DNA from: Pseudorhodobacter sp. PARRP1
GTDB lineage: Bacteria > Pseudomonadota > Alphaproteobacteria > Rhodobacterales > Rhodobacteraceae
Direction of reading: 5' to 3'
Assembly (NCBI GenBank): GCA_002256245.1
Contig: NKIU01000009.1
Location: forward strand, 62,001-126,000
Length of the DNA stretch: 64,000 bases
The notes under the pieces were generated by a model. It ran no database searches, was not told the DNA's origin, and saw nothing but the letters and a program-made list of their open reading frames with translations. The number at the start of each line of letters is the position of its first letter. Position 1 is the stretch's first letter. This document shows positions 1 to 64,000 of the stretch, piece after piece. The translations under genes were made by a program, and so were the position numbers.

Positions 1-189
1 CAGAATGAACGGATCGGGGGCAACCGGGGCCTGCGTATCACCCTTCCAGATATGCACGTCGGAATGGCAAACGCCGCTGGCCTCCAGCCGGATCAGGATT
101 TCCCCCGGCCCCGGCACGGGCACGGGCAGATCGACCAGGCGCAACGGCTGGCCAAAGCCGTTCATCACCGCCGCGCGCATCAGCGCCAT
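1..189 (-). CDS. Zinc-dependent alcohol dehydrogenase, N-terminal fragment (3' end outside window)
   Basis: Only the first 63 codons lie in the window; the gene continues past base 1. The fragment shows the start of a medium-chain (MDR) alcohol dehydrogenase: a GroES-like beta-strand start with a PxPGPGE turn (residues 24-30), then GVCHSDVH (39-46), in which Cys41 is the usual catalytic zinc ligand. The family oxidises alcohols to aldehydes with NAD(P). Its start codon follows directly after the stop of the choline/betaine binding-protein gene, so the two are co-transcribed. A second in-frame ATG at codon 4 is an alternative start. The substrate cannot be read from this fragment; the neighbours suggest a choline- or betaine-related compound. 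Confidence 0.85.
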   Translation of the reverse strand, partial: MALMRAAVMNGFGQPLRLVDLPVPVPGPGEILIRLEASGVCHSDVHIWKGDTQAPVAPDPFIL

Positions 190-1119
190 TTACAGACCCA
201 AAGCGGCCTTTACCGCAGGCAGGGCAGGCTGGCCGTCAAAGGTGGTGACATCCTTCAACCAAGCCTCAAGCCTATCGGGGTGTTTGGCCATCATCGCACT
301 GGCGGCGGCGGGAAACTCCATGCCATCGCCCATCACCATCTGCATCCCGGCGTTTTCATAATCTATGTTGAACGCAAGTTGGCTGAAGAACTTGGTCACA
401 TTCGGGCAGGTCTGCGCATAACCCTTGCGCGCAATGGTATAGACGGAAGCACCGCCGAAATTCGGGCCGAATTCGGCATCGCCATCGGCCAGATATTCCA
501 TCTGATAGACCACATTCATCGGATGCGGCTGCCAGCCCAGAAACACGATCCAATCCTTGCGCGCGACCGACCGCTCTACCTCGGCCAGCATCCCGGCCTC
601 GCTGCTTTCGACGATGGTCCAATCGCCCAACCCATGCGCGTTGGCCGCGACCATATCCAGCAGCGGCTGGTTCGACCCCGGCTCGATGGCGTAAATCTTC
701 TTGTCAAACTGCTCGGCATGGGCGGCCAGATCGTTGAAACTGTGCACGCCCGCATCGGCCACATATTTCGGCACCGCCAGCGTATATTTCGCACCCTCAA
801 GGTTCATCCCCAGCCGCTCGACCGAGCCATCGTCGAAGAACTGCGCATATTGCACGTCTTGGAAGGGCCGCCAGTTGCCTTGAAACACATCAATATCGCC
901 GCGCTGCATCGACACGAAAGTAACATCAAGGCTGAGCAGATTCTGCGTCACCTCATAGCCCAGCGCCTTCAAGACGGTTTCCGCCGTGGCATTGGTCAGC
1001 CCAATGTCCGTCCACCCCAGATCGGACATCCGCACCGCTTTACAAGCCTCGGGCTCGCCCGCTTGTGCTGCCCCCGCTGCGATTGCCGTCATCAACAAGC
1101 CTGCCAGAACCTTGCGCAT
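190..1119 (-). CDS. Choline/glycine betaine ABC transporter substrate-binding protein (ChoX/ProX type)
   Basis: A 309-residue periplasmic protein of the OpuAC/ProX/ChoX family, which binds quaternary amines through an aromatic cage. It has a short signal peptide ending AGAAQA, an early GWTDIGL segment, GNWRP, and GWQPHPMN near residue 175. I start it at the ATG at 1119 because AGGGGG lies six bases upstream; an ATG two codons earlier is too close to that site. The usual permease and ATPase are not beside it: an alcohol dehydrogenase follows with no gap, and a BetI-like repressor is divergent. Choline is the likely ligand because of the BetI neighbour, but betaine or another quaternary amine is possible. 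Confidence 0.85.
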   Translation of the reverse strand: MRKVLAGLLMTAIAAGAAQAGEPEACKAVRMSDLGWTDIGLTNATAETVLKALGYEVTQNLLSLDVTFVSMQRGDIDVFQGNWRPFQDVQYAQFFDDGSVERLGMNLEGAKYTLAVPKYVADAGVHSFNDLAAHAEQFDKKIYAIEPGSNQPLLDMVAANAHGLGDWTIVESSEAGMLAEVERSVARKDWIVFLGWQPHPMNVVYQMEYLADGDAEFGPNFGGASVYTIARKGYAQTCPNVTKFFSQLAFNIDYENAGMQMVMGDGMEFPAAASAMMAKHPDRLEAWLKDVTTFDGQPALPAVKAALGL

Positions 1120-1160
1120 GGTCATCCCCCTGTTTGCTGTTGCAAGCCTGCGCGCGCCGA

Positions 1161-1180
1161 ATTTATACGTCAATATAAAT
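1161..1180. promoter_or_regulatory. AT-rich palindrome, candidate BetI-type operator
   Basis: A perfect inverted repeat ATTTATA-N6-TATAAAT lies in the 103-bp divergent region between the choline-binding-protein gene and the BetI-like regulator. TetR/BetI repressors usually bind such palindromes in the divergent region they control. Assignment to this regulator is inferred. Confidence 0.5.
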
Positions 1181-1222
1181 TTTTGTATGTGCGTTCAGTT
1201 TTTTGATCTGGTATGAAAAACC

Positions 1223-1834
1223 ATGACCAAAATCTCCTTCCGCACCCGTATCGAAGACCTCCGCCGCCGCGAATTGATCGAGGCTGCGCACCGCGTGTTC
1301 ATGCAGCACGGGCTTGGCGGCATGACCACCAAGCGGATTTGTGAAGAGGCCGGCATGTCGCCCGGCATCCTGTCTTACTACTTCAAGGGCAAGGAAGACG
1401 TGCTGTTCGCCATGGTGCGCCTGAACAACCGCCTGCTGATGGAGGCGGTGGCCAGCGGTTTGGCCCAAGCCACAACCCGTTGGGGCAGGCTGGAAGCCAT
1501 CATCGCGGGCAACTTTCCCGAAGGCTTGTTCGAGCCGAACATCGCCAACGCCTGGCTGTCGGTTTGTGCGGCCTCGGCCACCAACCAACGCTACGCCCGC
1601 CTGCAACGGATTTTCTACGCCCGGCTGAAATCCAACCTCGCCTCGGTTTTCCGCGATGTGCTGCCAGACGCGCGCTTCAAGCAAATCGCCCTTGCGCTGG
1701 GCACGATGATCGACGGCCTTTGGCTGCGCCGCGCGACCGGAGAGGCGCTGACGCCGCAAGACTCCACCGCTTTGGTGCTTTCGGTCGCCGTCGCCCTGCT
1801 GACCGAAGCCGAGCGCGCAGAACTGGCCGCTTAA
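1223..1834 (+). CDS. betI: TetR-family transcriptional repressor, BetI-like
   Basis: A 203-residue one-domain repressor. Residues 13-60 form the TetR helix-turn-helix (RICEEAGMSPGILSYYFKGK), with the SYYF recognition helix seen in BetI; the rest is the helical ligand-binding domain, with WLSVCA near residue 112 as in BetI. BetI represses choline-to-betaine genes and releases DNA when choline binds. The divergent choline-binding-protein gene and the palindrome between them fit that role. Its last four bases overlap the end of the convergent SulP gene. No betA or betB lies in the window, so the exact regulon is unknown. Confidence 0.8.
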   Translation: MTKISFRTRIEDLRRRELIEAAHRVFMQHGLGGMTTKRICEEAGMSPGILSYYFKGKEDVLFAMVRLNNRLLMEAVASGLAQATTRWGRLEAIIAGNFPEGLFEPNIANAWLSVCAASATNQRYARLQRIFYARLKSNLASVFRDVLPDARFKQIALALGTMIDGLWLRRATGEALTPQDSTALVLSVAVALLTEAERAELAA

Positions 1835-3264
1835 AGCGGTAGCGGCTTGGCGTCGGCCTTTTCCAGCAAGTGGTTCGATTGGCCGATGATCGTCACGCCC
1901 AGCCCATGCCGCGCAAAGCGGTCGCGCACCTTTTCAACCGCGTCCATCGCGGTGATGTCCCACAAGTTGGCGCGGGTCAGATCAATGCTGACCGGGCCGT
2001 CATGCTCTAGCGGATCAAACGCGTCGATGAACGCGCCCGCCGAGGCGAAGAACACCTGCCCCTCCACCGTGTAGGTATCGCCCTGCCGCGTCACATGCTG
2101 CATCCGCGCCACCTTGGCGGCAAAGAACACTCCGCTCATCAACACGCCCACCAGCACCCCCAGCGACAGATTGTGGCTAAGGATCGTCACCGCCACCGTC
2201 GCCAGCATCACCAAATTCGACAAAGCCGGGGTTGTGCGCAACCGCCGCAGCGATGCCCAATCCAGCGTATCAATCGACACCATGATCATGATCGCCACCA
2301 GCACCGCCACCGGCACCTGCGACACCAGCCCTTTCAGCGACACCATCAGCAACAGCAAAATCCCGCCCGCCGCCATGGTCGAAAGCCGCCCGCGCCCGCC
2401 GTATTTCACATTCGACACGGTTTGCCCGATCATCCCACAGCCCGCGATGCCGCCAAACAGGCTGGCCGCCACATTCGCCAGCCCCAGCCCACGCGCCTCG
2501 GCGTCTTTGTTTGAGGGCGTCCCGGTCTGATCATCCACCACCCCCGCCGTCATCAGCGATTCCAACAGGCCCACCATCGCAATCGCCAAAGCGGGCAAAA
2601 AGATGATCCGCAGCAGATCAAGGTCAATGGGCACCGCAGGCAGCGCGAACATCGGCAGACCTTCGGGCAGCTTGCCCAGATCGGCCACCGTCGGCACATC
2701 AATCCGCAGCGCCGCGCACAAAGCCGTCAGCACCACCACGCAAATCAGCGGGGCCGGAATCGCCGTCGTCAGTTTGGGCGCCAGATAAATAATCGCCAGC
2801 CCCGCTGCGATCACGCCATAGCCCATCACGCCCGCGTTCAGAATATGCGGCAACTGCGCCGCAAAGATCAGCACCGCCAGCGCGTTGACAAACCCGGTGC
2901 GGACCGAGTTTGACACATAGCGCATCAGCGACGAAAGCCGCGCAAAGCCGAACAAGATCTGAAACGCCCCGCCGAGCAGCCCCGCCGCAAACAGATATTG
3001 CACGCCATGCGCCTGCACCAAGGGCGCTACCACCAGTGCGACAGACCCTGCCGCCGCCGAAATCATCGCCGGACGCCCGCCGAAAACCGCAATCACAACG
3101 CTGATCACGAAAGACGCATACAGCCCAACCGCAGGGTCAACCCCGGCGGTAAACGAAAACGCGATCACCTCGGGGATCAGCGCAAAGGTGGCGACCGCCC
3201 CCGCCAGCAGTTCGCGGACAGGATTCTGCTGCCACTGGCGCAGATAGTGTTGGAAGATGTTCAT
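1831..3264 (-). CDS. SulP-family inorganic anion transporter with STAS domain
   Basis: A 477-residue membrane protein. The N-terminal part is the SulP transporter core, a series of hydrophobic helices beginning with the family-like segment FALIPEVIAFSFTAGVDP; the last ~100 residues form a cytoplasmic STAS domain. The family carries sulfate, bicarbonate or other anions. I begin at the ATG at 3264; the open frame runs 37 codons further upstream but that part has no family similarity, and no strong ribosome site is visible before either start. It is convergent with betI. Substrate is uncertain: many bacterial SulP proteins of this length carry bicarbonate or dicarboxylates rather than sulfate. 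Confidence 0.85.
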   Translation of the reverse strand: MNIFQHYLRQWQQNPVRELLAGAVATFALIPEVIAFSFTAGVDPAVGLYASFVISVVIAVFGGRPAMISAAAGSVALVVAPLVQAHGVQYLFAAGLLGGAFQILFGFARLSSLMRYVSNSVRTGFVNALAVLIFAAQLPHILNAGVMGYGVIAAGLAIIYLAPKLTTAIPAPLICVVVLTALCAALRIDVPTVADLGKLPEGLPMFALPAVPIDLDLLRIIFLPALAIAMVGLLESLMTAGVVDDQTGTPSNKDAEARGLGLANVAASLFGGIAGCGMIGQTVSNVKYGGRGRLSTMAAGGILLLLMVSLKGLVSQVPVAVLVAIMIMVSIDTLDWASLRRLRTTPALSNLVMLATVAVTILSHNLSLGVLVGVLMSGVFFAAKVARMQHVTRQGDTYTVEGQVFFASAGAFIDAFDPLEHDGPVSIDLTRANLWDITAMDAVEKVRDRFARHGLGVTIIGQSNHLLEKADAKPLPL

Positions 3265-3501
3265 GGATGTAACGACGCGATATATGCGTGGTCCGGCGGA
3301 TAGGCGGCCGGAATAGCCACCCGGATTTACACCGGGTCCAAGTGAGTGCGCCCCTGATACGGCCTGCGCCACCAAAAGCCAACCTTGCTTGTGGTCTTCA
3401 CGGAAGAATGGCCCATAGCTTAGGCGGAAATACCCGCCAGCGGTTTGCCCTTTGCCGCAAATCCACTAAGCTGGCCGCAAAACAAAAGGCAGGAGGCTTT
3501 C

Positions 3502-4725
3502 ATGCAGGTATCGCGGCGCAATTTCTCATTCGGCATCGCAGCGCTTGGGCTTTCGGCCTGCGTCGGTGGCGGCTCGGCCCCCCGCCCCTCGGCCCCCGCG
3601 ACCATGCCGATGGTGCCAGACGCCGGTTTTGACGCTTGGGTGCAGGCCTTCCGCCCGCGCGCCGCCGCCAAGGGCATCTCGGATGCCACGTTCAGCACCG
3701 CCTTCCGCGCCTCGGGCTTCATCCCCGGCGTGATTGAAAAAGACCGCAACCAGACCGAATTCACCCGCACCACCGAAGATTACCTTGCCATCGCCGCCAG
3801 CGATGAACGGCTCAGCTTGGGCCGCCAGATGCTGGCCCAGCAAATGCCCACCCTGCGCGCGATTGAGGCCCGCTATGGCGTCGAGCCGCATGTCATCGCG
3901 GCCTTCTGGGGGCTGGAAAGCTTTTTCGGCACAAGGCGCGGCAATGTCCCCGCGATCTCGGCCTTGGCGACCTTGGCCTATGAGGGCCGTCGTGCGGCGT
4001 TCTTTGAACAGCAACTGGTCGCTGCGCTGAAGATCCTGCAAAACGGTGATACCACGGTGCAGAACATGACGGGCAGTTGGGCGGGGGCCATGGGCCACAC
4101 CCAGTTCATCCCGACCAGCTACCAAGCCTTCGCGGTCGATTTCAACGGCGATGGCCGCCGCGATATCTGGAGCGATGATCCCAACGATGCGCTCGCCTCG
4201 ACCGCCGCGTATCTGTCAAAAAACGGCTGGACCCATGGCCAGCTTTGGGGCCAAGAGGTGACATTGCCCAGCGGTTTTGACACCGGGCTTGCGGGTCGCG
4301 GCAAGGGCCGTTCCGATTGGGCCGATCTTGGGGTGCGCGGGGTGAACAGCGCTTTGGGCGGCAATGGTGCCGGGTCTTTGCTGCTGCCCGGTGGCGCGCG
4401 CGGCCCGGCGTTCCTTTTGTATCACAACTTCAACGTCATCCTGCGCTACAACAACGCTGAAAATTACGCTTTGGGCATCGGCTATCTGTCCGACCGCTTG
4501 AACGGCGCAGGCCCGTTGCAGGCCGCCTTTGGCCCCGATGCGCAGGGCATGACCTTGCAAGATCGGCAGGCCTTGCAGCGCAAACTGACCGCAGCGGGCT
4601 ATGACACCCAAGGCTCGGATGGCGTGATTGGTGCCAAAACAATCGCCGCGATCAGTGATTTCCAACGCGCGCGCGGTCTGCCTGTAACCGGGCAACCCAG
4701 CATGGAATTGCTGCGGATGCTGTAG
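3502..4725 (+). CDS. Lytic murein transglycosylase, MltB-type lipoprotein with peptidoglycan-binding domain
   Basis: A 407-residue exported enzyme that cleaves the MurNAc-GlcNAc bond of peptidoglycan non-hydrolytically. The start follows AGGAGG by six bases. An N-terminal RR pair and a lipobox LSAC (Cys20) indicate a lipoprotein. The catalytic domain has AFWGLESFFG with the predicted catalytic Glu139, and GAMGHTQFIPTSY further on. The last ~60 residues form a PG_binding_1 domain (SDGVIGAKTIAAI). It stands alone between the SulP gene and radC. It likely works on the outer-membrane inner face during wall turnover. Confidence 0.9.
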   Translation: MQVSRRNFSFGIAALGLSACVGGGSAPRPSAPATMPMVPDAGFDAWVQAFRPRAAAKGISDATFSTAFRASGFIPGVIEKDRNQTEFTRTTEDYLAIAASDERLSLGRQMLAQQMPTLRAIEARYGVEPHVIAAFWGLESFFGTRRGNVPAISALATLAYEGRRAAFFEQQLVAALKILQNGDTTVQNMTGSWAGAMGHTQFIPTSYQAFAVDFNGDGRRDIWSDDPNDALASTAAYLSKNGWTHGQLWGQEVTLPSGFDTGLAGRGKGRSDWADLGVRGVNSALGGNGAGSLLLPGGARGPAFLLYHNFNVILRYNNAENYALGIGYLSDRLNGAGPLQAAFGPDAQGMTLQDRQALQRKLTAAGYDTQGSDGVIGAKTIAAISDFQRARGLPVTGQPSMELLRML

Positions 4726-4751
4726 CGCCGTTAACGATTCCTTCACCACTC

Positions 4752-4774
4752 TCATGGCAGCCTGCCTGCCATGA
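4752..4774 (+). promoter_or_regulatory. Perfect 9-bp hairpin enclosing the radC start codon
   Basis: TCATGGCAG (4752-4760) pairs perfectly with CTGCCATGA (4766-4774) around a 5-base loop; the second arm contains the radC ATG at 4771-4773. No Shine-Dalgarno sequence is visible upstream. Folding would hide the start codon, so translation control is plausible but inferred. Confidence 0.5.
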
Positions 4775-5532
4775 GCAAACCCCGCGCCTTTCACGAAGCC
4801 CCCTTGCCGCTGTTCGCAGCCGAGGATGAGGCTGTCGGCGATGCCTTGCCCGGCAAACTGCCCTCCTACATCGCCGATCACCGCAAACGCCTGCGCACAA
4901 GGTTTATGGAGGGCGGGGCGACGGCGATTCCCGACTATGAACTGCTGGAACTGCTGCTGTTCCGCGCCATCCCCCGGCAAGATGTCAAACCCCTTGCCCG
5001 CGAACTGCTGGATACGTTTGGCGATTTCAACCGGGTTGTCACAGCCGTGCCCGCCCGCCTGATGATGGTCAAAGGCGTGGGTGACGCGGTGGTGCAGGAA
5101 TTGAAAATTGTCGAGGCCGCCGCCCAGCGGATGATGCGCGCCCGCGTGATGAACCGCCCGCTGCTGTCGTCATGGGATGCGCTGCTGGATTACTGCCACA
5201 CCGCGATGGCGCACCGTGAAACCGAACAATTCCGCATCCTGTTCCTTGATCGTAAAAACGTGTTGATCGCGGATGAGGAACAGGCGAAGGGCACCGTCGA
5301 TCATGTCCCGGTCTATCCGCGTGAGGTGGTGAAACGCGGGCTGGAACTGAACGCCTCGGCGCTGATCCTTGTGCACAACCACCCCTCGGGCGACCCTACG
5401 CCGTCGCAAGCCGACATCACCATGACCCTGCAAGTGCAAGAGGCCGCGCAGGTATTGGGCATCACCCTGCACGACCATCTGATCATCGGCAAAAGCCGTG
5501 AACTCAGTTTCCGCTCGGCGGGGTATCTGTAG
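4771..5532 (+). CDS. radC: RadC-family JAB1/MPN (JAMM) domain protein
   Basis: A 253-residue RadC (UPF0758) protein. Helix-hairpin-helix DNA-binding residues (KGVGDA) lie near 101-106, and the C-terminal JAMM metalloprotease-like domain has [14 protein letters not shown] with metal ligands His202, His204 and Asp215. The historical DNA-repair role is doubtful; the biochemical function of the family is unsettled. The ATG lies inside a hairpin and no other good in-frame start is nearby. Its 3' end overlaps the convergent substrate-binding/OmpA gene by 29 bases. Confidence 0.88.
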
Positions 5533-7015
5533 GTTTGAACGACGGCTTCAACCAAACCTCAACCCGCCTGTTCAACCGCCGCCCCGCTGCGGTTTCATCG
5601 CAAGCCATCGGCAGCGCCTCGCCAAAGGCCTCGACACGCGGCAGGGCGGCGTCATAAGCGGTGACATGCTGCTTCAGCGCCGCCAGAATACTGTCGGCGC
5701 GATCCTGCGACAGGGCAAGATTGGCCTTTGCAGCGCCCGAACCATCTGAAAACCCAGCAAGTATAAGCGCCTTGTTGCGAAACATCCCGGCGTCGATCAG
5801 CCGGGCAAGATCGGTAAGGTTGTCTTGGCTTGCCGCATCCAGCTTGCTGGTGCCATCGTCAAACCGGAAGGTCAGCGACAACCGGTCCGCGCCCTCCATC
5901 AGCCCGGTAAGCCGTTTCAGGTCGGCCAAGGTCGTCTCCTCACCCGCGCCCTGAATGGCGTTGATCAACCGCAAGCCGTCCGCCGTCATCGGCTGGCTTT
6001 CCGCACCGCGGTCGATATAGCCGCCCTGCGCAATCGCCGCCTGTGCCGCCGGAAGTGCAAGAAAATCCAGAAACTCGCGCACCATCAGCGGCAAGCGGCG
6101 GCGCGGTGTCAGCACGAACACCGGCAATGTCAGCGGATAATCCCCAGCCTTGACCGCCAAGCCACTGGGCAGCAAGGGAAAACCACAACTGTCCGACAAC
6201 GGCAGCACCCGCGCCGCCCCAACCGAGGCCCGACCGGTCAGCGCAATCGCCCAAGGGTCGCGGGCCACCGCTTCGGCCATGCTGCGCAGATTGGGATGCG
6301 TCACACTGGCCGCAGGGTCGCGGCCCAACCGATCGGACAGCGCCCGTTGCAGATCGCTGTCAGCGGCCAGACCGTGCAGCACCAGCGGCATATCCGGCCC
6401 GCCCACCTCGGACCAGTTTTTCACATCGCCCGCCAAAACCGCGGCCAGATCAATCGTCGAGACCCCCGGCAGCGGATTGTCCGGGGCCACAATCGGCACC
6501 AAGGCATCCAGCGCCATCGCTTTGCTGCCCAAGTCAGGCTCCACCGCCGAGGCCACCATCAACTCGGCCCGCCCGGCCTTGATCGCAGCGCGGGCCTGAT
6601 CGGGGGGCAGCGGTTGAAACGAAATCTCGGCCAGCACCTTGTTGGTCGCCGGGTCTGTCAAAATCGCGGGCGCATCCGCCGTGGCGGGCGCGCTGTAAAC
6701 CAACCCGCGCGCTTGGGCAAAGGCGACGATCAGCGGTGGCAGCAGCGCCGCCCCGGCGTCAGCCTCGCCCACCAGCCGGATCACGGCTTTTGGCGCGGTC
6801 AGATCGGGGCAGGCCGGGCCGTCGCAGATCACGCCAGACGCATCCAGCGTCAGCGGGCCATAGGCGCTGTCGATGCGGAAAAATTCGCCGTCATAGCCCT
6901 GCAACGTGCCCGCCACGCTCAACGCGCCATCGCGTGAGGTCAACGTCACATCCTGCGCCACAGCGCTGCAAGGCAAAAGCGCGGCGAAAACCGCCGCGCG
7001 CCAGTAACCCATCAT
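5504..7015 (-). CDS. Substrate-binding (PstS-like) protein fused to an OmpA peptidoglycan-binding domain
   Basis: A 503-residue exported protein: signal peptide (residues 1-20, ending SAVA), a ~60-residue N-terminal region with a Cys pair, a periplasmic binding domain like PstS (roughly 75-340), and a C-terminal OmpA-like domain (about 375-490) ending in the typical [11 protein letters not shown]. The fusion would tether a solute-binding domain to the cell wall. No phosphate permease genes are adjacent, so a role in transport is not shown; it may act as a wall-anchored sensor or scavenger. It is convergent with radC. Similar fusions are known in Rhodobacteraceae; the ligand is unknown. Confidence 0.75.
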
Positions 7016-7061
7016 AAACCGCCCCGACTTCTACCGCTGTATCCAGGGCAGAGAGTCGGCC

Positions 7062-8114
7062 CTAGTTCGCGTCGGCGATAGTCATGTCCGGCACAAGATT
7101 ATTCAACACCAGATAATCACCAACCGCATCACAATCGGGCATCGACAGCGAGATATCACTGACAGTCACCGCACGCGCCGCGGTTTGCAGCGTCTGGCCC
7201 AGCAACTCGCGCCCACAGGTGGCTTCGGTCACAGCGGCTTCCAGCACGATCTCGGGCTTGGCCTTGGAGTCCTTCGGATAGGTGTAAACCTGCGCCAGCA
7301 TCGGCAGATCGGTGGTGGCATCGCCCAGCAGGGTCAGGAAGCCGCCCTTTGCAGGCACCCCAGCGATGGGCTGATGCGGCGCAGCCGCCGAGACATCGCC
7401 CGCCCCGCCGAAATCAGAGCCATCCTCGAACGCGTGCAGTTGGAAGGCGTCATCCTGCTGCCACTGCACCGCAAAGCGCTGCATCCCGGCCAATTCCGGC
7501 ACCGCCACGTCGGCTGCAACCGAGGTGGCATCCTTGAACATCACCTCAACCGATGCGTTCTGTTCCAGCGCGGGCAGGTCGGCGAACAGCGCGCCGGTCA
7601 GCGTGGTTTTCGCCGTTACGGTCAGCCCGGCATGTTTCAGCACCACACGCTCATCGGCATGGCAGGGGGCCACCAGCGTGATCGCGATCATGGCGTTGTC
7701 ACTTGCCGCCAACTCAAGCGAGACCGGGCAGGCATCGGCCACAGCCTGCACGGGCGCTTCGGCCTTGGGCGCCGGGGCAACCTCGGTCATGGCGGGCGTT
7801 TGCGGGGCAACCACAGTGGGTTCGACCGCCGTTTTCGGCGCGGCTTCCGGCGTGGTGACACTGGCAACCACCGGAGCCTTCAGCGCCGGTGCCATTTCGG
7901 CGGGCGCGTCCAGCGTCACCATCGGCGCAGGCGTGTCCACCGTGTCTGTCGCGGCAACCCGCTCAATCGCTTGGGGTTTGTTCTCTATCTGGTTCTGAGC
8001 CGTGCGCTGTGTCGGCGCTTTGCCTGACATGCCCTGCACCAACTGCCCGGCCCCCAGTGCAATCGCGATAACGGCGACGCCACGGGCCACTCTGCGCTTC
8101 ATATCCACCGCCAT
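7062..8114 (-). CDS. Unrecognised exported/membrane-anchored protein with Ala/Pro/Val-rich linker
   Basis: A 350-residue protein I cannot assign to a known function. The start at 8114 follows GGAGG by five bases. Residues 1-30 form a positively charged stretch and a hydrophobic segment (signal anchor or signal peptide). Residues ~50-135 are a disordered linker rich in Ala, Pro, Val and Thr. The remaining ~215 residues form a folded region with several Cys (CPVSLE, APCHADE, ATCGRE, MPDCD) that could form periplasmic disulfides. It lies downstream of secA on the same strand but a hairpin separates them, so it may have its own promoter. Confidence 0.6.
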   Translation of the reverse strand: MAVDMKRRVARGVAVIAIALGAGQLVQGMSGKAPTQRTAQNQIENKPQAIERVAATDTVDTPAPMVTLDAPAEMAPALKAPVVASVTTPEAAPKTAVEPTVVAPQTPAMTEVAPAPKAEAPVQAVADACPVSLELAASDNAMIAITLVAPCHADERVVLKHAGLTVTAKTTLTGALFADLPALEQNASVEVMFKDATSVAADVAVPELAGMQRFAVQWQQDDAFQLHAFEDGSDFGGAGDVSAAAPHQPIAGVPAKGGFLTLLGDATTDLPMLAQVYTYPKDSKAKPEIVLEAAVTEATCGRELLGQTLQTAARAVTVSDISLSMPDCDAVGDYLVLNNLVPDMTIADAN

Positions 8115-8219
8115 TGATTCCTCCAAAGAAATCGGTTTGAGCGGTTTTGCGCGTCAAACACGGCGGCGATGCGGCGCAATCAAGGAATGTTTCCGAAAAC
8201 GCGGGCTATAAATGGGCAA

Positions 8220-8237
8220 GGGCGGCCTAAGCCGCCC
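8220..8237 (-). terminator. Hairpin downstream of secA
   Basis: GGGCGGC and GCCGCCC form a perfect 7-bp stem with a TTAG loop on the transcribed strand, 25 bases after the secA stop. The following T-tract is weak (TTGCCCATTT), so termination may be partial. Confidence 0.55.
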
Positions 8238-8261
8238 CTGCGCCAACAATCGGATTTCGGT

Positions 8262-10973
8262 TTACACCAGCTTGCCGTGGCACGCCTTGAACCGCTGACC
8301 CGAACCGCACGGGCAGGGATCATTCCGCCCCGGATCGCCCCAGGTGGTCGGATCGGTTTCGACAAAGCCTGCGAGGGCTGCCATCACCGTCGGCGCGGCT
8401 GCCGCTTCCGGCGCTGCCGCCGCGCGGTCAGCGGCCTGTGCCGCCTGCTGCTGCGCGATGAACTCGGCCATCATCGCCTCTTGCTCGGCTTGGCTGATCG
8501 GGCGGATTTGTGCCAGTTTCTGCGTCACGTCCTGACGCAGCGAGTTCAGCATCGATTCAAACAGCGTGAAGCTTTCGGTCTTGTATTCGTTCAGCGGATC
8601 GCGCTGCGCATACCCCCGGAACCCCACGACCGAGCGCAGATGCTCCAGCCGCAGCAAATGCTCGCGCCATTTGGCATCAATGCTTTGCAGCAGCAGTTGC
8701 TTTTCGATGTTGCGCATGGTTTCGGGGCCAAATGCCTCAAGCTTTTCGGCCATCAGCGCATCGCTGGCGGTCACGATACGCTCGCGGATGGTTTCCTGGT
8801 CGGTGCCTTCCTCGGCAGCCCAGGCCGCAATCGGCAGATCAAGCCCCATGCGTTCCAGCAAGGCATCATGCAGCGCCGCCGCATCCCAACGGTCGGCGTA
8901 GGTTTTCGGCGGCATGTAGTGATCGACCAGATCCTCGGCAACCTGATGGCGCATGTCCATCACGATCTCGGCCAGATCTTCCGACTGCATGACTTCCATG
9001 CGCTGACCGAAAATCGCCTTGCGCTGGTCGTTCATCACGTCGTCGAACTTCAACAACTGCTTGCGGATGTCAAAGTTGCGGCCTTCCACCTTGGCCTGCG
9101 CGCGTTCCAGCGATTTATTGACCCACGGGTGAACAATCGCCTCGCCTTCCTTCATGCCCAGCTTGGACAGCACCGCATCCAAGCGTTCGCTGCCGAAAAT
9201 CCGCATCAGATCGTCTTCCAGCGAAAGGAAGAACGAAGACCGCCCCGGATCGCCCTGACGGCCAGACCGCCCGCGCAACTGGTTGTCGATGCGGCGGGAT
9301 TCGTGACGCTCGGTCGCCAGAACGAACAGACCCCCGGCCTTTTTCACCGCTTCTTCTTCATCGGCATGTTCGGCTTCAATGCGCGCCCGCACTTCATCGG
9401 GGTGCACAGACGGATCGGCGGCAATCGCCTCCATCACCTTGAACTCGACATTGCCGCCAAGTTTGATGTCGGTGCCCCGGCCCGCCATGTTGGTCGCAAT
9501 CGTCACCGCGTTCAGCTTGCCGGCATCGGCAACAATCTGCGCTTCCTGTTCATGCTGACGCGCGTTCAGCACGTTGTGCGGGATGCCCGCCGCCTTCAGC
9601 ATTTCCGACAACGCTTCGGACTTATCAATCGAGGTGGTGCCGACCAAGATCGGCTGCCCCGTCGCATGGGCTTCCTTGATGGTCTTGACCACACCCTCAA
9701 ATTTCTCACGCGCGGTGCGATACACCGCGTCATGCTCGTCTTTCCGCTGCACGGTGCGGTTGGTCGGCACTTCGACCACGCCCAGCTTGTAGATTTCCAT
9801 GAATTCATCAGCTTCGGTGCTGGCCGTCCCGGTCATCCCTGCCAGCTTGTCATAAAGCCGGAAGTAATTCTGGAAGGTCACGCTTGCCAAAGTGACGTTT
9901 TCCGGCTGAATAGCCACGCCTTCCTTGGCCTCAATCGCCTGATGCAAGCCATCCGACAAACGGCGGCCCTTCATCATCCGGCCGGTGAATTCGTCGATTA
10001 GCATCACCTCGCCATCGCGGACGATATACTGCTGATCCCGCGTGAACAGCTTGTGCGCCCGCAGGGCCTGCGTGACGTGATGCACGATGGTGGTGCTTTC
10101 GGGTTCATACAGGCTCTGCTCGGCGGGCAGAATCCCGGCCTCGTGCAAAGCGTTCTCGATAAACTCGTTGCCGTCTTCCGAATAGGTGACGTTGCGGGTT
10201 TTCTCGTCCAGCTTGTAATGCGTCTCATTCAGCAGCGGGATCAGCTTATCAACCTGCTGATACAGATCGCTGCGATCCTGCGACGGCCCCGAGATGATCA
10301 ACGGTGTGCGCGCCTCATCCACCAGAATCGAGTCCACCTCATCGACAATCGCAAAATTATGCCCGCGCTGGTTCATCTCCTCCAGCGAGGCCTTCATATT
10401 GTCGCGCAGATAGTCGAAGCCCAGCTCGTTATTCGTCGCATAGGTGATGTCAGCGCGATACGCCTCGCGCTTTTCAACTTCGCCCTGATAGGGATAGACG
10501 ACGCCGGTGGTCAGACCCAAAGCGCCGTAAACCTTGCTCATCCATTCCGCATCGCGCTTGGCAAGGTAATCGTTCACCGTCACCACATGCACGCCCTTGC
10601 CCGACAGCGCATTCAGATAGGTCGGGAACGTCGCCACCAGCGTCTTGCCCTCACCCGTGCGCATCTCGGCGATATTGCCCTGATGCAGGAAGATCCCGCC
10701 CATCAGCTGCACATCAAACGCCCGCAGGCCAAGGGCGCGCTTGGCAGCCTCGCGGCAATTCGCAAACGCTTCCGGCAGCAGCGCGTCAAGGCTTTCGCCC
10801 CCGGCAATCCGCTTCTGGAACTCGGCGGTTTTCGCCTTGATGCCCTCATCGCTCAGCGCCGCGAACTCCGGCTCCAGCGCGTTGATCTTTGCCACCAAAG
10901 GACGCACCGACTTGACCATGCGGTCATTCGGCGTTCCAAAAATCTTCCGCGACAGCGTTCCAAGACCCAGCAT
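8262..10973 (-). CDS. secA: Protein translocase ATPase SecA
   Basis: The motor of the Sec pathway, which drives unfolded preproteins through SecYEG at the inner membrane using ATP. The 903-residue length is normal. Walker A is MRTGEGKT, the DEAD-like box is [16 protein letters not shown], followed by [10 protein letters not shown] and [11 protein letters not shown]. The C-terminus carries the SecB/zinc-binding motif [14 protein letters not shown]. The ATG follows GGAG. A likely promoter sits at 11105-11133, leaving a ~125-base leader. The parvulin gene is divergent and also acts on exported proteins. Confidence 0.97.
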
Positions 10974-11104
10974 GTTTTCTCCGCCCGGTCCTCGTGCTCA
11001 CCGGTATTGACAAGATCGTGTGAGGCTCCGGCTTGCCCGACCGCTGCGGCTTCCGTAGAAGGGCGTCAAAGCTTGGGCAAACCCGCATCACACGCGACCC
11101 GTGC

Positions 11105-11133
11105 GATGTAATTGTATGACCCGGCATAGTCAA
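11105..11133 (-). promoter_or_regulatory. Candidate sigma-70 promoter for secA
   Basis: On the minus strand TTGACT (-35) and TACATC (-10) are separated by 17 bases. It implies an untranslated secA leader of about 125 bases. The -10 match is moderate. Confidence 0.4.
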
Positions 11134-11171
11134 CGTCGCGCAGGGTTGCGGACCGATCAGGAGAGTGTGAG

Positions 11172-12020
11172 ATGGCAAAAGCGATGCGGTTTATGGCAGG
11201 GATGGCACTGTCCTTCGCCCTTGCAGCCCCGGCCTTGGCCCAAGACCCAACCGCCGACACGGTGATTGCGACGGTGAACGGCACCAACATCACGCTGGGC
11301 AACATGATTGTGGCACGCGAAAGCCTGCCCGATCAGTATAAAACCCTGCCGCCGGATGTGCTGTTCAAAGGCATCCTCGATCAGTTGGTGCAGCAAACCG
11401 TGCTGGAACAGTCGATGGGCGACAAGCTGACCAAGAAAGATACGCTGCAACTGGAAAATGACCGCCGCAGCTATCTGTCCAACGCCGCACTGAAGCCGGT
11501 TGTGACCGCTGCCGTCAGCGACGAGGCCCTGCAAAAGGCCTATGACGAGAAATTCAAAGACTCCAAGCCCGCCACCGAATATCACGCAGCCCACATCCTT
11601 GTGGACAGCGAGGAAAAGGCAAACGAATTGAAGGCAGAGCTGGCCAAGGGTGCCGCTTTCGCCGATCTCGCCAAGGCCAATTCCACCGATACCGGGTCCG
11701 GCGCGCAGGGCGGTGATCTGGGTTGGTTCGGTCTGGGTGCGATGGTCAAGCCGTTTGAAGATGCTGTGGTGGCCGCCAAGGTGGGCGAAGTCGCAGGTCC
11801 GATCAAATCCGATTTTGGCTGGCACCTGATCCTTGTCAGCGAAACCCGCATTGCCGCCCAACCGACGCTTGACGAGTTGCGTGACGAGTTGGCGCAAGGC
11901 ATCGAACAGAAGGCCGTCGAGGATCACATCAAGACGCTGACCGCAGCCGCCAAGATCGAAAAGCCCGGTGAGGCCGTCGATCCGAAATTCCTCGGCGACG
12001 CGACCCTGCTTGATAAATAA
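11172..12020 (+). CDS. Periplasmic peptidyl-prolyl cis-trans isomerase, parvulin type
   Basis: A 282-residue exported foldase. A signal peptide covers residues 1-24 (ending APALAQ). Residues ~25-130 form a SurA/PrsA-like chaperone region (VNGTNITLGNM), and ~133-230 form a parvulin domain with HAAHILV, GAQGGDLGWF and FGWHLI. The family catalyses proline isomerisation and assists outer-membrane protein folding. The start has AGGAG eight bases upstream. The gene is divergent from secA. A hairpin follows at 12055. Confidence 0.92.
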   Translation: MAKAMRFMAGMALSFALAAPALAQDPTADTVIATVNGTNITLGNMIVARESLPDQYKTLPPDVLFKGILDQLVQQTVLEQSMGDKLTKKDTLQLENDRRSYLSNAALKPVVTAAVSDEALQKAYDEKFKDSKPATEYHAAHILVDSEEKANELKAELAKGAAFADLAKANSTDTGSGAQGGDLGWFGLGAMVKPFEDAVVAAKVGEVAGPIKSDFGWHLILVSETRIAAQPTLDELRDELAQGIEQKAVEDHIKTLTAAAKIEKPGEAVDPKFLGDATLLDK

Positions 12021-12054
12021 CGGTTACGCAGCGCCATTAAAGCGCTAAGAACAT

Positions 12055-12092
12055 GGGCGCGCAGACCATCCGGTTTGCGCGCCCCATTTGTC
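12055..12092 (+). terminator. Hairpin between the parvulin gene and argJ
   Basis: GGGCGCGCA (12055-12063) pairs with TGCGCGCCC (12076-12084), a perfect 9-bp stem, followed by CATTTGT. It ends about 35 bases before the argJ start, so it may terminate the upstream transcript or separate the two genes only partly. Confidence 0.5.
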
Positions 12093-12118
12093 AGATCACC
12101 CAAGGCACGAGGCATCCG

Positions 12119-13474
12119 ATGGCGAAGAAAGAGTTGAAGGCAAAGGTCAAGGCTTTGAAAGCCAAGCTGAAAGCCGTGGCGACCGCCGTTGAAACCCCGG
12201 TGGCCGAGGCTGTGGCCGAAATCGCCGCCAAGGTGAAAAAGGCCAAGCCCGTCTCGCCGCTCGCTCCCGCGGCGTTCCCCAGCCTTCCCCTGATCGCAGG
12301 CGTCGAATTCGCCGCTGTCGAGGCCGGCATCAAATACCAGAACCGCAAGGATGTGATGCTGGTCCGCCTCGCCCCCGGCACCGCGATGGCGGGCGTGTTC
12401 ACCCGCTCCACCACCCGCTCGGCCTGCGTGCGCGACTGTCAGGCCAAACTGGCGATGAAAGTGCCCGCCGATGTGGGTGCGGCGATTGTGGTGAACTCTG
12501 GCAACTCCAACGCCTTCACTGGCCGCGTTGGCGATGAAGCCGTAAGCGCCGTCACCATCGGCGTGGCGGACGCCTTGGGCATCCCCGCCGCCCGCGTGTT
12601 CTCCTCCTCCACCGGGGTGATCGGCGAGCCGCTGCCCTTCGAAAAGATCACCGACAAAACCGCCGAACTCGCCGCAGCCTTGCGCGAAGACGCGATTGAG
12701 ATGGCCGCCCACGCCATGATGACCACCGACACCTTCCCGAAAGGTGCCGCCGCTACCGTGCAGGGCGATGGCGGATTGATCCAGATCGCGGGCATCGCCA
12801 AAGGCTCTGGCATGATCGCGCCGGATATGGCGACGATGCTGGTCTATATCTTCACCGATGCCAAAATCAGCGCCACCAACCTGCAAAAACTGCTGTCGCG
12901 CAACACCGACGACACCTTCAACGCCATCACCGTTGATAGCGATACCTCAACCTCCGACACGCTGCTGCTGGCCGCCACGGGCAAATCCGAAGCCGCCGAG
13001 TTGAAGGGTGTGCATCTGAAAGCCTTCGAATCCGCCCTGCGCGGCGTGATGATGGACCTCGCCCATCAAGTGATCCGCGACGGTGAGGGTGCCACCAAAT
13101 TCGTCGAAATCCGCATCTCCGGTGCTGCTTCCAACGCCGATGCCCACAAACTCGCCATGGCCATCGCCAACTCGCCCTTGGTGAAAACCGCCATCGCGGG
13201 CCAAGACCCGAACTGGGGCCGCATCGTCGCCGCCATCGGCAAATCTGGCGCGGAAGCTGATCGTGACAAGCTGAGCATCCGCTTCGGCGATATTTTGGTG
13301 GCCGAAAACGGCTGGCGCAACCCCAACTACCGCGAAGAAGATGGTGCCGCCTACATGTTGCAATCCGATCTGGTGATCGCCGTCGATATGGGCCTCGGCA
13401 AATCCAAACGCTCGGTCTGGACCTGCGATCTGACCAACCGCTACATCGAAATCAACGCCGACTACCGCTCTTGA
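12119..13474 (+). CDS. argJ: Bifunctional ArgJ: glutamate N-acetyltransferase / amino-acid acetyltransferase
   Basis: Catalyses the cyclic arginine pathway step: transfers acetyl from N-acetylornithine to glutamate, and may also use acetyl-CoA. The precursor self-cleaves before the Thr in MIAPDMATML, giving alpha and beta chains. Other family marks are VNSGNSNAFTG and DPNWGR. The chosen ATG at 12119 has CACGAGG upstream. The protein is 451 residues, about 45 longer than usual, because of a Lys/Ala-rich N-terminal stretch (residues 2-50) of repeated KAK/KVK/KLK blocks that is not part of the catalytic fold. mutT follows after a GC-rich palindrome. Confidence 0.95.
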   Translation: MAKKELKAKVKALKAKLKAVATAVETPVAEAVAEIAAKVKKAKPVSPLAPAAFPSLPLIAGVEFAAVEAGIKYQNRKDVMLVRLAPGTAMAGVFTRSTTRSACVRDCQAKLAMKVPADVGAAIVVNSGNSNAFTGRVGDEAVSAVTIGVADALGIPAARVFSSSTGVIGEPLPFEKITDKTAELAAALREDAIEMAAHAMMTTDTFPKGAAATVQGDGGLIQIAGIAKGSGMIAPDMATMLVYIFTDAKISATNLQKLLSRNTDDTFNAITVDSDTSTSDTLLLAATGKSEAAELKGVHLKAFESALRGVMMDLAHQVIRDGEGATKFVEIRISGAASNADAHKLAMAIANSPLVKTAIAGQDPNWGRIVAAIGKSGAEADRDKLSIRFGDILVAENGWRNPNYREEDGAAYMLQSDLVIAVDMGLGKSKRSVWTCDLTNRYIEINADYRS

Positions 13475-13494
13475 TTTCACCTGTTCCTAAATAT

Positions 13495-13521
13495 CCCGGG
13501 GGCCCGGGGGCTGGCCCCCGG
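13495..13521. repeat. GC-rich palindromic element between argJ and mutT
   Basis: CCGGGGGC and GCCCCCGG form an 8-bp stem with a 2-base loop, with a second CCCGGGGG copy just before it. Such ATATCCCGGGGG-type palindromes are frequent between genes in Rhodobacteraceae; here it could act as a terminator or mRNA stabiliser. No T-tract follows. Confidence 0.5.
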
Positions 13522-13547
13522 TTCCGCCATTTCAGCAAAGCGCCCGC

Positions 13548-13946
13548 ATGAAAACCCTGCTCGTCTCCGCCGTCGCCCTGATCGACCCCGAAGGCCGCGT
13601 CCTTCTGGCGCAACGCCCCGAAGGCAAATCCCTCGCCGGCCTGTGGGAGTTTCCCGGCGGCAAGGTTGAACCCGGCGAGACGCCCGAGGCCGCCTTGATC
13701 CGAGAACTGAAGGAAGAACTCGGCATCGACACCTGGAAAAGCTGCCTCGCCCCCCTCACCTTCGCCAGCCACAGTTACGACGACTTCCACCTCTTGATGC
13801 CGCTGTTCGCCTGCCGCCGCTGGGAGGGTATCCCCACCCCGCAAGAAGGTCAAAACCTCGCTTGGGTGCGCCCGCAAAACCTGCGCGACTACCCCATGCC
13901 CGCCGCCGATCTGCCCCTTATCCCGATCCTGCGCGATTGGCTTTAG
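13548..13946 (+). CDS. mutT: MutT-type NUDIX hydrolase (8-oxo-dGTP pyrophosphatase)
   Basis: A 132-residue NUDIX protein that hydrolyses 8-oxo-dGTP to the monophosphate and so prevents A:T to C:G mutations. The complete NUDIX box, G-x5-E-x7-RELKEELGI, runs over residues 38-60 and supplies the metal-binding glutamates. Length matches MutT. It lies just downstream of argJ in the same direction, an order common in the family. Confidence 0.92.
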   Translation: MKTLLVSAVALIDPEGRVLLAQRPEGKSLAGLWEFPGGKVEPGETPEAALIRELKEELGIDTWKSCLAPLTFASHSYDDFHLLMPLFACRRWEGIPTPQEGQNLAWVRPQNLRDYPMPAADLPLIPILRDWL

Positions 13947-14058
13947 CTTCCGCCTAAAATTCTTCCAAATTTCCGGCGGTGACGACGAAATTCTAGTGGG
14001 AATTTTAACGAATCGCTCCTAGTCTGATCGAAATCAACGCTGATTGGGGGATTGGCAC

Positions 14059-14199
14059 ATGCTGCGGACTATTTCGGTTGGAAGTTGCGTTTCTATTCAG
14101 GGCCTGTTGGTCGCTCAGATGTCCGATGGCAAAATCGCGGTGAAGGTGGATGAGAAAACCTTTGTCGGCTACCCGGTGAACCGCGCCAAACCTTCCTGA
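14059..14199 (+). CDS. Small conserved-looking protein of 46 residues, function unknown
   Basis: A short gene with GGGGG upstream of the ATG and a strong terminator 20 bases after the stop. The product starts MLRTISVGSCVSIQG and contains VDEKTFVGYPV near the C-terminus; it alternates small hydrophobic and polar residues as in a small beta-barrel. I recall similar short proteins in Rhodobacteraceae but cannot name the family. The complete gene-plus-terminator layout supports a real gene. Codon use is ordinary. Confidence 0.65.
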   Translation: MLRTISVGSCVSIQGLLVAQMSDGKIAVKVDEKTFVGYPVNRAKPS

Positions 14200-14218
14200 C
14201 CACGGCGACAGAATTGAT

Positions 14219-14251
14219 AAAGGCCGGGGTTTCCCCCGGCCTTTTCTATTT
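14219..14251. terminator. Bidirectional rho-independent terminator
   Basis: GGCCGGGG (14222-14229) pairs with CCCCGGCC (14234-14241), with TTTTCTATTTT after it on the plus strand and an A/T flank on the other side. It sits between the convergent 46-codon gene and infB and can serve both. Confidence 0.8.
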
Positions 14252-14274
14252 TGACCCCCGTCTCCGGGGAACTC

Positions 14275-16881
14275 TTACGCCAGCGTGCGCTGAATCTCTT
14301 CACGCTCAAAGATCTCGATCACATCGCCCGCGCGGATATCGTCATAGCGTTCAAACGCCATACCGCATTCCTGACCCGAGATGACTTCCTTCACCTCGTC
14401 CTTGTAGCGCTTCAGCGTCTTCAGCGTGCCCTCATGGATCACCACGTTGTCACGCAGCAAGCGCACGCCCGCCGAGCGGCGCGCAACGCCTTCGGTGACG
14501 ATACAACCCGCCACCTGACCAATGCCGGTGACCTTGAACACCTCTTTGATCGTCGCATAACCGATGAAGGTTTCGCGGATCTCGGCCTTCAGCAGGCCCG
14601 AAGCCGCTGCCTTGATGTCATCCACCAGATCATAAATGATCGAGTAATAGCGGATTTCCACGCCCTTCTGATGCGCCGAGTTCCGCGCCGAGGCATTCGC
14701 CCGCACGTTGAAGCCGATGATCGGGCATTTCGACGCTTCCGCCAACATCACGTCGGTATCGGTGATCGCTCCCACGCCATAAGACAGCACACGCACGCGG
14801 ACTTCCTCGTTGCCGACCTTTTCCAAGGCCTGCACGATCGCTTCGGCAGAACCCTGCACGTCGGCCTTCACCAGCACCGGCAGCTCTGCAACCGACTGAT
14901 CCGCCTTGGCTTTCGCCATCAGCTGTTCCAGCGTCGTCGCCGCTCCAGCCGCCGCGCGTTTGTCTTTGGTGACATTCTCGCGGTAGGTGGCAATCTCACG
15001 CGCCTGCGCTTCGGTTTCCACCACGTTCAGCGTATCGCCAGCCGAGGGCGTGCCGGACAGACCCAGCACTTCCACCGGAACAGATGGCCCAGCTTCGTCA
15101 ATCCGCTCGCCCTTGTCGTTGATCAGCGCGCGCACCTTGCCCCACTGCTCGCCGACGACAAAGATGTCGCCTTTGCGCAGGGTGCCGTTCTGCACCAGAA
15201 CCGTCGCAATCGGGCCGCGACCCACGTCCAGCTTGGCCTCAATCACGGCGCCCGCAGCAGCCCGGTTCGGGTTGGCGCGCAGTTCCAGAATTTCAGCTTG
15301 CAAAGCAATGGCTTCCAGCAGCGCGTCGATGCCTTGGCCGGTCTTGGCCGAAACTTCCACGTCCTGCACGTCGCCCGACATCTGTTCCACCACGATCTCG
15401 TGCTGCAACAGATCGGTGCGTACCTTCATCGGGTCTGCGCCGTATTTATCGACCTTGTTGATCGCCACGATCATCGGCACTTTCGCCGCTTTCGCATGGG
15501 CAATCGCTTCAATCGTCTGCGGCATCACGGCGTCATCCGCCGCAACCACCAGCACCACGATATCCGTGACCTGAGCCCCGCGCGACCGCATCGAGGTAAA
15601 CGCCGCGTGGCCGGGTGTGTCGAGGAAGGTCAGAACCTGACCGCCTTCGGTCGTCACCTGATAGGCGCCGATGTGCTGGGTGATGCCGCCAGCTTCGCCC
15701 GACACCACATTCGCCTTGCGAATCGCGTCCAGCAGGCTGGTTTTGCCGTGGTCAACGTGACCCATGATTGTGACAATCGGCGGCCGGGTGATGCGGTTTT
15801 CATCCGCATCCGCCACGACTTCAATCGCTTGTTCCACGTCAGCATCCGACACGCGCACGGCTTTGTGGCCGAATTCCTCGATCACCAGTTCGGCCGTATC
15901 GGCGTCAATGGCTTGGTTCATCGTCACCATCATGCCCATTTTCATCAGGCTTTTGACGACATCCGCCGCGCGTTCGGTCATCCGGTTGGCCAGTTCAGAA
16001 ACCGTGATGGTTTCCGGCAACTGCACGTCGCGGAATTGCTTTTCAGGCTTGCCGACACCCAGCGCCTTGGCGCGGGCTTTTTCCTGCTTGCGCTTCATCG
16101 CCGCCATCGAGCGCGTGCGACCGCCTTCGCCCGCCAACGCATCGTTCAGCGTCAGCTTGCCCGTGCGGCGACCGTCATCGGTTTTGGCCTTGGCATTGCG
16201 CTCGCGCTCTTCGCGGTCACGATCAACCTTGCGCACCGCCAATGCGGGCTTGGCGCCCATCGGCGCGCGTGCAGCGGTTTCTGCCGCGGTAGGTGGTGCG
16301 GCCGGTGCGTTGCGATCAGCCCGCTCACCGCGAGCCGCAGGGGCAGCTTCGGCAGGCTTTTCAGCGACAGGCTGACGGCGCGAGGTGCCAAGCACATCGG
16401 CCTTGCGGGCAGCGGCTTTCGCCACGGCCTCTGCCGCAGCTTCAGCGCGCAGGCGTTCTTCCTCATCGGCCTTGGCCTTGGCAGCCGCCACGCGCTCACG
16501 CTCTTCGCGTTCCTTCGTTTCGGCTTCTTCGCGTTTGCGCGCACGCTCTTCATCGCGTGCCTTGTCGTCTTCGGCGCGGCGCGCGGCGTCTTCAGCCTCG
16601 CGCGCTTTGGCAACGCGCAGGGCCGCCAGACGGCGTTCCATTTCGGCATCGGAAATGCCAGCGGGGCGCTTGGACGGATCGCCCAGATGCGCCGCCGACC
16701 CCGAAGCAGCCGCAGCGCCGGGCGTGCCCGGTTTGGCCGCAGCCACCGGCACGACCACGCGCTTGCGCTTCGTTTCGACCACAACGCTTTTCGTGCGGCC
16801 ATGGGAGAAGCTTTGCTTCACCTGACCGGAACGAGGTGCGCCACCCAGGCCGAGGGGTTTTTTGCCGTCTGTATCGCTCAT
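14275..16881 (-). CDS. infB: Translation initiation factor IF-2
   Basis: GTPase that delivers initiator fMet-tRNA to the 30S subunit and promotes subunit joining. The protein has 868 residues. Residues 1-~270 are the long Lys/Glu/Ala-rich N-terminal region; an IF2_N-like domain lies near 285-340; the G domain has GHVDHGKT at 374-381, DTPGHAAF and NKVDK; beta-barrel domains and the C-terminal fMet-tRNA-binding domain follow. It is the last gene of the rimP-nusA-ylxR-infB unit, starting six bases after the ylxR stop. Confidence 0.97.
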
Positions 16882-16886
16882 GCGTC

Positions 16887-17522
16887 CTACGTATCCTTCA
16901 AGGCGATCTCGTCGCCATCCTGCTGAGTGGTTTGCCCACGCAAACCCGCCAGCCTTGCCGCTTCCTCTACAACACGCGTCGTGAGTCCACCAGCGCCAAG
17001 CGCGGCGTGTATCGCACGTTCGCGCCCGAAAGCCAAACCCAATTCCTCCGCCGACAAAAAGCCGATATACGATCCTTCACCATCCGGTGCGCGCAGCTTG
17101 GTCTTGCCGCGTTCAGACCCGTCGGCGGCTTGCAGAAGCACCCGCACCTTGTCCTTTTGCAGCCATTCCTTGACCTTTTCATAGCCCATCACGGCCCCGC
17201 TGGCCTTGCGCGCCAGACTGATCAGATCAACCACCCGCCGCAAAAGCAGCGCCTCTACCAGATCGGCCAGATCGTCCGGCACTTTCACCGGCTGGCGCGC
17301 GGCGCGCGAAAACAGCCCCTTCTTGGCCGCCTTCTCAATCGCCGCCCGATCCGCCGAGACGTAAAAGCCCCGGCCCGGCAGCCGTGCCAGAATATCCGGC
17401 ACAACCATATCTTCCGGCCCCAGACAAAAGCGGATCAAACCCGCCTTTGGCTGAACATCTCCGGTCGCAATGCACTTGCGTTCCGGGTCGTCTTGCAGAT
17501 TTTCCCGGCCGCCGCGTGTCAC
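16887..17522 (-). CDS. RNA-binding protein: YlxR (DUF448) domain fused to an L7Ae-like domain
   Basis: A 211-residue protein that begins at GTG. Residues ~10-85 match YlxR ([19 protein letters not shown]), and ~90-185 resemble the L7Ae/YlxQ fold ([18 protein letters not shown]). In many bacteria these are two neighbouring genes between nusA and infB; the fused form is normal in alphaproteobacteria. YlxR has been linked to RNase P and transcription control elsewhere; the role here is not known. It is co-transcribed with nusA and infB. Confidence 0.85.
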
Positions 17523-17543
17523 GCGTTACCCCCGAGGCCTAAA

Positions 17544-19154
17544 TCAGGCCTCGGCCTCCTCGTCTTCATCGACCTCAACATCAGCCGAAGCCAGTTCGGT
17601 CGGATCAACCCAGCCCAGCATGACGCGGGCGGTCATCACCAAAGTCTGCGCCTCTTCCAGCGAAACGTCAAACTTCTCCAGAACGCCCTCGTCTTTCTTG
17701 CGCTGACCGTTTTCAGTGGTCCAGCCGCCAGCCAGTTCCCAGTCGGCGCAGGTCGCGAAGTCTTCCAGCGTCTTGATGCCGTCTTTCGCCAGCGCTTCCA
17801 GCATTTGGGGAGTAAGCCCCTCAAATTCAACCAGCGAATCCTCAACGCCCAACGCCCGCGCCGCTTCCATCGCCTTGGTGTTCACCGCTTCCAGATATTC
17901 GCGCGCCCGGGTCTGCAACTCGCCCGCCGTGCCTTCATCAAAGCCGTCGATCGACAACAACTCGTCAGCCTCAACGTAGGCAACTTCTTCCAGGTTCGCG
18001 AAGCCTTCCGACACCAGCAACTGCGCCATCATCTCGTCGATATCAAGGCTTTCCATGAACAGCTTGGTGCGCTCGGCAAACTCGGCCTGACGGCGCGCGG
18101 ATTCGTCGGATTCCGTCACGATATCAATATCAAGGCCGGTCAACTGGCTGGCCAGACGCACATTCTGACCGCGGCGACCGATGGCGAGCGAAAGCTGCTC
18201 ATCCGGCACCACGACTTCGATTTTGCCCGCGTCATCGTCGATCACAACCTTCGACACTTCCGCCGGCTGCAACGCGTTCACCAGGAACGTCGCCTGATCG
18301 GCATTCCACGGAATAATGTCGATCTTCTCGCCCTGCAATTCGTTCACAACCGCCTGAACCCGGCTGCCGCGCATACCAACGCAAGCGCCCACCGGATCAA
18401 TCGAGTTGTCATAGGAAATCACCGCGATCTTCGCACGGCTGCCCGGATCACGCGCCACGGCTTTGATCTCGATGATGCCGTCATAAATCTCGGGCACTTC
18501 CATCTTGAACAATTCCGCCATGAACTGCGGGTCGGTCCGGCTCAGGAACACCTGCGGGCCACGAGCCTCGCGGCGCACGTCCTTGATGTAGCAGCGAATC
18601 CGGTCGTTCGGGCGATAGCTTTCCCGCCCTATCTTCTCATTGCGGCGCAAAATCGCTTCGCCCCGGCCAATATCGACGATGATATTGCCGTATTCCTCGC
18701 GCTTGACCTGACCGTTGATGATCGTGCCCTTGCGGTCTTTGAATTCTTCAAACTGACGGTCACGCTCGGCTTCGCGGACCTTCTGCAAAATCACCTGCTT
18801 GGCCGACTGCGCAGCAATCCGGCCCAGATCCACGGGCGGCACTTCGTCGATGATCTCATCGCCCACAACCGGGTCTTTCAGGTGATCTTTCGCCTGCTTT
18901 ACCGTCAACTGGGCGTGGTGATTCTCCACCGCGTCATCCTCAACCACCGTCCTGATCCGCGCAAAAGTCGCGCGCCCGGTCTTGCGGTCGATCTTCACCC
19001 GGATGTCCATATCGGCGCCGTAGCGCGACTTGGCGGCCCGCGCGAGGCTGTCTTCCATCGCCTGAATGACCAGCTCGGGCTCGATCATCTTTTCGCGCGC
19101 CACCGCTTCGGCGGTTTGCAAAAGCTCAAGCTGGTTGGCAGAGGTAATCGCCAT
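17544..19154 (-). CDS. nusA: Transcription termination/antitermination factor NusA
   Basis: Binds RNA polymerase and nascent RNA to control pausing, termination and rRNA antitermination. The 536-residue protein has an N-terminal RNAP-binding domain (1-~130), an S1 domain, two KH domains (GACVGMRGSRVQAVVNEL; IGRRGQNVRLAS), then helix-hairpin-helix-like AR repeats and a strongly acidic tail (EVDEDEEAEA). It starts 14 bases after the rimP stop. The leader terminator upstream of rimP gives a possible target for NusA feedback control, which is an inference. Confidence 0.96.
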   Translation of the reverse strand: MAITSANQLELLQTAEAVAREKMIEPELVIQAMEDSLARAAKSRYGADMDIRVKIDRKTGRATFARIRTVVEDDAVENHHAQLTVKQAKDHLKDPVVGDEIIDEVPPVDLGRIAAQSAKQVILQKVREAERDRQFEEFKDRKGTIINGQVKREEYGNIIVDIGRGEAILRRNEKIGRESYRPNDRIRCYIKDVRREARGPQVFLSRTDPQFMAELFKMEVPEIYDGIIEIKAVARDPGSRAKIAVISYDNSIDPVGACVGMRGSRVQAVVNELQGEKIDIIPWNADQATFLVNALQPAEVSKVVIDDDAGKIEVVVPDEQLSLAIGRRGQNVRLASQLTGLDIDIVTESDESARRQAEFAERTKLFMESLDIDEMMAQLLVSEGFANLEEVAYVEADELLSIDGFDEGTAGELQTRAREYLEAVNTKAMEAARALGVEDSLVEFEGLTPQMLEALAKDGIKTLEDFATCADWELAGGWTTENGQRKKDEGVLEKFDVSLEEAQTLVMTARVMLGWVDPTELASADVEVDEDEEAEA

Positions 19155-19168
19155 CGGAATTCTCCCGC

Positions 19169-19774
19169 TTAGTGTTTGGTGGGTTCTGGAGCGTCTTCTT
19201 CGTCGCCCTCAGAGGTTTCAATTTCATCAAAGGCTGATTCGTCGATCACGCCGCTGGCCTTCTTCTGCCGCAGCATTTCGGTGATCAGCTCGTCGGTCAG
19301 AATCAACTTGGCATCAGACAGCCATTCAAACTGCAAGCCGATGGTGACGGTGCCGGTTGGTTCTTCAATCTCGATCAGCACTTCCTCGCCCTCAACCCCA
19401 GCCAGAGTGCCTTTGAAGCGGCGGCGGCCGTCGATCAATTCGGTGGTTTCAACGCGGGTTTCCCAGCCTTTCCACATCTCAAAATCTTTAAGGCGCGTCA
19501 GCGGGCGGTCGATGCCGGGGCTGGAGACTTCCAGAATGAAGTTCTCCTCAATCGGGTCTTCCACGTCCAGCACAGCCGAAACGGCGGTGGAAATCTCACC
19601 GCAATCATCCACCTCAATCCCGCCCTCAGGACGGTCGGCCATGATTTGCAACGTGCGGGTCGCCCCACCCATCAGACGAATCCGCACCAGTTCAAAGCCC
19701 AAGCCCTCAATCACCGGAGTGACGATATCGGCCAGGCGGCGATCCATAGCGGTTTTGGCAATCAGATCAGACAT
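19169..19774 (-). CDS. rimP: Ribosome maturation factor RimP
   Basis: Assists late assembly of the 30S subunit. The 201-residue protein begins at the ATG at 19774 ([13 protein letters not shown]), which fits the family. It has the RimP N-terminal domain ([22 protein letters not shown]) and the C-terminal Sm-like domain, then an acidic tail rich in Glu and Asp. The open frame runs upstream through the leader terminator, so longer starts are rejected. It is first in the rimP-nusA-ylxR-infB operon. Confidence 0.93.
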
Positions 19775-19783
19775 GATGTTCCA

Positions 19784-19810
19784 AAAACAAAAAACGGGCC
19801 AACAGGCCCG
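19784..19810 (-). terminator. Intrinsic terminator in the rimP leader (attenuator candidate)
   Basis: On the minus strand CGGGCC-TGTT-GGCCCG is followed at once by TTTTTTGTTTTT. It lies about 10 bases before the rimP start and after the promoter at 19863-19891, so transcription must read through it to reach the operon. Confidence 0.85.
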
Positions 19811-19857
19811 CGTGTGACGATCGGTAGCTTCAGGTTTGGACCCGGAAGCAGCTGTTG
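19784..19857 (-). ncRNA. Short rimP leader RNA with two hairpins
   Basis: From the predicted start near 19855 to the T-tract the RNA would be about 70 bases. It has a first hairpin, GCTTCCGG pairing with CCTGAAGC (19827-19849, one mismatch), and the terminator hairpin. A rimP-leader attenuator family has been described in bacteria; whether this sequence belongs to it was not tested. It could also be released as a small RNA. Confidence 0.55.
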
Positions 19858-19862
19858 CAGGG

Positions 19863-19891
19863 GATATAGGCCGATCCCCCGCGGTTTGCAA
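19863..19891 (-). promoter_or_regulatory. Sigma-70 promoter of the rimP-nusA-infB operon
   Basis: TTGCAA (-35) and TATATC (-10) are 17 bases apart on the minus strand, about 90 bases upstream of rimP and just upstream of the leader hairpins. Confidence 0.6.
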
Positions 19892-19910
19892 GCTGCATCT
19901 GGAAGCGCAA

Positions 19911-20264
19911 CTACGCCTGCATAATCACATACAACTTGCGCACCTGCTCGATCACCCGCCATTCGCCCTTCCAGCCCAAGGGCAGCGCAATCGCATCACC
20001 CGCGCCAAGCTGCACTTTGCGGCCATCGGCGTGGGTCATCTCGATGCGGCCGGTGATGAAATGGCAGAACTCGGACGCGGCGCTGCGGTCTGCGGTAAAG
20101 CGGCCCGGCGTGCATTCCCACACGCCGATTTCCACGCGGCCATCGGCCGAGGTGAACAAGGCGACAGAGGCTTCCTGCTGATCGCCCTCAAAGCTGGTGG
20201 GTTTCGGCGCAAAGGCCTCCAGTGGTGTCTGGGCAAGCGCGTAGAAGGCGGAAAGGTCGATCAT
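19911..20264 (-). CDS. Small cupin-domain protein
   Basis: A 117-residue single cupin domain, of the type related to (S)-ureidoglycine aminohydrolase and EutQ (cupin_3). Visible strands include [26 protein letters not shown] and the second motif region [16 protein letters not shown]. The classical HxH metal ligands are reduced, so an enzymatic role is uncertain. The ATG follows GAGG. It lies just upstream of the rimP promoter, on the same strand, and downstream of the aminopeptidase. Function unknown. Confidence 0.7.
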
Positions 20265-20337
20265 CGGGGCCTCATTTTGGCGGAAGTGTTAAGAAAGTCT
20301 TAAAATGGCAGGGTCAAGTGTTTGATTTTGAACGGTT

Positions 20338-21330
20338 CTATTTGGTCCCGAGTTGGGACCGGTCCCGCAGGGCATCCATCGCGGCCACCAAAGCCTCGGA
20401 TATCCCCGGCTCTGACAGGGCATGGCCCGCCATCGGCACCACCTTCAACCGCGCCTTTTCCCAGCCATCCGCCAGCCTGCTGGCCGAGATAGGCGGGCAG
20501 ATCATATCAAACCGCCCCTGCACGATATCCGCGCCGATATGGGCGATCTTGTGGCGGTTTTGAAGTATCCAGCCGTCGGATTCCAAGAAGGCCCCGTTGA
20601 CGAAATAATGGTTCTCCAGCCGCGCAAAAGCCCGCGCATATTCCGCCGGACCCTCACCGCCGATGAAGCCTTCCGAGGACACCGAAGCCAGAGCATTCTC
20701 CCACCCCGCCCAAACCCGCGCCGCTTGCGTTTCAACGGCCAAATCACCGCCAAACAACCGCCGATGATAGGCCGCGATCAGATCGCCCCGCTCGCCCGGC
20801 GGGATCAACCCGACAAACCGCGCCCAAAGGTCGGGATAGAACGCGCCAGCCCCGCCGCCGTAGAACCAGTCCAACTCGGCCTTAGTGGCGAGGAAAACCC
20901 CGCGCAGGACCAGATGCTTGACCCGGTCGGGATGGCTGATCGCGTAGATCAGCGCCAACGTCGCGCCCCAACTGCCGCCGAACAGAATGAATTGCGGGAT
21001 GCCCAGGGTCTCGCGGATCAATTCGATATCGCGGACCAGATGCCAGGTGGTGTTATCCTGAACCGAGGCGTGGGGGCGAGACCGCCCGCAGCCGCGCTGA
21101 TCAAACAGGATCACCCGATAGACGGACGGGTCAAAATACCGCCGCATCGCAGGCGAGCAGCCACCCCCCGGCCCGCCGTGCAGCACCAGAACCGGCACGC
21201 CATCAGGCAGCCCGCATTGCTCGACATAAATCCGGTGGCCATCGCCCATGTCCAGCGTCCGCTGATCGAACGGCTCGACCGGCGGGTAAAGATATTCGGA
21301 TGCGCGCTTTTGCCCTGATCTGTGATCCAT
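20338..21330 (-). CDS. pip: Proline iminopeptidase
   Basis: An alpha/beta-hydrolase of 330 residues that releases N-terminal proline from peptides. It shows HGGPGGGCSP (oxyanion region), the nucleophile elbow GGSWGATLAL and a C-terminal GHALSEPG with the catalytic His. The start at 21330 is chosen because AGGA lies five bases upstream; an ATG at 21336 is the other option, and the long open frame upstream overlaps the divergent ubiG region and is rejected. It is divergent from ubiG. Confidence 0.92.
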   Translation of the reverse strand: MDHRSGQKRASEYLYPPVEPFDQRTLDMGDGHRIYVEQCGLPDGVPVLVLHGGPGGGCSPAMRRYFDPSVYRVILFDQRGCGRSRPHASVQDNTTWHLVRDIELIRETLGIPQFILFGGSWGATLALIYAISHPDRVKHLVLRGVFLATKAELDWFYGGGAGAFYPDLWARFVGLIPPGERGDLIAAYHRRLFGGDLAVETQAARVWAGWENALASVSSEGFIGGEGPAEYARAFARLENHYFVNGAFLESDGWILQNRHKIAHIGADIVQGRFDMICPPISASRLADGWEKARLKVVPMAGHALSEPGISEALVAAMDALRDRSQLGTK

Positions 21331-21390
21331 ATTCATCCTATATAGTCGGTTCAGATTGCGCCACCACCGCCCGGCGCGCAAGGAGTTCCG

Positions 21391-22134
21391 ATGAGCCAGA
21401 CCAACACGATTGACCCCGCCGAAGTCGCCAAGTTTGAAGCGATGGCCGCAGAATGGTGGGATACCGAGGGCAAGTTCAAGCCATTGCACCTGATGAACCC
21501 GTGCCGGTTAGACTACATCACCAGTCAGATAGCGGCGGAGTTTGATCGGGATTTGACCGCCCCGATGCCGTTCAAGGGGCTGCGGGTTCTGGATATTGGC
21601 TGCGGCGGCGGGCTGCTTTCCGAGCCGATGGCGCGGCTTGGGGCGGATGTGGTGGGGGCAGATGCGGCACCGCGGAATATTCCGGTGGCGCAGGTTCATG
21701 CGGCGCAATCGGGGCTGGCGATTGATTACCGCCATACCACGGCCGAAGATCTGGCGGCATCGGGCGAGCAGTTCGATGTGGTTTTGAACATGGAAGTGGT
21801 CGAGCATGTCGCCGACCCGCAGGGCTATCTGACGGCCTGCCAGCTTCTGCTGAAACCCGGCGGGCTGATGATTTGTTCTACCCTGAATCGCAACGCGAAA
21901 AGCTTTGTGATGGCGATCATCGGGGCGGAATGGGTGATGCGCTGGCTGCCGAAGGGCACGCATGACTGGGCGAAGTTCATCACGCCGGACGAGCTTTACG
22001 ATCTGATCCGCAAGGCGGGGCTTGATCCGGTGGACCGCAAGGGGATGGTGTTCAACCCGATCAGTTGGAAATGGGCGACCTCGGCGCGGGATTTGTCGTG
22101 CAATTATGTGACTGCCAGTGTGAAGCGCGGCTAA
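21391..22134 (+). CDS. ubiG: Ubiquinone biosynthesis O-methyltransferase UbiG
   Basis: A 247-residue SAM-dependent methyltransferase that carries out both O-methylations in ubiquinone synthesis. The SAM motif [14 protein letters not shown] is at residues 70-83; MEVVEHV and CSTLNRN are typical of UbiG. AAGGAG lies five bases before the ATG. Its last four bases overlap the end of the convergent TetR-type gene. Confidence 0.95.
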
Positions 22135-22733
22135 AGCGGCCCCAACGCCAGTTCCAGCGTTGAGATGCAGATGTGCTTGGCGGCTTTGGGCGAGAGCAGT
22201 TTCGGCTCGATGCAACGCTCCACCCCAAGGCCATCCACCAACGCGATCAGCATTTGCGCCAGCGATTTCACATCAACCGTCAGGCCGCGCGCTGTGGCAA
22301 CCTCGGCCAGCGCCGCTTCCAGATCGCGGCGATAGCGGGTGTATTGGCGGCGGTGTTCGCGTTTGAGCGCCGGGTTGTTGACGATTTCTGACCACAGGGC
22401 CAGCCAGATGTTAAGCTCCTCGCGGCTGAAAAACTCGGGCGCGAGCATGGTGTCGATGATGGCCAGCAGGCGGGGTTTCTTTGGGTTGAGTGTCTCTAGC
22501 GCGGTATGCATACGCTCATACATGGTGCGATACACCGCGACCAAAAGGCCATCTTTCGACTTGAAATGATGGGTGATCAGGCCGCGCGACACGCCAGCCT
22601 CGTTGCAGATGTTGTCGATGGTAAATTCCAGAATTCCACCGCGGGCAAGACAGGCCAGACCTGCCTGCACCAGACTGGCCGAGCGTTGCTCGGACGTCAT
22701 GCGGCTGTATTTCGGCGCGGTGCTGGTCATCAT
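22131..22733 (-). CDS. TetR-family transcriptional regulator of the peptide/N-methyl compound cluster
   Basis: A 200-residue repressor. The N-terminal helix-turn-helix ([22 protein letters not shown], read in parts at ~40-62) and [14 protein letters not shown] near 107-120 resemble the BetI subgroup. It is the last gene of the leftward hydrolase-ABC transporter unit. A perfect 9-bp hairpin separates it from the binding-protein gene. I infer that it controls the divergent promoters at 30097-30213, where two inverted copies of a 14-bp site lie. The ligand may be a quaternary or methylated amine, as in BetI, but this is not shown. Starts at 22733 or 22730 are both possible. Confidence 0.82.
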
Positions 22734-22746
22734 GTGCCTTTGAGGT

Positions 22747-22770
22747 GGGCCGGGCCAGAAAGCCCGGCCC
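22747..22770 (-). terminator. GC-rich hairpin between the binding-protein gene and the TetR-type gene
   Basis: GGGCCGGGC and GCCCGGCCC form a perfect 9-bp stem with a 6-base loop. There is no T-tract, so it more likely stabilises the abundant binding-protein mRNA or reduces read-through into the regulator gene. Confidence 0.5.
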
Positions 22771-22799
22771 GGTTGATGTTGCCGATTGCAGCGCGGTGA

Positions 22800-24353
22800 T
22801 CAAGCCTTGGTAAACATCACCGGGTCGGGGTGGCCATCGGCCATGATCACGGGTTTGACGGTGCTGTGATGGATGGCGATGTAAGGCTCGAAACAGATGA
22901 AGATGAAATCACCCGAGGCTTCCATCAAATCCTCCATCTTGTTGAAGATAGCTTTGCGCTTGGCTTCATCCTGTTCGGTCAGGCCTTGCTGGTAGAGCGA
23001 TTCAAAGTCGGCGCTGTCGAAGAAGGCCCAGTTGTAGATGCCGATCTGATCGGGGCGGAACCAGACGAGGTTCTCGGTGGGATCAATGCCGCCCGCAAAG
23101 TTCATCAGCGCCAGTTCCAAGGATTTATAACCATCGCCTGCGGTCTTGTCGCCTGCGGCCCAATAGGCGGCGTCCTCGGTGGGCTGGATTTCGATGGTGA
23201 TGCCCGCTTCGGCCATATTGGCCTGAAAGATTTGCGCAATGGCTTGGGTGGTGCTGTCGGTCAGCGCGACAAGCGTCAGGGTCAGGTCGGACACGTCAGC
23301 TTCGGCCAGCAGCGCCTTGGCCTTTTCCACATCGCGGGTCGGGATCAGGTTGGATGCGCGGGTGAAGGGGCTGGTGGGGGGAACAACGCCGGTTGAGCGG
23401 GTGGCAAGGCCGTCGTAAGCGCCGAGCAGCACGGCGTCGCTGTCATAGGCGTATTGGATGGCTTGGCGGACGCGGATGTCTTTCAGGGGTTCGGCGTTCT
23501 GATTGATCACCAGCCATGAATAGCGGGTGGATTGCGCCTCGATCAGGGTCGCGTTGGCGGGCATGGCGGCTTTGATCTGCGCGGTGGCGCTGACGGCGAG
23601 TTTGGTGAAATCGAACGCGTCAGCCTCGAAGGCCAGTTGCGCGGCCTGATCATCGGTGACGATGTAGATTTCCACGGTGGCGAAGGCAGGTTGCGGGCCT
23701 GTCCAATCGGGGTTGGCGGTGAGGGTGACTTTCTGGTTCTGCTCCCACGCGGCAAAGCGGTAGGGGCCACATTCGGCGGGGGCCTCGGTGGTGTAGCTGC
23801 CGCCGACCTTCTCGGTGGCGGCTTTGCAGATGATATTGCCGCCGTAATAGGGCAGCGCGATCACCATGAATGGGGCGAAGGCTTCTTTCAAATGGATGAT
23901 GCCAGAGCGGGCGTCGGTGACCTCAACATGGTCGAGTTTTTCGAATTGGTAGGCCCAAGCGGAGTCGCTGCCTGCGATACGTTCGAACGAGAATTTGACA
24001 TCCTCGGGCGTGACGGGACCGAAACCGTTCGACCATTGCAGGCCTTCGCGCAGGGTGAAGCCGATTTTGGTGGGGTCGATCCAGTCGATTTTCTCGGCAC
24101 CCCAGGGCTGCCATTTGTTGCCATCGCGCATATCGCCAAGCCGGACGAGGGCGACTTGGGTGCAGCGGGGGATGATTTCATCCAGCTCGCCGATCATGTT
24201 TTTCGGGTCAAGGCATTGGAAATCGGCGGTCGCGCGGATGCGCAGGGTGTCGCCCTCGGCCGCCCAAGCGAATTTCGCGGGCAGGGTCAGGGCGGCGAGG
24301 GCTGCGCCTGCGATTTGCAGGAAACCGCGACGGTCGGTGCGCCATTGGGTCAT
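22800..24353 (-). CDS. Peptide/nickel-type ABC transporter substrate-binding protein (SBP_bac_5)
   Basis: A 517-residue periplasmic binding protein of the DppA/OppA cluster. It begins with a Tat-like signal (RRGFLQIAGAALAALTLP, residues 8-25) cleaved near AWA. Segments WVLREGLQWSNG-like (FTLREGLQWSNG), FAPFMVIALPYYGG and ALQLAYE-like IQYAYDSDAVL follow the family pattern. It supplies the transporter encoded by the four genes upstream in the same unit. A Tat signal suggests it folds in the cytoplasm, as several alphaproteobacterial members do. The ligand is unknown. Confidence 0.9.
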   Translation of the reverse strand: MTQWRTDRRGFLQIAGAALAALTLPAKFAWAAEGDTLRIRATADFQCLDPKNMIGELDEIIPRCTQVALVRLGDMRDGNKWQPWGAEKIDWIDPTKIGFTLREGLQWSNGFGPVTPEDVKFSFERIAGSDSAWAYQFEKLDHVEVTDARSGIIHLKEAFAPFMVIALPYYGGNIICKAATEKVGGSYTTEAPAECGPYRFAAWEQNQKVTLTANPDWTGPQPAFATVEIYIVTDDQAAQLAFEADAFDFTKLAVSATAQIKAAMPANATLIEAQSTRYSWLVINQNAEPLKDIRVRQAIQYAYDSDAVLLGAYDGLATRSTGVVPPTSPFTRASNLIPTRDVEKAKALLAEADVSDLTLTLVALTDSTTQAIAQIFQANMAEAGITIEIQPTEDAAYWAAGDKTAGDGYKSLELALMNFAGGIDPTENLVWFRPDQIGIYNWAFFDSADFESLYQQGLTEQDEAKRKAIFNKMEDLMEASGDFIFICFEPYIAIHHSTVKPVIMADGHPDPVMFTKA

Positions 24354-25312
24354 GTTAGGGCTCCTGTGGGTTGGGCGAAGTGGCAGCGCACAAAGCGGGC
24401 GGGGCTGATTTCGCGCAAGGTGGGGGGATCGGTGCGGCAGATCGGTTGGACGTGGGGGCAGCGGCCTTGGAACACGCAGGCCTTGGGGCGGTTGAGTAGG
24501 CTGGGGATTTCACCTTTGATCGCAAGGTCTTGGCGGCGTTTTCTAGGGTCGGGCAGGGGTTCGGATGCGATCAGGCTTTGGGAATAGGGGTGCAGGGGGC
24601 GGGCGAAGGTTTCGCGGGTGGGGCCGATTTCAACGAGGCGGCCCAGATACATCACGGCAATGCGATCCGAGACGTGGCGAACCATCGCCAAGTTGTGGCT
24701 GATGATCAGGTAGCTGAGGTTGAGCCTCGTTTTCAGGTCGGTCATCAGGTTGAGGATTTCACCTTGCACCGACACATCAAGCCCCGCGGTGGGTTCATCG
24801 GCGATCACCAGTTTGGGGTTCAGCACCAGCGCGCGGGCGACGCCGACGCGGCGGGCTTGGCCACCTGACAGCTCATGCGGATAGCGGGTGGCGAAATCGG
24901 CGGGCAGGCCGACGAGGGCGAGCATGTCGGCGATTTTGGTTTTGGGGGCGGGGTGGCCGTGGATGGTCAGCGGCTCGGCCAACAGGGCGCCGATGGTCAT
25001 GCGGGGGGAAAGCGAGGCGATGGCGTCTTGGAACATCATCGCGGTGGTGGCGCGCATGGCGGCGAAATCGGCTTTGGTGCTGCGCTTGGTTTGGTCGAAG
25101 TGAATTGTGCCGTAAGTGGTGGGAGTCAGGCCCAGCAGCGCGCGGGCGAGGGTGGTTTTGCCAGAACCGGATTCGCCGACGAGGCCGAGGGTTTCGCCGG
25201 GGTTCAGGGTGAAGGACACATCGGCGAAGATTTGTAGCGTGCGTTTGGCGGACAGCAGGCCGCCGCGCAGGGGCAGGTCTAGGGCGAGGTTTTGCACCGA
25301 GAGCAGGGTCAT
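24350..25312 (-). CDS. Dipeptide-type ABC transporter ATP-binding protein (DppF-like)
   Basis: A 320-residue ATPase with Walker A GESGSGKT near 44-51, signature ELSGGQARRV and Walker B LVIADEPTAGLDV. The C-terminal oligopeptide/dipeptide (oligo_HPY) segment has a Cys cluster (KACVFQGRCPHVQPICRT). The ATG at 25312 overlaps the stop of the preceding ATPase gene by four bases (ATGA), and its stop overlaps the binding-protein start in the same way. It pairs with the other ATPase at the inner membrane. Confidence 0.93.
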   Translation of the reverse strand: MTLLSVQNLALDLPLRGGLLSAKRTLQIFADVSFTLNPGETLGLVGESGSGKTTLARALLGLTPTTYGTIHFDQTKRSTKADFAAMRATTAMMFQDAIASLSPRMTIGALLAEPLTIHGHPAPKTKIADMLALVGLPADFATRYPHELSGGQARRVGVARALVLNPKLVIADEPTAGLDVSVQGEILNLMTDLKTRLNLSYLIISHNLAMVRHVSDRIAVMYLGRLVEIGPTRETFARPLHPYSQSLIASEPLPDPRKRRQDLAIKGEIPSLLNRPKACVFQGRCPHVQPICRTDPPTLREISPARFVRCHFAQPTGALT

Positions 25313-26280
25313 GGCTGTCCCCCGGCCTTGTGGCAGAGGGCTGATTGGGTGAGTGAGATTGGCACGCGGGGCGGTGGGGTGGCGCAGATTGCTTCGGCGA
25401 GGGGGCAGCGGGGGGCGAAGCTGCATCCTGTGGGCGGGTTGCGCAGGTCTGGCAGGCGGCCTTGGATGGTGGGCAGGATCGGGGTGGCTTGTTCGAAATG
25501 GCCGGGGTCGCAGGCGATCAGGGCGCGCGTATAGGGGTGGCGGGGGGCGTGGAACAGGTCATCGACGCGGGCTTCCTCCACCACCTCGCCCGCATACATC
25601 ACATAGACGCGGTCACAGAGTTCGGCGACGACGCCGAGGTGATGGGTGATCACGAGGATCGCGCCTTGGTAGTCGCGGCGCAGATCGCGGAGGAGGTGGA
25701 TGATTTGCGCCTCCATCGTCACATCAAGGGCGGTGGTGGGTTCATCGGCGACGAGGATCGTGGGGTTCATCAGCAAAGCGGCGGCGATGGCGACGCGTTG
25801 GCGCATCCCGCCGGACAGTTGGTGCGGGTAGCGGCGCAGGGTCAGGTCGGGGTCGGGCATGCCGACGCGGGACAGCAGGGCGCGGGCGCGGGCCAGTTTT
25901 TCAGCGCGGGGGATTTGCGCGGCGTGTTGGAAATCGATCAGTTGCGCGCCGATGGTCAGCACCGGGTTGAAGGCGGTCATCGGGTCTTGGAAGATCATCG
26001 CAATGTCTTGGCCGCGCAGGGCGCGCTGGGCTTCGGGCGGCAAAGTCAGGATATCCGCGCCCTTGTAGCGGACGGCTCCGCTGGTGACTTCGGCGGCTTG
26101 CGGCAGCAGGTTGATCACGCTTGCCGCAAGGGTGGATTTGCCGCAACCGCTTTCGCCGACGATGCCGATCACCTCGCCAGCACGGGCGATCAGGCTAGCC
26201 CCGCGCAGGGCGGAAAGCTTGCCTTGGTCGGTGTGGTAGGTGACGTTCAGGGCGTCGATTTCCAGCAGCGGTTCGGTCAT
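25309..26280 (-). CDS. Dipeptide-type ABC transporter ATP-binding protein (DppD-like)
   Basis: A 323-residue ATPase with Walker [10 protein letters not shown], signature LSGGMRQRV, and Walker [14 protein letters not shown]. Its C-terminus has the oligo_HPY Cys segment ([14 protein letters not shown]). The ATG at 26280 shares one base with the permease stop (TGATG); a GTG one codon earlier is possible. It is translationally coupled with both neighbours. Confidence 0.93.
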
Positions 26281-27134
26281 CACGGCCTCGCCGTGGTAAA
26301 GCGGGGGTCGAGGGCATCGCGCAGGCCTTCACCGAGGAAGGTGAAGCCGAGGGTGGCGAGGACGAGGGGGGCTCCGGCGGCGATCACCAAGGTGCTGGAA
26401 GTGCGGATGGCGGTGTAGCCGTCGTAGAGGATGTTGCCCCATGACGGGGTCGGGGGTTTGACGCCGAGGTTGAGGTAGCTGAGGCCAGCCTCAAGCATGA
26501 TCACCACGGGGATATCCATGGAAAGGACGATGCAGAGCGGGCCGAACACGTTGGGCAGCAGGTGCATCAGCAGGATGCGGGGCGTGCTGGCGCCGATGGC
26601 TTGCTCGGCCACGATGAAATCGGCGCTGCGCAGGGTTAGGGTTTGCGCGCGGATCAGGCGGGCGTAACCGGGGATCGAGACTAGGACGACGACGAGGATC
26701 AATGTGCCCGTGCCGGGGCCAAGCACGGTGATGATGGCGAGGGCGAACATCATCATCGGCAAGGAGTTCAGAGCGTCGAAGATCAGCACAAGGGCGGCGT
26801 CGAGCCAGCGCGGGCCATAACCTGCGATCAGGCCCAGAAGGATGCCGATGCTGCCCGCGAGGCCGATCGCGGTGAGGGCGATGGTCAGTGCGGTGCGTGC
26901 GCCGTAGATGATCCGGGAAAGTGTATCGCGGCCCAACTGATCGGTGCCAAGCCAATGCGCGAGGCTGGGGGATTGCAGCTTGGCGCGCACGTCCAGTGCA
27001 AGGGGATCGTAGGGGGCGAGGATCGGGGCGGCGACGGCCATCAGGATGAACAGGGTGACAAGCACCAGGCCCATCAGCCCCATCGGATCGCGGATCAGGG
27101 CGCGCAGGGCGCGGGTGTTAGCGGGCCAGCGCAT
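26280..27134 (-). CDS. Dipeptide-type ABC transporter permease (DppC-like)
   Basis: A 284-residue inner-membrane protein with an N-terminal cytoplasmic start (ALIRDPMGLMGL), about six transmembrane helices and the PYDPLALD and LGTDQLGRDTLSRIIYGAR segments typical of DppC. The EAA-like loop EQAIGASTPRILLMHLLPN contacts the ATPases. It overlaps the other permease by 17 bases. Confidence 0.93.
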   Translation of the reverse strand: MRWPANTRALRALIRDPMGLMGLVLVTLFILMAVAAPILAPYDPLALDVRAKLQSPSLAHWLGTDQLGRDTLSRIIYGARTALTIALTAIGLAGSIGILLGLIAGYGPRWLDAALVLIFDALNSLPMMMFALAIITVLGPGTGTLILVVVLVSIPGYARLIRAQTLTLRSADFIVAEQAIGASTPRILLMHLLPNVFGPLCIVLSMDIPVVIMLEAGLSYLNLGVKPPTPSWGNILYDGYTAIRTSSTLVIAAGAPLVLATLGFTFLGEGLRDALDPRFTTARP

Positions 27135-28068
27135 CGCGCACCCTTGGGTCTAGCTTGGCGATCAGCAGGTCGGCGCAGGTGATCACCAGCAGGTAGAACG
27201 CGGTTGTGAACAGGACGGTGCCCATCACCACGGGGTAGTTGCGTTTGAACACCGCCCCCGTGATCAGCGTGCCGATGCCGGGGCGCGAGAATACGGTTTC
27301 GACAAACACCGCGCTGGACAGAATGCTGCCAAGGCCGACGGCGATCACCGAAATGGTCGGCACGATGGCAAGGCGCAGGGCGTAGCGGGTGACGACGCGC
27401 CGTTCGGGCAGGCCAAAGGCGCGGGCGGTGCGGATGTGGTTGGCGGCCATGATTTCGAGCATCGAGGCGCGGACCATGCGGGCAAGGTAGCCGACCCAGC
27501 CGATGCCGACGGCGATGGAGGGCAGGATTAAAGCCTTGATTTGTGAAGGGATGTCTCCGGCTTTGCCTGCGCCGATGGCGGGGAGCCATTGCAGCCAGAC
27601 CGCGAAGATCAAGAGCAGGTAGATCGCGACGACGAAGGACGGCACCGAGATGAAGCTGACCGAGACAAGGCCAAGGGCGCGGTCGATGAAGGTGCCGCGA
27701 TAGACGACGGCGAGGACTCCGACGGTGATGCCGAGGGTCAGCGCCCAGCTTAGGGCGACGGTGCCCAGCAGTAGGGTTTGCGGAAAGGCTTCGAGGATTT
27801 GGTCAAGGACGGGGCGTTTTGACCACACGTCGATGCCCAGATCACCCTGGGCGGCGTTGGCGAAGAAGCGCCAGATTTGCACGGCGACGGGTTGGTCAAG
27901 GCCCATACGCTCGGTCAGCATGGCTTTCAGCGCCGGGGTGGCGCGGGGGCCGAGGGCGACGCTGGCGGGGTCGCCGGGGACGAGGAAAACCATGCCATAC
28001 ATCGCCAGCATGACCACAAACAGGATCAGCGCCGCGAGGGCTGCGCGCTTGATGGCGTAGGTCAGCAT
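27118..28068 (-). CDS. Dipeptide-type ABC transporter permease (DppB-like)
   Basis: A 316-residue inner-membrane protein with six predicted helices. The N-terminus MLTYAIKRAALAALILFVVML and VPGDPASVALGPRAT are characteristic of DppB. EAA-like loop: residues around RTARAFGLPERRVV. It follows the CocE-type hydrolase gene by three bases, so uptake and hydrolysis are co-expressed. Confidence 0.93.
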   Translation of the reverse strand: MLTYAIKRAALAALILFVVMLAMYGMVFLVPGDPASVALGPRATPALKAMLTERMGLDQPVAVQIWRFFANAAQGDLGIDVWSKRPVLDQILEAFPQTLLLGTVALSWALTLGITVGVLAVVYRGTFIDRALGLVSVSFISVPSFVVAIYLLLIFAVWLQWLPAIGAGKAGDIPSQIKALILPSIAVGIGWVGYLARMVRASMLEIMAANHIRTARAFGLPERRVVTRYALRLAIVPTISVIAVGLGSILSSAVFVETVFSRPGIGTLITGAVFKRNYPVVMGTVLFTTAFYLLVITCADLLIAKLDPRVRDALAR

Positions 28069-28071
28069 GGG

Positions 28072-30096
28072 TCAGACCATGTCACGGGGGATCTCCTCAT
28101 CCCATTGGCGCTCAAAAATCAGGGTGTCGGATTCGTGGATTTTCAGGGATTGCTCGACGCGGAAATGGGTAGCGGTGCAGGACATGCGGCCAGTGGAGTG
28201 GTGGTGGATGGTGTGGCCGGGGAACTGCATGGTGACTTTGTAATCGGTGAGGGTGACGGCAGAGAGTGGGTCGCCGTCGGTGATTTCATGCCGGATGATG
28301 CCGGTGGCGGTTTGGGTCTGGCTGATGTCGGGCATGGTTTTGGAGTAGGTCCAGCGCGGGAAATCCACGGTCATTTTGCCTGACAGCAGGTCGCGCGTGA
28401 CGCGGCGCAGGGGTGGGTTTTCGACGGGATGATAGGTGTGCGGGGTTTGCGGCGCGCGGGTTGGGGGGCCGAAGGCGGGAAGGGTAGTGTCTTTGGGGTT
28501 TGGCGGGCGGATGGGGAGTTCCAGGTGGCTGTCGCCGAGGTGGATGGTGAGGGTGGCAAGCTCGGGCGAGGGCCAGGCGATGGGGTAGTAGGTGGTCGAG
28601 ATCGACACGGCGATGCGGTGGCCTGCGGGGAAGGCGTGGGCGATATCATCCAGATCAACGGTGGCGGTGTAGGTTTGGCCGGGGGTCAGAGGCGTGGCGT
28701 GTTCGTGGCTGTCGCGGTGGGTCAGGTTCAACAGGCCAACAGTGACGCGGGTTGAGCGGCCATCGGGGGCGACATCGTTCAGCCGAACAGCGGCAAGGGC
28801 TTGGGGCTTGTCGCTGGAGAATGTCAGGTGCAGCTGCGGGGCGCCGAGGATTTCTTTGGCTTCAGGCAGCGGGGCAGAGGTGAACACCAATGAGCCGCCA
28901 TCATCCTCGCGCTGATCTGTCGCCCAATCGGCGTCGTTGCCGTAGCGGCCGACTTCTCCGGCGGTCAGGCCGACCCAGAGCGGGGAGCAGATTTGGGCGG
29001 TGCCGCTGCCCGTGCCGCCGAGGATGGCGTGAGCGCCAAGCGTCAGGCGTTCGGGCTGGATGCGGGCGGAGGGCCACGCGTCTTCGGCCACCCAGCGACC
29101 GGGGCGGTCCAGATAGCAGGTCTGCGGCGGCACGTAATCCTGCATCCAGACGCGATACATCGGCTGGTCCATCAGGCAGGTGTCGATGCCCTTGGTCCAA
29201 TGATCGAGCCAGCGCACCAGGTCTTGTAGCCAGCCAATGGCGGGTTCCACCGCCACATCATGCGGATAGCTGTGCGCCCATGGGCCGATCAGGCCAAGGC
29301 GCGGGCCTTGCAGGTTTGCCAGCAGGCGCGGCACGGCTTCGGAATAATTATCGGCCCAGCCGCTGATGGCATAGACCGGGATTTTGATGGCCGAGAAATC
29401 CTCGCACACCGAGCCTTGCCGCCAGTAGTCGTCGCGGCGCTGGTGATGAAGCCATTCGATGATCCACGGCTGGTTTGCCGCGATCCGCTGCATCCACATG
29501 TCGCGCCATGCGTCACCGACCACCTGAGGATCAGGCGGCAGGTCGTTGCCGGAAAACATCGTGGCGGACCAGTCGAAGTTGTCTTTCGACAAACACCCGC
29601 CGACCCAGTGAATATCGGTGGCGTAGCGGTCATCCGTCGATCCCACCGTGATCACCGATTTCAGCGCCGGGGGCTGACGCGCGGCGATTTGCAAGCCGTT
29701 GAAGCCGCCCCATGAAATGCCGATCATCGACACTTGCCCGTCGCACCACGGCTGGGCTGCCAGCCATTCAATCGCGGCCACACCGTCGCGTTGTTCCTGC
29801 TCGGTATACTCGCCGGTGATCACGCCTTCACTTTCGCCGGTGCCGCGAATGTCCAGCCGGACGCAGGCGTAACCGTGGCCCGCCACATACATATGCAGGC
29901 CTTGATCGCGGGTGCGAGTGCCGTCGCGCAGGCGGTAAGGCAGGTATTCCAGAAGGACCGGAACCGGGGCCGCGCCGCTGAGCGCGCCTTCAGGCAACCA
30001 CAGCTTTGCCGCCAGCCGTGTGCCATCTGGCATCGGCACCCAGAGGGTTTCGATGACCTGAACGGGATGCGGAAATTCGGTTTGGATTTGCGGCAT
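28072..30096 (-). CDS. CocE/NonD-family alpha/beta-hydrolase (X-Pro dipeptidyl-peptidase-like)
   Basis: A 674-residue predicted cytoplasmic hydrolase; no signal peptide is seen. The family includes cocaine esterase, glutaryl acylases and X-Pro peptidases. Residues ~10-290 form the alpha/beta-hydrolase with GISWGG and nucleophile Ser128; the last ~250 residues form the jelly-roll PepX_C domain. AAGAGGA upstream supports the ATG at 30096. It is the first gene of the leftward unit, ahead of a dipeptide-type importer, so it probably cleaves the imported ester or peptide. The bond is unknown. Confidence 0.88.
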   Translation of the reverse strand: MPQIQTEFPHPVQVIETLWVPMPDGTRLAAKLWLPEGALSGAAPVPVLLEYLPYRLRDGTRTRDQGLHMYVAGHGYACVRLDIRGTGESEGVITGEYTEQEQRDGVAAIEWLAAQPWCDGQVSMIGISWGGFNGLQIAARQPPALKSVITVGSTDDRYATDIHWVGGCLSKDNFDWSATMFSGNDLPPDPQVVGDAWRDMWMQRIAANQPWIIEWLHHQRRDDYWRQGSVCEDFSAIKIPVYAISGWADNYSEAVPRLLANLQGPRLGLIGPWAHSYPHDVAVEPAIGWLQDLVRWLDHWTKGIDTCLMDQPMYRVWMQDYVPPQTCYLDRPGRWVAEDAWPSARIQPERLTLGAHAILGGTGSGTAQICSPLWVGLTAGEVGRYGNDADWATDQREDDGGSLVFTSAPLPEAKEILGAPQLHLTFSSDKPQALAAVRLNDVAPDGRSTRVTVGLLNLTHRDSHEHATPLTPGQTYTATVDLDDIAHAFPAGHRIAVSISTTYYPIAWPSPELATLTIHLGDSHLELPIRPPNPKDTTLPAFGPPTRAPQTPHTYHPVENPPLRRVTRDLLSGKMTVDFPRWTYSKTMPDISQTQTATGIIRHEITDGDPLSAVTLTDYKVTMQFPGHTIHHHSTGRMSCTATHFRVEQSLKIHESDTLIFERQWDEEIPRDMV

Positions 30097-30106
30097 GGCT
30101 TCCTCT

Positions 30107-30205
30107 TGTTGAACGATCATGTAACAAGCATATGCCACTTGGCAACATAAATTTAAGAGCATTGACGCAGGAGGAAATGCTCCCATACTATACGATCATT
30201 CAACA
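30107..30205. promoter_or_regulatory. Divergent control region with two inverted 14-bp sites and a sigma-70 promoter
   Basis: The site A(T/C)GATC(G/A)TTCAACA occurs twice, each reading in the direction of the adjacent gene: minus strand 30107-30120 and plus strand 30192-30205 (12 of 14 bases identical). On the plus strand TTGACG and TACTAT are 18 bases apart and end right before the second site, which would cover the transcription start, as expected for a repressor operator. The minus-strand promoter is less clear (TTGCCA, 16 bases, TACATG). Confidence 0.6.
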
Positions 30206-30213
30206 CAGAGGCG

Positions 30214-32241
30214 ATGATGGACCCCACCCACGCGATCTTGTTCGAGCCTGTGAAGATCGGGCCTGTCACGGCACCGAACCGATTCTATCAGACTCCGCAT
30301 GCCACTGGCTTGGGTTGGCAGCGGCCGCAGGCGGGGGCGGCTTTGCGCGGGATGAAGGCGGAAGGCGGTTGGGGTGTGGTCTGCACCGAGTATTGCTCGA
30401 TCCATCCAACATCGGACGACAGCCCGCACGGATTCTTGACGCTGTGGGATGACAGCGACATTTCCGCATTGGCACTGACGGCAGAGGCGATCCACGCACA
30501 TGGGTCGCTTGCGGGGATCGAGTTGTGGCACGGCGGCGCGCACGCATCGAACCGGATGACGCGGGTGCCGGGGATTGCGCCCGACGTGCAGCCCGCGATG
30601 TTCCATCTGCCGACGACAGCACGGGCGATGGATGCGAGCGATATCAAGGCGTTTCGCGGCTGGCAGCGGGATGCGGCGCTGCGGGCCAAGCGGGCCGGGT
30701 TTGACATCGTTTATGTCTATGCAGGCCACGATTATCTGCCGTTTCAGTTTCTGTCGGCGCGCAGCAACACGCGCGGCGATGCCTATGGCGGCAGTCTGGA
30801 AAATCGGGCGCGGCTGTTGCGCGAGATGATCGAGGATACCAAAGAGGCGGTGGGTGACACCTGCGCCGTGGCGCTGCGGCTGGCGGTGGACGAGTTGCAC
30901 GGGCCGCGCGGCATCACCAGCGCAGGCGAGGGGAGCGAGGTGGTCGAGATGCTCGCCGAACTCCCCGACCTGTGGGATGTGAATATCGCAGGCGCGCTGG
31001 GCAATGACAGCAAATCGGCGCGCTTCAGTGCGGAGGGGTTTCAGGAACCCTATGTGGGTTTCGTGAAAAGCCTGACCAGCAAGCCGGTGGTTTCGGTGGG
31101 GCGGTTTACCTCGCCCGAAACCATGGTGGCGCAGATCAAACGTGGGGTGCAGGATTTCATCGGGGCGGCGCGGCCTTCGATTGCCGATCCGTTTCTGCCG
31201 CTGAAAATCCGCGAGGGGCGGGCGGATGAAATTCGCGAGTGCATCGGCTGCAACATCTGCCGCGCCGCGAACAATGAGGCGGTGGCGCTGCGCTGCACGC
31301 AAAACCCGACGATGGCCGAGGAATGGCGGCAGGGCTGGCATCCCGAGCGGATCACGCTGCTGCCAAAGCGGCAAAAGGTGCTGGTGGTGGGCGCTGGGCC
31401 TGCGGGGTTGGAGGCGGCGCTGAGTTTGGGGCGGCGCGGGGCCGAGGTTGCGCTGGCCGAGGCTGGGGGTGCTTTGGGCGGGCGGATTTTGCGGGAATCA
31501 ACGCTGCCGGGATTGGGCACATGGATCAGGGTGCGCGACTGGCGGGCGCATATGATTGGCAAGCTGAACAATGTGCAGGTTTATCCGGGCAGCACGATGA
31601 CGGCGGGCGATATTGCCGATTTTGGGGCCGATCACGTGGTGTTGGCGACGGGCTCGCGCTGGCGGCGGGATGGTGTGGGGGTGGCGGGGATGCAGCCGCT
31701 TGATCTGCCCAAGGCACTGACTCCGGACGATATTTTCGCGGGCGCAGCTGTGGAAGGCCCGGTGGTGATTTACGATGACGAGCATTATTTCATGGGCGGC
31801 GCGCTGGCTGAACGGCTGCGGGCGCTGGGCCATGAGGTGACTTATGTGACGCCACAGGCGGTGGCTTCCAGTTGGACGGTGCTGACCGACGAGCAGGATT
31901 TTGTGCAGGCGCGGCTGTTGGCGGCGGGGGTGAAGATCGTGCCGCTGCATCTGCTGGAGGCGCAGATGCCGGGCATTGTGCGGTTGGCTTGTGCCTATAC
32001 CGGGCGGGTGGTGGAGCAGGCTTGCGGCACACTGATCGTGGCGACTGGGCGGGTTCCGGTGGATGACCTGCATGCGCCTCTGCTGGCGGTTGGTGTCGCC
32101 GTCACCCGCGTGGGGGATTGTTTGCAGCCGTCCTCTATCGCCGATGCGGTCTATTCCTCGCATCGCTTTGCGCGCGGGTTTGGTGCGGCGGTGGAGCCTG
32201 TGTTGCAGCGCGAAAAACCGCCATTGAGGGGATTGCTATGA
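30214..32241 (+). CDS. TMADH/DgcA-like flavin and iron-sulfur oxidoreductase
   Basis: A 675-residue protein with an N-terminal old-yellow-enzyme TIM barrel binding FMN (NRFYQTPHATGLG near 22-34), a 4Fe-4S motif C343-x2-C346-x2-C349-x11-C361, and a C-terminal FAD/NAD-type Rossmann region (VVGAGPAGLEAALS from about 390). This is the layout of trimethylamine dehydrogenase, dimethylglycine demethylase DgcA and 2,4-dienoyl-CoA reductase. The 11-residue Cys spacing and the start motif favour the amine N-demethylase branch, which gives formaldehyde and passes electrons to an electron-transfer flavoprotein. Its stop overlaps the methyltransferase start by four bases. Confidence 0.88.
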   Translation: MMDPTHAILFEPVKIGPVTAPNRFYQTPHATGLGWQRPQAGAALRGMKAEGGWGVVCTEYCSIHPTSDDSPHGFLTLWDDSDISALALTAEAIHAHGSLAGIELWHGGAHASNRMTRVPGIAPDVQPAMFHLPTTARAMDASDIKAFRGWQRDAALRAKRAGFDIVYVYAGHDYLPFQFLSARSNTRGDAYGGSLENRARLLREMIEDTKEAVGDTCAVALRLAVDELHGPRGITSAGEGSEVVEMLAELPDLWDVNIAGALGNDSKSARFSAEGFQEPYVGFVKSLTSKPVVSVGRFTSPETMVAQIKRGVQDFIGAARPSIADPFLPLKIREGRADEIRECIGCNICRAANNEAVALRCTQNPTMAEEWRQGWHPERITLLPKRQKVLVVGAGPAGLEAALSLGRRGAEVALAEAGGALGGRILRESTLPGLGTWIRVRDWRAHMIGKLNNVQVYPGSTMTAGDIADFGADHVVLATGSRWRRDGVGVAGMQPLDLPKALTPDDIFAGAAVEGPVVIYDDEHYFMGGALAERLRALGHEVTYVTPQAVASSWTVLTDEQDFVQARLLAAGVKIVPLHLLEAQMPGIVRLACAYTGRVVEQACGTLIVATGRVPVDDLHAPLLAVGVAVTRVGDCLQPSSIADAVYSSHRFARGFGAAVEPVLQREKPPLRGLL

Positions 32242-33770
32242 CAGATACCGCCCCGCGCAAACGCAGCGCAAGTCGTGGTCCGCGTGCGGCGGGCGTCTTG
32301 CATCAGATGCCGTTCGGACAGGTCTCGCGCCCCTATGCGCCGATTGAGGTGCTGTCGGCGGATCATGTCATGGCGATCCATAACTCGGCGCTGCGGGTGT
32401 TGGCCGAGATTGGCATGGCGGTGCTTGAACCCCAAGCGCGGGCGTTGTTCGCGCGGGCGGGGGCAGAGGTTTCCGGCGAGACGGTGCGGCTGGATGCGGA
32501 TTTGGTGGGCAGTTTGCTGGCCTCGGTGCCGCGTAGCTTTGGGCTAGAGGCGCGCAATCCGGTGCGGAATTTGCGCTTTGGTGGGGCGGATTGCGTCTTC
32601 GCCTCGGTCGGCGGGCCGGCCTATGTGATGGACAATGACGGTGGGCGCAGGAACGGCACATTTGCCGAGATGCAGGATTATCTGAAGCTGGTGCAAAGCC
32701 TGAACGTGCTTCATCAGGCCGGTGGCAATCCGTTCGAGCCGATGGATTTGCCTGCGGATACCCGCTATCTCGACTGCTTTCATGCGCAAATCCGGCTGCT
32801 GGACAAGAACTGGCAGACCGAGACTTTGGGGCGGCAGCGCACGCTGGATGGCATCGAAATGGCGGCGATTTCGTTGGGCACGGCGCCCGAGGGGCTGCGG
32901 GGCAGGCCCTGCCTGCTGGGCATCATCAACACCAACTCGCCGTTGCAATTGGACATTCCGATGGCCGAGGGGCTGATCACCATGGCCGAATATGGTCAGG
33001 TGGTGGTGATTACGCCGTTCACTTTGGCGGGCGCGATGAGCCCGGTGACGCTGGCCGGGGCCTTGGTGATGCAGCACGCCGAGGCGATGGCGGGGATCGC
33101 CTTGACCCAGATCGTGCGAAAGGGCGTGCCGGTGATGTATGGTGGGTTTACCTCGAACGTCGATATGCGCTCGGGCGCGCCTGCGTTTGGCACGCCGGAA
33201 TATACCAAGGCGGCGCAGGCCTCGGGGCAGTTGGCGCGGCTGATCGGCGTGCCGTTCCGGTCCTCGAATGTAACCGCTGCGAACGAGGTCGATGCGCAGG
33301 CGGCTTATGAGTCGCAGATGTCGCTGTGGGGCGCGATGATGGGTGGGGCGCATCTGATCGAACATGCGGCGGGGTGGCTGCATGGTGGGCTGACGGCGAG
33401 TTTTGAAAAGCTGATTGTCGATGCCGAGATGCTGCAAATGATGCAGGAATATTTCACGCCCTTGGTGGTTGATGAGGCGACCTTGGCGTTTGAGGCTATC
33501 CGCGAGGTGGGGTCGGGCGGGCATTTCTTTGGGTCAGAGCACACCATGAGCCGGTATGAGCAGGCGTTCTACACGCCGCTGTTGTCGAACTGGGATAACC
33601 ACACGACTTGGCTGGGCAAGGGTGCGGTGCAATCGCGCGAGAGGGCGAATGTGATCTGGAAACAGATGCTTGCAGAATATGAACAGCCGCCGCTGGACCC
33701 TGCGATTGATGAGGCTTTGGCGGCGTTTGTGGCCAAGCGGAAGGCAGAGGGTGGCGCGCCGATGAATTAA
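32238..33770 (+). CDS. MttB-superfamily (trimethylamine methyltransferase-like) protein, non-pyrrolysine
   Basis: A 510-residue protein of the MttB family; the archaeal founder moves a methyl group from trimethylamine to a corrinoid protein using pyrrolysine. This member reads through with ordinary codons and ends in TAA, so it has no pyrrolysine. Non-Pyl relatives such as MtgB and MtpB demethylate glycine betaine or proline betaine. Family-like stretches include HQAGGNPFEPMD, NTNSPLQLD and FGSEHTMSRYEQAFY near the C-terminus. The ATG overlaps the flavoenzyme stop (ATGA). No corrinoid protein or activator is nearby, so the methyl acceptor is unknown. Confidence 0.85.
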   Translation: MTDTAPRKRSASRGPRAAGVLHQMPFGQVSRPYAPIEVLSADHVMAIHNSALRVLAEIGMAVLEPQARALFARAGAEVSGETVRLDADLVGSLLASVPRSFGLEARNPVRNLRFGGADCVFASVGGPAYVMDNDGGRRNGTFAEMQDYLKLVQSLNVLHQAGGNPFEPMDLPADTRYLDCFHAQIRLLDKNWQTETLGRQRTLDGIEMAAISLGTAPEGLRGRPCLLGIINTNSPLQLDIPMAEGLITMAEYGQVVVITPFTLAGAMSPVTLAGALVMQHAEAMAGIALTQIVRKGVPVMYGGFTSNVDMRSGAPAFGTPEYTKAAQASGQLARLIGVPFRSSNVTAANEVDAQAAYESQMSLWGAMMGGAHLIEHAAGWLHGGLTASFEKLIVDAEMLQMMQEYFTPLVVDEATLAFEAIREVGSGGHFFGSEHTMSRYEQAFYTPLLSNWDNHTTWLGKGAVQSRERANVIWKQMLAEYEQPPLDPAIDEALAAFVAKRKAEGGAPMN

Positions 33771-33797
33771 GGCACACCGCCTGTCACCAAGAACCTA

Positions 33798-33824
33798 GCC
33801 GCCCCGGATCAAGTCCGGGGCGGC
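33798..33824. terminator. Strong hairpin between convergent MttB-like gene and dnaJ
   Basis: GCCGCCCCGGA and TCCGGGGCGGC form a perfect 11-bp stem with a 5-base loop. It lies between two converging genes and is placed to terminate both, although T-tracts are short. Confidence 0.65.
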
Positions 33825-33830
33825 GTGGGG

Positions 33831-34976
33831 TTAGCTTTTCATCCCGTCCCAAAAGCCTTTGACCTTTGAGAAGAACGAACTGCCTTCGGGGTTGTTGTCG
33901 GTCGCCAGAGTGTCGAACTCCCGCAGGATTTCTTTCTGGCGGGCGGTCAGGTTGACGGGGGTTTCCACCGCCAACTCGATCACCATATCGCCGGACCCAC
34001 CGCCACGCAGGGCGGGCATACCCTTGGCGCGCAGACGCATCTGCTTGCCGGTTTGCGCACCTGCGGGGACTTTCACCCGAGATTTGCCGCCGTCGATCGT
34101 GGGCACTTCGATCTCACCGCCCAAAGCCGCCGTGGCCAGAGTGATCGGCACGCGGCAGAAAAGGTGCACGCCGTCACGTTGGAAAATCGCGTGTTCCTTC
34201 ATCTCGATGAAGATGTAAAGATCACCCGACGGCCCGCCGCGCATCCCGGCTTCGCCTTCACCAGCAAGGCGAATCCGGGTGCCAGTTTCCACCCCTGCCG
34301 GAATGTTGACCGACAACGAGCGATCCTTTTCAACCCGGCCATGCCCTGCGCAGTTCTTGCAGGGGTTTTTCACCATTTGCCCTGCACCATTACAGGTGGG
34401 GCAGGTGCGCTCAACGGTGAAGAAACCCTGCTGCGCGCGGACCTTGCCCATGCCCGAACAGGTGGGGCAGGTGACGGGTTCTGCGCCGCCCTCGGCCCCG
34501 GTGCCGTGGCAGATGTCACAGGTGACAGAGGTCGGCACGTTGATGGTTTTCTGAACGCCCGCAAATGCTTCTTCCATGCTGACGCGCAGGTTATAACGCA
34601 GGTCAGACCCACGCTGCGCGCGCGAACGCCCGCCACCGCCACGCCCGCCGGTAAAGTTGCCGAACAGGTCTTCGAACACATCCGAGAACGCGCTGGCGAA
34701 ATCGCCGTTGCCACCGGCATAGCCGCCACGTTGACCGCCGCCCATGCCGCCCTCGAACGCCGCGTGACCATAGCGGTCGTAGGCGGCCTTCTTATCGGCG
34801 TCTTTCATCACCTCGTAGGCTTCGTTCAATTCCTTGAACTGGGCTTCGGCGTTGGGATTGTCAGAGTTGCGGTCGGGATGAAGCTCTTTCGCTTTCACCC
34901 GATAGGCCTTTTTCAAATCCTCGGCGGAAGCACCCTTAGAGGCACCCAGAATGTCGTAATAATCGCGCTTTGCCAT
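33831..34976 (-). CDS. dnaJ: Chaperone protein DnaJ
   Basis: The 381-residue Hsp40 co-chaperone that presents substrates to DnaK and stimulates its ATPase. J domain residues 1-~70 contain [11 protein letters not shown]; a Gly-rich region runs ~75-120; the zinc region has four CxxCxGxG-type repeats ([32 protein letters not shown]); the C-terminal substrate-binding domain follows. It is downstream of dnaK with a perfect 11-bp hairpin between them. Confidence 0.97.
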
Positions 34977-35002
34977 TGCAAAACCCCTTCACGGGAACGC
35001 GG

Positions 35003-35030
35003 CAGGGCGGCCCTTGCATGGGCCGCCCTG
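35003..35030 (-). terminator. Hairpin in the dnaK-dnaJ gap
   Basis: CAGGGCGGCCC (35003-35013) pairs perfectly with GGGCCGCCCTG (35020-35030). On the transcribed minus strand there is no T-tract after it, so it is more likely a partial attenuator or mRNA-processing element that lowers dnaJ relative to dnaK. Confidence 0.5.
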
Positions 35031-35047
35031 TTTTCGTTCCTGGCGGC

Positions 35048-36955
35048 TTACTTCCGCTTGTTGTTCCCGAGATCCTCGAAGTCTGCGTCGATGATGTCCT
35101 CATCCACGCCACGCTGATCATCCTCATCCTTACCGTCGGCCTGGTCTGCCGAGGCTTTGTAGATCGCCTCGCCCAGTTTCATCGCGGCTTCGGTCAGGTT
35201 CTGGATGCCGCCTTTGATCTTGCCAGCGTTCTCGGTGGCCAGAGCATCCTCCAGCGCCGACATTGCCAGTTCGATCACTTCGACGGTCGAAGGATCAACC
35301 TTGTCAGAGTGTTCGGCCAACGAGCGTTTGGTCGAATGCAGCAGGCTTTCGGCCTGATTCTTCGATTCCACCAGTTCCTTACGCTCTTTATCGGCCTCGG
35401 CATTGGCTTCGGCGTCGCGGACCATTTTCTCGATATCCTCGTCGGACAGGCCGCCCGAAGCTTGGATGGTGATCGCTTGCTCTTTGTTGGTGCCTTTGTC
35501 TTTGGCTTTCACCGAGACGATACCGTTGGCGTCGATGTCAAACGTCACTTCGATCTGCGGCAGACCACGCGGTGCGGGCGGGATTTGTTCAAGGTTGAAC
35601 TGGCCCAGCATCTTGTTGTCGGCAGCCATCTCACGCTCGCCCTGGAACACGCGGATCGTCACGGCGTTCTGGTTGTCTTCGGCGGTCGAGAAGACTTGGC
35701 TTTTCTTCGTCGGGATCGTGGTGTTGCGGTCGATCAGGCGGGTGAACACGCCACCGAGGGTTTCAATCCCCAAGGACAGCGGGGTCACGTCCAAGAGAAC
35801 CACGTCCTTGACGTCGCCTTGCAGAACGCCGGCCTGAATGGCTGCACCGGCGGCCACAACTTCGTCCGGGTTCACGCCCTTGTGGGGCTCTTTGCCGAAG
35901 AACTTGGTGACTTCTTCCAGCACGCGCGGCATGCGGGTCATACCGCCGACCAGAACCACTTCGTCAATGTCGCCAACCGACACACCAGCGTCTTTCAACG
36001 CGGCAGCGCAGGGCTTCATCGACTTTTTGATCAGGTCATCGACCAAAGATTCCAGCTTGGCACGGGTCAGTTTCACCACCAAGTGCAGCGGCTGGCCGGT
36101 GTTTTTGTCCATCGAGATGAACGGCTGGTTGATTTCGGTCTGCTGGCTGGACGAAAGCTCGATCTTGGCCTTTTCAGCCGCTTCTTTCAGGCGTTGCAGC
36201 GCCATCTTGTCCAGCGACAGATCAACGCCATGCTCTTTCTTGAACTCATCCGCCAGGTAGTTGACGATGCGCATGTCGAAGTCTTCACCACCGAGGAAGG
36301 TGTCGCCGTTGGTGGATTTCACCTCGAACAGACCGTCGTCGATTTCCAGAATGGTGATGTCGAAGGTGCCGCCGCCAAGGTCATAAACCGCGATAGTGCG
36401 GGCTTCTTTCTTGTCCAGACCGTAGGCCAAAGCGGCTGCAGTCGGCTCGTTGATGATGCGCAGCACTTCAAGGCCAGCGATGCGGCCCGCGTCTTTGGTG
36501 GCTTGGCGCTGAGCGTCGTTGAAATAGGCCGGCACCGTGATCACGGCTTGGGTGACGGTTTCGCCCAGATACGATTCAGCAGTTTCTTTCATCTTTTGCA
36601 GGATGACAGCCGAAACCTGCGCTGGAGAATACTTCTCACCGCGCACTTCGACCCATGCATCACCGTTGCCGCCGTTGGTGATCTTGTAGGGCATGTTCTT
36701 CTGGTCTTTGACGATAACCGGATCGTCATGGCGACGCCCGATCAAACGCTTGACAGCGAAGATGGTGTTGCTGGCGTTGGTGACAGCCTGCCGCTTGGCA
36801 GCTTGGCCAACCAGACGCTCAGTTTCCGTGTATGCGACGATAGACGGCGTGGTGCGCGCGCCTTCCGAGTTTTCGATGATACGGGGCTGCGATCCATCCA
36901 TGATGGCGACGCAAGAGTTGGTCGTCCCGAGGTCAATCCCAATGACTTTGGCCAT
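35048..36955 (-). CDS. dnaK: Molecular chaperone DnaK (Hsp70)
   Basis: The 635-residue Hsp70. The nucleotide-binding domain has [12 protein letters not shown] at the start, [12 protein letters not shown] and [10 protein letters not shown]; the substrate-binding domain runs from about 390, and the C-terminus ends in an acidic tail. It folds and protects proteins with DnaJ and GrpE. A heat-shock-type promoter lies about 110 bases upstream. Confidence 0.98.
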
Positions 36956-37067
36956 AGGCTAGGTCCCTTTCCTTCGGCGATGTTGTGGCACGGAACCCAA
37001 TTCGCGGCATTCCGTCCCGATCCCATGAGACCCGGAAGGGCTACCGCCCGTTCCCGGCTTCTGGGCG

Positions 37068-37097
37068 TATATAGGGGGGCAGATTTCACCCTGCAAG
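37068..37097 (-). promoter_or_regulatory. RpoH (sigma-32)-type promoter of dnaK
   Basis: On the minus strand CTTG, 18 bases, then CCTATATA. This fits the alphaproteobacterial heat-shock consensus CTTG-N17/18-CyTATnT. It sits 113 bases upstream of the dnaK start. Confidence 0.7.
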
Positions 37098-37164
37098 CGT
37101 TGCATGGGGGGTAAATCTGACGGAATCATCGGAAAAATGTCTAGATTGGCAATAGGCTGCGGAT

Positions 37165-37806
37165 TCAGGGCGCCCAAGGGGCCAAACGGCAGCAGCCATG
37201 CAGGGTTTGCCCCGGTTTTTCGGGGCTTGCTTGCTGAAACAGATCAAGGCTGATGCCAAATTTCTGGTCTGACATGCCGTCAAGGCAAGCCTGCCCACGC
37301 AGCACCGCGATTGCGTTTTTGTCGTCGCTTGCGAATTGCACAACGGCGGTGGGCTGCATGGCGGTTCCCGGCCAATAGCCAAGGATATCCATCTCGGGCC
37401 CTTCTTCGTCGGGGGTATTGATATGGGCGGATTTGACGGGCGGATCAATGAACAGCGTCCAGAACGGCTCTGTCCCCGAACATTCAAGGCTATACTCTAG
37501 CGCCAACCATTCTGGCCGGTTTTGCTTGCGCAGAAACCGCAGCGACGCCCAACCAACCGTCTCTGCGTTATTGATCTGCGCCCATTTGCCATCGGGGCTC
37601 AGCGCCACAACTTCAACGCCCTTTGCGTCGGGGCGCAGGGTTGCCACAATCACACTGTTGGCATCGGCGTTGGTGCGGATGTTCAGCACATCGCTACCCG
37701 CAACCCCGGTCACATCATACAGCGCGGGCAAAACCTGCGCGGCTGCCAACCCCGGCCATATCAGGCAAAGGCACAGCCACAGCCACTTCAACGCCCGGCG
37801 CCCCAA
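37165..37806 (-). CDS. Exported SH3-domain protein with COG3650-like C-terminal region
   Basis: A 213-residue protein with a signal peptide (residues 1-24, ending AAAQ), a bacterial SH3 domain (about 30-95: VLNIRTNADANSVIVATL, WAQINNAETVGWASLRFL) and a C-terminal region with CSGTEPFWTLFIDP, similar to the GxEPFW motif of COG3650-type proteins. Bacterial SH3 domains commonly bind peptidoglycan. It overlaps the upstream ABC-2 permease gene by 19 bases and is therefore co-transcribed with it. Function is unknown. Confidence 0.72.
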   Translation of the reverse strand: MGRRALKWLWLCLCLIWPGLAAAQVLPALYDVTGVAGSDVLNIRTNADANSVIVATLRPDAKGVEVVALSPDGKWAQINNAETVGWASLRFLRKQNRPEWLALEYSLECSGTEPFWTLFIDPPVKSAHINTPDEEGPEMDILGYWPGTAMQPTAVVQFASDDKNAIAVLRGQACLDGMSDQKFGISLDLFQQASPEKPGQTLHGCCRLAPWAP

Positions 37807-38609
37807 CTTGCCGAGACATGTTTGCGGGTAAAATTCTCACCCATCAGGCCGATCACGATCAGAACGAACGTCACCCAGATGGTGTAGTCGATGGAGCTGT
37901 TGTGGGGGTGATAATTCTGGAACATATGGCCGCGGGTCTGGTCAATCGAATGGAACAGCGGGTTCCAGGTGTAGTAGTGCAAACGGCTGGATGGCATCGA
38001 ATTGGCCAGAAACATCTTGCCCGAAAAGATCATGTTGGCGCGGGCGTAGATCGAGGTTGCGATGCTGAAAAACTCTGGCTGCCAAGGGGTTGCGGCCTTG
38101 AAGATCATGCCCACCCCGATGCCCGAAGCCCAAGACAGCATGTAAATGCCAATCACCTGCACTGGCTCGTAAATGGTGATCGGCGTCCACAGGGTGTGAT
38201 AAAAGAACAAGATCACCATCGCCGACAAGGTTTGCAGATAAAGCGCCCCCAATGCCGCCGAGGCGATCGACACAATCGTGTTCATCGGCGAATGCTTCAT
38301 CATCGCCGAGGTCGGGCCATCTGACTTTGACACCGCACTCAGCGTTTTGGCGTGGGTGGCAAAATTGAACACGCCCGACATGATATATAGTACGAAATCA
38401 CCCCGCAGGGCCGAACCACGCATCTGCAAAAGGTCGAACATGAACACCATGATCACCACCATCAGCACTGACTGGGTGATGCTCATCAGCAACCCGATCA
38501 CCGCATTGCCGTGCTGCTTGCGCACATTGCGGACAGCGGCGTGAAAGATCAGCTCCAGCATGGCAAAGCCGCTGGTTACTTTGGTGCGTTTGACATCCGG
38601 GCGAAACAT
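37788..38609 (-). CDS. ABC-2-type polysaccharide export permease (KpsM/Wzm-like)
   Basis: A 273-residue inner-membrane protein of the ABC-2 family with about six hydrophobic helices (ITQSVLMVVIMVFMFDLL; IASAALGALYLQTLSAMVILFF; VTFVLIVIGLMG). Family members export capsular polysaccharide or O-antigen with a cytoplasmic ATPase. The ATPase is not adjacent; it must lie elsewhere. An ATG at codon 17 is an alternative start. The divergent genes cysQ-kdsB-glycosyltransferase support a role in surface glycan export. Confidence 0.8.
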   Translation of the reverse strand: MFRPDVKRTKVTSGFAMLELIFHAAVRNVRKQHGNAVIGLLMSITQSVLMVVIMVFMFDLLQMRGSALRGDFVLYIMSGVFNFATHAKTLSAVSKSDGPTSAMMKHSPMNTIVSIASAALGALYLQTLSAMVILFFYHTLWTPITIYEPVQVIGIYMLSWASGIGVGMIFKAATPWQPEFFSIATSIYARANMIFSGKMFLANSMPSSRLHYYTWNPLFHSIDQTRGHMFQNYHPHNSSIDYTIWVTFVLIVIGLMGENFTRKHVSASWGAGR

Positions 38610-38638
38610 TACTGCAACCTCATGTTCGGGCGAGGCCC

Positions 38639-38644
38639 ATTATA
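38639..38644 (-). promoter_or_regulatory. Perfect -10 hexamer upstream of the ABC-2 permease gene
   Basis: TATAAT on the minus strand, 30 bases upstream of the start at 38609. No convincing -35 box is 17 bases away, so this is a weak call. Confidence 0.3.
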
Positions 38645-38745
38645 GCGCAGGAAATCTTGCTGTTCCCTTTGCAAGCGATGATAAAGGCGATGTCTGAATT
38701 AATCAACAACACGGCAAGGCGATGACGCGCTTGTCAGGAGAGCCT

Positions 38746-39540
38746 ATGAACTTTGACACCTTGATCCCCGTCATCCGTCGTCTGGCACTGGAAGCGGGCG
38801 ACCGTATCATGCAGGTTTATGATGGCCCCGACTTCGCGGTGAAGTCAAAATCGGATGCAAGCCCGGTGACAGAAGCCGATGAGGCTGCGGATGCGATCAT
38901 CTCGGCAGGCCTGCGCGCGGCTTTCCCGGATGTGGCGCTGATCACAGAGGAACAGGCCGACAGCCACGCTTTGATAGCATCGACCTTCCTGATCGTCGAT
39001 CCGTTGGACGGCACGAAGGAATTCGTGCAGCGACGTGGCGATTTTACCGTGAACATTGCTTATGTCGAAAACGGTGTGCCGCTGCGGGGCGTGGTCTATG
39101 CGCCCGCACAGGGGCGGTTGTTCTATACCCAAGCGGATGGTGCGACGGTTGAGGAAACGGGCGGCTTTGCGAAGGATACTGCTGGCCCGGTGACAAACCT
39201 TTCTGTCTCAACACCCGACAACACTGCGCTGATGGTGGTCGCGTCCAAATCGCACCGCGATGCGGCGACGGATGAATACATTGCCAAATACGCTTGCAAA
39301 GACATGAAATCGGCAGGTTCCAGCCTGAAATTCTGTCTGGTCGCAACCGGCGAGGCTGACCTTTACCCCCGCCTTGGCCGCACGATGGAGTGGGACACCG
39401 CCGCAGGTGATGCCGTGCTGCGCGGCGCGGGTGGCCATGTGGTGCGCTTTGACGATCACACCCCGCTCGCCTACGGCAAACCGGGCTGGGACAACCCGTT
39501 CTTCATCGCCTACGCCCCCGGCGTGACCTTGCAAAAATGA
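38746..39540 (+). CDS. cysQ: CysQ-type 3'(2'),5'-bisphosphate nucleotidase
   Basis: A 264-residue inositol-monophosphatase-family enzyme that removes the 3' phosphate of PAP, the by-product of PAPS-dependent sulfation. The metal site DPLDGTKEF is near residues 83-91 and EEQADSH precedes it; a second family motif, EWDTAAGDAVLRGAGG, lies near the C-terminus. AGGAG before 38746 sets the start. Its stop overlaps the kdsB start by four bases. A sulfotransferase-like gene 7 kb away in the same glycan region would give it a local purpose. Confidence 0.9.
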   Translation: MNFDTLIPVIRRLALEAGDRIMQVYDGPDFAVKSKSDASPVTEADEAADAIISAGLRAAFPDVALITEEQADSHALIASTFLIVDPLDGTKEFVQRRGDFTVNIAYVENGVPLRGVVYAPAQGRLFYTQADGATVEETGGFAKDTAGPVTNLSVSTPDNTALMVVASKSHRDAATDEYIAKYACKDMKSAGSSLKFCLVATGEADLYPRLGRTMEWDTAAGDAVLRGAGGHVVRFDDHTPLAYGKPGWDNPFFIAYAPGVTLQK

Positions 39541-40325
39541 GTGTGCTTCTTGTCATCCCGGCGCGCTACGCCAGCCAGCGCTACCCCGGCAAGCCGTTGG
39601 TTTCGCTGAAAGGTCCGGATGGCGAGAAGACCTTGATCATGCGGTCTTGGCAGGCGGCAATGTCGGTGCGCGGTATTGATCGCGTGGTGGTGGCGACCGA
39701 CGATATGCGCATCCGTGACCATGCGCAGGGCTTTGGGGCCGAGGTGGTGATGACCTCTACCGCCGCGCACAACGGCACCGAGCGGTGTGCCGAGGTGGCA
39801 GAGGCATTGCCGGGCTTTGATGTGGTGGTGAACCTGCAAGGCGACGCGCCACTGACGCCTGCGTGGTTTGTCGAGGATCTGGTGGCAGGCCTGCGTGCCG
39901 CCCCAGACGCCGATATCGCCACACCGGTGCTGCGTTGCGACGGGCGGGCGCTGAACGGCTTTCTGGCAGACCGCCGCGCGGGGCGGGTGGGGGGCACCAC
40001 GGCGGTGTTCGGCGCGGGCATGCGCGGATTGTATTTCTCGAAAGAGGTGATCCCCTTTACGGGGAAAACCTATGCCGACACTCAGCCCACGCCGGTGTTC
40101 CACCATGTTGGCGTCTATGCCTACCGCCCCGCCGCTTTGCGCGCCTATCCCGGTTGGCCGGTTGGCCCCCTAGAGGCCTTGGAGGGCTTGGAGCAGTTGC
40201 GGTTTTTGGAAAACGGCCGACAAGTGCTGTGTGTCGAGGTTGACGGCAAGGGGCGGGTGTTCTGGGAGTTGAACAACCCCTCTGACGTGCCGGTGATCGA
40301 GGCCGCGCTGGCTGCGCAGACATGA
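39537..40325 (+). CDS. kdsB: 3-deoxy-manno-octulosonate cytidylyltransferase (CMP-Kdo synthetase)
   Basis: A 262-residue enzyme that activates Kdo as CMP-Kdo for LPS core or capsule linkers. The N-terminal nucleotide-binding motif IPARYASQRYPGKPL is at residues 6-20; NLQGDAPL (substrate site) and HVGVYAYRP follow. It is coupled by ATGA overlaps to cysQ upstream and to the family-2 glycosyltransferase downstream. Confidence 0.94.
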   Translation: MSVLLVIPARYASQRYPGKPLVSLKGPDGEKTLIMRSWQAAMSVRGIDRVVVATDDMRIRDHAQGFGAEVVMTSTAAHNGTERCAEVAEALPGFDVVVNLQGDAPLTPAWFVEDLVAGLRAAPDADIATPVLRCDGRALNGFLADRRAGRVGGTTAVFGAGMRGLYFSKEVIPFTGKTYADTQPTPVFHHVGVYAYRPAALRAYPGWPVGPLEALEGLEQLRFLENGRQVLCVEVDGKGRVFWELNNPSDVPVIEAALAAQT

Positions 40326-41521
40326 CGCTTGCCGCCAGCGTCATCGTCGTCAGCCGTCATCGCGCGGCGGCGCTGATGCGCTGCATCGTGGCCTTGACCC
40401 AGCAAGATCACCCGCAGTTTGAGGTGATCGTGGTGGCTGACCCAGAGGCGGTGGGACAGGTTGAAACTCTTGGCCTGCCGCTGAAATGCGTGGTGTTTGA
40501 TGAGGCGAACATAAGCGCCGCCCGCAATGCCGGGCTTGGCGCCGCCGCCGCCCCGGTCGTTGCGTTCATCGACGATGATGCCGTGGCCGAACCCACGTGG
40601 CTGTCGCGGTTGGCCAAAGCGTTTGACGATACACGCGTGACCGCCAGCACTGGCTTTATCCGGGGGCGCAACGGGATTTCCTACCAATGGCAAGCCAGCG
40701 AGGTGGATCACCTCGGCCAAGATCACCCGTTGAGCGTCACCGACCCGGTGTTGCGCGCCAACACAGCGCAACGTGCCGTGAAAACCCAAGGCACCAACTG
40801 CGCTTTTCGCCGGGCCGATCTGCTGGGTATAGGTGGGTTTGATCCGGCTTACCGGTTTTATCTGGATGAGGCGGATGTGAATTTGCGCCTGCCGGGCATG
40901 ACGGCGATCATCCCGGATGCGCAGGTGCATCACGGCTATCTGGCCAGCAGCAGGCGCGCTGCGAACCGCGTGCCGCTCAGCCTGCACGACATCGCGGCCA
41001 GCACCGCGATTTTCCTGCGCCGTCACGCGCCCGAAGCCAATTTTGATGAGGCCCTGAAGGCGCTGTCGCTGCGGGAATCCGCGCGTATCGCCCAACATCG
41101 TCGCGCCGGGCGGATCAATGCGGCGGCCGAGTTGGCATTACTCAGCAGCCTCACCCAAGGCTGGGCCGAGGGGTTGGCCCGCCCGCTTTCCGCCCTGCCC
41201 GCCCTTGTCACCCACCCGCCGCCGCTGCAACCGCTGCACACAGGCCCGCGCCCCGGTCGCATATTGTCTGGCCGCTTCTGGCAACGCCGCCGCCTGCTGG
41301 CCGAAGCCGCCGCAAGCCGCGATTGCATCACCACGGTGGTTTTGCTGACCCCAACCGCGCGCCCACATCGGCACAGCTTTCAGCCCGAAGGTTACTGGCT
41401 GCAAACCGGCGGCATCTTCGGGCAATCCCTCCGGCAGGGGGCACGTTTTCGGTTGATCTCTTTCCGCAAGCGGGTTGCCGAGGAAGCCGCACGGCTGGCA
41501 CGCTATCGCCCGATCGCCTGA
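40322..41521 (+). CDS. Family 2 glycosyltransferase
   Basis: A 399-residue protein with a GT-A domain in the first ~210 residues: SVIVVSRHRAAAL, EANISAARNAGLG and the DDD metal-binding triplet in AFIDDDAV near residue 82; GTNCAFRRADLLGIGGFD is the acceptor-side motif. The C-terminal ~180 residues are an Arg-rich helical extension with no recognisable domain. It is cytoplasmic or membrane-associated. The four-base overlap with kdsB suggests a Kdo-containing acceptor, but the sugar is unknown. Confidence 0.85.
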   Translation: MTLAASVIVVSRHRAAALMRCIVALTQQDHPQFEVIVVADPEAVGQVETLGLPLKCVVFDEANISAARNAGLGAAAAPVVAFIDDDAVAEPTWLSRLAKAFDDTRVTASTGFIRGRNGISYQWQASEVDHLGQDHPLSVTDPVLRANTAQRAVKTQGTNCAFRRADLLGIGGFDPAYRFYLDEADVNLRLPGMTAIIPDAQVHHGYLASSRRAANRVPLSLHDIAASTAIFLRRHAPEANFDEALKALSLRESARIAQHRRAGRINAAAELALLSSLTQGWAEGLARPLSALPALVTHPPPLQPLHTGPRPGRILSGRFWQRRRLLAEAAASRDCITTVVLLTPTARPHRHSFQPEGYWLQTGGIFGQSLRQGARFRLISFRKRVAEEAARLARYRPIA

Positions 41522-41526
41522 GGCTG

Positions 41527-41555
41527 TGCCGCCAAGCGGTTTTGCGGCAAATTTT
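41527..41555 (+). terminator. Candidate terminator after cysQ-kdsB-glycosyltransferase
   Basis: TGCCGC pairs with GCGGCA around an 11-base loop, followed by AATTTT. It sits just after the glycosyltransferase stop and 140 bases before galU. Confidence 0.5.
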
Positions 41556-41696
41556 CCCCGGAACCTTTGCGAAAAATTAGCGTTATATCGGGTAGGAACG
41601 TTGAAGCGGCCAAAGTTCAGACAGATTGCCCTGCAACTGTTTCTGTAATAAGGTCAAATCTGCTAAAATTGCTGAGCCGCGCGAGAGAATGGGCAA

Positions 41697-42590
41697 ATGA
41701 AGATCAAAAAAGTCACCAAAGCTGTCTTTCCGGTTGCTGGTATGGGCACGCGGTTTCTGCCTGCGACCAAATCCATCCCGAAAGAGATCATGACGCTGGT
41801 GGACCGGCCCCTGATTCAATACGCGATTGATGAAGCACGCGCCGCCGGCATCAAGGAATTCATCTTCGTCACCTCGCGCGGGAAATCCGCGCTTGAGGAT
41901 TACTTTGACCACTCGCCCGAGTTGGAAAATACCCTGCGCAAGGCCGGGAAAGACGATCTGTTGGAAATCCTGAAGGAAACCAACATGGATTCCGGCGCGA
42001 TTGCCTATCTGCGCCAAACCCGGCCCTTGGGTCTGGGGCATGCCGTCTGGTGCGCGCGCCGCCTGATCGGGGATGAGCCTTTTGCCGTGCTGCTGCCCGA
42101 TGACGTGATCGCAGCCGAGAAGCCCTGCCTTCAGCAGATGATGGAAGCTTACGAGCAAACCGGCGGCAATATGGTTGCCGCGATGGAAGTGCCGCCGCAC
42201 AAGGCCTCGTCCTACGGCGTGCTGGATATTGCCGAGGATATGGGCGCTATCGTCCAGGCCAAAGGCATGGTGGAAAAGCCCAAGGCCGAGGATGCGCCGT
42301 CCAACCTTGCGGTGATCGGGCGCTACATCCTGACCCCCAAGGTGCTGAGCAACCTGAACAAAATGAAGCAGGGCGCGGGCGGTGAGATTCAGTTGACCGA
42401 CGCGATTGCCGAAGAAACCAAGGCCGGCAAGGTTTATGGCTATCGCTTCCGTGGTCAGCGCTATGACTGCGGCTCGAAGGCCGGTTTCCTGCAGGCGACC
42501 GTGGCATTTGGCCTTGCGCGCCCCGATCTGCGCGAGGAATTCGGCGCTTATCTGAACGACATGATCGCGCTGCAAAAAGCGGCACAGTAA
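41697..42590 (+). CDS. galU: UTP-glucose-1-phosphate uridylyltransferase
   Basis: A 297-residue nucleotidyltransferase that makes UDP-glucose. Motif GMGTRFLPATKSIPKEI is near residues 16-32, with RPLGLGHAVWCAR and RYDCGSKAGF further on, as in GalU. It is followed after three bases by a glycosyltransferase gene, and begins the galU-glycosyltransferase-sulfotransferase run. UDP-glucose supply fits surface polysaccharide synthesis. Confidence 0.96.
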   Translation: MKIKKVTKAVFPVAGMGTRFLPATKSIPKEIMTLVDRPLIQYAIDEARAAGIKEFIFVTSRGKSALEDYFDHSPELENTLRKAGKDDLLEILKETNMDSGAIAYLRQTRPLGLGHAVWCARRLIGDEPFAVLLPDDVIAAEKPCLQQMMEAYEQTGGNMVAAMEVPPHKASSYGVLDIAEDMGAIVQAKGMVEKPKAEDAPSNLAVIGRYILTPKVLSNLNKMKQGAGGEIQLTDAIAEETKAGKVYGYRFRGQRYDCGSKAGFLQATVAFGLARPDLREEFGAYLNDMIALQKAAQ

Positions 42591-42593
42591 CCG

Positions 42594-43760
42594 GTGGCCC
42601 CGGCGCGGTTGCTTGACCTGACGCGGCTGATGTCGCGCTTGGGAAAAGGGCCGATGACCGGGGTGGACCGCGTCGAATACGCTTATCTTGATCAGTTTTT
42701 GCAACTTCAGACGCCGGTTTGGGGTCTGGTGCGGACCGCTGTGGGATTTCTTCTGCTCGACCGTCCAGCGATGGTGGCATTGCGCGACGGACAGCTTGAT
42801 CTGACACGAAATGACATGATCGGCCGCATCGCGTGGCGGCGTGACCCATCGCGAGGGCGGTCTGAGGCCGCTCTGCGCCGGGTCGCGGTGGCGCGCTGCA
42901 CCAAACGCGGCTTGGCGCGGATGCTGCGCCGCACGCTGCCGCAGGCCAGCGTCTATTTCAACGTCGGCCACGCCAATATCGACAAGCGCAGCTTCGCCAG
43001 CCTGCGCCTGGCCGGTCTGAAAATCGCGGTTTTGGTGCATGATGTGATCCCACTCGATCACCCGCAGTTCGCCCGCCCGGATACGGTAGAGCCGTTTCGC
43101 CGCAAGATGCAGGTGGTGTCTGAGTGTGCCGATCTGGTCATCCACACCACCCAGGCGGCACGCGCGCAGACCGAAGCGCAGCTGGCGCAAATGGGTCGCG
43201 TGCCAGAGGGGGTCACCGCCAGTCTGGGCGTGCCGGTTGCCCAACCTATCGCCATCGATGCCCCGGCGCAGCCCTATTTCGTGACCCTTGGCACCATAGA
43301 GCCGCGCAAGAATCACAAGCTTCTGCTTGACCTTTGGGCGCAGATGCCAGACCCGCCGCCATTGTTGATCCTTGGCGGGCGCGGTTGGTCAAACGCCGAG
43401 GTGTTCGCGCGGCTGGATGCGCTGCCGCCTGATTCCCCCGTTCAGGAACGTGCCGGGCTGAACGATGGCCAGATCGCCTTCCTGTTGCAGGGCGCGCAGG
43501 CTTTGCTCTTTCCAAGCCATGCCGAGGGCTTTGGCATCCCCGCGCTTGAGGCCGCCGCACTGGGAACCCCGGTGATTGCGGCTAAACTGCCGGTGTTTCA
43601 AGAGCTTCTGGGGGAGTTCGCAGTTTACCTTGATGTCACGGACAGTTATTCTTGGATGGAAACAATCGACCGGCTGCGTAGGGCCTGTCGAAGCGACGGC
43701 AAGAAGATGGCACCACCAAGCTGGCGGGATCACTTCAAGCTTGTGTTAAGCAGGATGTGA
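42594..43760 (+). CDS. Family 4-type (GT1 superfamily) glycosyltransferase
   Basis: A 388-residue GT-B glycosyltransferase starting at GTG three bases after the galU stop. The C-terminal Rossmann domain has TLGTIEPRKNHKLLLDL and EGFGIPALEAAALGTPVIA with the E-x7-E nucleotide-sugar motif. The N-terminal half contains VLVHDVIPLDHPQF. Predicted cytoplasmic, acting on a lipid- or sugar-linked acceptor. The donor is unknown; UDP-glucose is suggested by galU. Confidence 0.87.
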   Translation: MAPARLLDLTRLMSRLGKGPMTGVDRVEYAYLDQFLQLQTPVWGLVRTAVGFLLLDRPAMVALRDGQLDLTRNDMIGRIAWRRDPSRGRSEAALRRVAVARCTKRGLARMLRRTLPQASVYFNVGHANIDKRSFASLRLAGLKIAVLVHDVIPLDHPQFARPDTVEPFRRKMQVVSECADLVIHTTQAARAQTEAQLAQMGRVPEGVTASLGVPVAQPIAIDAPAQPYFVTLGTIEPRKNHKLLLDLWAQMPDPPPLLILGGRGWSNAEVFARLDALPPDSPVQERAGLNDGQIAFLLQGAQALLFPSHAEGFGIPALEAAALGTPVIAAKLPVFQELLGEFAVYLDVTDSYSWMETIDRLRRACRSDGKKMAPPSWRDHFKLVLSRM

Positions 43761-43802
43761 TAGGCCAGACTCATCGGCGGTCTGACAGGTGAAAGTGTAG
43801 TT

Positions 43803-44813
43803 TTGGGCGTATTCTCTCGATACATGCTGCGGCTGGCGCGAAAACGCTGGCGTATCCGCGCTTTTCGCAAGCGCCGGGAACTGCGCGGCGTTGTCGATCG
43901 CACCAATCTGATCGTGCCCGACCACATTCTGTTGTTCTCGACCCTGCGCAATGAACGCATCCGGCTGCCGTATTTTCTGCGCTACTACCGCAATCTGGGC
44001 GTCAACCATTTCATTATCGTGGACAATGACAGCGACGATGGCAGCCGCGAATATCTGCAGGCGCAGCCCGATGTGTCGCTTTGGACCACCAAGCACAGCT
44101 ATAAACGGTCGCGCTTTGGCGTTGATTGGCTGAACTACCTGCAAAACAAATACGCGCACGGCCACTGGGCGCTGATTGTCGATCCTGACGAATTCTTTGT
44201 GTATCCGTTCTGCGATACCCGACCCTTGCGGGCGCTGACAGATTGGCTGGACGCCTCCTCGATCAAATCGTTTTCGGCGATGCTGCTGGATATGTATCCC
44301 AAAGGCCCGTTCGACGCCGCCCCCTATGCCGAAGACCAAGACCCGTTTGAGGTGGCACCCTATTTCGACAGTGGCAATTACATCATTCACCGCAACAAGA
44401 AATTCGGCAACCTGTGGATACAAGGCGGCCCGCGCCTGCGCATGTTCTTCCAGGATCTGCCCGAACGCGCCCCCGCGTTGAACAAAATCCCGCTGGTGAA
44501 ATGGGATCGCGATTACGCCTATGTGTCGTCAACCCACATGCTGCTGCCACGCGGCTTGAACCAAGTTTACGATGAATGGGGCGGCGAAAAAGCCTCGGGT
44601 TGCCTTCTTCATGCCAAGTTTCTGGATACCTTTGCCCACAAGGCCGAGGAAGAAATGGAACGTCGCCAGCACTACGCCAACAGCCATGAATACCGCGCTT
44701 ACCGCGCAGGCATCAGCACCCAGCCCGATCTGTGGTGCAAGTGGAGCGAGAAGTACATCAACTGGCGGCAGTTGGAGATTCTGGGCCTGATGTCGAAAGG
44801 CAACTGGGCATGA
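43803..44813 (+). CDS. Glycosyltransferase family 2-like protein (Glyco_tranf_2_4 type)
   Basis: A 336-residue protein. LFSTLRNERIRLPYFLRYYR begins the domain, FIIVDNDSDDGSREYL is the nucleotide-sugar region, and LIVDPDEFFVYP holds the DxD metal site. This matches the Glyco_tranf_2_4 group often annotated as a surface-glycan transferase. I accept the TTG at 43803, which has AGGTGA upstream; an ATG at 43824 is the alternative. Its stop overlaps the next start (ATGA). Confidence 0.82.
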   Translation: MGVFSRYMLRLARKRWRIRAFRKRRELRGVVDRTNLIVPDHILLFSTLRNERIRLPYFLRYYRNLGVNHFIIVDNDSDDGSREYLQAQPDVSLWTTKHSYKRSRFGVDWLNYLQNKYAHGHWALIVDPDEFFVYPFCDTRPLRALTDWLDASSIKSFSAMLLDMYPKGPFDAAPYAEDQDPFEVAPYFDSGNYIIHRNKKFGNLWIQGGPRLRMFFQDLPERAPALNKIPLVKWDRDYAYVSSTHMLLPRGLNQVYDEWGGEKASGCLLHAKFLDTFAHKAEEEMERRQHYANSHEYRAYRAGISTQPDLWCKWSEKYINWRQLEILGLMSKGNWA

Positions 44814-46507
44814 GCGTGGGCATCGTCATGCTGTGCCACACGGCATTTGACCGCGCGGCGCAGGTGGCGCGGCACTGGGCGGTGCGCGGCTGCCCGGTGG
44901 TGATCCATGTTGATCGCCGGGTCAAACGCAAGGCCTATGATGGTTTGGTCAAAGCCTTGGCAGACCTTGATGATATCCGCTTCTCGGGCCGTCATGCCTG
45001 CGAGTGGGGCACTTGGGGCATCGTCGCGGCCACGCAGGAAGCCAGCACCATCATGCTACGCGATTTCCCGCAGGTGCGGCATGTGTATCTTGCTTCCGGC
45101 TCTTGCCTGCCGCTGCGCCCGGTTGAGGAAATGATCGCCTATCTGGCCGAGCGTCCGCGCACCGATTTCATCGAATCCGTCACGACAGAAGATGTCGGCT
45201 GGACCATCGGCGGCTTGGATGTTGAACGCTTTACGCTGCGCTTTCCGTTCAGTTGGCGCAAGAAGCGGCGGCTGTTTGACGGCTATGTGCGCCTGCAACG
45301 CCGGCTTGGCTTTCGCCGTCGCATCCCTGCGGGCATCGTGCCCCATCTGGGCAGCCAGTGGTGGTGCCTGACCCGGCAAACCCTGTCGGCCATTCTGGAA
45401 AACCCCGAGCGGGAGGAGATCGACCGCTATTTCCGTCGTGTCTGGATACCTGATGAAAGCTATTTTCAAACGCTGGTGCGGCAGGTCTCGGCCAATGTCG
45501 AAAGCCGCTCGCTGACGCTGTCGAAGTTCGACTTTCAAGGCAAGCCGCATATCTTTTACGATGACCATCTGCAATTGCTGCGCCGGTCTGATTGCTTTGT
45601 TGCCCGTAAAATCTGGCCGCACGCCGGGCGGCTGTATAAAACCTTCTTGTCAGATGATCCCGGCGGCCAAGCTGCGGCAGAGCCGAACCCCGGCAAGATC
45701 GACCGCCTGTTTGCCAAAGCAGTGGAGCGCCGCACCAAGGGCCGCCCCGGCCTTTACATGCAGTCGCGCCATCCCAATGAAAACTGGGAAAACGGTCGCA
45801 CAGCCGCGCCCTATTCGGTGTTTGAAGGCTTTGCCGACCTGTTTGACAACTTTGAGATCTGGCTTGGCAAGGCCACGGGAACCCGCGTGCATGGCCATTT
45901 GTTCGCGCCAGAGCGCATCGAATTTGCCGGCGGTGAAAAGGTTTATAACGGGGCTGTGTGCGATTCTGCGGCGATCCGCGACTATAACCCCACCTCATTT
46001 CTGACCAACCTGATCTGGAACACCCGCGGAGAGCGGCAGTGCTTTCAGTTTGGCCCAAATGACAGCCAAGTGCTTACCACCTTTATGGCAGGCGATCCGA
46101 ATGCGCAAATTTCTGTGATTTCAGGGGCTTGGGCTATTCCGCTGTTCCATTCCAACACGAATTTCGGCGAGATTCGCAAGGAAGCCGCCCGGCTGCAAAA
46201 AATCGAAGCTGAGTTTTTGGGTGAGTTGCGCAAGCCATGGGTCAAGGCGCGCGTCCGCACATGGTCGCTGGCCGAATTTGTCGAAAACCCGATGGAGCCT
46301 TTGCAAACCATCGTCGATGAAATCAGCCCGCGCGCGATGCGCCGCCTGACCGAAGCGCCACGGCTGGCCGATTTGACCGGCTTTGGCCAATTCCTGCAAA
46401 ACCTGCGCAATCAGGGGATGCAGCCGGTGCTGATGGGTGATTTTCCAACCGGCGATGACCCGCGCCCCTCGACCTCGCGGCGTGGCCGCCCCTATTTGGT
46501 GAAGTGA
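44810..46507 (+). CDS. Branch-type beta-1,6-N-acetylglucosaminyltransferase-like protein with extra C-terminal domain
   Basis: A 565-residue protein. The N-terminal ~270 residues resemble the core-2/I-branching GT14 fold (VMLCHTAFDRAAQVARHW; VIHVDRR; VYLASGSCLPLRP; PDESYFQTL). The remaining part, with ENWENGRTAAPYSVFEGFADLFDNFE, is a separate domain found in related alphaproteobacterial proteins (I recall DUF5928). In family terms it adds a hexosamine branch to a glycan. Start ATG overlaps the upstream stop by four bases. Donor and acceptor are unknown. Confidence 0.8.
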   Translation: MSVGIVMLCHTAFDRAAQVARHWAVRGCPVVIHVDRRVKRKAYDGLVKALADLDDIRFSGRHACEWGTWGIVAATQEASTIMLRDFPQVRHVYLASGSCLPLRPVEEMIAYLAERPRTDFIESVTTEDVGWTIGGLDVERFTLRFPFSWRKKRRLFDGYVRLQRRLGFRRRIPAGIVPHLGSQWWCLTRQTLSAILENPEREEIDRYFRRVWIPDESYFQTLVRQVSANVESRSLTLSKFDFQGKPHIFYDDHLQLLRRSDCFVARKIWPHAGRLYKTFLSDDPGGQAAAEPNPGKIDRLFAKAVERRTKGRPGLYMQSRHPNENWENGRTAAPYSVFEGFADLFDNFEIWLGKATGTRVHGHLFAPERIEFAGGEKVYNGAVCDSAAIRDYNPTSFLTNLIWNTRGERQCFQFGPNDSQVLTTFMAGDPNAQISVISGAWAIPLFHSNTNFGEIRKEAARLQKIEAEFLGELRKPWVKARVRTWSLAEFVENPMEPLQTIVDEISPRAMRRLTEAPRLADLTGFGQFLQNLRNQGMQPVLMGDFPTGDDPRPSTSRRGRPYLVK

Positions 46508-46508
46508 T

Positions 46509-47903
46509 TTGGCCTCATTTACGTCTTTCGTGATCTTCGCCGAAATGCGCACCGGATCGAACTTTCTTGAGGCCAATCTGAACACGCTTGCTGGCGTCAC
46601 CTGCCACGGCGAGGCGTTCAACCCCTATCTGATCGGCGGCGAGGGCAAGCAAGAGATGTTCGGCATCGACATGGCCGGGCGCGATTCCGACCCTGCCGGT
46701 TTTTTGCGGGCGATGCGGGCGCAGACCAAGGGCATGGCGGGGTTCCGCTATTTTTCCGATCACGACCCACGGGTGTTTGATCTGGTGATGGCTGACCCGG
46801 CCTGCGCCAAGATCATTCTGACCCGTAACCAGTTGGAAAGCTTCATCAGCTGGAAGATCGCAATGGAAAGCGATCAGTGGTGGCTGGCCAACACCAAGCA
46901 TCTGAAAACCGTGCGCCCGCGCTTTGATCTGGCCGAGTTCAACGCGCGAATTGACCAGCTTGCACAGTTTCAGCGCAAACTGGTGCATGCGCTGCAAACC
47001 ACCGGGCAAACCGCCTACTACATTGATTATGAAGACATTCGTGATCTGGATGTGCTGAACGGCCTTGCCAGCTTTCTGGGCGTGCCCGCGCGGCTAGAGG
47101 CGCTGGATTTCCGCTTCAAAAAGCAAAACCCCGAGGCGATTTCGGCCAAGGTTTCCAACCCGCTGGAAATGCAGCAAGGCTTGGCAACCGTCGATTGGTT
47201 CAATCAAAGCCACGTGCCGAACTTCGAGCCGCGCAGGCTGGCGGCAGTGGCGCAGTATATCGCGTCAGAGAACGCCGACCTGCTGTTCATGCCGATCAAA
47301 TGCGGGCCGGATGCACCTGTGAAGAAATGGCTGCAAAGCTACGGCCCCTTGCTGCCCGCCTTTGATCGGCAGTCTTTGCGCAAATGGAAGGCGGCGCACC
47401 CCGGTCAGCGCAGTTTCACCGTCCTGCGCCATCCGCTTGCCCGCGCCTATACCGCGTGGTGCGATTATGCGGCGAAGGAATGGATGCCGGAATTGCGGCC
47501 ATATCTGAAGCGGGTGCATAAATTTCAACTGCCGCCCAAGGGCAAAACCTTTGAAACCGTGGAAGAATTTCGCGCTGGCTTTCTGGTGTTTCTGGAACTG
47601 ATCAAGCACGTTCTGGCAGGCCGCACCGAATTGCGGGTGATGCCGCAAATCGCCTCGCAAGGTGCGCTGATCCAAGGCTTTGCGCAGGTGCAAAGCCCCG
47701 ATCTGCTGATCCGTGAGGACAGGCTTGCTGCTGGACTGGCGTATCTGAGTGCCGATATGGGGCTGGACGCCAAGCCTTTGACTGCCGTTACTGAAAAGCA
47801 CCCCTACGCGCTGGCAGACCTTTACGGCCCCGATATCGAAGCCGCCGCACGTGAGGCTTATTGGCGCGATTACGAAGGCTTTGGCTTTCGCAACTGGGCT
47901 TAG
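46509..47903 (+). CDS. Sulfotransferase-family protein with two sulfotransferase-like halves
   Basis: A 464-residue protein starting at TTG one base after the upstream stop. Half one (1-~245) has the 5'-phosphosulfate loop-like IFAEMRTGSNFLE (9-21) and 3'-phosphate motif IILTRNQLESFISWK (102-116), as in NodH. Half two has a degraded loop MPIKCGPDAPVKKWL (261-275) and LRHPLARAYTAWCDY (306-320). Family members move sulfate from PAPS to a sugar hydroxyl and release PAP, which the nearby CysQ would clear. It ends the glycosyltransferase run and overlaps the convergent ptsN by four bases. Confidence 0.78.
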   Translation: MASFTSFVIFAEMRTGSNFLEANLNTLAGVTCHGEAFNPYLIGGEGKQEMFGIDMAGRDSDPAGFLRAMRAQTKGMAGFRYFSDHDPRVFDLVMADPACAKIILTRNQLESFISWKIAMESDQWWLANTKHLKTVRPRFDLAEFNARIDQLAQFQRKLVHALQTTGQTAYYIDYEDIRDLDVLNGLASFLGVPARLEALDFRFKKQNPEAISAKVSNPLEMQQGLATVDWFNQSHVPNFEPRRLAAVAQYIASENADLLFMPIKCGPDAPVKKWLQSYGPLLPAFDRQSLRKWKAAHPGQRSFTVLRHPLARAYTAWCDYAAKEWMPELRPYLKRVHKFQLPPKGKTFETVEEFRAGFLVFLELIKHVLAGRTELRVMPQIASQGALIQGFAQVQSPDLLIREDRLAAGLAYLSADMGLDAKPLTAVTEKHPYALADLYGPDIEAAAREAYWRDYEGFGFRNWA

Positions 47904-48367
47904 GCCGCAACCTGCGGCGTGCGGGCTTCGGTCAGGATGGCATAAAGCTTGTCGGGGTCAGAGTTGGCGCGCAGTTTCGCGCAAATGCCGGGATCGCGCA
48001 TGGTGCGCGACACTTGTGCCAGCGCCTTCAGATGCTCGACCCCGGAATCCTTTGGCGCAAACAGGCCAAACACCAGATCGACCGGCTGCCGGTCCACGCT
48101 TTCATAATCCAGCGATTTCTCCAGTCGGATGAAAACGCCGAAAATCTTCTCGATTTCCTCCAGCCGCGCGTGTGGCAAAGCGATGCCATTGCCCACCCCG
48201 GTCGGCCCAAGGCTTTCACGTTCTTGCAAGCCATCGACAACAATCGCTGACGACAGGCCATAGGCCTGAAACGTCACCTCTCCCAATTCCTGGAAGAGGC
48301 GTTTTTTGCTGGTCAGTTGGCCAAGAACCCGGACAGCCCCCGGTATCAGAAGTTTAGAAAGGTCCAT
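47900..48367 (-). CDS. ptsN: PTS IIA-like nitrogen regulatory protein PtsN
   Basis: A 155-residue EIIA-Ntr protein, phosphorylated by NPr on His66 in GIALPHARL. It links nitrogen and carbon status to regulation of potassium transport, stress and other targets, without carrying sugar. It lies downstream of the hibernation factor gene, as in many proteobacteria where the two sit next to rpoN. Confidence 0.94.
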   Translation of the reverse strand: MDLSKLLIPGAVRVLGQLTSKKRLFQELGEVTFQAYGLSSAIVVDGLQERESLGPTGVGNGIALPHARLEEIEKIFGVFIRLEKSLDYESVDRQPVDLVFGLFAPKDSGVEHLKALAQVSRTMRDPGICAKLRANSDPDKLYAILTEARTPQVAA

Positions 48368-48400
48368 CCGGCGTCTCGTCCTTCCGCAGATAATCCTGCG

Positions 48401-48976
48401 TTACTTGGTGTTGCGCGGGTCAATCCAGCCGATATTGCCGTCATCGCGACGATATACGACGTTCACGCCCGCATGTCCTTCATTGCGAAACACCAGAAAC
48501 TTTTGACTGGTCAGTTCCAGCTGCATCACGGCCTCACCCACGGTGATCGACGGAATCTTGGCCTCCATCTCGGCAATGATGATGGGCTGCGGAACCCCGT
48601 TGTCGTCGTCTTCCGGTTCTTCGGTTGGAGCGAGGATATATGACGAGCCTTCGCCGAATTCAACCGGCACCGGACGGCTGTGGTGATGGTTGCGGATACG
48701 CCGCTTATAGCGCCGCAACTGCTTGTCCATTTTCTCGCGGCAGGATTCAAACGCCGCGTAAATCTCGGTCGCGTGGCCTTTGGCCTGGGCGTTCAGCCCG
48801 GTGGACAGATGGATCACCGATTCGCAGACAAACTCATGCGCCGACTTGGAAAAGACGATCACAGCCTCGGTCGGGCGCTGAGCATATTTCTCAACAACCT
48901 CGCCCAGTTCAGACTTTACATGGGTCTGCAAAGCCTCGCCGATGTCGATTTGTTTTCCACTGATCTGGTAGCGCAT
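48401..48976 (-). CDS. hpf: Ribosome hibernation promoting factor, long form
   Basis: A 191-residue protein. Residues 1-~100 are the S30AE ribosome-binding domain (MRYQISGKQIDIGEALQTHV) and ~130-188 are the C-terminal dimerisation domain, so it is the long form that pairs 70S ribosomes into 100S particles in stationary phase. AGGAGG before 48976 fixes the start. It is co-directional with ptsN, 33 bases away. Confidence 0.93.
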   Translation of the reverse strand: MRYQISGKQIDIGEALQTHVKSELGEVVEKYAQRPTEAVIVFSKSAHEFVCESVIHLSTGLNAQAKGHATEIYAAFESCREKMDKQLRRYKRRIRNHHHSRPVPVEFGEGSSYILAPTEEPEDDDNGVPQPIIIAEMEAKIPSITVGEAVMQLELTSQKFLVFRNEGHAGVNVVYRRDDGNIGWIDPRNTK

Positions 48977-49200
48977 GATGCCTCCTTTAGCGCATAGGGT
49001 CATAGACTTCCGCAAGACACGGAAGGGTTGACACTCTTTGATTTACAGGACGTTAACGAACCCAATCGCCACAAGTCGCGGGGCCTTTTGGTGGCCGCTT
49101 CTGTCTGGTTGGGCAAGGCGCAATGGGCTCGCATCCTTCACATTTGGGGATGCGTGGGGGCACTTGTCAACAGGGCTGTCACGCCATTGTCAAACTTGCG

Positions 49201-50013
49201 CTAGATGATGCGGAAATTTTCGCCCAGATAAACCCTGCGCACCATTTCGTCTTTGACGATCTCCTCGGTGGTGCCGGTTTTCAGCACGACGCCATCGTGC
49301 AGGATGTAGGCGCGATCGACGATTTCCAGCGTTTCGCGCACGTTGTGGTCGGTGATCAGCACGCCGATGCCGCGCGATTTCAGATCATGCACAAGGTGGC
49401 GGATTTCCCCGACCGCAATCGGATCGACCCCGGCGAAGGGTTCGTCCAGCAGCAGATACTTCGGATCAGCCGCCAGACAACGGGCGATTTCGACTCGGCG
49501 GCGTTCACCCCCCGAAAGGGCCAGCGCGGGCGTGCGGCGCAGGTGGGTGATGGAAAACTCGGACAGCAGCTCTTCCAGACGCTCGCGGCGTTTGTGGTGG
49601 TCTTTCTCACGGATTTCCAGCACGGCGAGGATGTTATCCTCGACCGAGAGCCCGCGAAAGATCGACACCTCTTGCGGCAGATAGCCGATGCCCAGTTGCG
49701 CGCGGCGATACATCGGCAGGCTGGTGACATCGCGGCCATCAATCACCACCTGCCCACTTTCGGGCGTCACCAAGCCGGCAATGGTGTAAAACGTCGTGGT
49801 CTTGCCACAACCGTTCGGCCCCAGCAGCGCCACCACTTCACCGCGGTTCAGATGCAGCGACACATCGCGGATCACCGGGCGGCGTTTGTAGCTTTTGCGG
49901 ATATGCCGGATCGACAGGCCAAGTTCGCTTTGGCCAAGTTCGCTTTGGCCAAGTTCACTCTGGCCAAGTTCGTTCTGGCCCGCATCGCCATCAGTAACTG
50001 TCGGATCGGGCAT
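49201..50013 (-). CDS. lptB: LPS export ABC transporter ATP-binding protein LptB
   Basis: A 270-residue ATPase that powers LPS extraction from the inner membrane with LptFG. Walker A GPNGCGKTT, signature ALSGGERRRVEIAR and Walker B LLLDEPFAGVDP are intact. The N-terminus carries an unusual repeated pentapeptide (GQSEL, three complete copies plus a divergent one, about residues 11-33) encoded by 15-bp tandem repeats and absent from ordinary LptB. The ATG shares one base with the lptA stop (TGATG). Confidence 0.95.
   Translation of the reverse strand: MPDPTVTDGDAGQNELGQSELGQSELGQSELGLSIRHIRKSYKRRPVIRDVSLHLNRGEVVALLGPNGCGKTTTFYTIAGLVTPESGQVVIDGRDVTSLPMYRRAQLGIGYLPQEVSIFRGLSVEDNILAVLEIREKDHHKRRERLEELLSEFSITHLRRTPALALSGGERRRVEIARCLAADPKYLLLDEPFAGVDPIAVGEIRHLVHDLKSRGIGVLITDHNVRETLEIVDRAYILHDGVVLKTGTTEEIVKDEMVRRVYLGENFRII
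49921..49980. repeat. Four 15-bp tandem repeats inside lptB
   Basis: Unit AAGTTCGCTTTGGCC occurs at 49921, 49936, 49951 and 49966; the first two copies are identical and the last two differ at two positions each. The length is a multiple of three, so each added copy adds five residues without a frameshift. Confidence 0.9.
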
Positions 50014-50501
50014 CACTTTTTCCCCGGCACGAAGGTGGTTTTCACCCGGCCTTCCATGCGGCCCAAGCCGGTTTTCAGATCAATCACCAACTTGCCCGCC
50101 GACATCGCGGCTTGGCCTTGGGTCAGCAGCACGTTGCCGGTCATCACCACTTCACCGCTGGCAATCGTGTAAACCGCGCTGTCTGCCTGTACGGCATCGC
50201 TTGCGTTCACCAGCAGCACCTTGCCCGTCGCATACAGGGTTTCAATGCTGGTCTTGTCGGCACCATAAGCCACCCGCACCTCATTGGCCGAAAGCTTCAT
50301 CGCGCCTTGCGACACCACCACATTGCCGGAAAACACCGCCGTGCCATCGGCTTGGTTCACCGTCAGCGTATCGGCGTTCATTTCAACCTGCGCTGTCGTG
50401 TCGCCCTTCAAGCCGCCGAACGCCACTTGCGCGCCCTCGGCCAAAGCAGTCTGCGCAAGGGTCAAAACCAGCGCGGCGGAGCAAGCGATATTACGAAGCA
50501 T
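50013..50501 (-). CDS. lptA: Lipopolysaccharide transport periplasmic protein LptA
   Basis: A 162-residue periplasmic protein with a signal peptide (residues 1-21, ending TALA) and an OstA-like beta-jellyroll (QADGTAVFSGNVVVSQGAMKL; SGEVVMTGNVLLTQGQAAM). It forms the bridge that carries LPS to the outer membrane. It lies between lptC and lptB in one unit. Confidence 0.92.
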   Translation of the reverse strand: MLRNIACSAALVLTLAQTALAEGAQVAFGGLKGDTTAQVEMNADTLTVNQADGTAVFSGNVVVSQGAMKLSANEVRVAYGADKTSIETLYATGKVLLVNASDAVQADSAVYTIASGEVVMTGNVLLTQGQAAMSAGKLVIDLKTGLGRMEGRVKTTFVPGKK

Positions 50502-50513
50502 CGGAAAATCCTG

Positions 50514-51116
50514 TCATCTCTGGGGCTGGTATAGCAGCCGCACCTTGCCGTTGAAAACCAGAAGATATGGCCCGGCAGCGTCCTGCTGCGAAAGCACCAT
50601 GTGGTCCGCCGTCAGTTGCCCGCCGGGGCCTGTGGCGCTGATTGGCCCACGGCTTTCGACGCGGGTTTTGTCGGTCGATACGCCCAAGCCCTGCGCTTGC
50701 ACGACATAGCCGTTCGCGGCGCGCAATTCAGCCCCATCGGTCAACTCAATCATCTTTTGCGCCGTATTCAACGCCACCGCCGCCGAGGTCAGCGCGGTTT
50801 TTGCGCCATCTGGTGTTTGCAGCAGCCCCTGCACCAGCTTCAAAGCGCCACCTTCTGCCGTGGGCTTGGCTTGGCCCGCCTGAATGCTAAGCGAGGCCCC
50901 GTCCGAGGTCATGCCAGCAAAGCCAGCATCCGTCATCTTGGGGTCGCTTAACCGGTCTTCGACATCGACCGAAGCATAGGGGATTGCATCCTCGGGGTTG
51001 ATCTTGCGCGAGAACAAAAACAGCGTCGAGAGCAGCACCAGCGCGATCAGCGGCAACAGCACCTTCAGAACCGACACCAGCCGGGAATGCCACCTGTCGC
51101 TGCGCGGTATCGCCAT
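50514..51116 (-). CDS. lptC: LPS export protein LptC
   Basis: A 200-residue bitopic protein with one N-terminal transmembrane helix (VLLPLIALVLLSTLFLF, residues ~19-35) and a periplasmic LptC jellyroll. It links the LptBFG complex to LptA. The ATG shares one base with the kdsD stop, so it is translationally coupled. Confidence 0.88.
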   Translation of the reverse strand: MAIPRSDRWHSRLVSVLKVLLPLIALVLLSTLFLFSRKINPEDAIPYASVDVEDRLSDPKMTDAGFAGMTSDGASLSIQAGQAKPTAEGGALKLVQGLLQTPDGAKTALTSAAVALNTAQKMIELTDGAELRAANGYVVQAQGLGVSTDKTRVESRGPISATGPGGQLTADHMVLSQQDAAGPYLLVFNGKVRLLYQPQR

Positions 51117-52078
51117 CAGATCACCCCTGCGCGCAAACAGTCGTGGATATGCACGATGCCCAGCGGCTGACCGGGCTGCGCGGGATCAACCGCGAACAGG
51201 CAGGTGATCTTGCGTTCGTTCATCACCAGCACCGCCACTTCGGCCAGCGCATCGGGGGCCACGGTGCGCGGATTGCGCGTCATCACTGCGCCTGCGCTCA
51301 GGCTGAGCAGCCCGTCCATATGACGCCGCAAGTCGCCATCGGTGATGATACCGGCAAGCGCACCGGCCTCTGTCACACCCACCACGCCAAAGCCCTTCTG
51401 GCTGATCACCAGCAGCGCCTCGGTCATCGGGGCGGCAGCCTCGATCAGCGGCAGATCGGCGTGCATCAGATCGCGCACCTTCAGCAGTTTCGCCCCCAAC
51501 TTGCCGCCGGGGTGGAACATGCGGAAATGTTCGGGCGTGAAAGCGCGGTGTTCCATCAAGGCCACCGCCAGCGCGTCACCCAAAGCCAGCATCATGGTGG
51601 TCGAGGTGGTGGGCACGATCCCCGTCTCGCAGGCCTCTGGCGCGTCGGGCAGCAAGATCGCCACATCCGATTGCCGCACCAACGTGCTGTCGGCTTTGGA
51701 CGCCACGCCGATCAACGGAATCCCAAAACGGCGGGTGTGGGCGATGATATCAGCCAGTTCCACCGTCTCACCCGAGTTCGACAGCACCAGCGCCAAGTCA
51801 CCCTTGGTCAGCATTCCCAGATCGCCGTGGCTCGCCTCGCCCGGATGCACGAAATGCGCGGGCGTGCCGGTGCTGGCCAAGGTCGCCGCGATCTTGCGCG
51901 CGACATGGCCGGATTTCCCCATGCCCGACACGATCACCCGACCCGTGGACGCCAGAATCAACTCTGCGGCCTGTGCGAACGAAGGCCCCAGATGATCGGC
52001 CAAAATCACCAGCGCATCGGCCTCGCGCTTGATCACGCGCTGGCCGGTGATCAAAAGATCAGTGGTGGAACAGGTCAT
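51116..52078 (-). CDS. kdsD: D-arabinose 5-phosphate isomerase (KdsD/KpsF)
   Basis: A 320-residue enzyme that converts ribulose 5-phosphate to arabinose 5-phosphate, the first step to Kdo. An SIS domain (about 40-175: GRVIVSGMGKSGHVARKIA; HPGEASHGDLGML) is followed by two CBS domains, the first starting near VRDLMHADLPL. The ATG at 52078 lies 20 bases inside the end of the RNase D gene. Next to lptC it links Kdo supply with LPS transport. Confidence 0.94.
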   Translation of the reverse strand: MTCSTTDLLITGQRVIKREADALVILADHLGPSFAQAAELILASTGRVIVSGMGKSGHVARKIAATLASTGTPAHFVHPGEASHGDLGMLTKGDLALVLSNSGETVELADIIAHTRRFGIPLIGVASKADSTLVRQSDVAILLPDAPEACETGIVPTTSTTMMLALGDALAVALMEHRAFTPEHFRMFHPGGKLGAKLLKVRDLMHADLPLIEAAAPMTEALLVISQKGFGVVGVTEAGALAGIITDGDLRRHMDGLLSLSAGAVMTRNPRTVAPDALAEVAVLVMNERKITCLFAVDPAQPGQPLGIVHIHDCLRAGVI

Positions 52079-52673
52079 TCGGCTCGTCCCATCCCAAAAG
52101 ATCCAACTCGGCGCGGGTGGGCAGGAAATCAAAGCAACGCTGGGCCAGATCAAGGCGATCTTCGCGGATCAGAATGGCCTCCAACGCTTTCATCAGCCTG
52201 TGCAGATACAGCACGTCCGACGCCGCATATTCCTTCTGCGCATCCGTCAGCACCGCAGACCCCCAATCCGAGGTTTGCTGCTGCTTGGACACATCCACGC
52301 CCACCAACTCGTTCAGCAGGTATTTCAGGCCGTGGCGGTCGGTAAAGGTGCGGATCAGCTTGGCGGCGATCTTGGTGCACCAGACGGGGGCAGTCGTCAC
52401 CCCAAACGCCTGCTTCATAGCGGCCACGTCAAAGCGGCCAAAGTGGAACAGCTTGATCACTGCAGGATCGGTCAGCAGCGCCTCAAGGTTCGGGGCCGAT
52501 TTCTGCCCCTTCGCGATCTGCACCAGATGCGCGTTGCCATCGCCCGACGACAGTTGCACCAGACACAGCCGATCCCGCATCGGGTTCAGCCCCATGGTTT
52601 CGGTGTCGATGGCCACAACCGGGCCAAGCTTTAGCCCAGCGGGCAGGTCGTTCTGGTAAAGATGAATGGCCAC
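52059..52673 (-). CDS. Ribonuclease D-like 3'-5' exonuclease, catalytic domain only
   Basis: A 204-residue protein that corresponds to the DEDD exonuclease domain: VVAIDTETMGLNP (near residues 19-31) gives the first D/E pair, FHFGRFDVAAM the next D and KEYAASDVLYLHRL the last D and Tyr. It lacks the HRDC domains of full RNase D; short forms of this type are common in alphaproteobacteria. It trims the 3' ends of tRNA or other small RNA. It begins the rnd-kdsD-lptC-lptA-lptB run. Confidence 0.9.
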   Translation of the reverse strand: MAIHLYQNDLPAGLKLGPVVAIDTETMGLNPMRDRLCLVQLSSGDGNAHLVQIAKGQKSAPNLEALLTDPAVIKLFHFGRFDVAAMKQAFGVTTAPVWCTKIAAKLIRTFTDRHGLKYLLNELVGVDVSKQQQTSDWGSAVLTDAQKEYAASDVLYLHRLMKALEAILIREDRLDLAQRCFDFLPTRAELDLLGWDEPNDLFHH

Positions 52674-52828
52674 GGATGCCGCCTTTGCGCAATGTATTTG
52701 GTTGCCACGGTGATAGGCGCAAAGCCCCGCAAACTCAACCAGCGCTGCGCCGATTGACAGAACTGTGCAGCCGCGGGCAATGTCGGCGCATTGAACGGTT
52801 CACAGAACCCCTTTTACCGGAGCGATAA

Positions 52829-54166
52829 ATGCCAGTTATTTCATCAAGTGTCTCTGTATCAGCCATCAACGCCCACGCGCTGACGATTGCCGTGGCCGGC
52901 AATTACCTGATCACCGGCCCGACATATCTTGAATCAGAAAGCAGCTATGCCGTGGGCGTCAATGCAGGCATCGGCCCTGTGACCATCAATCTTGCCGGGT
53001 CGATCGTGGCAAGCCTCAGCTATTATGGCATCTACCAGCCCGGCGCGACCGATCCGTTGACGGTGAACATCCTGTCAAGCGGCAGCATTTTTGGCGGTGC
53101 AGTTGTGTTTGCCACCTCGCAACTGGCGCTGACCAATGATGGTTATCTCTATGGACAGGATTCCGGCATTGCATCAGCACCGACCGCCACAACAAACGAC
53201 TCGGTGATCAACCGGGGTGAAATTTTCACCACGGCGGGCTTGGCGATTGATCTGGGCGGCGGCGCGGATGTGCTGGTCAACTCGGGGCACATCACGGGCG
53301 ACGTCAACCTGGGCGTTGGCGATGACCGTTTCTATGGGGGCGGCGGCAGCGTGCTTGGCACTCTTGATCTATCGACCGGCAATGATCTGATCGACCTGCG
53401 CGGCGCGCAGATCGACGGTTCGGTCTATGGCGGTGATGGCAACGACGTATTCATCGTTGATGACGCCAGCGTCGATCTGATCGAGTATTCCGCGCAAGGC
53501 ACCGATCTGGTGAAATCCACCGTCAGTTACGAATTGCGCGTGAATTTTGAGAACCTGACACTGCTGGGGGCGGGCGACATCAACGGCACGGGCAACGCGG
53601 CAGCAAACACGCTGACGGGTAACGCGGGCGATAATCGTTTGCATGGCTATACCGGCAACGACAAGGCTTACGGCGGCAGCGGCGATGACGTGATCTACGG
53701 CGACCAAGGCAATGACGTGCTTTACGGCGGCATCGGCGTGGATCTGCTTTATGGCGGCGCGGGCAACGATATTCTGCGCGGCGAGACGGGTGAAGACCGT
53801 CTCATCGGCGGCGCTGGGGCCGATACCCTGACCGGCGATGTCGGCACTGCTGGCGGCTATGACGACGTGTTCGTCTTTCAGCGCGTGGCGGACATGCCCA
53901 ACGCAGGCTCGCTTGATCTGATCACCGATTTCCACATCGGCGAAGACAAGATCGACCTGTCGGCAATTGACGCCAAGGCCGGAACTTTGGCCAATGATGC
54001 CTTCAGTTTCGTGGCCAGCTTTACCAGCGTTGCGGGTCAGTTGATCAAGCAGGCAAGCGGGCTGGATACGCTGATCCTTGGCGATATCAATGGCGACGGG
54101 GTGGCAGATTTCCGCATTCTTCTCGCCGGAAACGTCGCCGTCACAGCCGCAGATTTCATCCTGTAG
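52829..54166 (+). CDS. RTX-type calcium-binding secreted protein
   Basis: A 445-residue acidic, Gly/Asp-rich protein with no signal peptide. Residues ~1-180 are hydrophobic beta-strand repeats resembling a beta-solenoid. RTX nonapeptides (GGxGxDxxx: GGDGNDVFI, YGGSGDDVI, YGDQGNDVL, YGGAGNDIL, IGGAGADTL) are at ~207-215 and ~284-340. The last ~95 residues (DLITDFHIGEDKIDLSAID; GDGVADFRILL) match the M10-type C-terminal region used for type I secretion. No exporter genes are adjacent. Likely a cell-surface or secreted protein; activity unknown. Confidence 0.85.
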   Translation: MPVISSSVSVSAINAHALTIAVAGNYLITGPTYLESESSYAVGVNAGIGPVTINLAGSIVASLSYYGIYQPGATDPLTVNILSSGSIFGGAVVFATSQLALTNDGYLYGQDSGIASAPTATTNDSVINRGEIFTTAGLAIDLGGGADVLVNSGHITGDVNLGVGDDRFYGGGGSVLGTLDLSTGNDLIDLRGAQIDGSVYGGDGNDVFIVDDASVDLIEYSAQGTDLVKSTVSYELRVNFENLTLLGAGDINGTGNAAANTLTGNAGDNRLHGYTGNDKAYGGSGDDVIYGDQGNDVLYGGIGVDLLYGGAGNDILRGETGEDRLIGGAGADTLTGDVGTAGGYDDVFVFQRVADMPNAGSLDLITDFHIGEDKIDLSAIDAKAGTLANDAFSFVASFTSVAGQLIKQASGLDTLILGDINGDGVADFRILLAGNVAVTAADFIL

Positions 54167-54175
54167 GCCAAGGCT

Positions 54176-54202
54176 GAAACGGCCCGGTATCTGGGCCGTT
54201 TC
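54176..54202. terminator. Bidirectional terminator between the RTX gene and the kinase gene
   Basis: GAAACGGCCC pairs perfectly with GGGCCGTTTC (10 bp, 7-base loop), with the stem ending in A/T pairs. It overlaps the kinase stop codon at 54201-54203 and lies ten bases after the RTX stop. Confidence 0.7.
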
Positions 54203-55805
54203 ACGTCAACGCGCGCACAAGACGCGCGGCCGTTTGCAGCGCCTTGAACGCCGCGTAGCGGGCATCATGCACGGCGATGTGCCGCCCGGCGCTGGGCGCA
54301 AAGCTTTGCTTCGGGCGCGACATTGCTGCCATCGCCTGCGGGATCGAGCTATAGCGCCCAGCTGCCACCGCCGCCAGAATGGCCGATCCCAGCAGCACAG
54401 GCTCGTCCGCTTCGGTTGCCACCACCGTGATGCCCGTGCTGTCCGCCAGCACCTGCCGCACCAGATCGTGCTGCCCGGCACCGCCACTGATCATCACCCG
54501 CTGCACCTTTGCCCCGTGTGCGGCCTGCGTGTCGATGATCTGGCGCAGCCCGTAGCCAATGCCACACAGCCCCGCGACGTAAAGCTGCACAAGGCTGGTC
54601 AGGTCTTGCTCCATCCCCAAGCCAGCAATCAGCGCGCGGGCGTGGGGGTCGGCGAAGGGGGCGCGGTTGCCTAAGAATTCCGGCACCACATGCACGCCTC
54701 CGGCCAGATCAACCGCATCCGAGGGCGTGGCCGCCGCCTCCGCTGCCTGATTGGCCAGCCAGACCGCCAGTGGCAGCCCCGCAGCCTTGGCCGCAGTTTT
54801 CGCCTGCGGCTGGGCGGGATGCAGTTTCAGCAGATGATCAATCGCAGCCCCTGCCGCCGATTGCCCCCCCTCATTCAACCACATGTCCGGCAGCATCGCC
54901 GAGAAATACGGCCCCCAAACACCCGGCACGAATTGCGGCTGCGCTGTCGTGGTCATGGTGCAGGACGAGGTGCCAAACACATATGCCATGTTCTCGGTCA
55001 CATCGTCGCCCATCGCGCCCACCGTGCCGACCCCGCCCGCATGGGCGTCGATCAGCCCCGCCGCAACCGGCGTGCCCGCGCGCAGGCCAAGATCAAGGGC
55101 GGCTTCTGGGGTCAAACCTTCAGCCAATGCCGTGCCGGGTTCGACCATCTCGGTGCCGATGCGGGCAAAACCCTCATCCGCCAGCACGCCCAGCCCGATC
55201 TGCTGGAAATAGCCCGCATCCCAGCGTTTTTCATGCGCGAGATAGGTCCATTTGCAGGTAACAGTGCAGGTTGAACGCGCGCGGCTGCCAGAGGCTTTCC
55301 ACGTCAGGAAATCGGCCAGATCAAAGAAATCTGTCGCCGCATCAAAGATGGCGGGGCGGTTTTCGCGCAGCCATAGCAGCTTTGGCGTCTCCATTTCCGG
55401 CGAGATCACGCCGCCGACATATTTCAGCACATCATGGCCGATGGCGTTGATGCGTTCAGCCTGCGCCACCGCGCGGTGATCCATCCAGACGATGATATTG
55501 CGCGCAGGGTCGCCCGAAGGCCCCACCGCCAGCGGCGCACCGCCCGCGCCCAGCACCACCAGCGAACAGGTGGCATCAAAGCCGACGCCGCTGACCTGCG
55601 CCGGATCAACCCCCGCCGCCGCAACCGCTGCCTTCACCGATTGGCAAACCGCCTCCCAGACCTGATCCGACGATTGTTCAACCACCGAGCCCGCCTCACG
55701 CCACATCGTCACATCGGCCTTGGCCGAAGCCAGCATTGCGCCCTGGGCGTCAAACACCCCGGCGCGCGCGCTGCCGGTGCCTACGTCAATGCCGATCAGA
55801 TACAT
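54201..55805 (-). CDS. FGGY-family pentulose kinase (D-ribulokinase-like)
   Basis: A 534-residue sugar kinase. The N-terminus IGIDVGTGSARAGVFD is the phosphate-binding start; GFDATCSLVVL, WMDHRA and GLIDAHAGGVGTVG are typical of the 5-carbon FGGY subgroup (D-ribulokinase, YgxK-like), and VQRVMISGGAGQHDL gives the second signature. The likely reaction is ATP-dependent phosphorylation of D-ribulose or a similar ketopentose. It closes the leftward unit with an SDR dehydrogenase upstream, fitting a polyol-to-ketose-to-phosphate route. Confidence 0.88.
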   Translation of the reverse strand: MYLIGIDVGTGSARAGVFDAQGAMLASAKADVTMWREAGSVVEQSSDQVWEAVCQSVKAAVAAAGVDPAQVSGVGFDATCSLVVLGAGGAPLAVGPSGDPARNIIVWMDHRAVAQAERINAIGHDVLKYVGGVISPEMETPKLLWLRENRPAIFDAATDFFDLADFLTWKASGSRARSTCTVTCKWTYLAHEKRWDAGYFQQIGLGVLADEGFARIGTEMVEPGTALAEGLTPEAALDLGLRAGTPVAAGLIDAHAGGVGTVGAMGDDVTENMAYVFGTSSCTMTTTAQPQFVPGVWGPYFSAMLPDMWLNEGGQSAAGAAIDHLLKLHPAQPQAKTAAKAAGLPLAVWLANQAAEAAATPSDAVDLAGGVHVVPEFLGNRAPFADPHARALIAGLGMEQDLTSLVQLYVAGLCGIGYGLRQIIDTQAAHGAKVQRVMISGGAGQHDLVRQVLADSTGITVVATEADEPVLLGSAILAAVAAGRYSSIPQAMAAMSRPKQSFAPSAGRHIAVHDARYAAFKALQTAARLVRALT

Positions 55806-55808
55806 GGT

Positions 55809-56537
55809 TTACAGGTCCACCGAGTTGGGCAGGATCACCAGATCCCGGATCGTCACATTGCGCGGGCGCGTCAGCATGAACAAGACCGCATCGGCGACTT
55901 CTTTCGGCATCATCAGGCTGCCGTTGGCCAAAGCCTCATCCATCTTGGCCTTGGGCCAATCGTCCAGCAAGGCTGTCACCACCGGGCCGGGGCACACCGC
56001 GCCGATCCTGATGCCGTGCTTGGCGATCTGCCGCCGCACGGTATGCACAAACGCCTGCACCGCGAATTTCGATGCGGTGTAAATCGGCTCCCACACCACC
56101 GGCACGATCCCGGCGATGGAGGAGGTCATGATGATATCGCCGGTCTGCCGCTCGGTCATATGCGGCAACACGGCTTGAATGGCACGGAACGAGGCGTTGA
56201 TGTTCAGGTTCAGCATCCTGTCCCACACATCCGGGTCGCCCGTCACCACATCACCGCCCACATAGGCCCCGGCGTTGGCGTGAAAGATGTCCAACTGCCC
56301 GGCTTTGCTCAGGATTTGCGGCATCATCGTGGCCACACTCGCCGGGCTGGTCAGATCAATCACCAGGGGGATGGCATTAGCCCCCAGATCAGCACACAGC
56401 GCCGAAAGCTTATCCTCGGCGCGGTCGATCAGCACCACCCGTGCACCCGCATCCAGCATCGCGCGGGCACATTCCAACCCGATCCCCGAGGCCGCCCCGG
56501 TGACGGCGGCGACTTTTTCGTTCAATTCATGCGACAT
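55809..56537 (-). CDS. Short-chain dehydrogenase/reductase, ribitol/pentitol dehydrogenase-like
   Basis: A 242-residue classical SDR. Cofactor motif TGAASGIG is at residues 14-21, NAGAY near 90, and the catalytic Tyr-Lys pair is in YTASK near 156-160. It lies three bases upstream of the ribulokinase-like gene in the same operon as a sugar ABC transporter. I infer oxidation of a pentitol such as ribitol to the ketopentose; the exact substrate cannot be read from sequence. Confidence 0.85.
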
Positions 56538-56551
56538 GATAGGTTCCTAAA

Positions 56552-57781
56552 TTAAGCCCGGCCATGCGAGGCGCGGCTTTGGCGGGCAAGGCTGTCCACG
56601 ATCACGGCGATGGCCAAAACCGCCCCGGTGATCATGTAGCGCAGGCTAGAGTTCAGGTTCAAAAGCGTCAGACCATTGGCAATCGACTGGATCACGATGA
56701 TGCCCAGCAGCGCCGAAAACGCGGTGCCCCGCCCGCCGAACAGGCTGGTGCCGCCAATGACTGCCGCAGCGATAGCGTTCAGGTTGACGTCTCCGGTGCC
56801 CGCCTGCTGGCTGGACGACGCCAACCGCGCCGCCGACAGCACACCGCCCAAGGCGGCCAGCGCCGAACACAGCATAAACGCGCTGATGTAGATGCCGCGC
56901 ACATTGATACCCGCGCGCCGTGCCGCTTCGGCATTGCCGCCGACGGCCTTCATCGAGCGGCCCCATTGCGTCCGGGTCAGCGCGTAATTCATCGCCAGCA
57001 CCAGCGCCACGAACAGCGCAAACATCCACGGCACACCGCGACCAAGGCTCAGGTAAGCGACGATGGCTACCAGAGCCACAGTGGTCAGCGCTGCCTTGAT
57101 CACCAACCCGGTGGACGACCCCGCCGACAGATTGGCCGCCCGCCGCCGTGCATTGGTCGAACGCCCGACCACCAGCATCACAATGCCCGGTATCAGCGCC
57201 AAAGTGTAAGACATCCACGCGGGCAGGATCATCAACTGGCCAAACTCGACCATTTTCGACCCATACGGCAGGTTGATCGACCCGGTGGCACCCAGCATAT
57301 ACAACTGCAAGCCCAGCAGCGCCAAAAGCCCCGACAGGGTGGACACGAAACTCGGCATCCCCAACCGATTGCGCAGGGTGGCATAAACCGCGCCAATCAG
57401 CGCGCCCAACGCAACGGCGGTGCCAATCGCCACGGGCAAAGGCACGCCTTGGTTGACCCAAAGCACCCCGATCATGGCCGAACCAACGCCGCTCATCGAC
57501 CCGACCGACAGATCAATCTCGCCCAGCATCAGCACGCAGACGATGCCCAAAGCGATCACTCCGGTGGTCGAGCAATCGAACAGCAGGTTCACAAGGTTGT
57601 TCGGCGACAGGAAAATCGGGTTTAGCGCGGTAAACACCGTCCAGATGATCACCAGCCCCACCACCACCGGCAAAGACCCCAGATCGCCGGATTTCACCCG
57701 ATCCAGAAACGCCTTGATGGTGCCGGAAAGCCCGGTGGCATGGGTTACGCGCGCATCGGCGCGGTCTAATTGCGGGCTCAT
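56552..57781 (-). CDS. Sugar ABC transporter permease (CUT2 type)
   Basis: A 409-residue inner-membrane protein of the RbsC/FrcB/XylH family with about ten helices. ALGIVCVLMLGEIDLSVGSMSG and GRGTAFSALLGIIVIQSIANGL are characteristic. Its start overlaps the ATPase stop by four bases. It is longer than RbsC (about 320 residues), like XylH-type permeases. Confidence 0.92.
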   Translation of the reverse strand: MSPQLDRADARVTHATGLSGTIKAFLDRVKSGDLGSLPVVVGLVIIWTVFTALNPIFLSPNNLVNLLFDCSTTGVIALGIVCVLMLGEIDLSVGSMSGVGSAMIGVLWVNQGVPLPVAIGTAVALGALIGAVYATLRNRLGMPSFVSTLSGLLALLGLQLYMLGATGSINLPYGSKMVEFGQLMILPAWMSYTLALIPGIVMLVVGRSTNARRRAANLSAGSSTGLVIKAALTTVALVAIVAYLSLGRGVPWMFALFVALVLAMNYALTRTQWGRSMKAVGGNAEAARRAGINVRGIYISAFMLCSALAALGGVLSAARLASSSQQAGTGDVNLNAIAAAVIGGTSLFGGRGTAFSALLGIIVIQSIANGLTLLNLNSSLRYMITGAVLAIAVIVDSLARQSRASHGRA

Positions 57782-58587
57782 AGCTGATCTCCTGCGGCTT
57801 CACGCAACCGCTCGGCGCGGCGGGATACGGCGTTGTCGGTGGCGCCGGTGATGGCGCCCACAAGTTCCTGATTGCTGGCCTCGGGCGTGAACACGCCGTT
57901 GTTGCGGCCCAAGCGCAGCACCACGATGCGGTCGGCCACGGCGCGCACGTCTTCCATGTTATGGCTGATCATGATGACGCCCAAACCTTTGTCGCGGACG
58001 CGCTCCACCAGATTCAAAACCTCGGCGGTCTGTGCAACGCCCAGCGCTGCCGTGGGTTCGTCCAGCATGATGATCTTGGGGTTCAGCAGCAGCGAGCGCG
58101 CGATCGCCACCGTCTGCCGCTGCCCACCGGAAAGCGAGGCGATGGGTTCGCGCACCGAAGGGATACGGGCGGCCAACTCATTCAGCAGCGTCCAGGCGCG
58201 AACCTCCATCGCGACTTCGTCCAGCCGCAGCGGGTTCAATTCCTGACCCAGAAAGATATTCGCCACCACGTCCAGATTTTCGCACAGCGCCAAGTCCTGA
58301 AACACCGTGGCAATGCCCAGTTGCAGCGCGGCGGAGGGGCTGGCCATCGTCACCGGCTTGCCCTGAAATTCAATCGTGCCAGATGTCGCCTGATGCACAC
58401 CGGCCAACACCTTGACCAGCGTCGATTTGCCGGCACCATTGTCGCCGACCAAGGCCACGACCTCGCCCGCGCGCACATCAAGGTCGATGTCCGTCAGCGC
58501 CGAGACCGCGCCGAAATTCTTGGAAATACCGCGCAGGGAAAGCAACACCTCTCCGGGGGCTTTGCGGGTCTGGGATCGGTCCGACAT
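57778..58587 (-). CDS. Sugar ABC transporter ATP-binding protein, single-domain (FrcA-like)
   Basis: A 269-residue ATPase with Walker A GDNGAGKST, signature SLSGGQRQTVAIAR and Walker B IIMLDEPTAALG. CUT2 ATPases such as RbsA have two ATPase domains (~500 residues); this is a half-size form as in FrcA, so it must act as a homodimer. CAGGAG before 58587 supports the start; the upstream open frame overlaps the binding-protein gene and is rejected. Confidence 0.92.
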   Translation of the reverse strand: MSDRSQTRKAPGEVLLSLRGISKNFGAVSALTDIDLDVRAGEVVALVGDNGAGKSTLVKVLAGVHQATSGTIEFQGKPVTMASPSAALQLGIATVFQDLALCENLDVVANIFLGQELNPLRLDEVAMEVRAWTLLNELAARIPSVREPIASLSGGQRQTVAIARSLLLNPKIIMLDEPTAALGVAQTAEVLNLVERVRDKGLGVIMISHNMEDVRAVADRIVVLRLGRNNGVFTPEASNQELVGAITGATDNAVSRRAERLREAAGDQL

Positions 58588-58655
58588 GGCGGCTCCTGTA
58601 AATTCGAGAAAATCCGTCTGGGCCGGGGAGGGCGGCCCAGACGGCAGACAGGCGC

Positions 58656-59708
58656 TTACTTGATGCCAAGCTCCGCGCAACCAGCGGCATAGCGATCCAC
58701 ACACAGTTCGGCTGCGGTGTTGATGCCCTTGTCGATGATCTCGGCCTTCAGGTTTTCACGGGTCACAACTGCCGGAACGAACAGTTGCGACGGGGTGTCA
58801 TACAGGCTCATCTCGGCCTTCGGGGTTTCGCCATTCAGGAACTGCACCGCGATTTGCGCCGCCGCCGCTGCCACGATTTCCGAGGGTTTCGAGATGGTGT
58901 TGTATTGATCGCCCGCAATGATCAGTTGCAGCGCCGCGATGGTCGCATCGTTGCCGGTGACCGGTGGCACCGGATCAACGCCCGCCGCCTTGAACGCCGC
59001 AACCGCACCGCCGCCGGTGCCGTCATTTGCCGCCACCACGCCGATGATATCCGCGCCAAACCGGGTGATCTGGCCCGCCGCCCATTCCTGCGCTTTTGGC
59101 GGTGCCCATTCCGGGGTGTCGAACTCGGCCAAGGTCGCATAGCCGCTGGCCGCAATCCCTTCGTGAATACCGTCCTTGATCAACCCGGCTGCCGCATCGG
59201 TGGGCGAGCCGTTGATCTGCAACACGCCGCCCTTGTCGGTGGGCAGGCCAAGCTCCTTCAGATGCGCCATCAGCGATTCCGCAATCGCCTTGCCGATGCC
59301 CTTGTTATCAAACGACACATAGTAATCGGCGGGCTTGTCCGGGATCGGGCGGTCATAGGCGATCACCTTCACGCCCTGGCTTTGCGCAAGGCTGACCATC
59401 GCGGCTGCGGCAGAGCTGTCCACCGGGTCCAGCACGATCACCTTCGCGCCTTGGGTGATGACCGAGTTGAACTGCTGCTGTTGCAGGTTCGCGTCGGCGG
59501 TGGCGTTCTGATAAATCACCGTGCAATCAGCGCACAGCTTTTTCATCTCGGCCTGAAAGCCGGGGAAATCGTGCTGCTCATAGCGGGTCGAGGCTTGGTC
59601 GGGCATCAAAAACGCCACCGTGCCAGCGGTCTGCGCGAAAGCGCCGCCGCTGATCAGGGCGGTTGACAGGGCCAAGGCACCCGTCAGATGCGAGGCGGAA
59701 AGTTTCAT
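58656..59708 (-). CDS. Sugar ABC transporter substrate-binding protein (Peripla_BP_4)
   Basis: A 350-residue periplasmic binding protein with signal peptide (1-25, ending GAFAQ) and two Rossmann lobes of the ribose-binding type (VAFLMPDQASTRYEQHDFPGF; GVVAANDGTGGGAVAAFKAAG). The start at 59708 follows GGAGG by seven bases. It is the first gene of the five-gene operon with the ATPase, permease, dehydrogenase and kinase, which fixes its role in importing the sugar or polyol that those enzymes use. Confidence 0.92.
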   Translation of the reverse strand: MKLSASHLTGALALSTALISGGAFAQTAGTVAFLMPDQASTRYEQHDFPGFQAEMKKLCADCTVIYQNATADANLQQQQFNSVITQGAKVIVLDPVDSSAAAAMVSLAQSQGVKVIAYDRPIPDKPADYYVSFDNKGIGKAIAESLMAHLKELGLPTDKGGVLQINGSPTDAAAGLIKDGIHEGIAASGYATLAEFDTPEWAPPKAQEWAAGQITRFGADIIGVVAANDGTGGGAVAAFKAAGVDPVPPVTGNDATIAALQLIIAGDQYNTISKPSEIVAAAAAQIAVQFLNGETPKAEMSLYDTPSQLFVPAVVTRENLKAEIIDKGINTAAELCVDRYAAGCAELGIK

Positions 59709-59871
59709 TGGTCGTCCTCCATGTTGACCGTTGATTAAGCCCCCGACAGCGCAGGTCAGCACTGCCGGGGTGTTCGGCTACCATCGGGCAAAGCGGTGCC
59801 ATGCGGGGGCAGTAGGGTTCTGCCACCGGGCCTTTGCCGTCCGTATCGCCGGATCTTCGCCACCGACCGCG

Positions 59872-59895
59872 CCCAAGGCTTCCTCCTGCCTTGGG
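59872..59895. repeat. Perfect 8-bp inverted repeat upstream of the polyol operon
   Basis: CCCAAGGC and GCCTTGGG are separated by eight bases. The element lies 23 bases beyond the AraC-gene stop and 160 bases upstream of the binding-protein start. It could be a weak terminator for the regulator gene or a regulatory site; no T-tract is present. Confidence 0.4.
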
Positions 59896-59917
59896 TCTGG
59901 CCTGTGGCCGAATGGGT

Positions 59918-60799
59918 TCAGGCCGCGAGGGCCGTCTTTTGGTTTTCCGCCAGCAGGTCGCGGAAGCGCGAAGGCGTCATGCCCTTTTGCACCTGAAACT
60001 GCCGGTTGAAGTTGGATATGTTGTTGAAACCAGACGAGAAACACACGTCAGTGATTTTCATCTCATCGCGGCCCATCAGCAACTGACAGGCCAGATTGAT
60101 CCGCAAGCGATTGACGTATTTCACCAGCGCCTGCCCGGTGTGCCTCCGAAAGCTGCGCGAAAAGGCTGAAGGCGACAGCCCCGCAATCGCCGCCAGATCG
60201 GTTTCGGTGAAGGGTTCGGTCAGGTTGGCGTTGATATAGGCCAGCGCCTCATTGATGCCGGTGGACATGAAGCCAGAAGGGTCGGGCAGATAGCTGGCAG
60301 AGGTCAGCGTGGTGGCCTCGGCCCGCGACAGCACGCCCAGCAGGCCAAGAAACACCTCAATCCGCCGGATACCCTGCGCCGTCACCAACTCGGCCAGCAA
60401 CGGTGCAGCCAGATCGGCGGTGGCAGCACTGAACAACACGCCGCGACGGCTGGCCTCCAGCATCGCCTGACAAGCCGACAGCTCTGGCAGCAACGCCATC
60501 GCATCGCCGATGAATTCTTCGGTGAACTGCAAGACCCGGCCGCGCAACGGCACGCTTTCGCCATCCGCCAGATCGCTGACCCAGTTGTGCGGCAGGTTCG
60601 GCCCGGTCAGCACCAGATTGCCGGGTTCAAAATTGCCGATGAAATCGCCGACAAAGTAGTGGCCCGATGTCGCCACCACATGATGAATTTCGTATTCCGG
60701 GTGAAAGTGCCAGCGCACCGTATGATACGGATAGCCATGCGCCCAAGCCTTGAAAGATTCCGAGCGCCCAATCTGGACGACCTCTAGATCCGGTTTCAT
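59918..60799 (-). CDS. AraC-family transcriptional regulator
   Basis: A 293-residue regulator. Residues ~10-100 form a cupin-like sensor (WHFHPEYEIHHVV); the C-terminal ~100 residues hold two helix-turn-helix motifs (LAAIAGLSPSAFSRSFRRHTG; ITDVCFSSGFNNISNFNRQF). AGGAG upstream of 60799 fixes the start. It lies upstream of the polyol ABC/kinase operon in the same direction and likely controls it. Confidence 0.9.
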   Translation of the reverse strand: MKPDLEVVQIGRSESFKAWAHGYPYHTVRWHFHPEYEIHHVVATSGHYFVGDFIGNFEPGNLVLTGPNLPHNWVSDLADGESVPLRGRVLQFTEEFIGDAMALLPELSACQAMLEASRRGVLFSAATADLAAPLLAELVTAQGIRRIEVFLGLLGVLSRAEATTLTSASYLPDPSGFMSTGINEALAYINANLTEPFTETDLAAIAGLSPSAFSRSFRRHTGQALVKYVNRLRINLACQLLMGRDEMKITDVCFSSGFNNISNFNRQFQVQKGMTPSRFRDLLAENQKTALAA

Positions 60800-61036
60800 C
60801 CGCGTCTCCTCCCTTCCGCAAGTCCATGGCTCTGGGCCGTGGTGTTTGCGTCGCAGCGCCCGGCTGGTTTCACCTTGGCACAATCGAAAGGTAACAGGGC
60901 ACGGCGGGCCAGACTACTACAGCACCGCGCAAATTCTGATATTTTTTTGCCGTTTTGTCCGCATTATTGGCGGAATATGGTAAGAAGCCATGACCTGTCG
61001 CCACCAAATTCGCGCCCCGGAATCACCGGCACTTTC
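60800..61036. other. Intergenic region upstream of the AraC gene, no gene seen
   Basis: 237 bases between the AraC-type start and the stop of the Lrp-type gene. It holds the ribosome site of the AraC gene and an AT-rich stretch (ATATTTTTTTGCCG) near 60937-60953, plausibly part of the AraC-gene promoter. I see no convincing small ORF or RNA. Confidence 0.4.
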
Positions 61037-61501
61037 CTAAGGCACCCGCGCCAATCCCGCCTTCACCCGCCGCAGGGGAATCGAGGATTCAATCGACGCC
61101 ACGCCGCGCACCTTGGTCAATCGCCCCACCAGAAACCGCTCAAACTCCGGCAGACCCGAGGTTGCCACCCGCAGCAGATAATCGCGATTGCCCGTCATCA
61201 GCCAGCAATCCACAACCTCGGGGAAGCCCGCAACCGCCGCTTCAAACGTCGCCAAAGCCTCATCCACCTGCTTGTCCAACTGCACCGAAACGAACACCGA
61301 CACGCCATAGCCCAGCGCCGCCTCGTCAATCAGTGCCGCATAGCCGGTGATGATCTGCGCCTGCTCCAACAGCCGCAACCGCCGCGCGACGGGCGAGGGG
61401 CTAAGCCCTACCTGCGCACTCAGATCGTTGATCGTCAGGCGGCCATCCTTCTGCAACACCCGCAGAATCTCGGTATCAAAGGCATCAAGATTGGCTGACA
61501 T
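61037..61501 (-). CDS. Lrp/AsnC-family transcriptional regulator
   Basis: A 154-residue regulator: N-terminal helix-turn-helix (LTINDLSAQVGLSPSPVARRL) and C-terminal RAM ligand domain. Such proteins sense amino acids. The start at 61501 has GGAG nine bases before it; an ATG at 61516 is possible. It is divergent from the pyruvate-dehydrogenase-like gene, resembling the MdeR-MdeB pair of Pseudomonas putida, in which the Lrp-type MdeR controls methionine degradation. Confidence 0.9.
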   Translation of the reverse strand: MSANLDAFDTEILRVLQKDGRLTINDLSAQVGLSPSPVARRLRLLEQAQIITGYAALIDEAALGYGVSVFVSVQLDKQVDEALATFEAAVAGFPEVVDCWLMTGNRDYLLRVATSGLPEFERFLVGRLTKVRGVASIESSIPLRRVKAGLARVP

Positions 61502-61632
61502 CGCCACGATCTCCATCTTTCACGCAGATTTTCCTCAACTATCAACTCTACTTTGCCTGAGATAGCCGGGATTCACCCCAAGTTTGGCGATATACCAAAG
61601 ATAACTGCGCCAGTCCGAGGGAATCCACCGCA

Positions 61633-63993
61633 ATGCCGCATCTGAAAACCATCGAGCAACGGCTGCTGTGGCTGTCGCATTGGATGATCCACCACGCCAA
61701 CCATATCCGCCCGAAAGTCGATGCGATCAAAATCGGCGGCCATCAGGCCTCAAGCGCCTCGATGGTGTCGATCATGACGGCACTGTATTTTGCAGCCCTG
61801 CGGCCCCAAGATCGGGTGGCGGTGAAACCCCACGCCGCGCCGATCTTCCACGCCATGCAGTATCTGATGGGCAATCTACCGCTGGAAAAGCTGCAGAACT
61901 TTCGTGGCTATCATGGCGTGCAAAGCTATCCCAGCCGCACCAAAGACGGCGATGACGTTGATTTTTCAACGGGTTCGGTGGGCTTGGGGGTGGCGATCAC
62001 TTCGTTTGCCTCGATCGTGCAGGATTACATCGCAGCGAAAACCTGGGGGCAGGGCCTGCCCTTGGGCCGCATGGTCGCGCTGGTGGGCGATGCCGAACTT
62101 GACGAAGGCAATATCTACGAATGCCTGCAAGAAGGCTGGAAACACGATCTGCGCAACACTTGGTGGATCATCGACTATAACCGCCAGTCGCTCGACGGTA
62201 TCGTGCGCGAGGGTCTGTTCGAGCGTATTGAAAAGATTTTTCAAGCCTTCAGTTGGCAGGTGATCCGCATCAAATACGGCGCCCTGCAACGCGCCGCCTT
62301 CGCCGAGCCGGGTGGCGAGGCCCTGCGCAATTGGATCGACGCCTGCCCGAACCAACTTTACGCAGCGCTGACGTTCCAAGGCGGCGCGATCTGGCGGCAG
62401 CATCTGCTGGATGATCTGGGCGACCAAGGCGAGGTCAGCGCCCTGATCGCGCGGCGCAGCGATGCCGAACTGGCCGAACTGATGGAAAACCTCGGTGGCA
62501 ACTGTGTGCAGACCATGGCCGAAACCTTTGCCGCCGTCACCGACGACCGCCCCACCTGCTTTCTCGCCTATACGATCAAAGGCTGGGGCACGCCGATTGC
62601 GGGCCACAAAGACAACCACGGCGGCCTGATGACCAAGGCGCAAATGGCCGAATGGCACGCGCATATGGGGGTTCCCGCAGGGCAGGAGTGGGAACCCTTC
62701 GCCACCGTCACCGACCCCAAAGCCCTGCAAACCTTCCTATCCAAAGCCCCCTTTTTCGCCAAAGGCCCGCGCCAATTCACCGACGCCATCCTACCCGTGC
62801 CGCAAATCTCGGCCGCTTCAGACCGCGACATGTCCACCCAAATGGGCTTTGGCAAAATCCTCGACGATCTGGCGAAAGCTGACAGCGATCTCGCCGCCCG
62901 CATCGTCACCGCCTCGCCCGATGTGACAGGCACGACCAACCTTGGCCCATGGGTCAACCGCCGCAAACTGTTCGCCCGCACCGCCCAAGCCGACACCTTT
63001 CAGGATCAGAAAATCCCCTCCACCGCGAAATGGGATTTCACCCCCGCAGGCCAGCATATCGAACTGGGCATCGCCGAGATGAACCTGTTCCTGCTGCTGG
63101 GTGCCGCTGGCCTGTCGCACGCCCTGTTCGGCAAACGGCTGATCCCGATTGGCACAGTTTATGATCCCTTCGTCGCCCGCGGCCTCGATGCGCTGAACTA
63201 CGCCTGCTACCAGGACGCCCGCTTTATCATCGTCGGCACGCCCTCCGGCGTCACCCTCGCCCCCGAAGGCGGCGCGCATCAATCCATCGCCGCCCCCCTG
63301 ATCGGCATGGCGCAAGACGGCCTCGCCGCCTTCGAGCCTGCCTTTGTCGATGAACTGGCCGTCATCATGGCCTGGGCCTTCGACTACCTGCAACGCGACG
63401 GCACCGGCGACCCGGATGAGCGCACATGGCTGCGCGATGAAACCGGCGGTGCGGTCTATCTTCGTCTGTCCACCAACCCCATCGAGCAACCGGGACCGCG
63501 CGCCGATCAAGCCTTCCGCCAAGGTGCCATCGACGGCGGCTATTGGCTGCGCCCACCGGGGCCGAACTGCGATGTGGTGATCGCCTATCAAGGCGTCATC
63601 GCGCCAGAGGCGATCAAAGCCGCTGGCCTGCTCGCCGAAACCCGCCGCGATGTGGGCGTGCTGGCCGTCACCTCGGCGGATCGGCTGAACGCAGGCTGGA
63701 CAGCCGCCCAACGCGCCCGCGCCCGTGGCAATCCCGCAGCCATCTCGCACATCGAACGCCTGCTCAATCCCCTCCCCGCCCATTGCACCCTGCTGACGGT
63801 GATCGACGGCCACCCGGCCACCCTCGCATGGCTCGGCGGTGTGCGCGGCCATCGCACCATCCCGCTGGGGGTCGAGCATTTCGGCCAGACCGGCACTATC
63901 GGCGACCTCTACCGCCATTTCGGCATCGACGCCGCCAGCATGGTGGAACGCATTGCAGGCCTAACCCCCGGCGCGCGCCCTGCGGGCCACTAG
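61633..63993 (+). CDS. Homodimeric pyruvate dehydrogenase E1-like (transketolase-fold) enzyme
   Basis: A 786-residue thiamine-diphosphate enzyme. The ThDP motif is GDAELDEGN at 152-160 with the closing Asn183; the pyrimidine domain with AEMN lies near 480; transketolase-like segments such as DFSTGSVGLG (~115) precede. It is shorter than AceE (~890 residues) and resembles MdeB, an alpha-ketobutyrate dehydrogenase E1-like protein. No E2 or E3 gene is adjacent, so the acyl acceptor is unknown. The stop is 8 bases inside the window end, so downstream partners may follow. Confidence 0.85.
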   Translation: MPHLKTIEQRLLWLSHWMIHHANHIRPKVDAIKIGGHQASSASMVSIMTALYFAALRPQDRVAVKPHAAPIFHAMQYLMGNLPLEKLQNFRGYHGVQSYPSRTKDGDDVDFSTGSVGLGVAITSFASIVQDYIAAKTWGQGLPLGRMVALVGDAELDEGNIYECLQEGWKHDLRNTWWIIDYNRQSLDGIVREGLFERIEKIFQAFSWQVIRIKYGALQRAAFAEPGGEALRNWIDACPNQLYAALTFQGGAIWRQHLLDDLGDQGEVSALIARRSDAELAELMENLGGNCVQTMAETFAAVTDDRPTCFLAYTIKGWGTPIAGHKDNHGGLMTKAQMAEWHAHMGVPAGQEWEPFATVTDPKALQTFLSKAPFFAKGPRQFTDAILPVPQISAASDRDMSTQMGFGKILDDLAKADSDLAARIVTASPDVTGTTNLGPWVNRRKLFARTAQADTFQDQKIPSTAKWDFTPAGQHIELGIAEMNLFLLLGAAGLSHALFGKRLIPIGTVYDPFVARGLDALNYACYQDARFIIVGTPSGVTLAPEGGAHQSIAAPLIGMAQDGLAAFEPAFVDELAVIMAWAFDYLQRDGTGDPDERTWLRDETGGAVYLRLSTNPIEQPGPRADQAFRQGAIDGGYWLRPPGPNCDVVIAYQGVIAPEAIKAAGLLAETRRDVGVLAVTSADRLNAGWTAAQRARARGNPAAISHIERLLNPLPAHCTLLTVIDGHPATLAWLGGVRGHRTIPLGVEHFGQTGTIGDLYRHFGIDAASMVERIAGLTPGARPAGH

Positions 63994-64000
63994 CCCGCCG

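Follow-up and report, generated by a model that had tools for sequence, protein, structure and literature searches.

Members of the MttB superfamily without pyrrolysine rely on two partners, a corrinoid protein and its reductive activase. DgcA is an enzyme of the TMADH family. Corrinoid-dependent demethylation of glycine betaine is described, in the part of the report that was available (PMC12478193), for MtgBCD of the aerobic bacterium Ruegeria pomeroyi, with a corrinoid protein and RamA as partners; the same part of that report states that the Ruegeria genes serve glycine betaine together with a predicted BCCT-type carrier, and that the glycine betaine pathway of Pseudomonas starts with GbcAB. 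Among the matches listed in a literature search of open-licence papers only, no description was found of the gene set reported here.

This gene set lies at positions 22131 to 33770 of the window, i.e., of the whole 64,000-nucleotide stretch of Pseudorhodobacter sp. PARRP1 DNA that was analyzed. The original prediction had named nine genes, their families and their positions, and profile matches and open reading frames bore all of these out:

22131..22733, minus strand, TetR-family regulator with a BetI-like C-terminal domain (PF13977, PF00440), last gene of the leftward unit
22800..24353, minus strand, binding protein of an ABC importer, SBP_bac_5 (PF00496)
24350..25312, minus strand, DppF-like ATPase (PF00005, PF08352), start placed at an internal Met of a longer open frame
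25309..26283, minus strand, DppD-like ATPase (PF00005, PF08352)
26280..27134, minus strand, DppC-like permease (PF00528, PF12911)
27118..28068, minus strand, DppB-like permease (PF00528, PF19300)
28072..30096, minus strand, CocE/NonD (S15) alpha/beta hydrolase (TIGR00976), first gene of the leftward unit
30097..30213, no strand, control region of 117 bp common to both units
30106..30127, no strand, operator-like site 1, 3 mismatches to TTGTTGWACGATCGTWCAACAA, directly upstream of the hydrolase gene
30185..30206, no strand, weaker operator-like site 2, 6 mismatches to TTGTTGWACGATCGTWCAACAA, before the TMADH-like gene
30214..32241, plus strand, flavin Fe-S enzyme of the TMADH/histamine dehydrogenase family with a type A active site
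32238..33770, plus strand, MttB-superfamily methyltransferase without pyrrolysine (PF06253)

The ATG of mttB overlaps the stop of the TMADH-like gene, and the starts preferred on inspection are 30096 for the hydrolase, approximately 25312 for DppF and 32238 for MttB. The nine-gene unit is flanked on the left by methyltransferase and hydrolase genes adjoining rimP-nusA-infB and on the right by dnaJ-dnaK. On balance, we consider it probable that the cluster works as a single catabolic unit controlled by a repressor of its own, in which a conjugated N-methyl compound would be imported, hydrolyzed and then N-demethylated stepwise.

As in MtgBCD, to the extent that system is covered in the accessible part of its report, an aerobic alphaproteobacterium combines an MttB-family protein with RamA and a corrinoid protein (both partners were found in all 34 carrier genomes searched here), but the cluster adds a TMADH-like enzyme, a hydrolase, a Dpp importer and a local TetR regulator beside MttB. 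It resembles the GbcAB-DgcAB route of Pseudomonas in that a quaternary demethylase would be followed by a TMADH-family enzyme (DgcA being likened here by description only), and GbcA-like genes occur in two related loci; the window, however, has MttB in place of GbcAB, plus the hydrolase and the importer. On plasmid locus pPGA1_262 of Phaeobacter inhibens, a CocE hydrolase also adjoins a Dpp-type importer, the binding protein of which is 39% related, but this 19-kb stretch is without an MttB or TMADH-like gene and its hydrolase falls outside the clade of the cluster hydrolases.

Genome contigs were scanned with the MttB of the window, which identified 74 loci with a closely related MttB, of which 55 span at least 20 kb and 19 are short; gene identity thresholds were chosen by us. 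According to the record titles, these loci come mostly from Rhodobacterales and Mesorhizobium, with one from a gammaproteobacterial MAG. Across all 74 loci, the TMADH-like gene was found in 73, the hydrolase in 64, the TetR gene in 63, the binding protein in 52 and the importer genes dppB, dppC, dppD and dppF in 55, 54, 51 and 53, respectively; among the 55 long loci, the TMADH-like gene was found in 54, the hydrolase and the TetR gene in 52 each, the binding protein in 46 and at least three Dpp genes in 47. In 72 of the 73 loci with a TMADH-like gene, this gene is co-oriented with mttB and lies immediately 5' of it. The hydrolase unit is divergent from this pair in 23 loci, convergent with it in 25 (mostly Mesorhizobium), collinear in 15 and otherwise arranged in one, and it was not found in 10. 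By comparison, neither a TMADH-like nor a CocE gene was present in any of the 17 stretches of 20 kb around more distant MttB relatives (58% identity or less), nine of which carry DMGDH- or sarcosine-oxidase-like genes; a gene of this kind is also present in locus L113. Since the same set recurs in 74 loci with altered gene order and all 17 distant stretches are without it, the association of these genes is more than chance. Thus, the two divergent units, which the original prediction took to belong together and proposed to look for in other genomes, do co-occur elsewhere and are co-conserved despite rearrangement, and the nine genes are, by their shared occurrence, a conserved unit, which is present in numerous bacteria of soil and water.

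The exceptions among the long loci are eight without Dpp genes and three without the hydrolase. In two of the three hydrolase-less genomes a hydrolase homologue of 45-46% identity is encoded elsewhere, and in the third none was found at E 1e-60; no recurring replacement transporter was seen by eye in the gene maps and translations of the loci without Dpp genes. The entire set is present on two plasmids. Only 2 of 149 genomes of the window's order, namely its own genome and G042 (74%), have an MttB with 60% identity or more, and the unit is therefore sporadic in that order. Accessory genes in the 74 loci include an N-methylglutamate synthase-like gene (4/74), a group encoding an HD oxygenase, a small Rieske protein and an amidohydrolase (4/74) and a gene for a DddP-like M24 protein (2/74); each was dropped as a clue to the substrate because it is too rare. 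In Mesorhizobium alhagi, an mttB, which may differ from the mttB of the cluster, is induced by salt and its knockout shows no salt sensitivity, according to the part of the report that was available (PMC4302635).

Both units share an operator-like site, in agreement with the common control region that had been predicted. The palindrome TTGTTGWACGATCGTWCAACAA was derived from ten-base words common to the upstream regions, so that its consensus comes from the same regions in which it was later counted. With up to 4 mismatches, 69 sites were found in the 74 loci and the window (1,487,508 bases), 67 of them within 300 bp of a TMADH-like or hydrolase start, as placed by tblastn; of the remaining two, one precedes a hydrolase that is matched in two pieces (L073) and one precedes dppB in a hydrolase-less locus (L057). 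When up to 6 mismatches were allowed, with the window included, the palindrome precedes 59 of 72 TMADH-like genes and 41 of 61 hydrolase genes, compared to 11 matches in 592 windows drawn at random from these loci, some of which may overlap true sites. Broken down by orientation at this threshold, convergent loci have a site on the TMADH side in 25/25 and on the hydrolase side in 20/21, at promoters approximately 12-15 kb apart, and divergent loci in 20/23 on either side, where the two upstream stretches overlap and a single site may count twice. Only 4/15 TMADH sides and 0/15 hydrolase sides have a site in collinear loci, suggesting that these may use a different one.

No match with 5 or fewer mismatches was found in 38 control loci (746,119 bases). 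A search of 35 whole genomes at up to 3 mismatches identified 43 distinct sites in 26 genomes and none in the other nine; by coordinates, 40 of the 43 map inside cluster loci and three lie 0.8-1.6 kb beyond a locus, past the end at which the hydrolase gene is truncated, and no site was found outside the cluster loci and this hydrolase-side edge. In the window itself, the weaker site before the TMADH-like gene (30185-30206) is the second best match of the 64 kb and sits in a block kept among Cypionkella relatives. In terms of its distribution, therefore, the palindrome marks both promoters of the cluster in most arrangements, and the unit is probably regulated as one. We infer that the TetR protein of the cluster recognizes TTGTTGWACGATCGTWCAACAA as its putative operator; this regulator is BetI-like, and its score against the BetI choline repressor model TIGR03384 (102.2 bits) is below the cut-off of 201.3.

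The MttB protein matches PF06253 over positions 4-500 of 500 with 632.7 bits (cut-off 25), which places it in the superfamily, and its best solved relatives are 4yyc, 2qne and 9yce. It is not a pyrrolysine trimethylamine methyltransferase by sequence: the open frame has no in-frame stop, a Val aligns with the X (pyrrolysine, position 334) of the pyrrolysine enzyme, and the score against TIGR02369 is 283.6 bits (cut-off 525). In a loop where MtgB and the pyrrolysine MttB have K, the group of the cluster protein has N; this change was ruled out as a hallmark of the cluster, as sister groups have N too. Distant from the cluster, the same genome encodes an MtgC-like protein (C10) and RamA (C17). 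It also has four further MttB-family genes, and of its two Pterin_bind matches one may represent the folate partner. The partners expected of an MtgB-type methyltransferase, a corrinoid protein and its reductive activase, were thus found in the genome itself and in the carriers: 34 of 34 carrier genomes, chosen out of the 74, have an MtgC-like protein (in G553 counted from two short contig-edge fragments) and 34 of 34 have RamA. RamA was present in 87 of 385 Alphaproteobacteria drawn evenly, a contrast with the carriers that is inflated by kinship, as near kin in this draw carry RamA too. Relatives that lack the cluster commonly carry RamA and MtgC as well. Overall, these matches make a corrinoid route likely for the cluster MttB.

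The TMADH-like genes fall into two types that are about 50% alike, type A (n=17, including the window) and type B (n=57). The best solved relative of the protein is histamine dehydrogenase, and the FMN domain, the four Fe-S cysteines, Y169 and D267 are shared with trimethylamine dehydrogenase (1djn) and histamine dehydrogenase (3k30, 6de6), the last three features in 74/74 sequences, which assigns the enzyme to the TMADH superfamily. Compared to 1djn, however, Cys30, which we take to be the site of 6-S-cysteinyl FMN in trimethylamine dehydrogenase, is Ala in 74/74, and the residues that presumably form its aromatic bowl (Y60, W264 and W355) are never found together: a Leu or a gap stands at W264 in both types, Y60 and H172 are retained in type A but W355 is lost, and in type B W355 is retained but Y60 and H172 are lost. 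On the MttB tree (73 rows), five changes between types A and B were counted, at least three of them forced by supported branches, suggesting that the second enzyme was swapped repeatedly at the same place. Taken together, the active-site losses and the repeated exchange of types make trimethylamine an unlikely substrate.

These losses, together with the histamine dehydrogenase likeness and the loop N of the MttB group, could also be read to mean that the two enzymes act on a group that is not quaternary (a tertiary N-methyl, S-methyl or O-methyl group), or that the TMADH-like enzyme deaminates or reduces its substrate. We regard this as improbable, given that related clusters hold GbcA-like Rieske oxygenases and that DMGDH- or sarcosine-oxidase-like genes accompany the outgroup MttB genes in 9 of 17 stretches. 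In a Rhizobium locus (L110, Rhizobium sp. RCAM05350), genes for TetR, a type B TMADH-like enzyme, the hydrolase, the Dpp importer and the binding protein are followed by a frame-broken Rieske oxygenase and a second TMADH-like gene, of type A, and no MttB was found within the 21-kb stretch; the three Rieske pieces have the GbcA model NF058607 as best match with 49.5, 53.8 and 23.8 bits, all below its cut-off of 670. Genome G042 (L091, L139) has MttB and a type B TMADH-like gene, preceded by a TTGTTGWACGATCGTWCAACAA site with 3 mismatches, opposite a unit with a 2OG-Fe oxygenase, a GbcA-like Rieske oxygenase (in L091 with NF058607 as best match at 166.9 bits, likewise below 670), another Dpp importer and a BetI-like TetR (45%), with a LysR gene in between; no CocE gene of the cluster kind was found in this stretch, only a 44% homologue elsewhere in the genome. 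An Ensifer locus (L109) carries a type A TMADH-like gene, the hydrolase, Dpp genes and the binding protein, with ETF genes at the end of the unit and no MttB within the stretch. The GbcA-like oxygenases of L110 and L091 point to quaternary amine chemistry, and the stepwise N-demethylation originally proposed fits these enzymes, with MttB not found in the L110 stretch, as well as the enzyme families and the corrinoid partners.

The hydrolase scores 237.9 bits against TIGR00976 (cut-off 66.3) and has an aligned Ser-Asp-His triad (S128, D249, H275), as expected for a CocE/NonD hydrolase; in 63 aligned rows the triad residues are conserved in 59 (S), 60 (D) and 61 (H), and the remainder are gaps except for one G. 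No signal peptide was seen by eye. In a midpoint-rooted tree, the cluster hydrolases (34 sampled plus that of Ensifer) form one clade (SH-aLRT 88) relative to 33 other homologues. At 20 loci picked from the other hydrolase matches, at least three Dpp genes were present within the 20-kb stretch in 10 and a TMADH-like gene in none; one (L124) has a DMGDH-like gene together with an MttB of 42%. This half of the cluster thus probably originated from a more widespread type of module. Pairs of importer and hydrolase in stretches that lack both MttB and the TMADH-like gene (L111, L120, L128 and others) would also be expected if an ordinary peptide importer and hydrolase had come to lie beside unrelated demethylases by chance, an explanation that is strongly disfavored and highly improbable considering that the identical set occurs in several gene orders and that one palindrome, not seen elsewhere in the searched genomes, precedes both units.

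The binding protein belongs to the same SBP_bac_5 family as E. coli DppA, but it has Gly at D408 in 53/55 rows and a gap at R355 in 55/55, the two positions that we assume to grip the dipeptide ends in DppA, and it scores 49.2 bits against the DppA model NF043070 (cut-off 1005). Its start, TDRRGFLQ, is twin-arginine-like by eye, and a strict RR motif is present in only 20/56 rows. The sequence comparison argues against the binding of dipeptides in the DppA manner, with other peptide-binding modes possible; the dipeptide-type link of the original prediction was hence not supported, given the missing DppA residues and the hydrolase-importer pairs that occur without demethylases.

A free small betaine such as proline betaine, carnitine or a relative could be imported instead, with the hydrolase acting on a later product (e.g., a lactone) or having a side activity. 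An Opp-type importer of proline betaine, Prb, is known in Sinorhizobium (Alloing 2006, as named in the accessible part of PMC11337228), the regulator is BetI-like and GbcA-like enzymes occur among the relatives; however, the presence of the hydrolase in 52/55 long loci and its own clade, as sampled, exceed what would be expected for a side activity, and the likeness of the binding protein to the Opp-type protein on pSymB (putative Prb) is only 26%, so that we consider a free betaine unlikely. Prb was not confirmed as the family of the importer.

The unit is most likely catabolic for an N-methylated compound. Under the preferred reading, that of a conjugated compound, the Dpp-type importer with its binding protein unlike DppA would take up a compound of medium size that carries a quaternary N-methyl group of the betaine type, and the CocE-type serine hydrolase, probably cytoplasmic, would split its ester or amide bond. 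MttB would then transfer one N-methyl group to an MtgC-like corrinoid protein, encoded elsewhere and kept active by RamA, and from there to folate; the next N-methyl group would be oxidized by the TMADH-like enzyme, with electrons probably passing to an electron-transfer flavoprotein. The BetI-like repressor would leave its operators upon binding the compound or a product. The order of hydrolysis, methyl transfer and oxidation is a proposal, and the co-conservation and the palindrome come from sequence comparison. As for the class of substrate, a betaine ester or amide, e.g., the head group of a betaine lipid or some N-trimethylated conjugate, is our guess.

More broadly, and more tentatively, the cluster could represent an aerobic pathway that depends on cobalamin and acts on a conjugated quaternary ammonium compound, with a fixed core of hydrolase, repressor and operator, in which the enzymes of demethylation (either MttB or a GbcA-like Rieske oxygenase, and either type A or type B of the TMADH-like enzyme) are exchangeable, as suggested by the repeated exchange of types A and B on the MttB tree. 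The palindrome and the binding protein provide direct handles for finding the substrate. If the proposed pathway is true, corrinoid N-demethylation would extend to a further, separately regulated aerobic route in these bacteria, including many Mesorhizobium, and would perhaps reach conjugated compounds that need to be imported and split first.

Among the carriers of the cluster is Mesorhizobium sp. 1M-11 (locus L078), an organism whose growth is supported by methylated amines according to its published description (PMC4653772). Beyond the cluster, the genome from which the window derives encodes four other MttB-family proteins, on contigs C17 and C7, one of them with 24% identity.

An HD-domain protein gene and an Amidohydro_2 gene adjoin the cluster in L043, L049, L060 and L066, in two differing positions relative to it, and in L043 a small Rieske protein is encoded between them; the likeness of the HD-domain protein to PhnZ/TmpB is weak. 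M24 proteins are also encoded next to MttB clusters:
L009, 19684-20985, M24 protein, DddP-like at 387 bits, below the cut-off of 600
L065, 11314-12771, M24 protein
L113, 10587-11813, M24 protein

In L091, an oxygenase gene is directly followed on its 3' side by one for a Rieske oxygenase and by those of a Dpp importer:
L091, 13660-14502, 2OG-Fe(II) oxygenase, matching HalD

CocE-type hydrolase genes occur in multiple copies within a single 20-kb stretch in both L125 and L130, with Dpp genes alongside in L130 and without them in L125.

Downstream (3') of MttB in L015, L021, L022 and L025 are genes encoding a glutamine amidotransferase, a GXGXG plus Glu_synthase protein and a GltD-like protein, which together resemble those for N-methylglutamate synthase; the presence of these genes suggests that methylamine may be a product.
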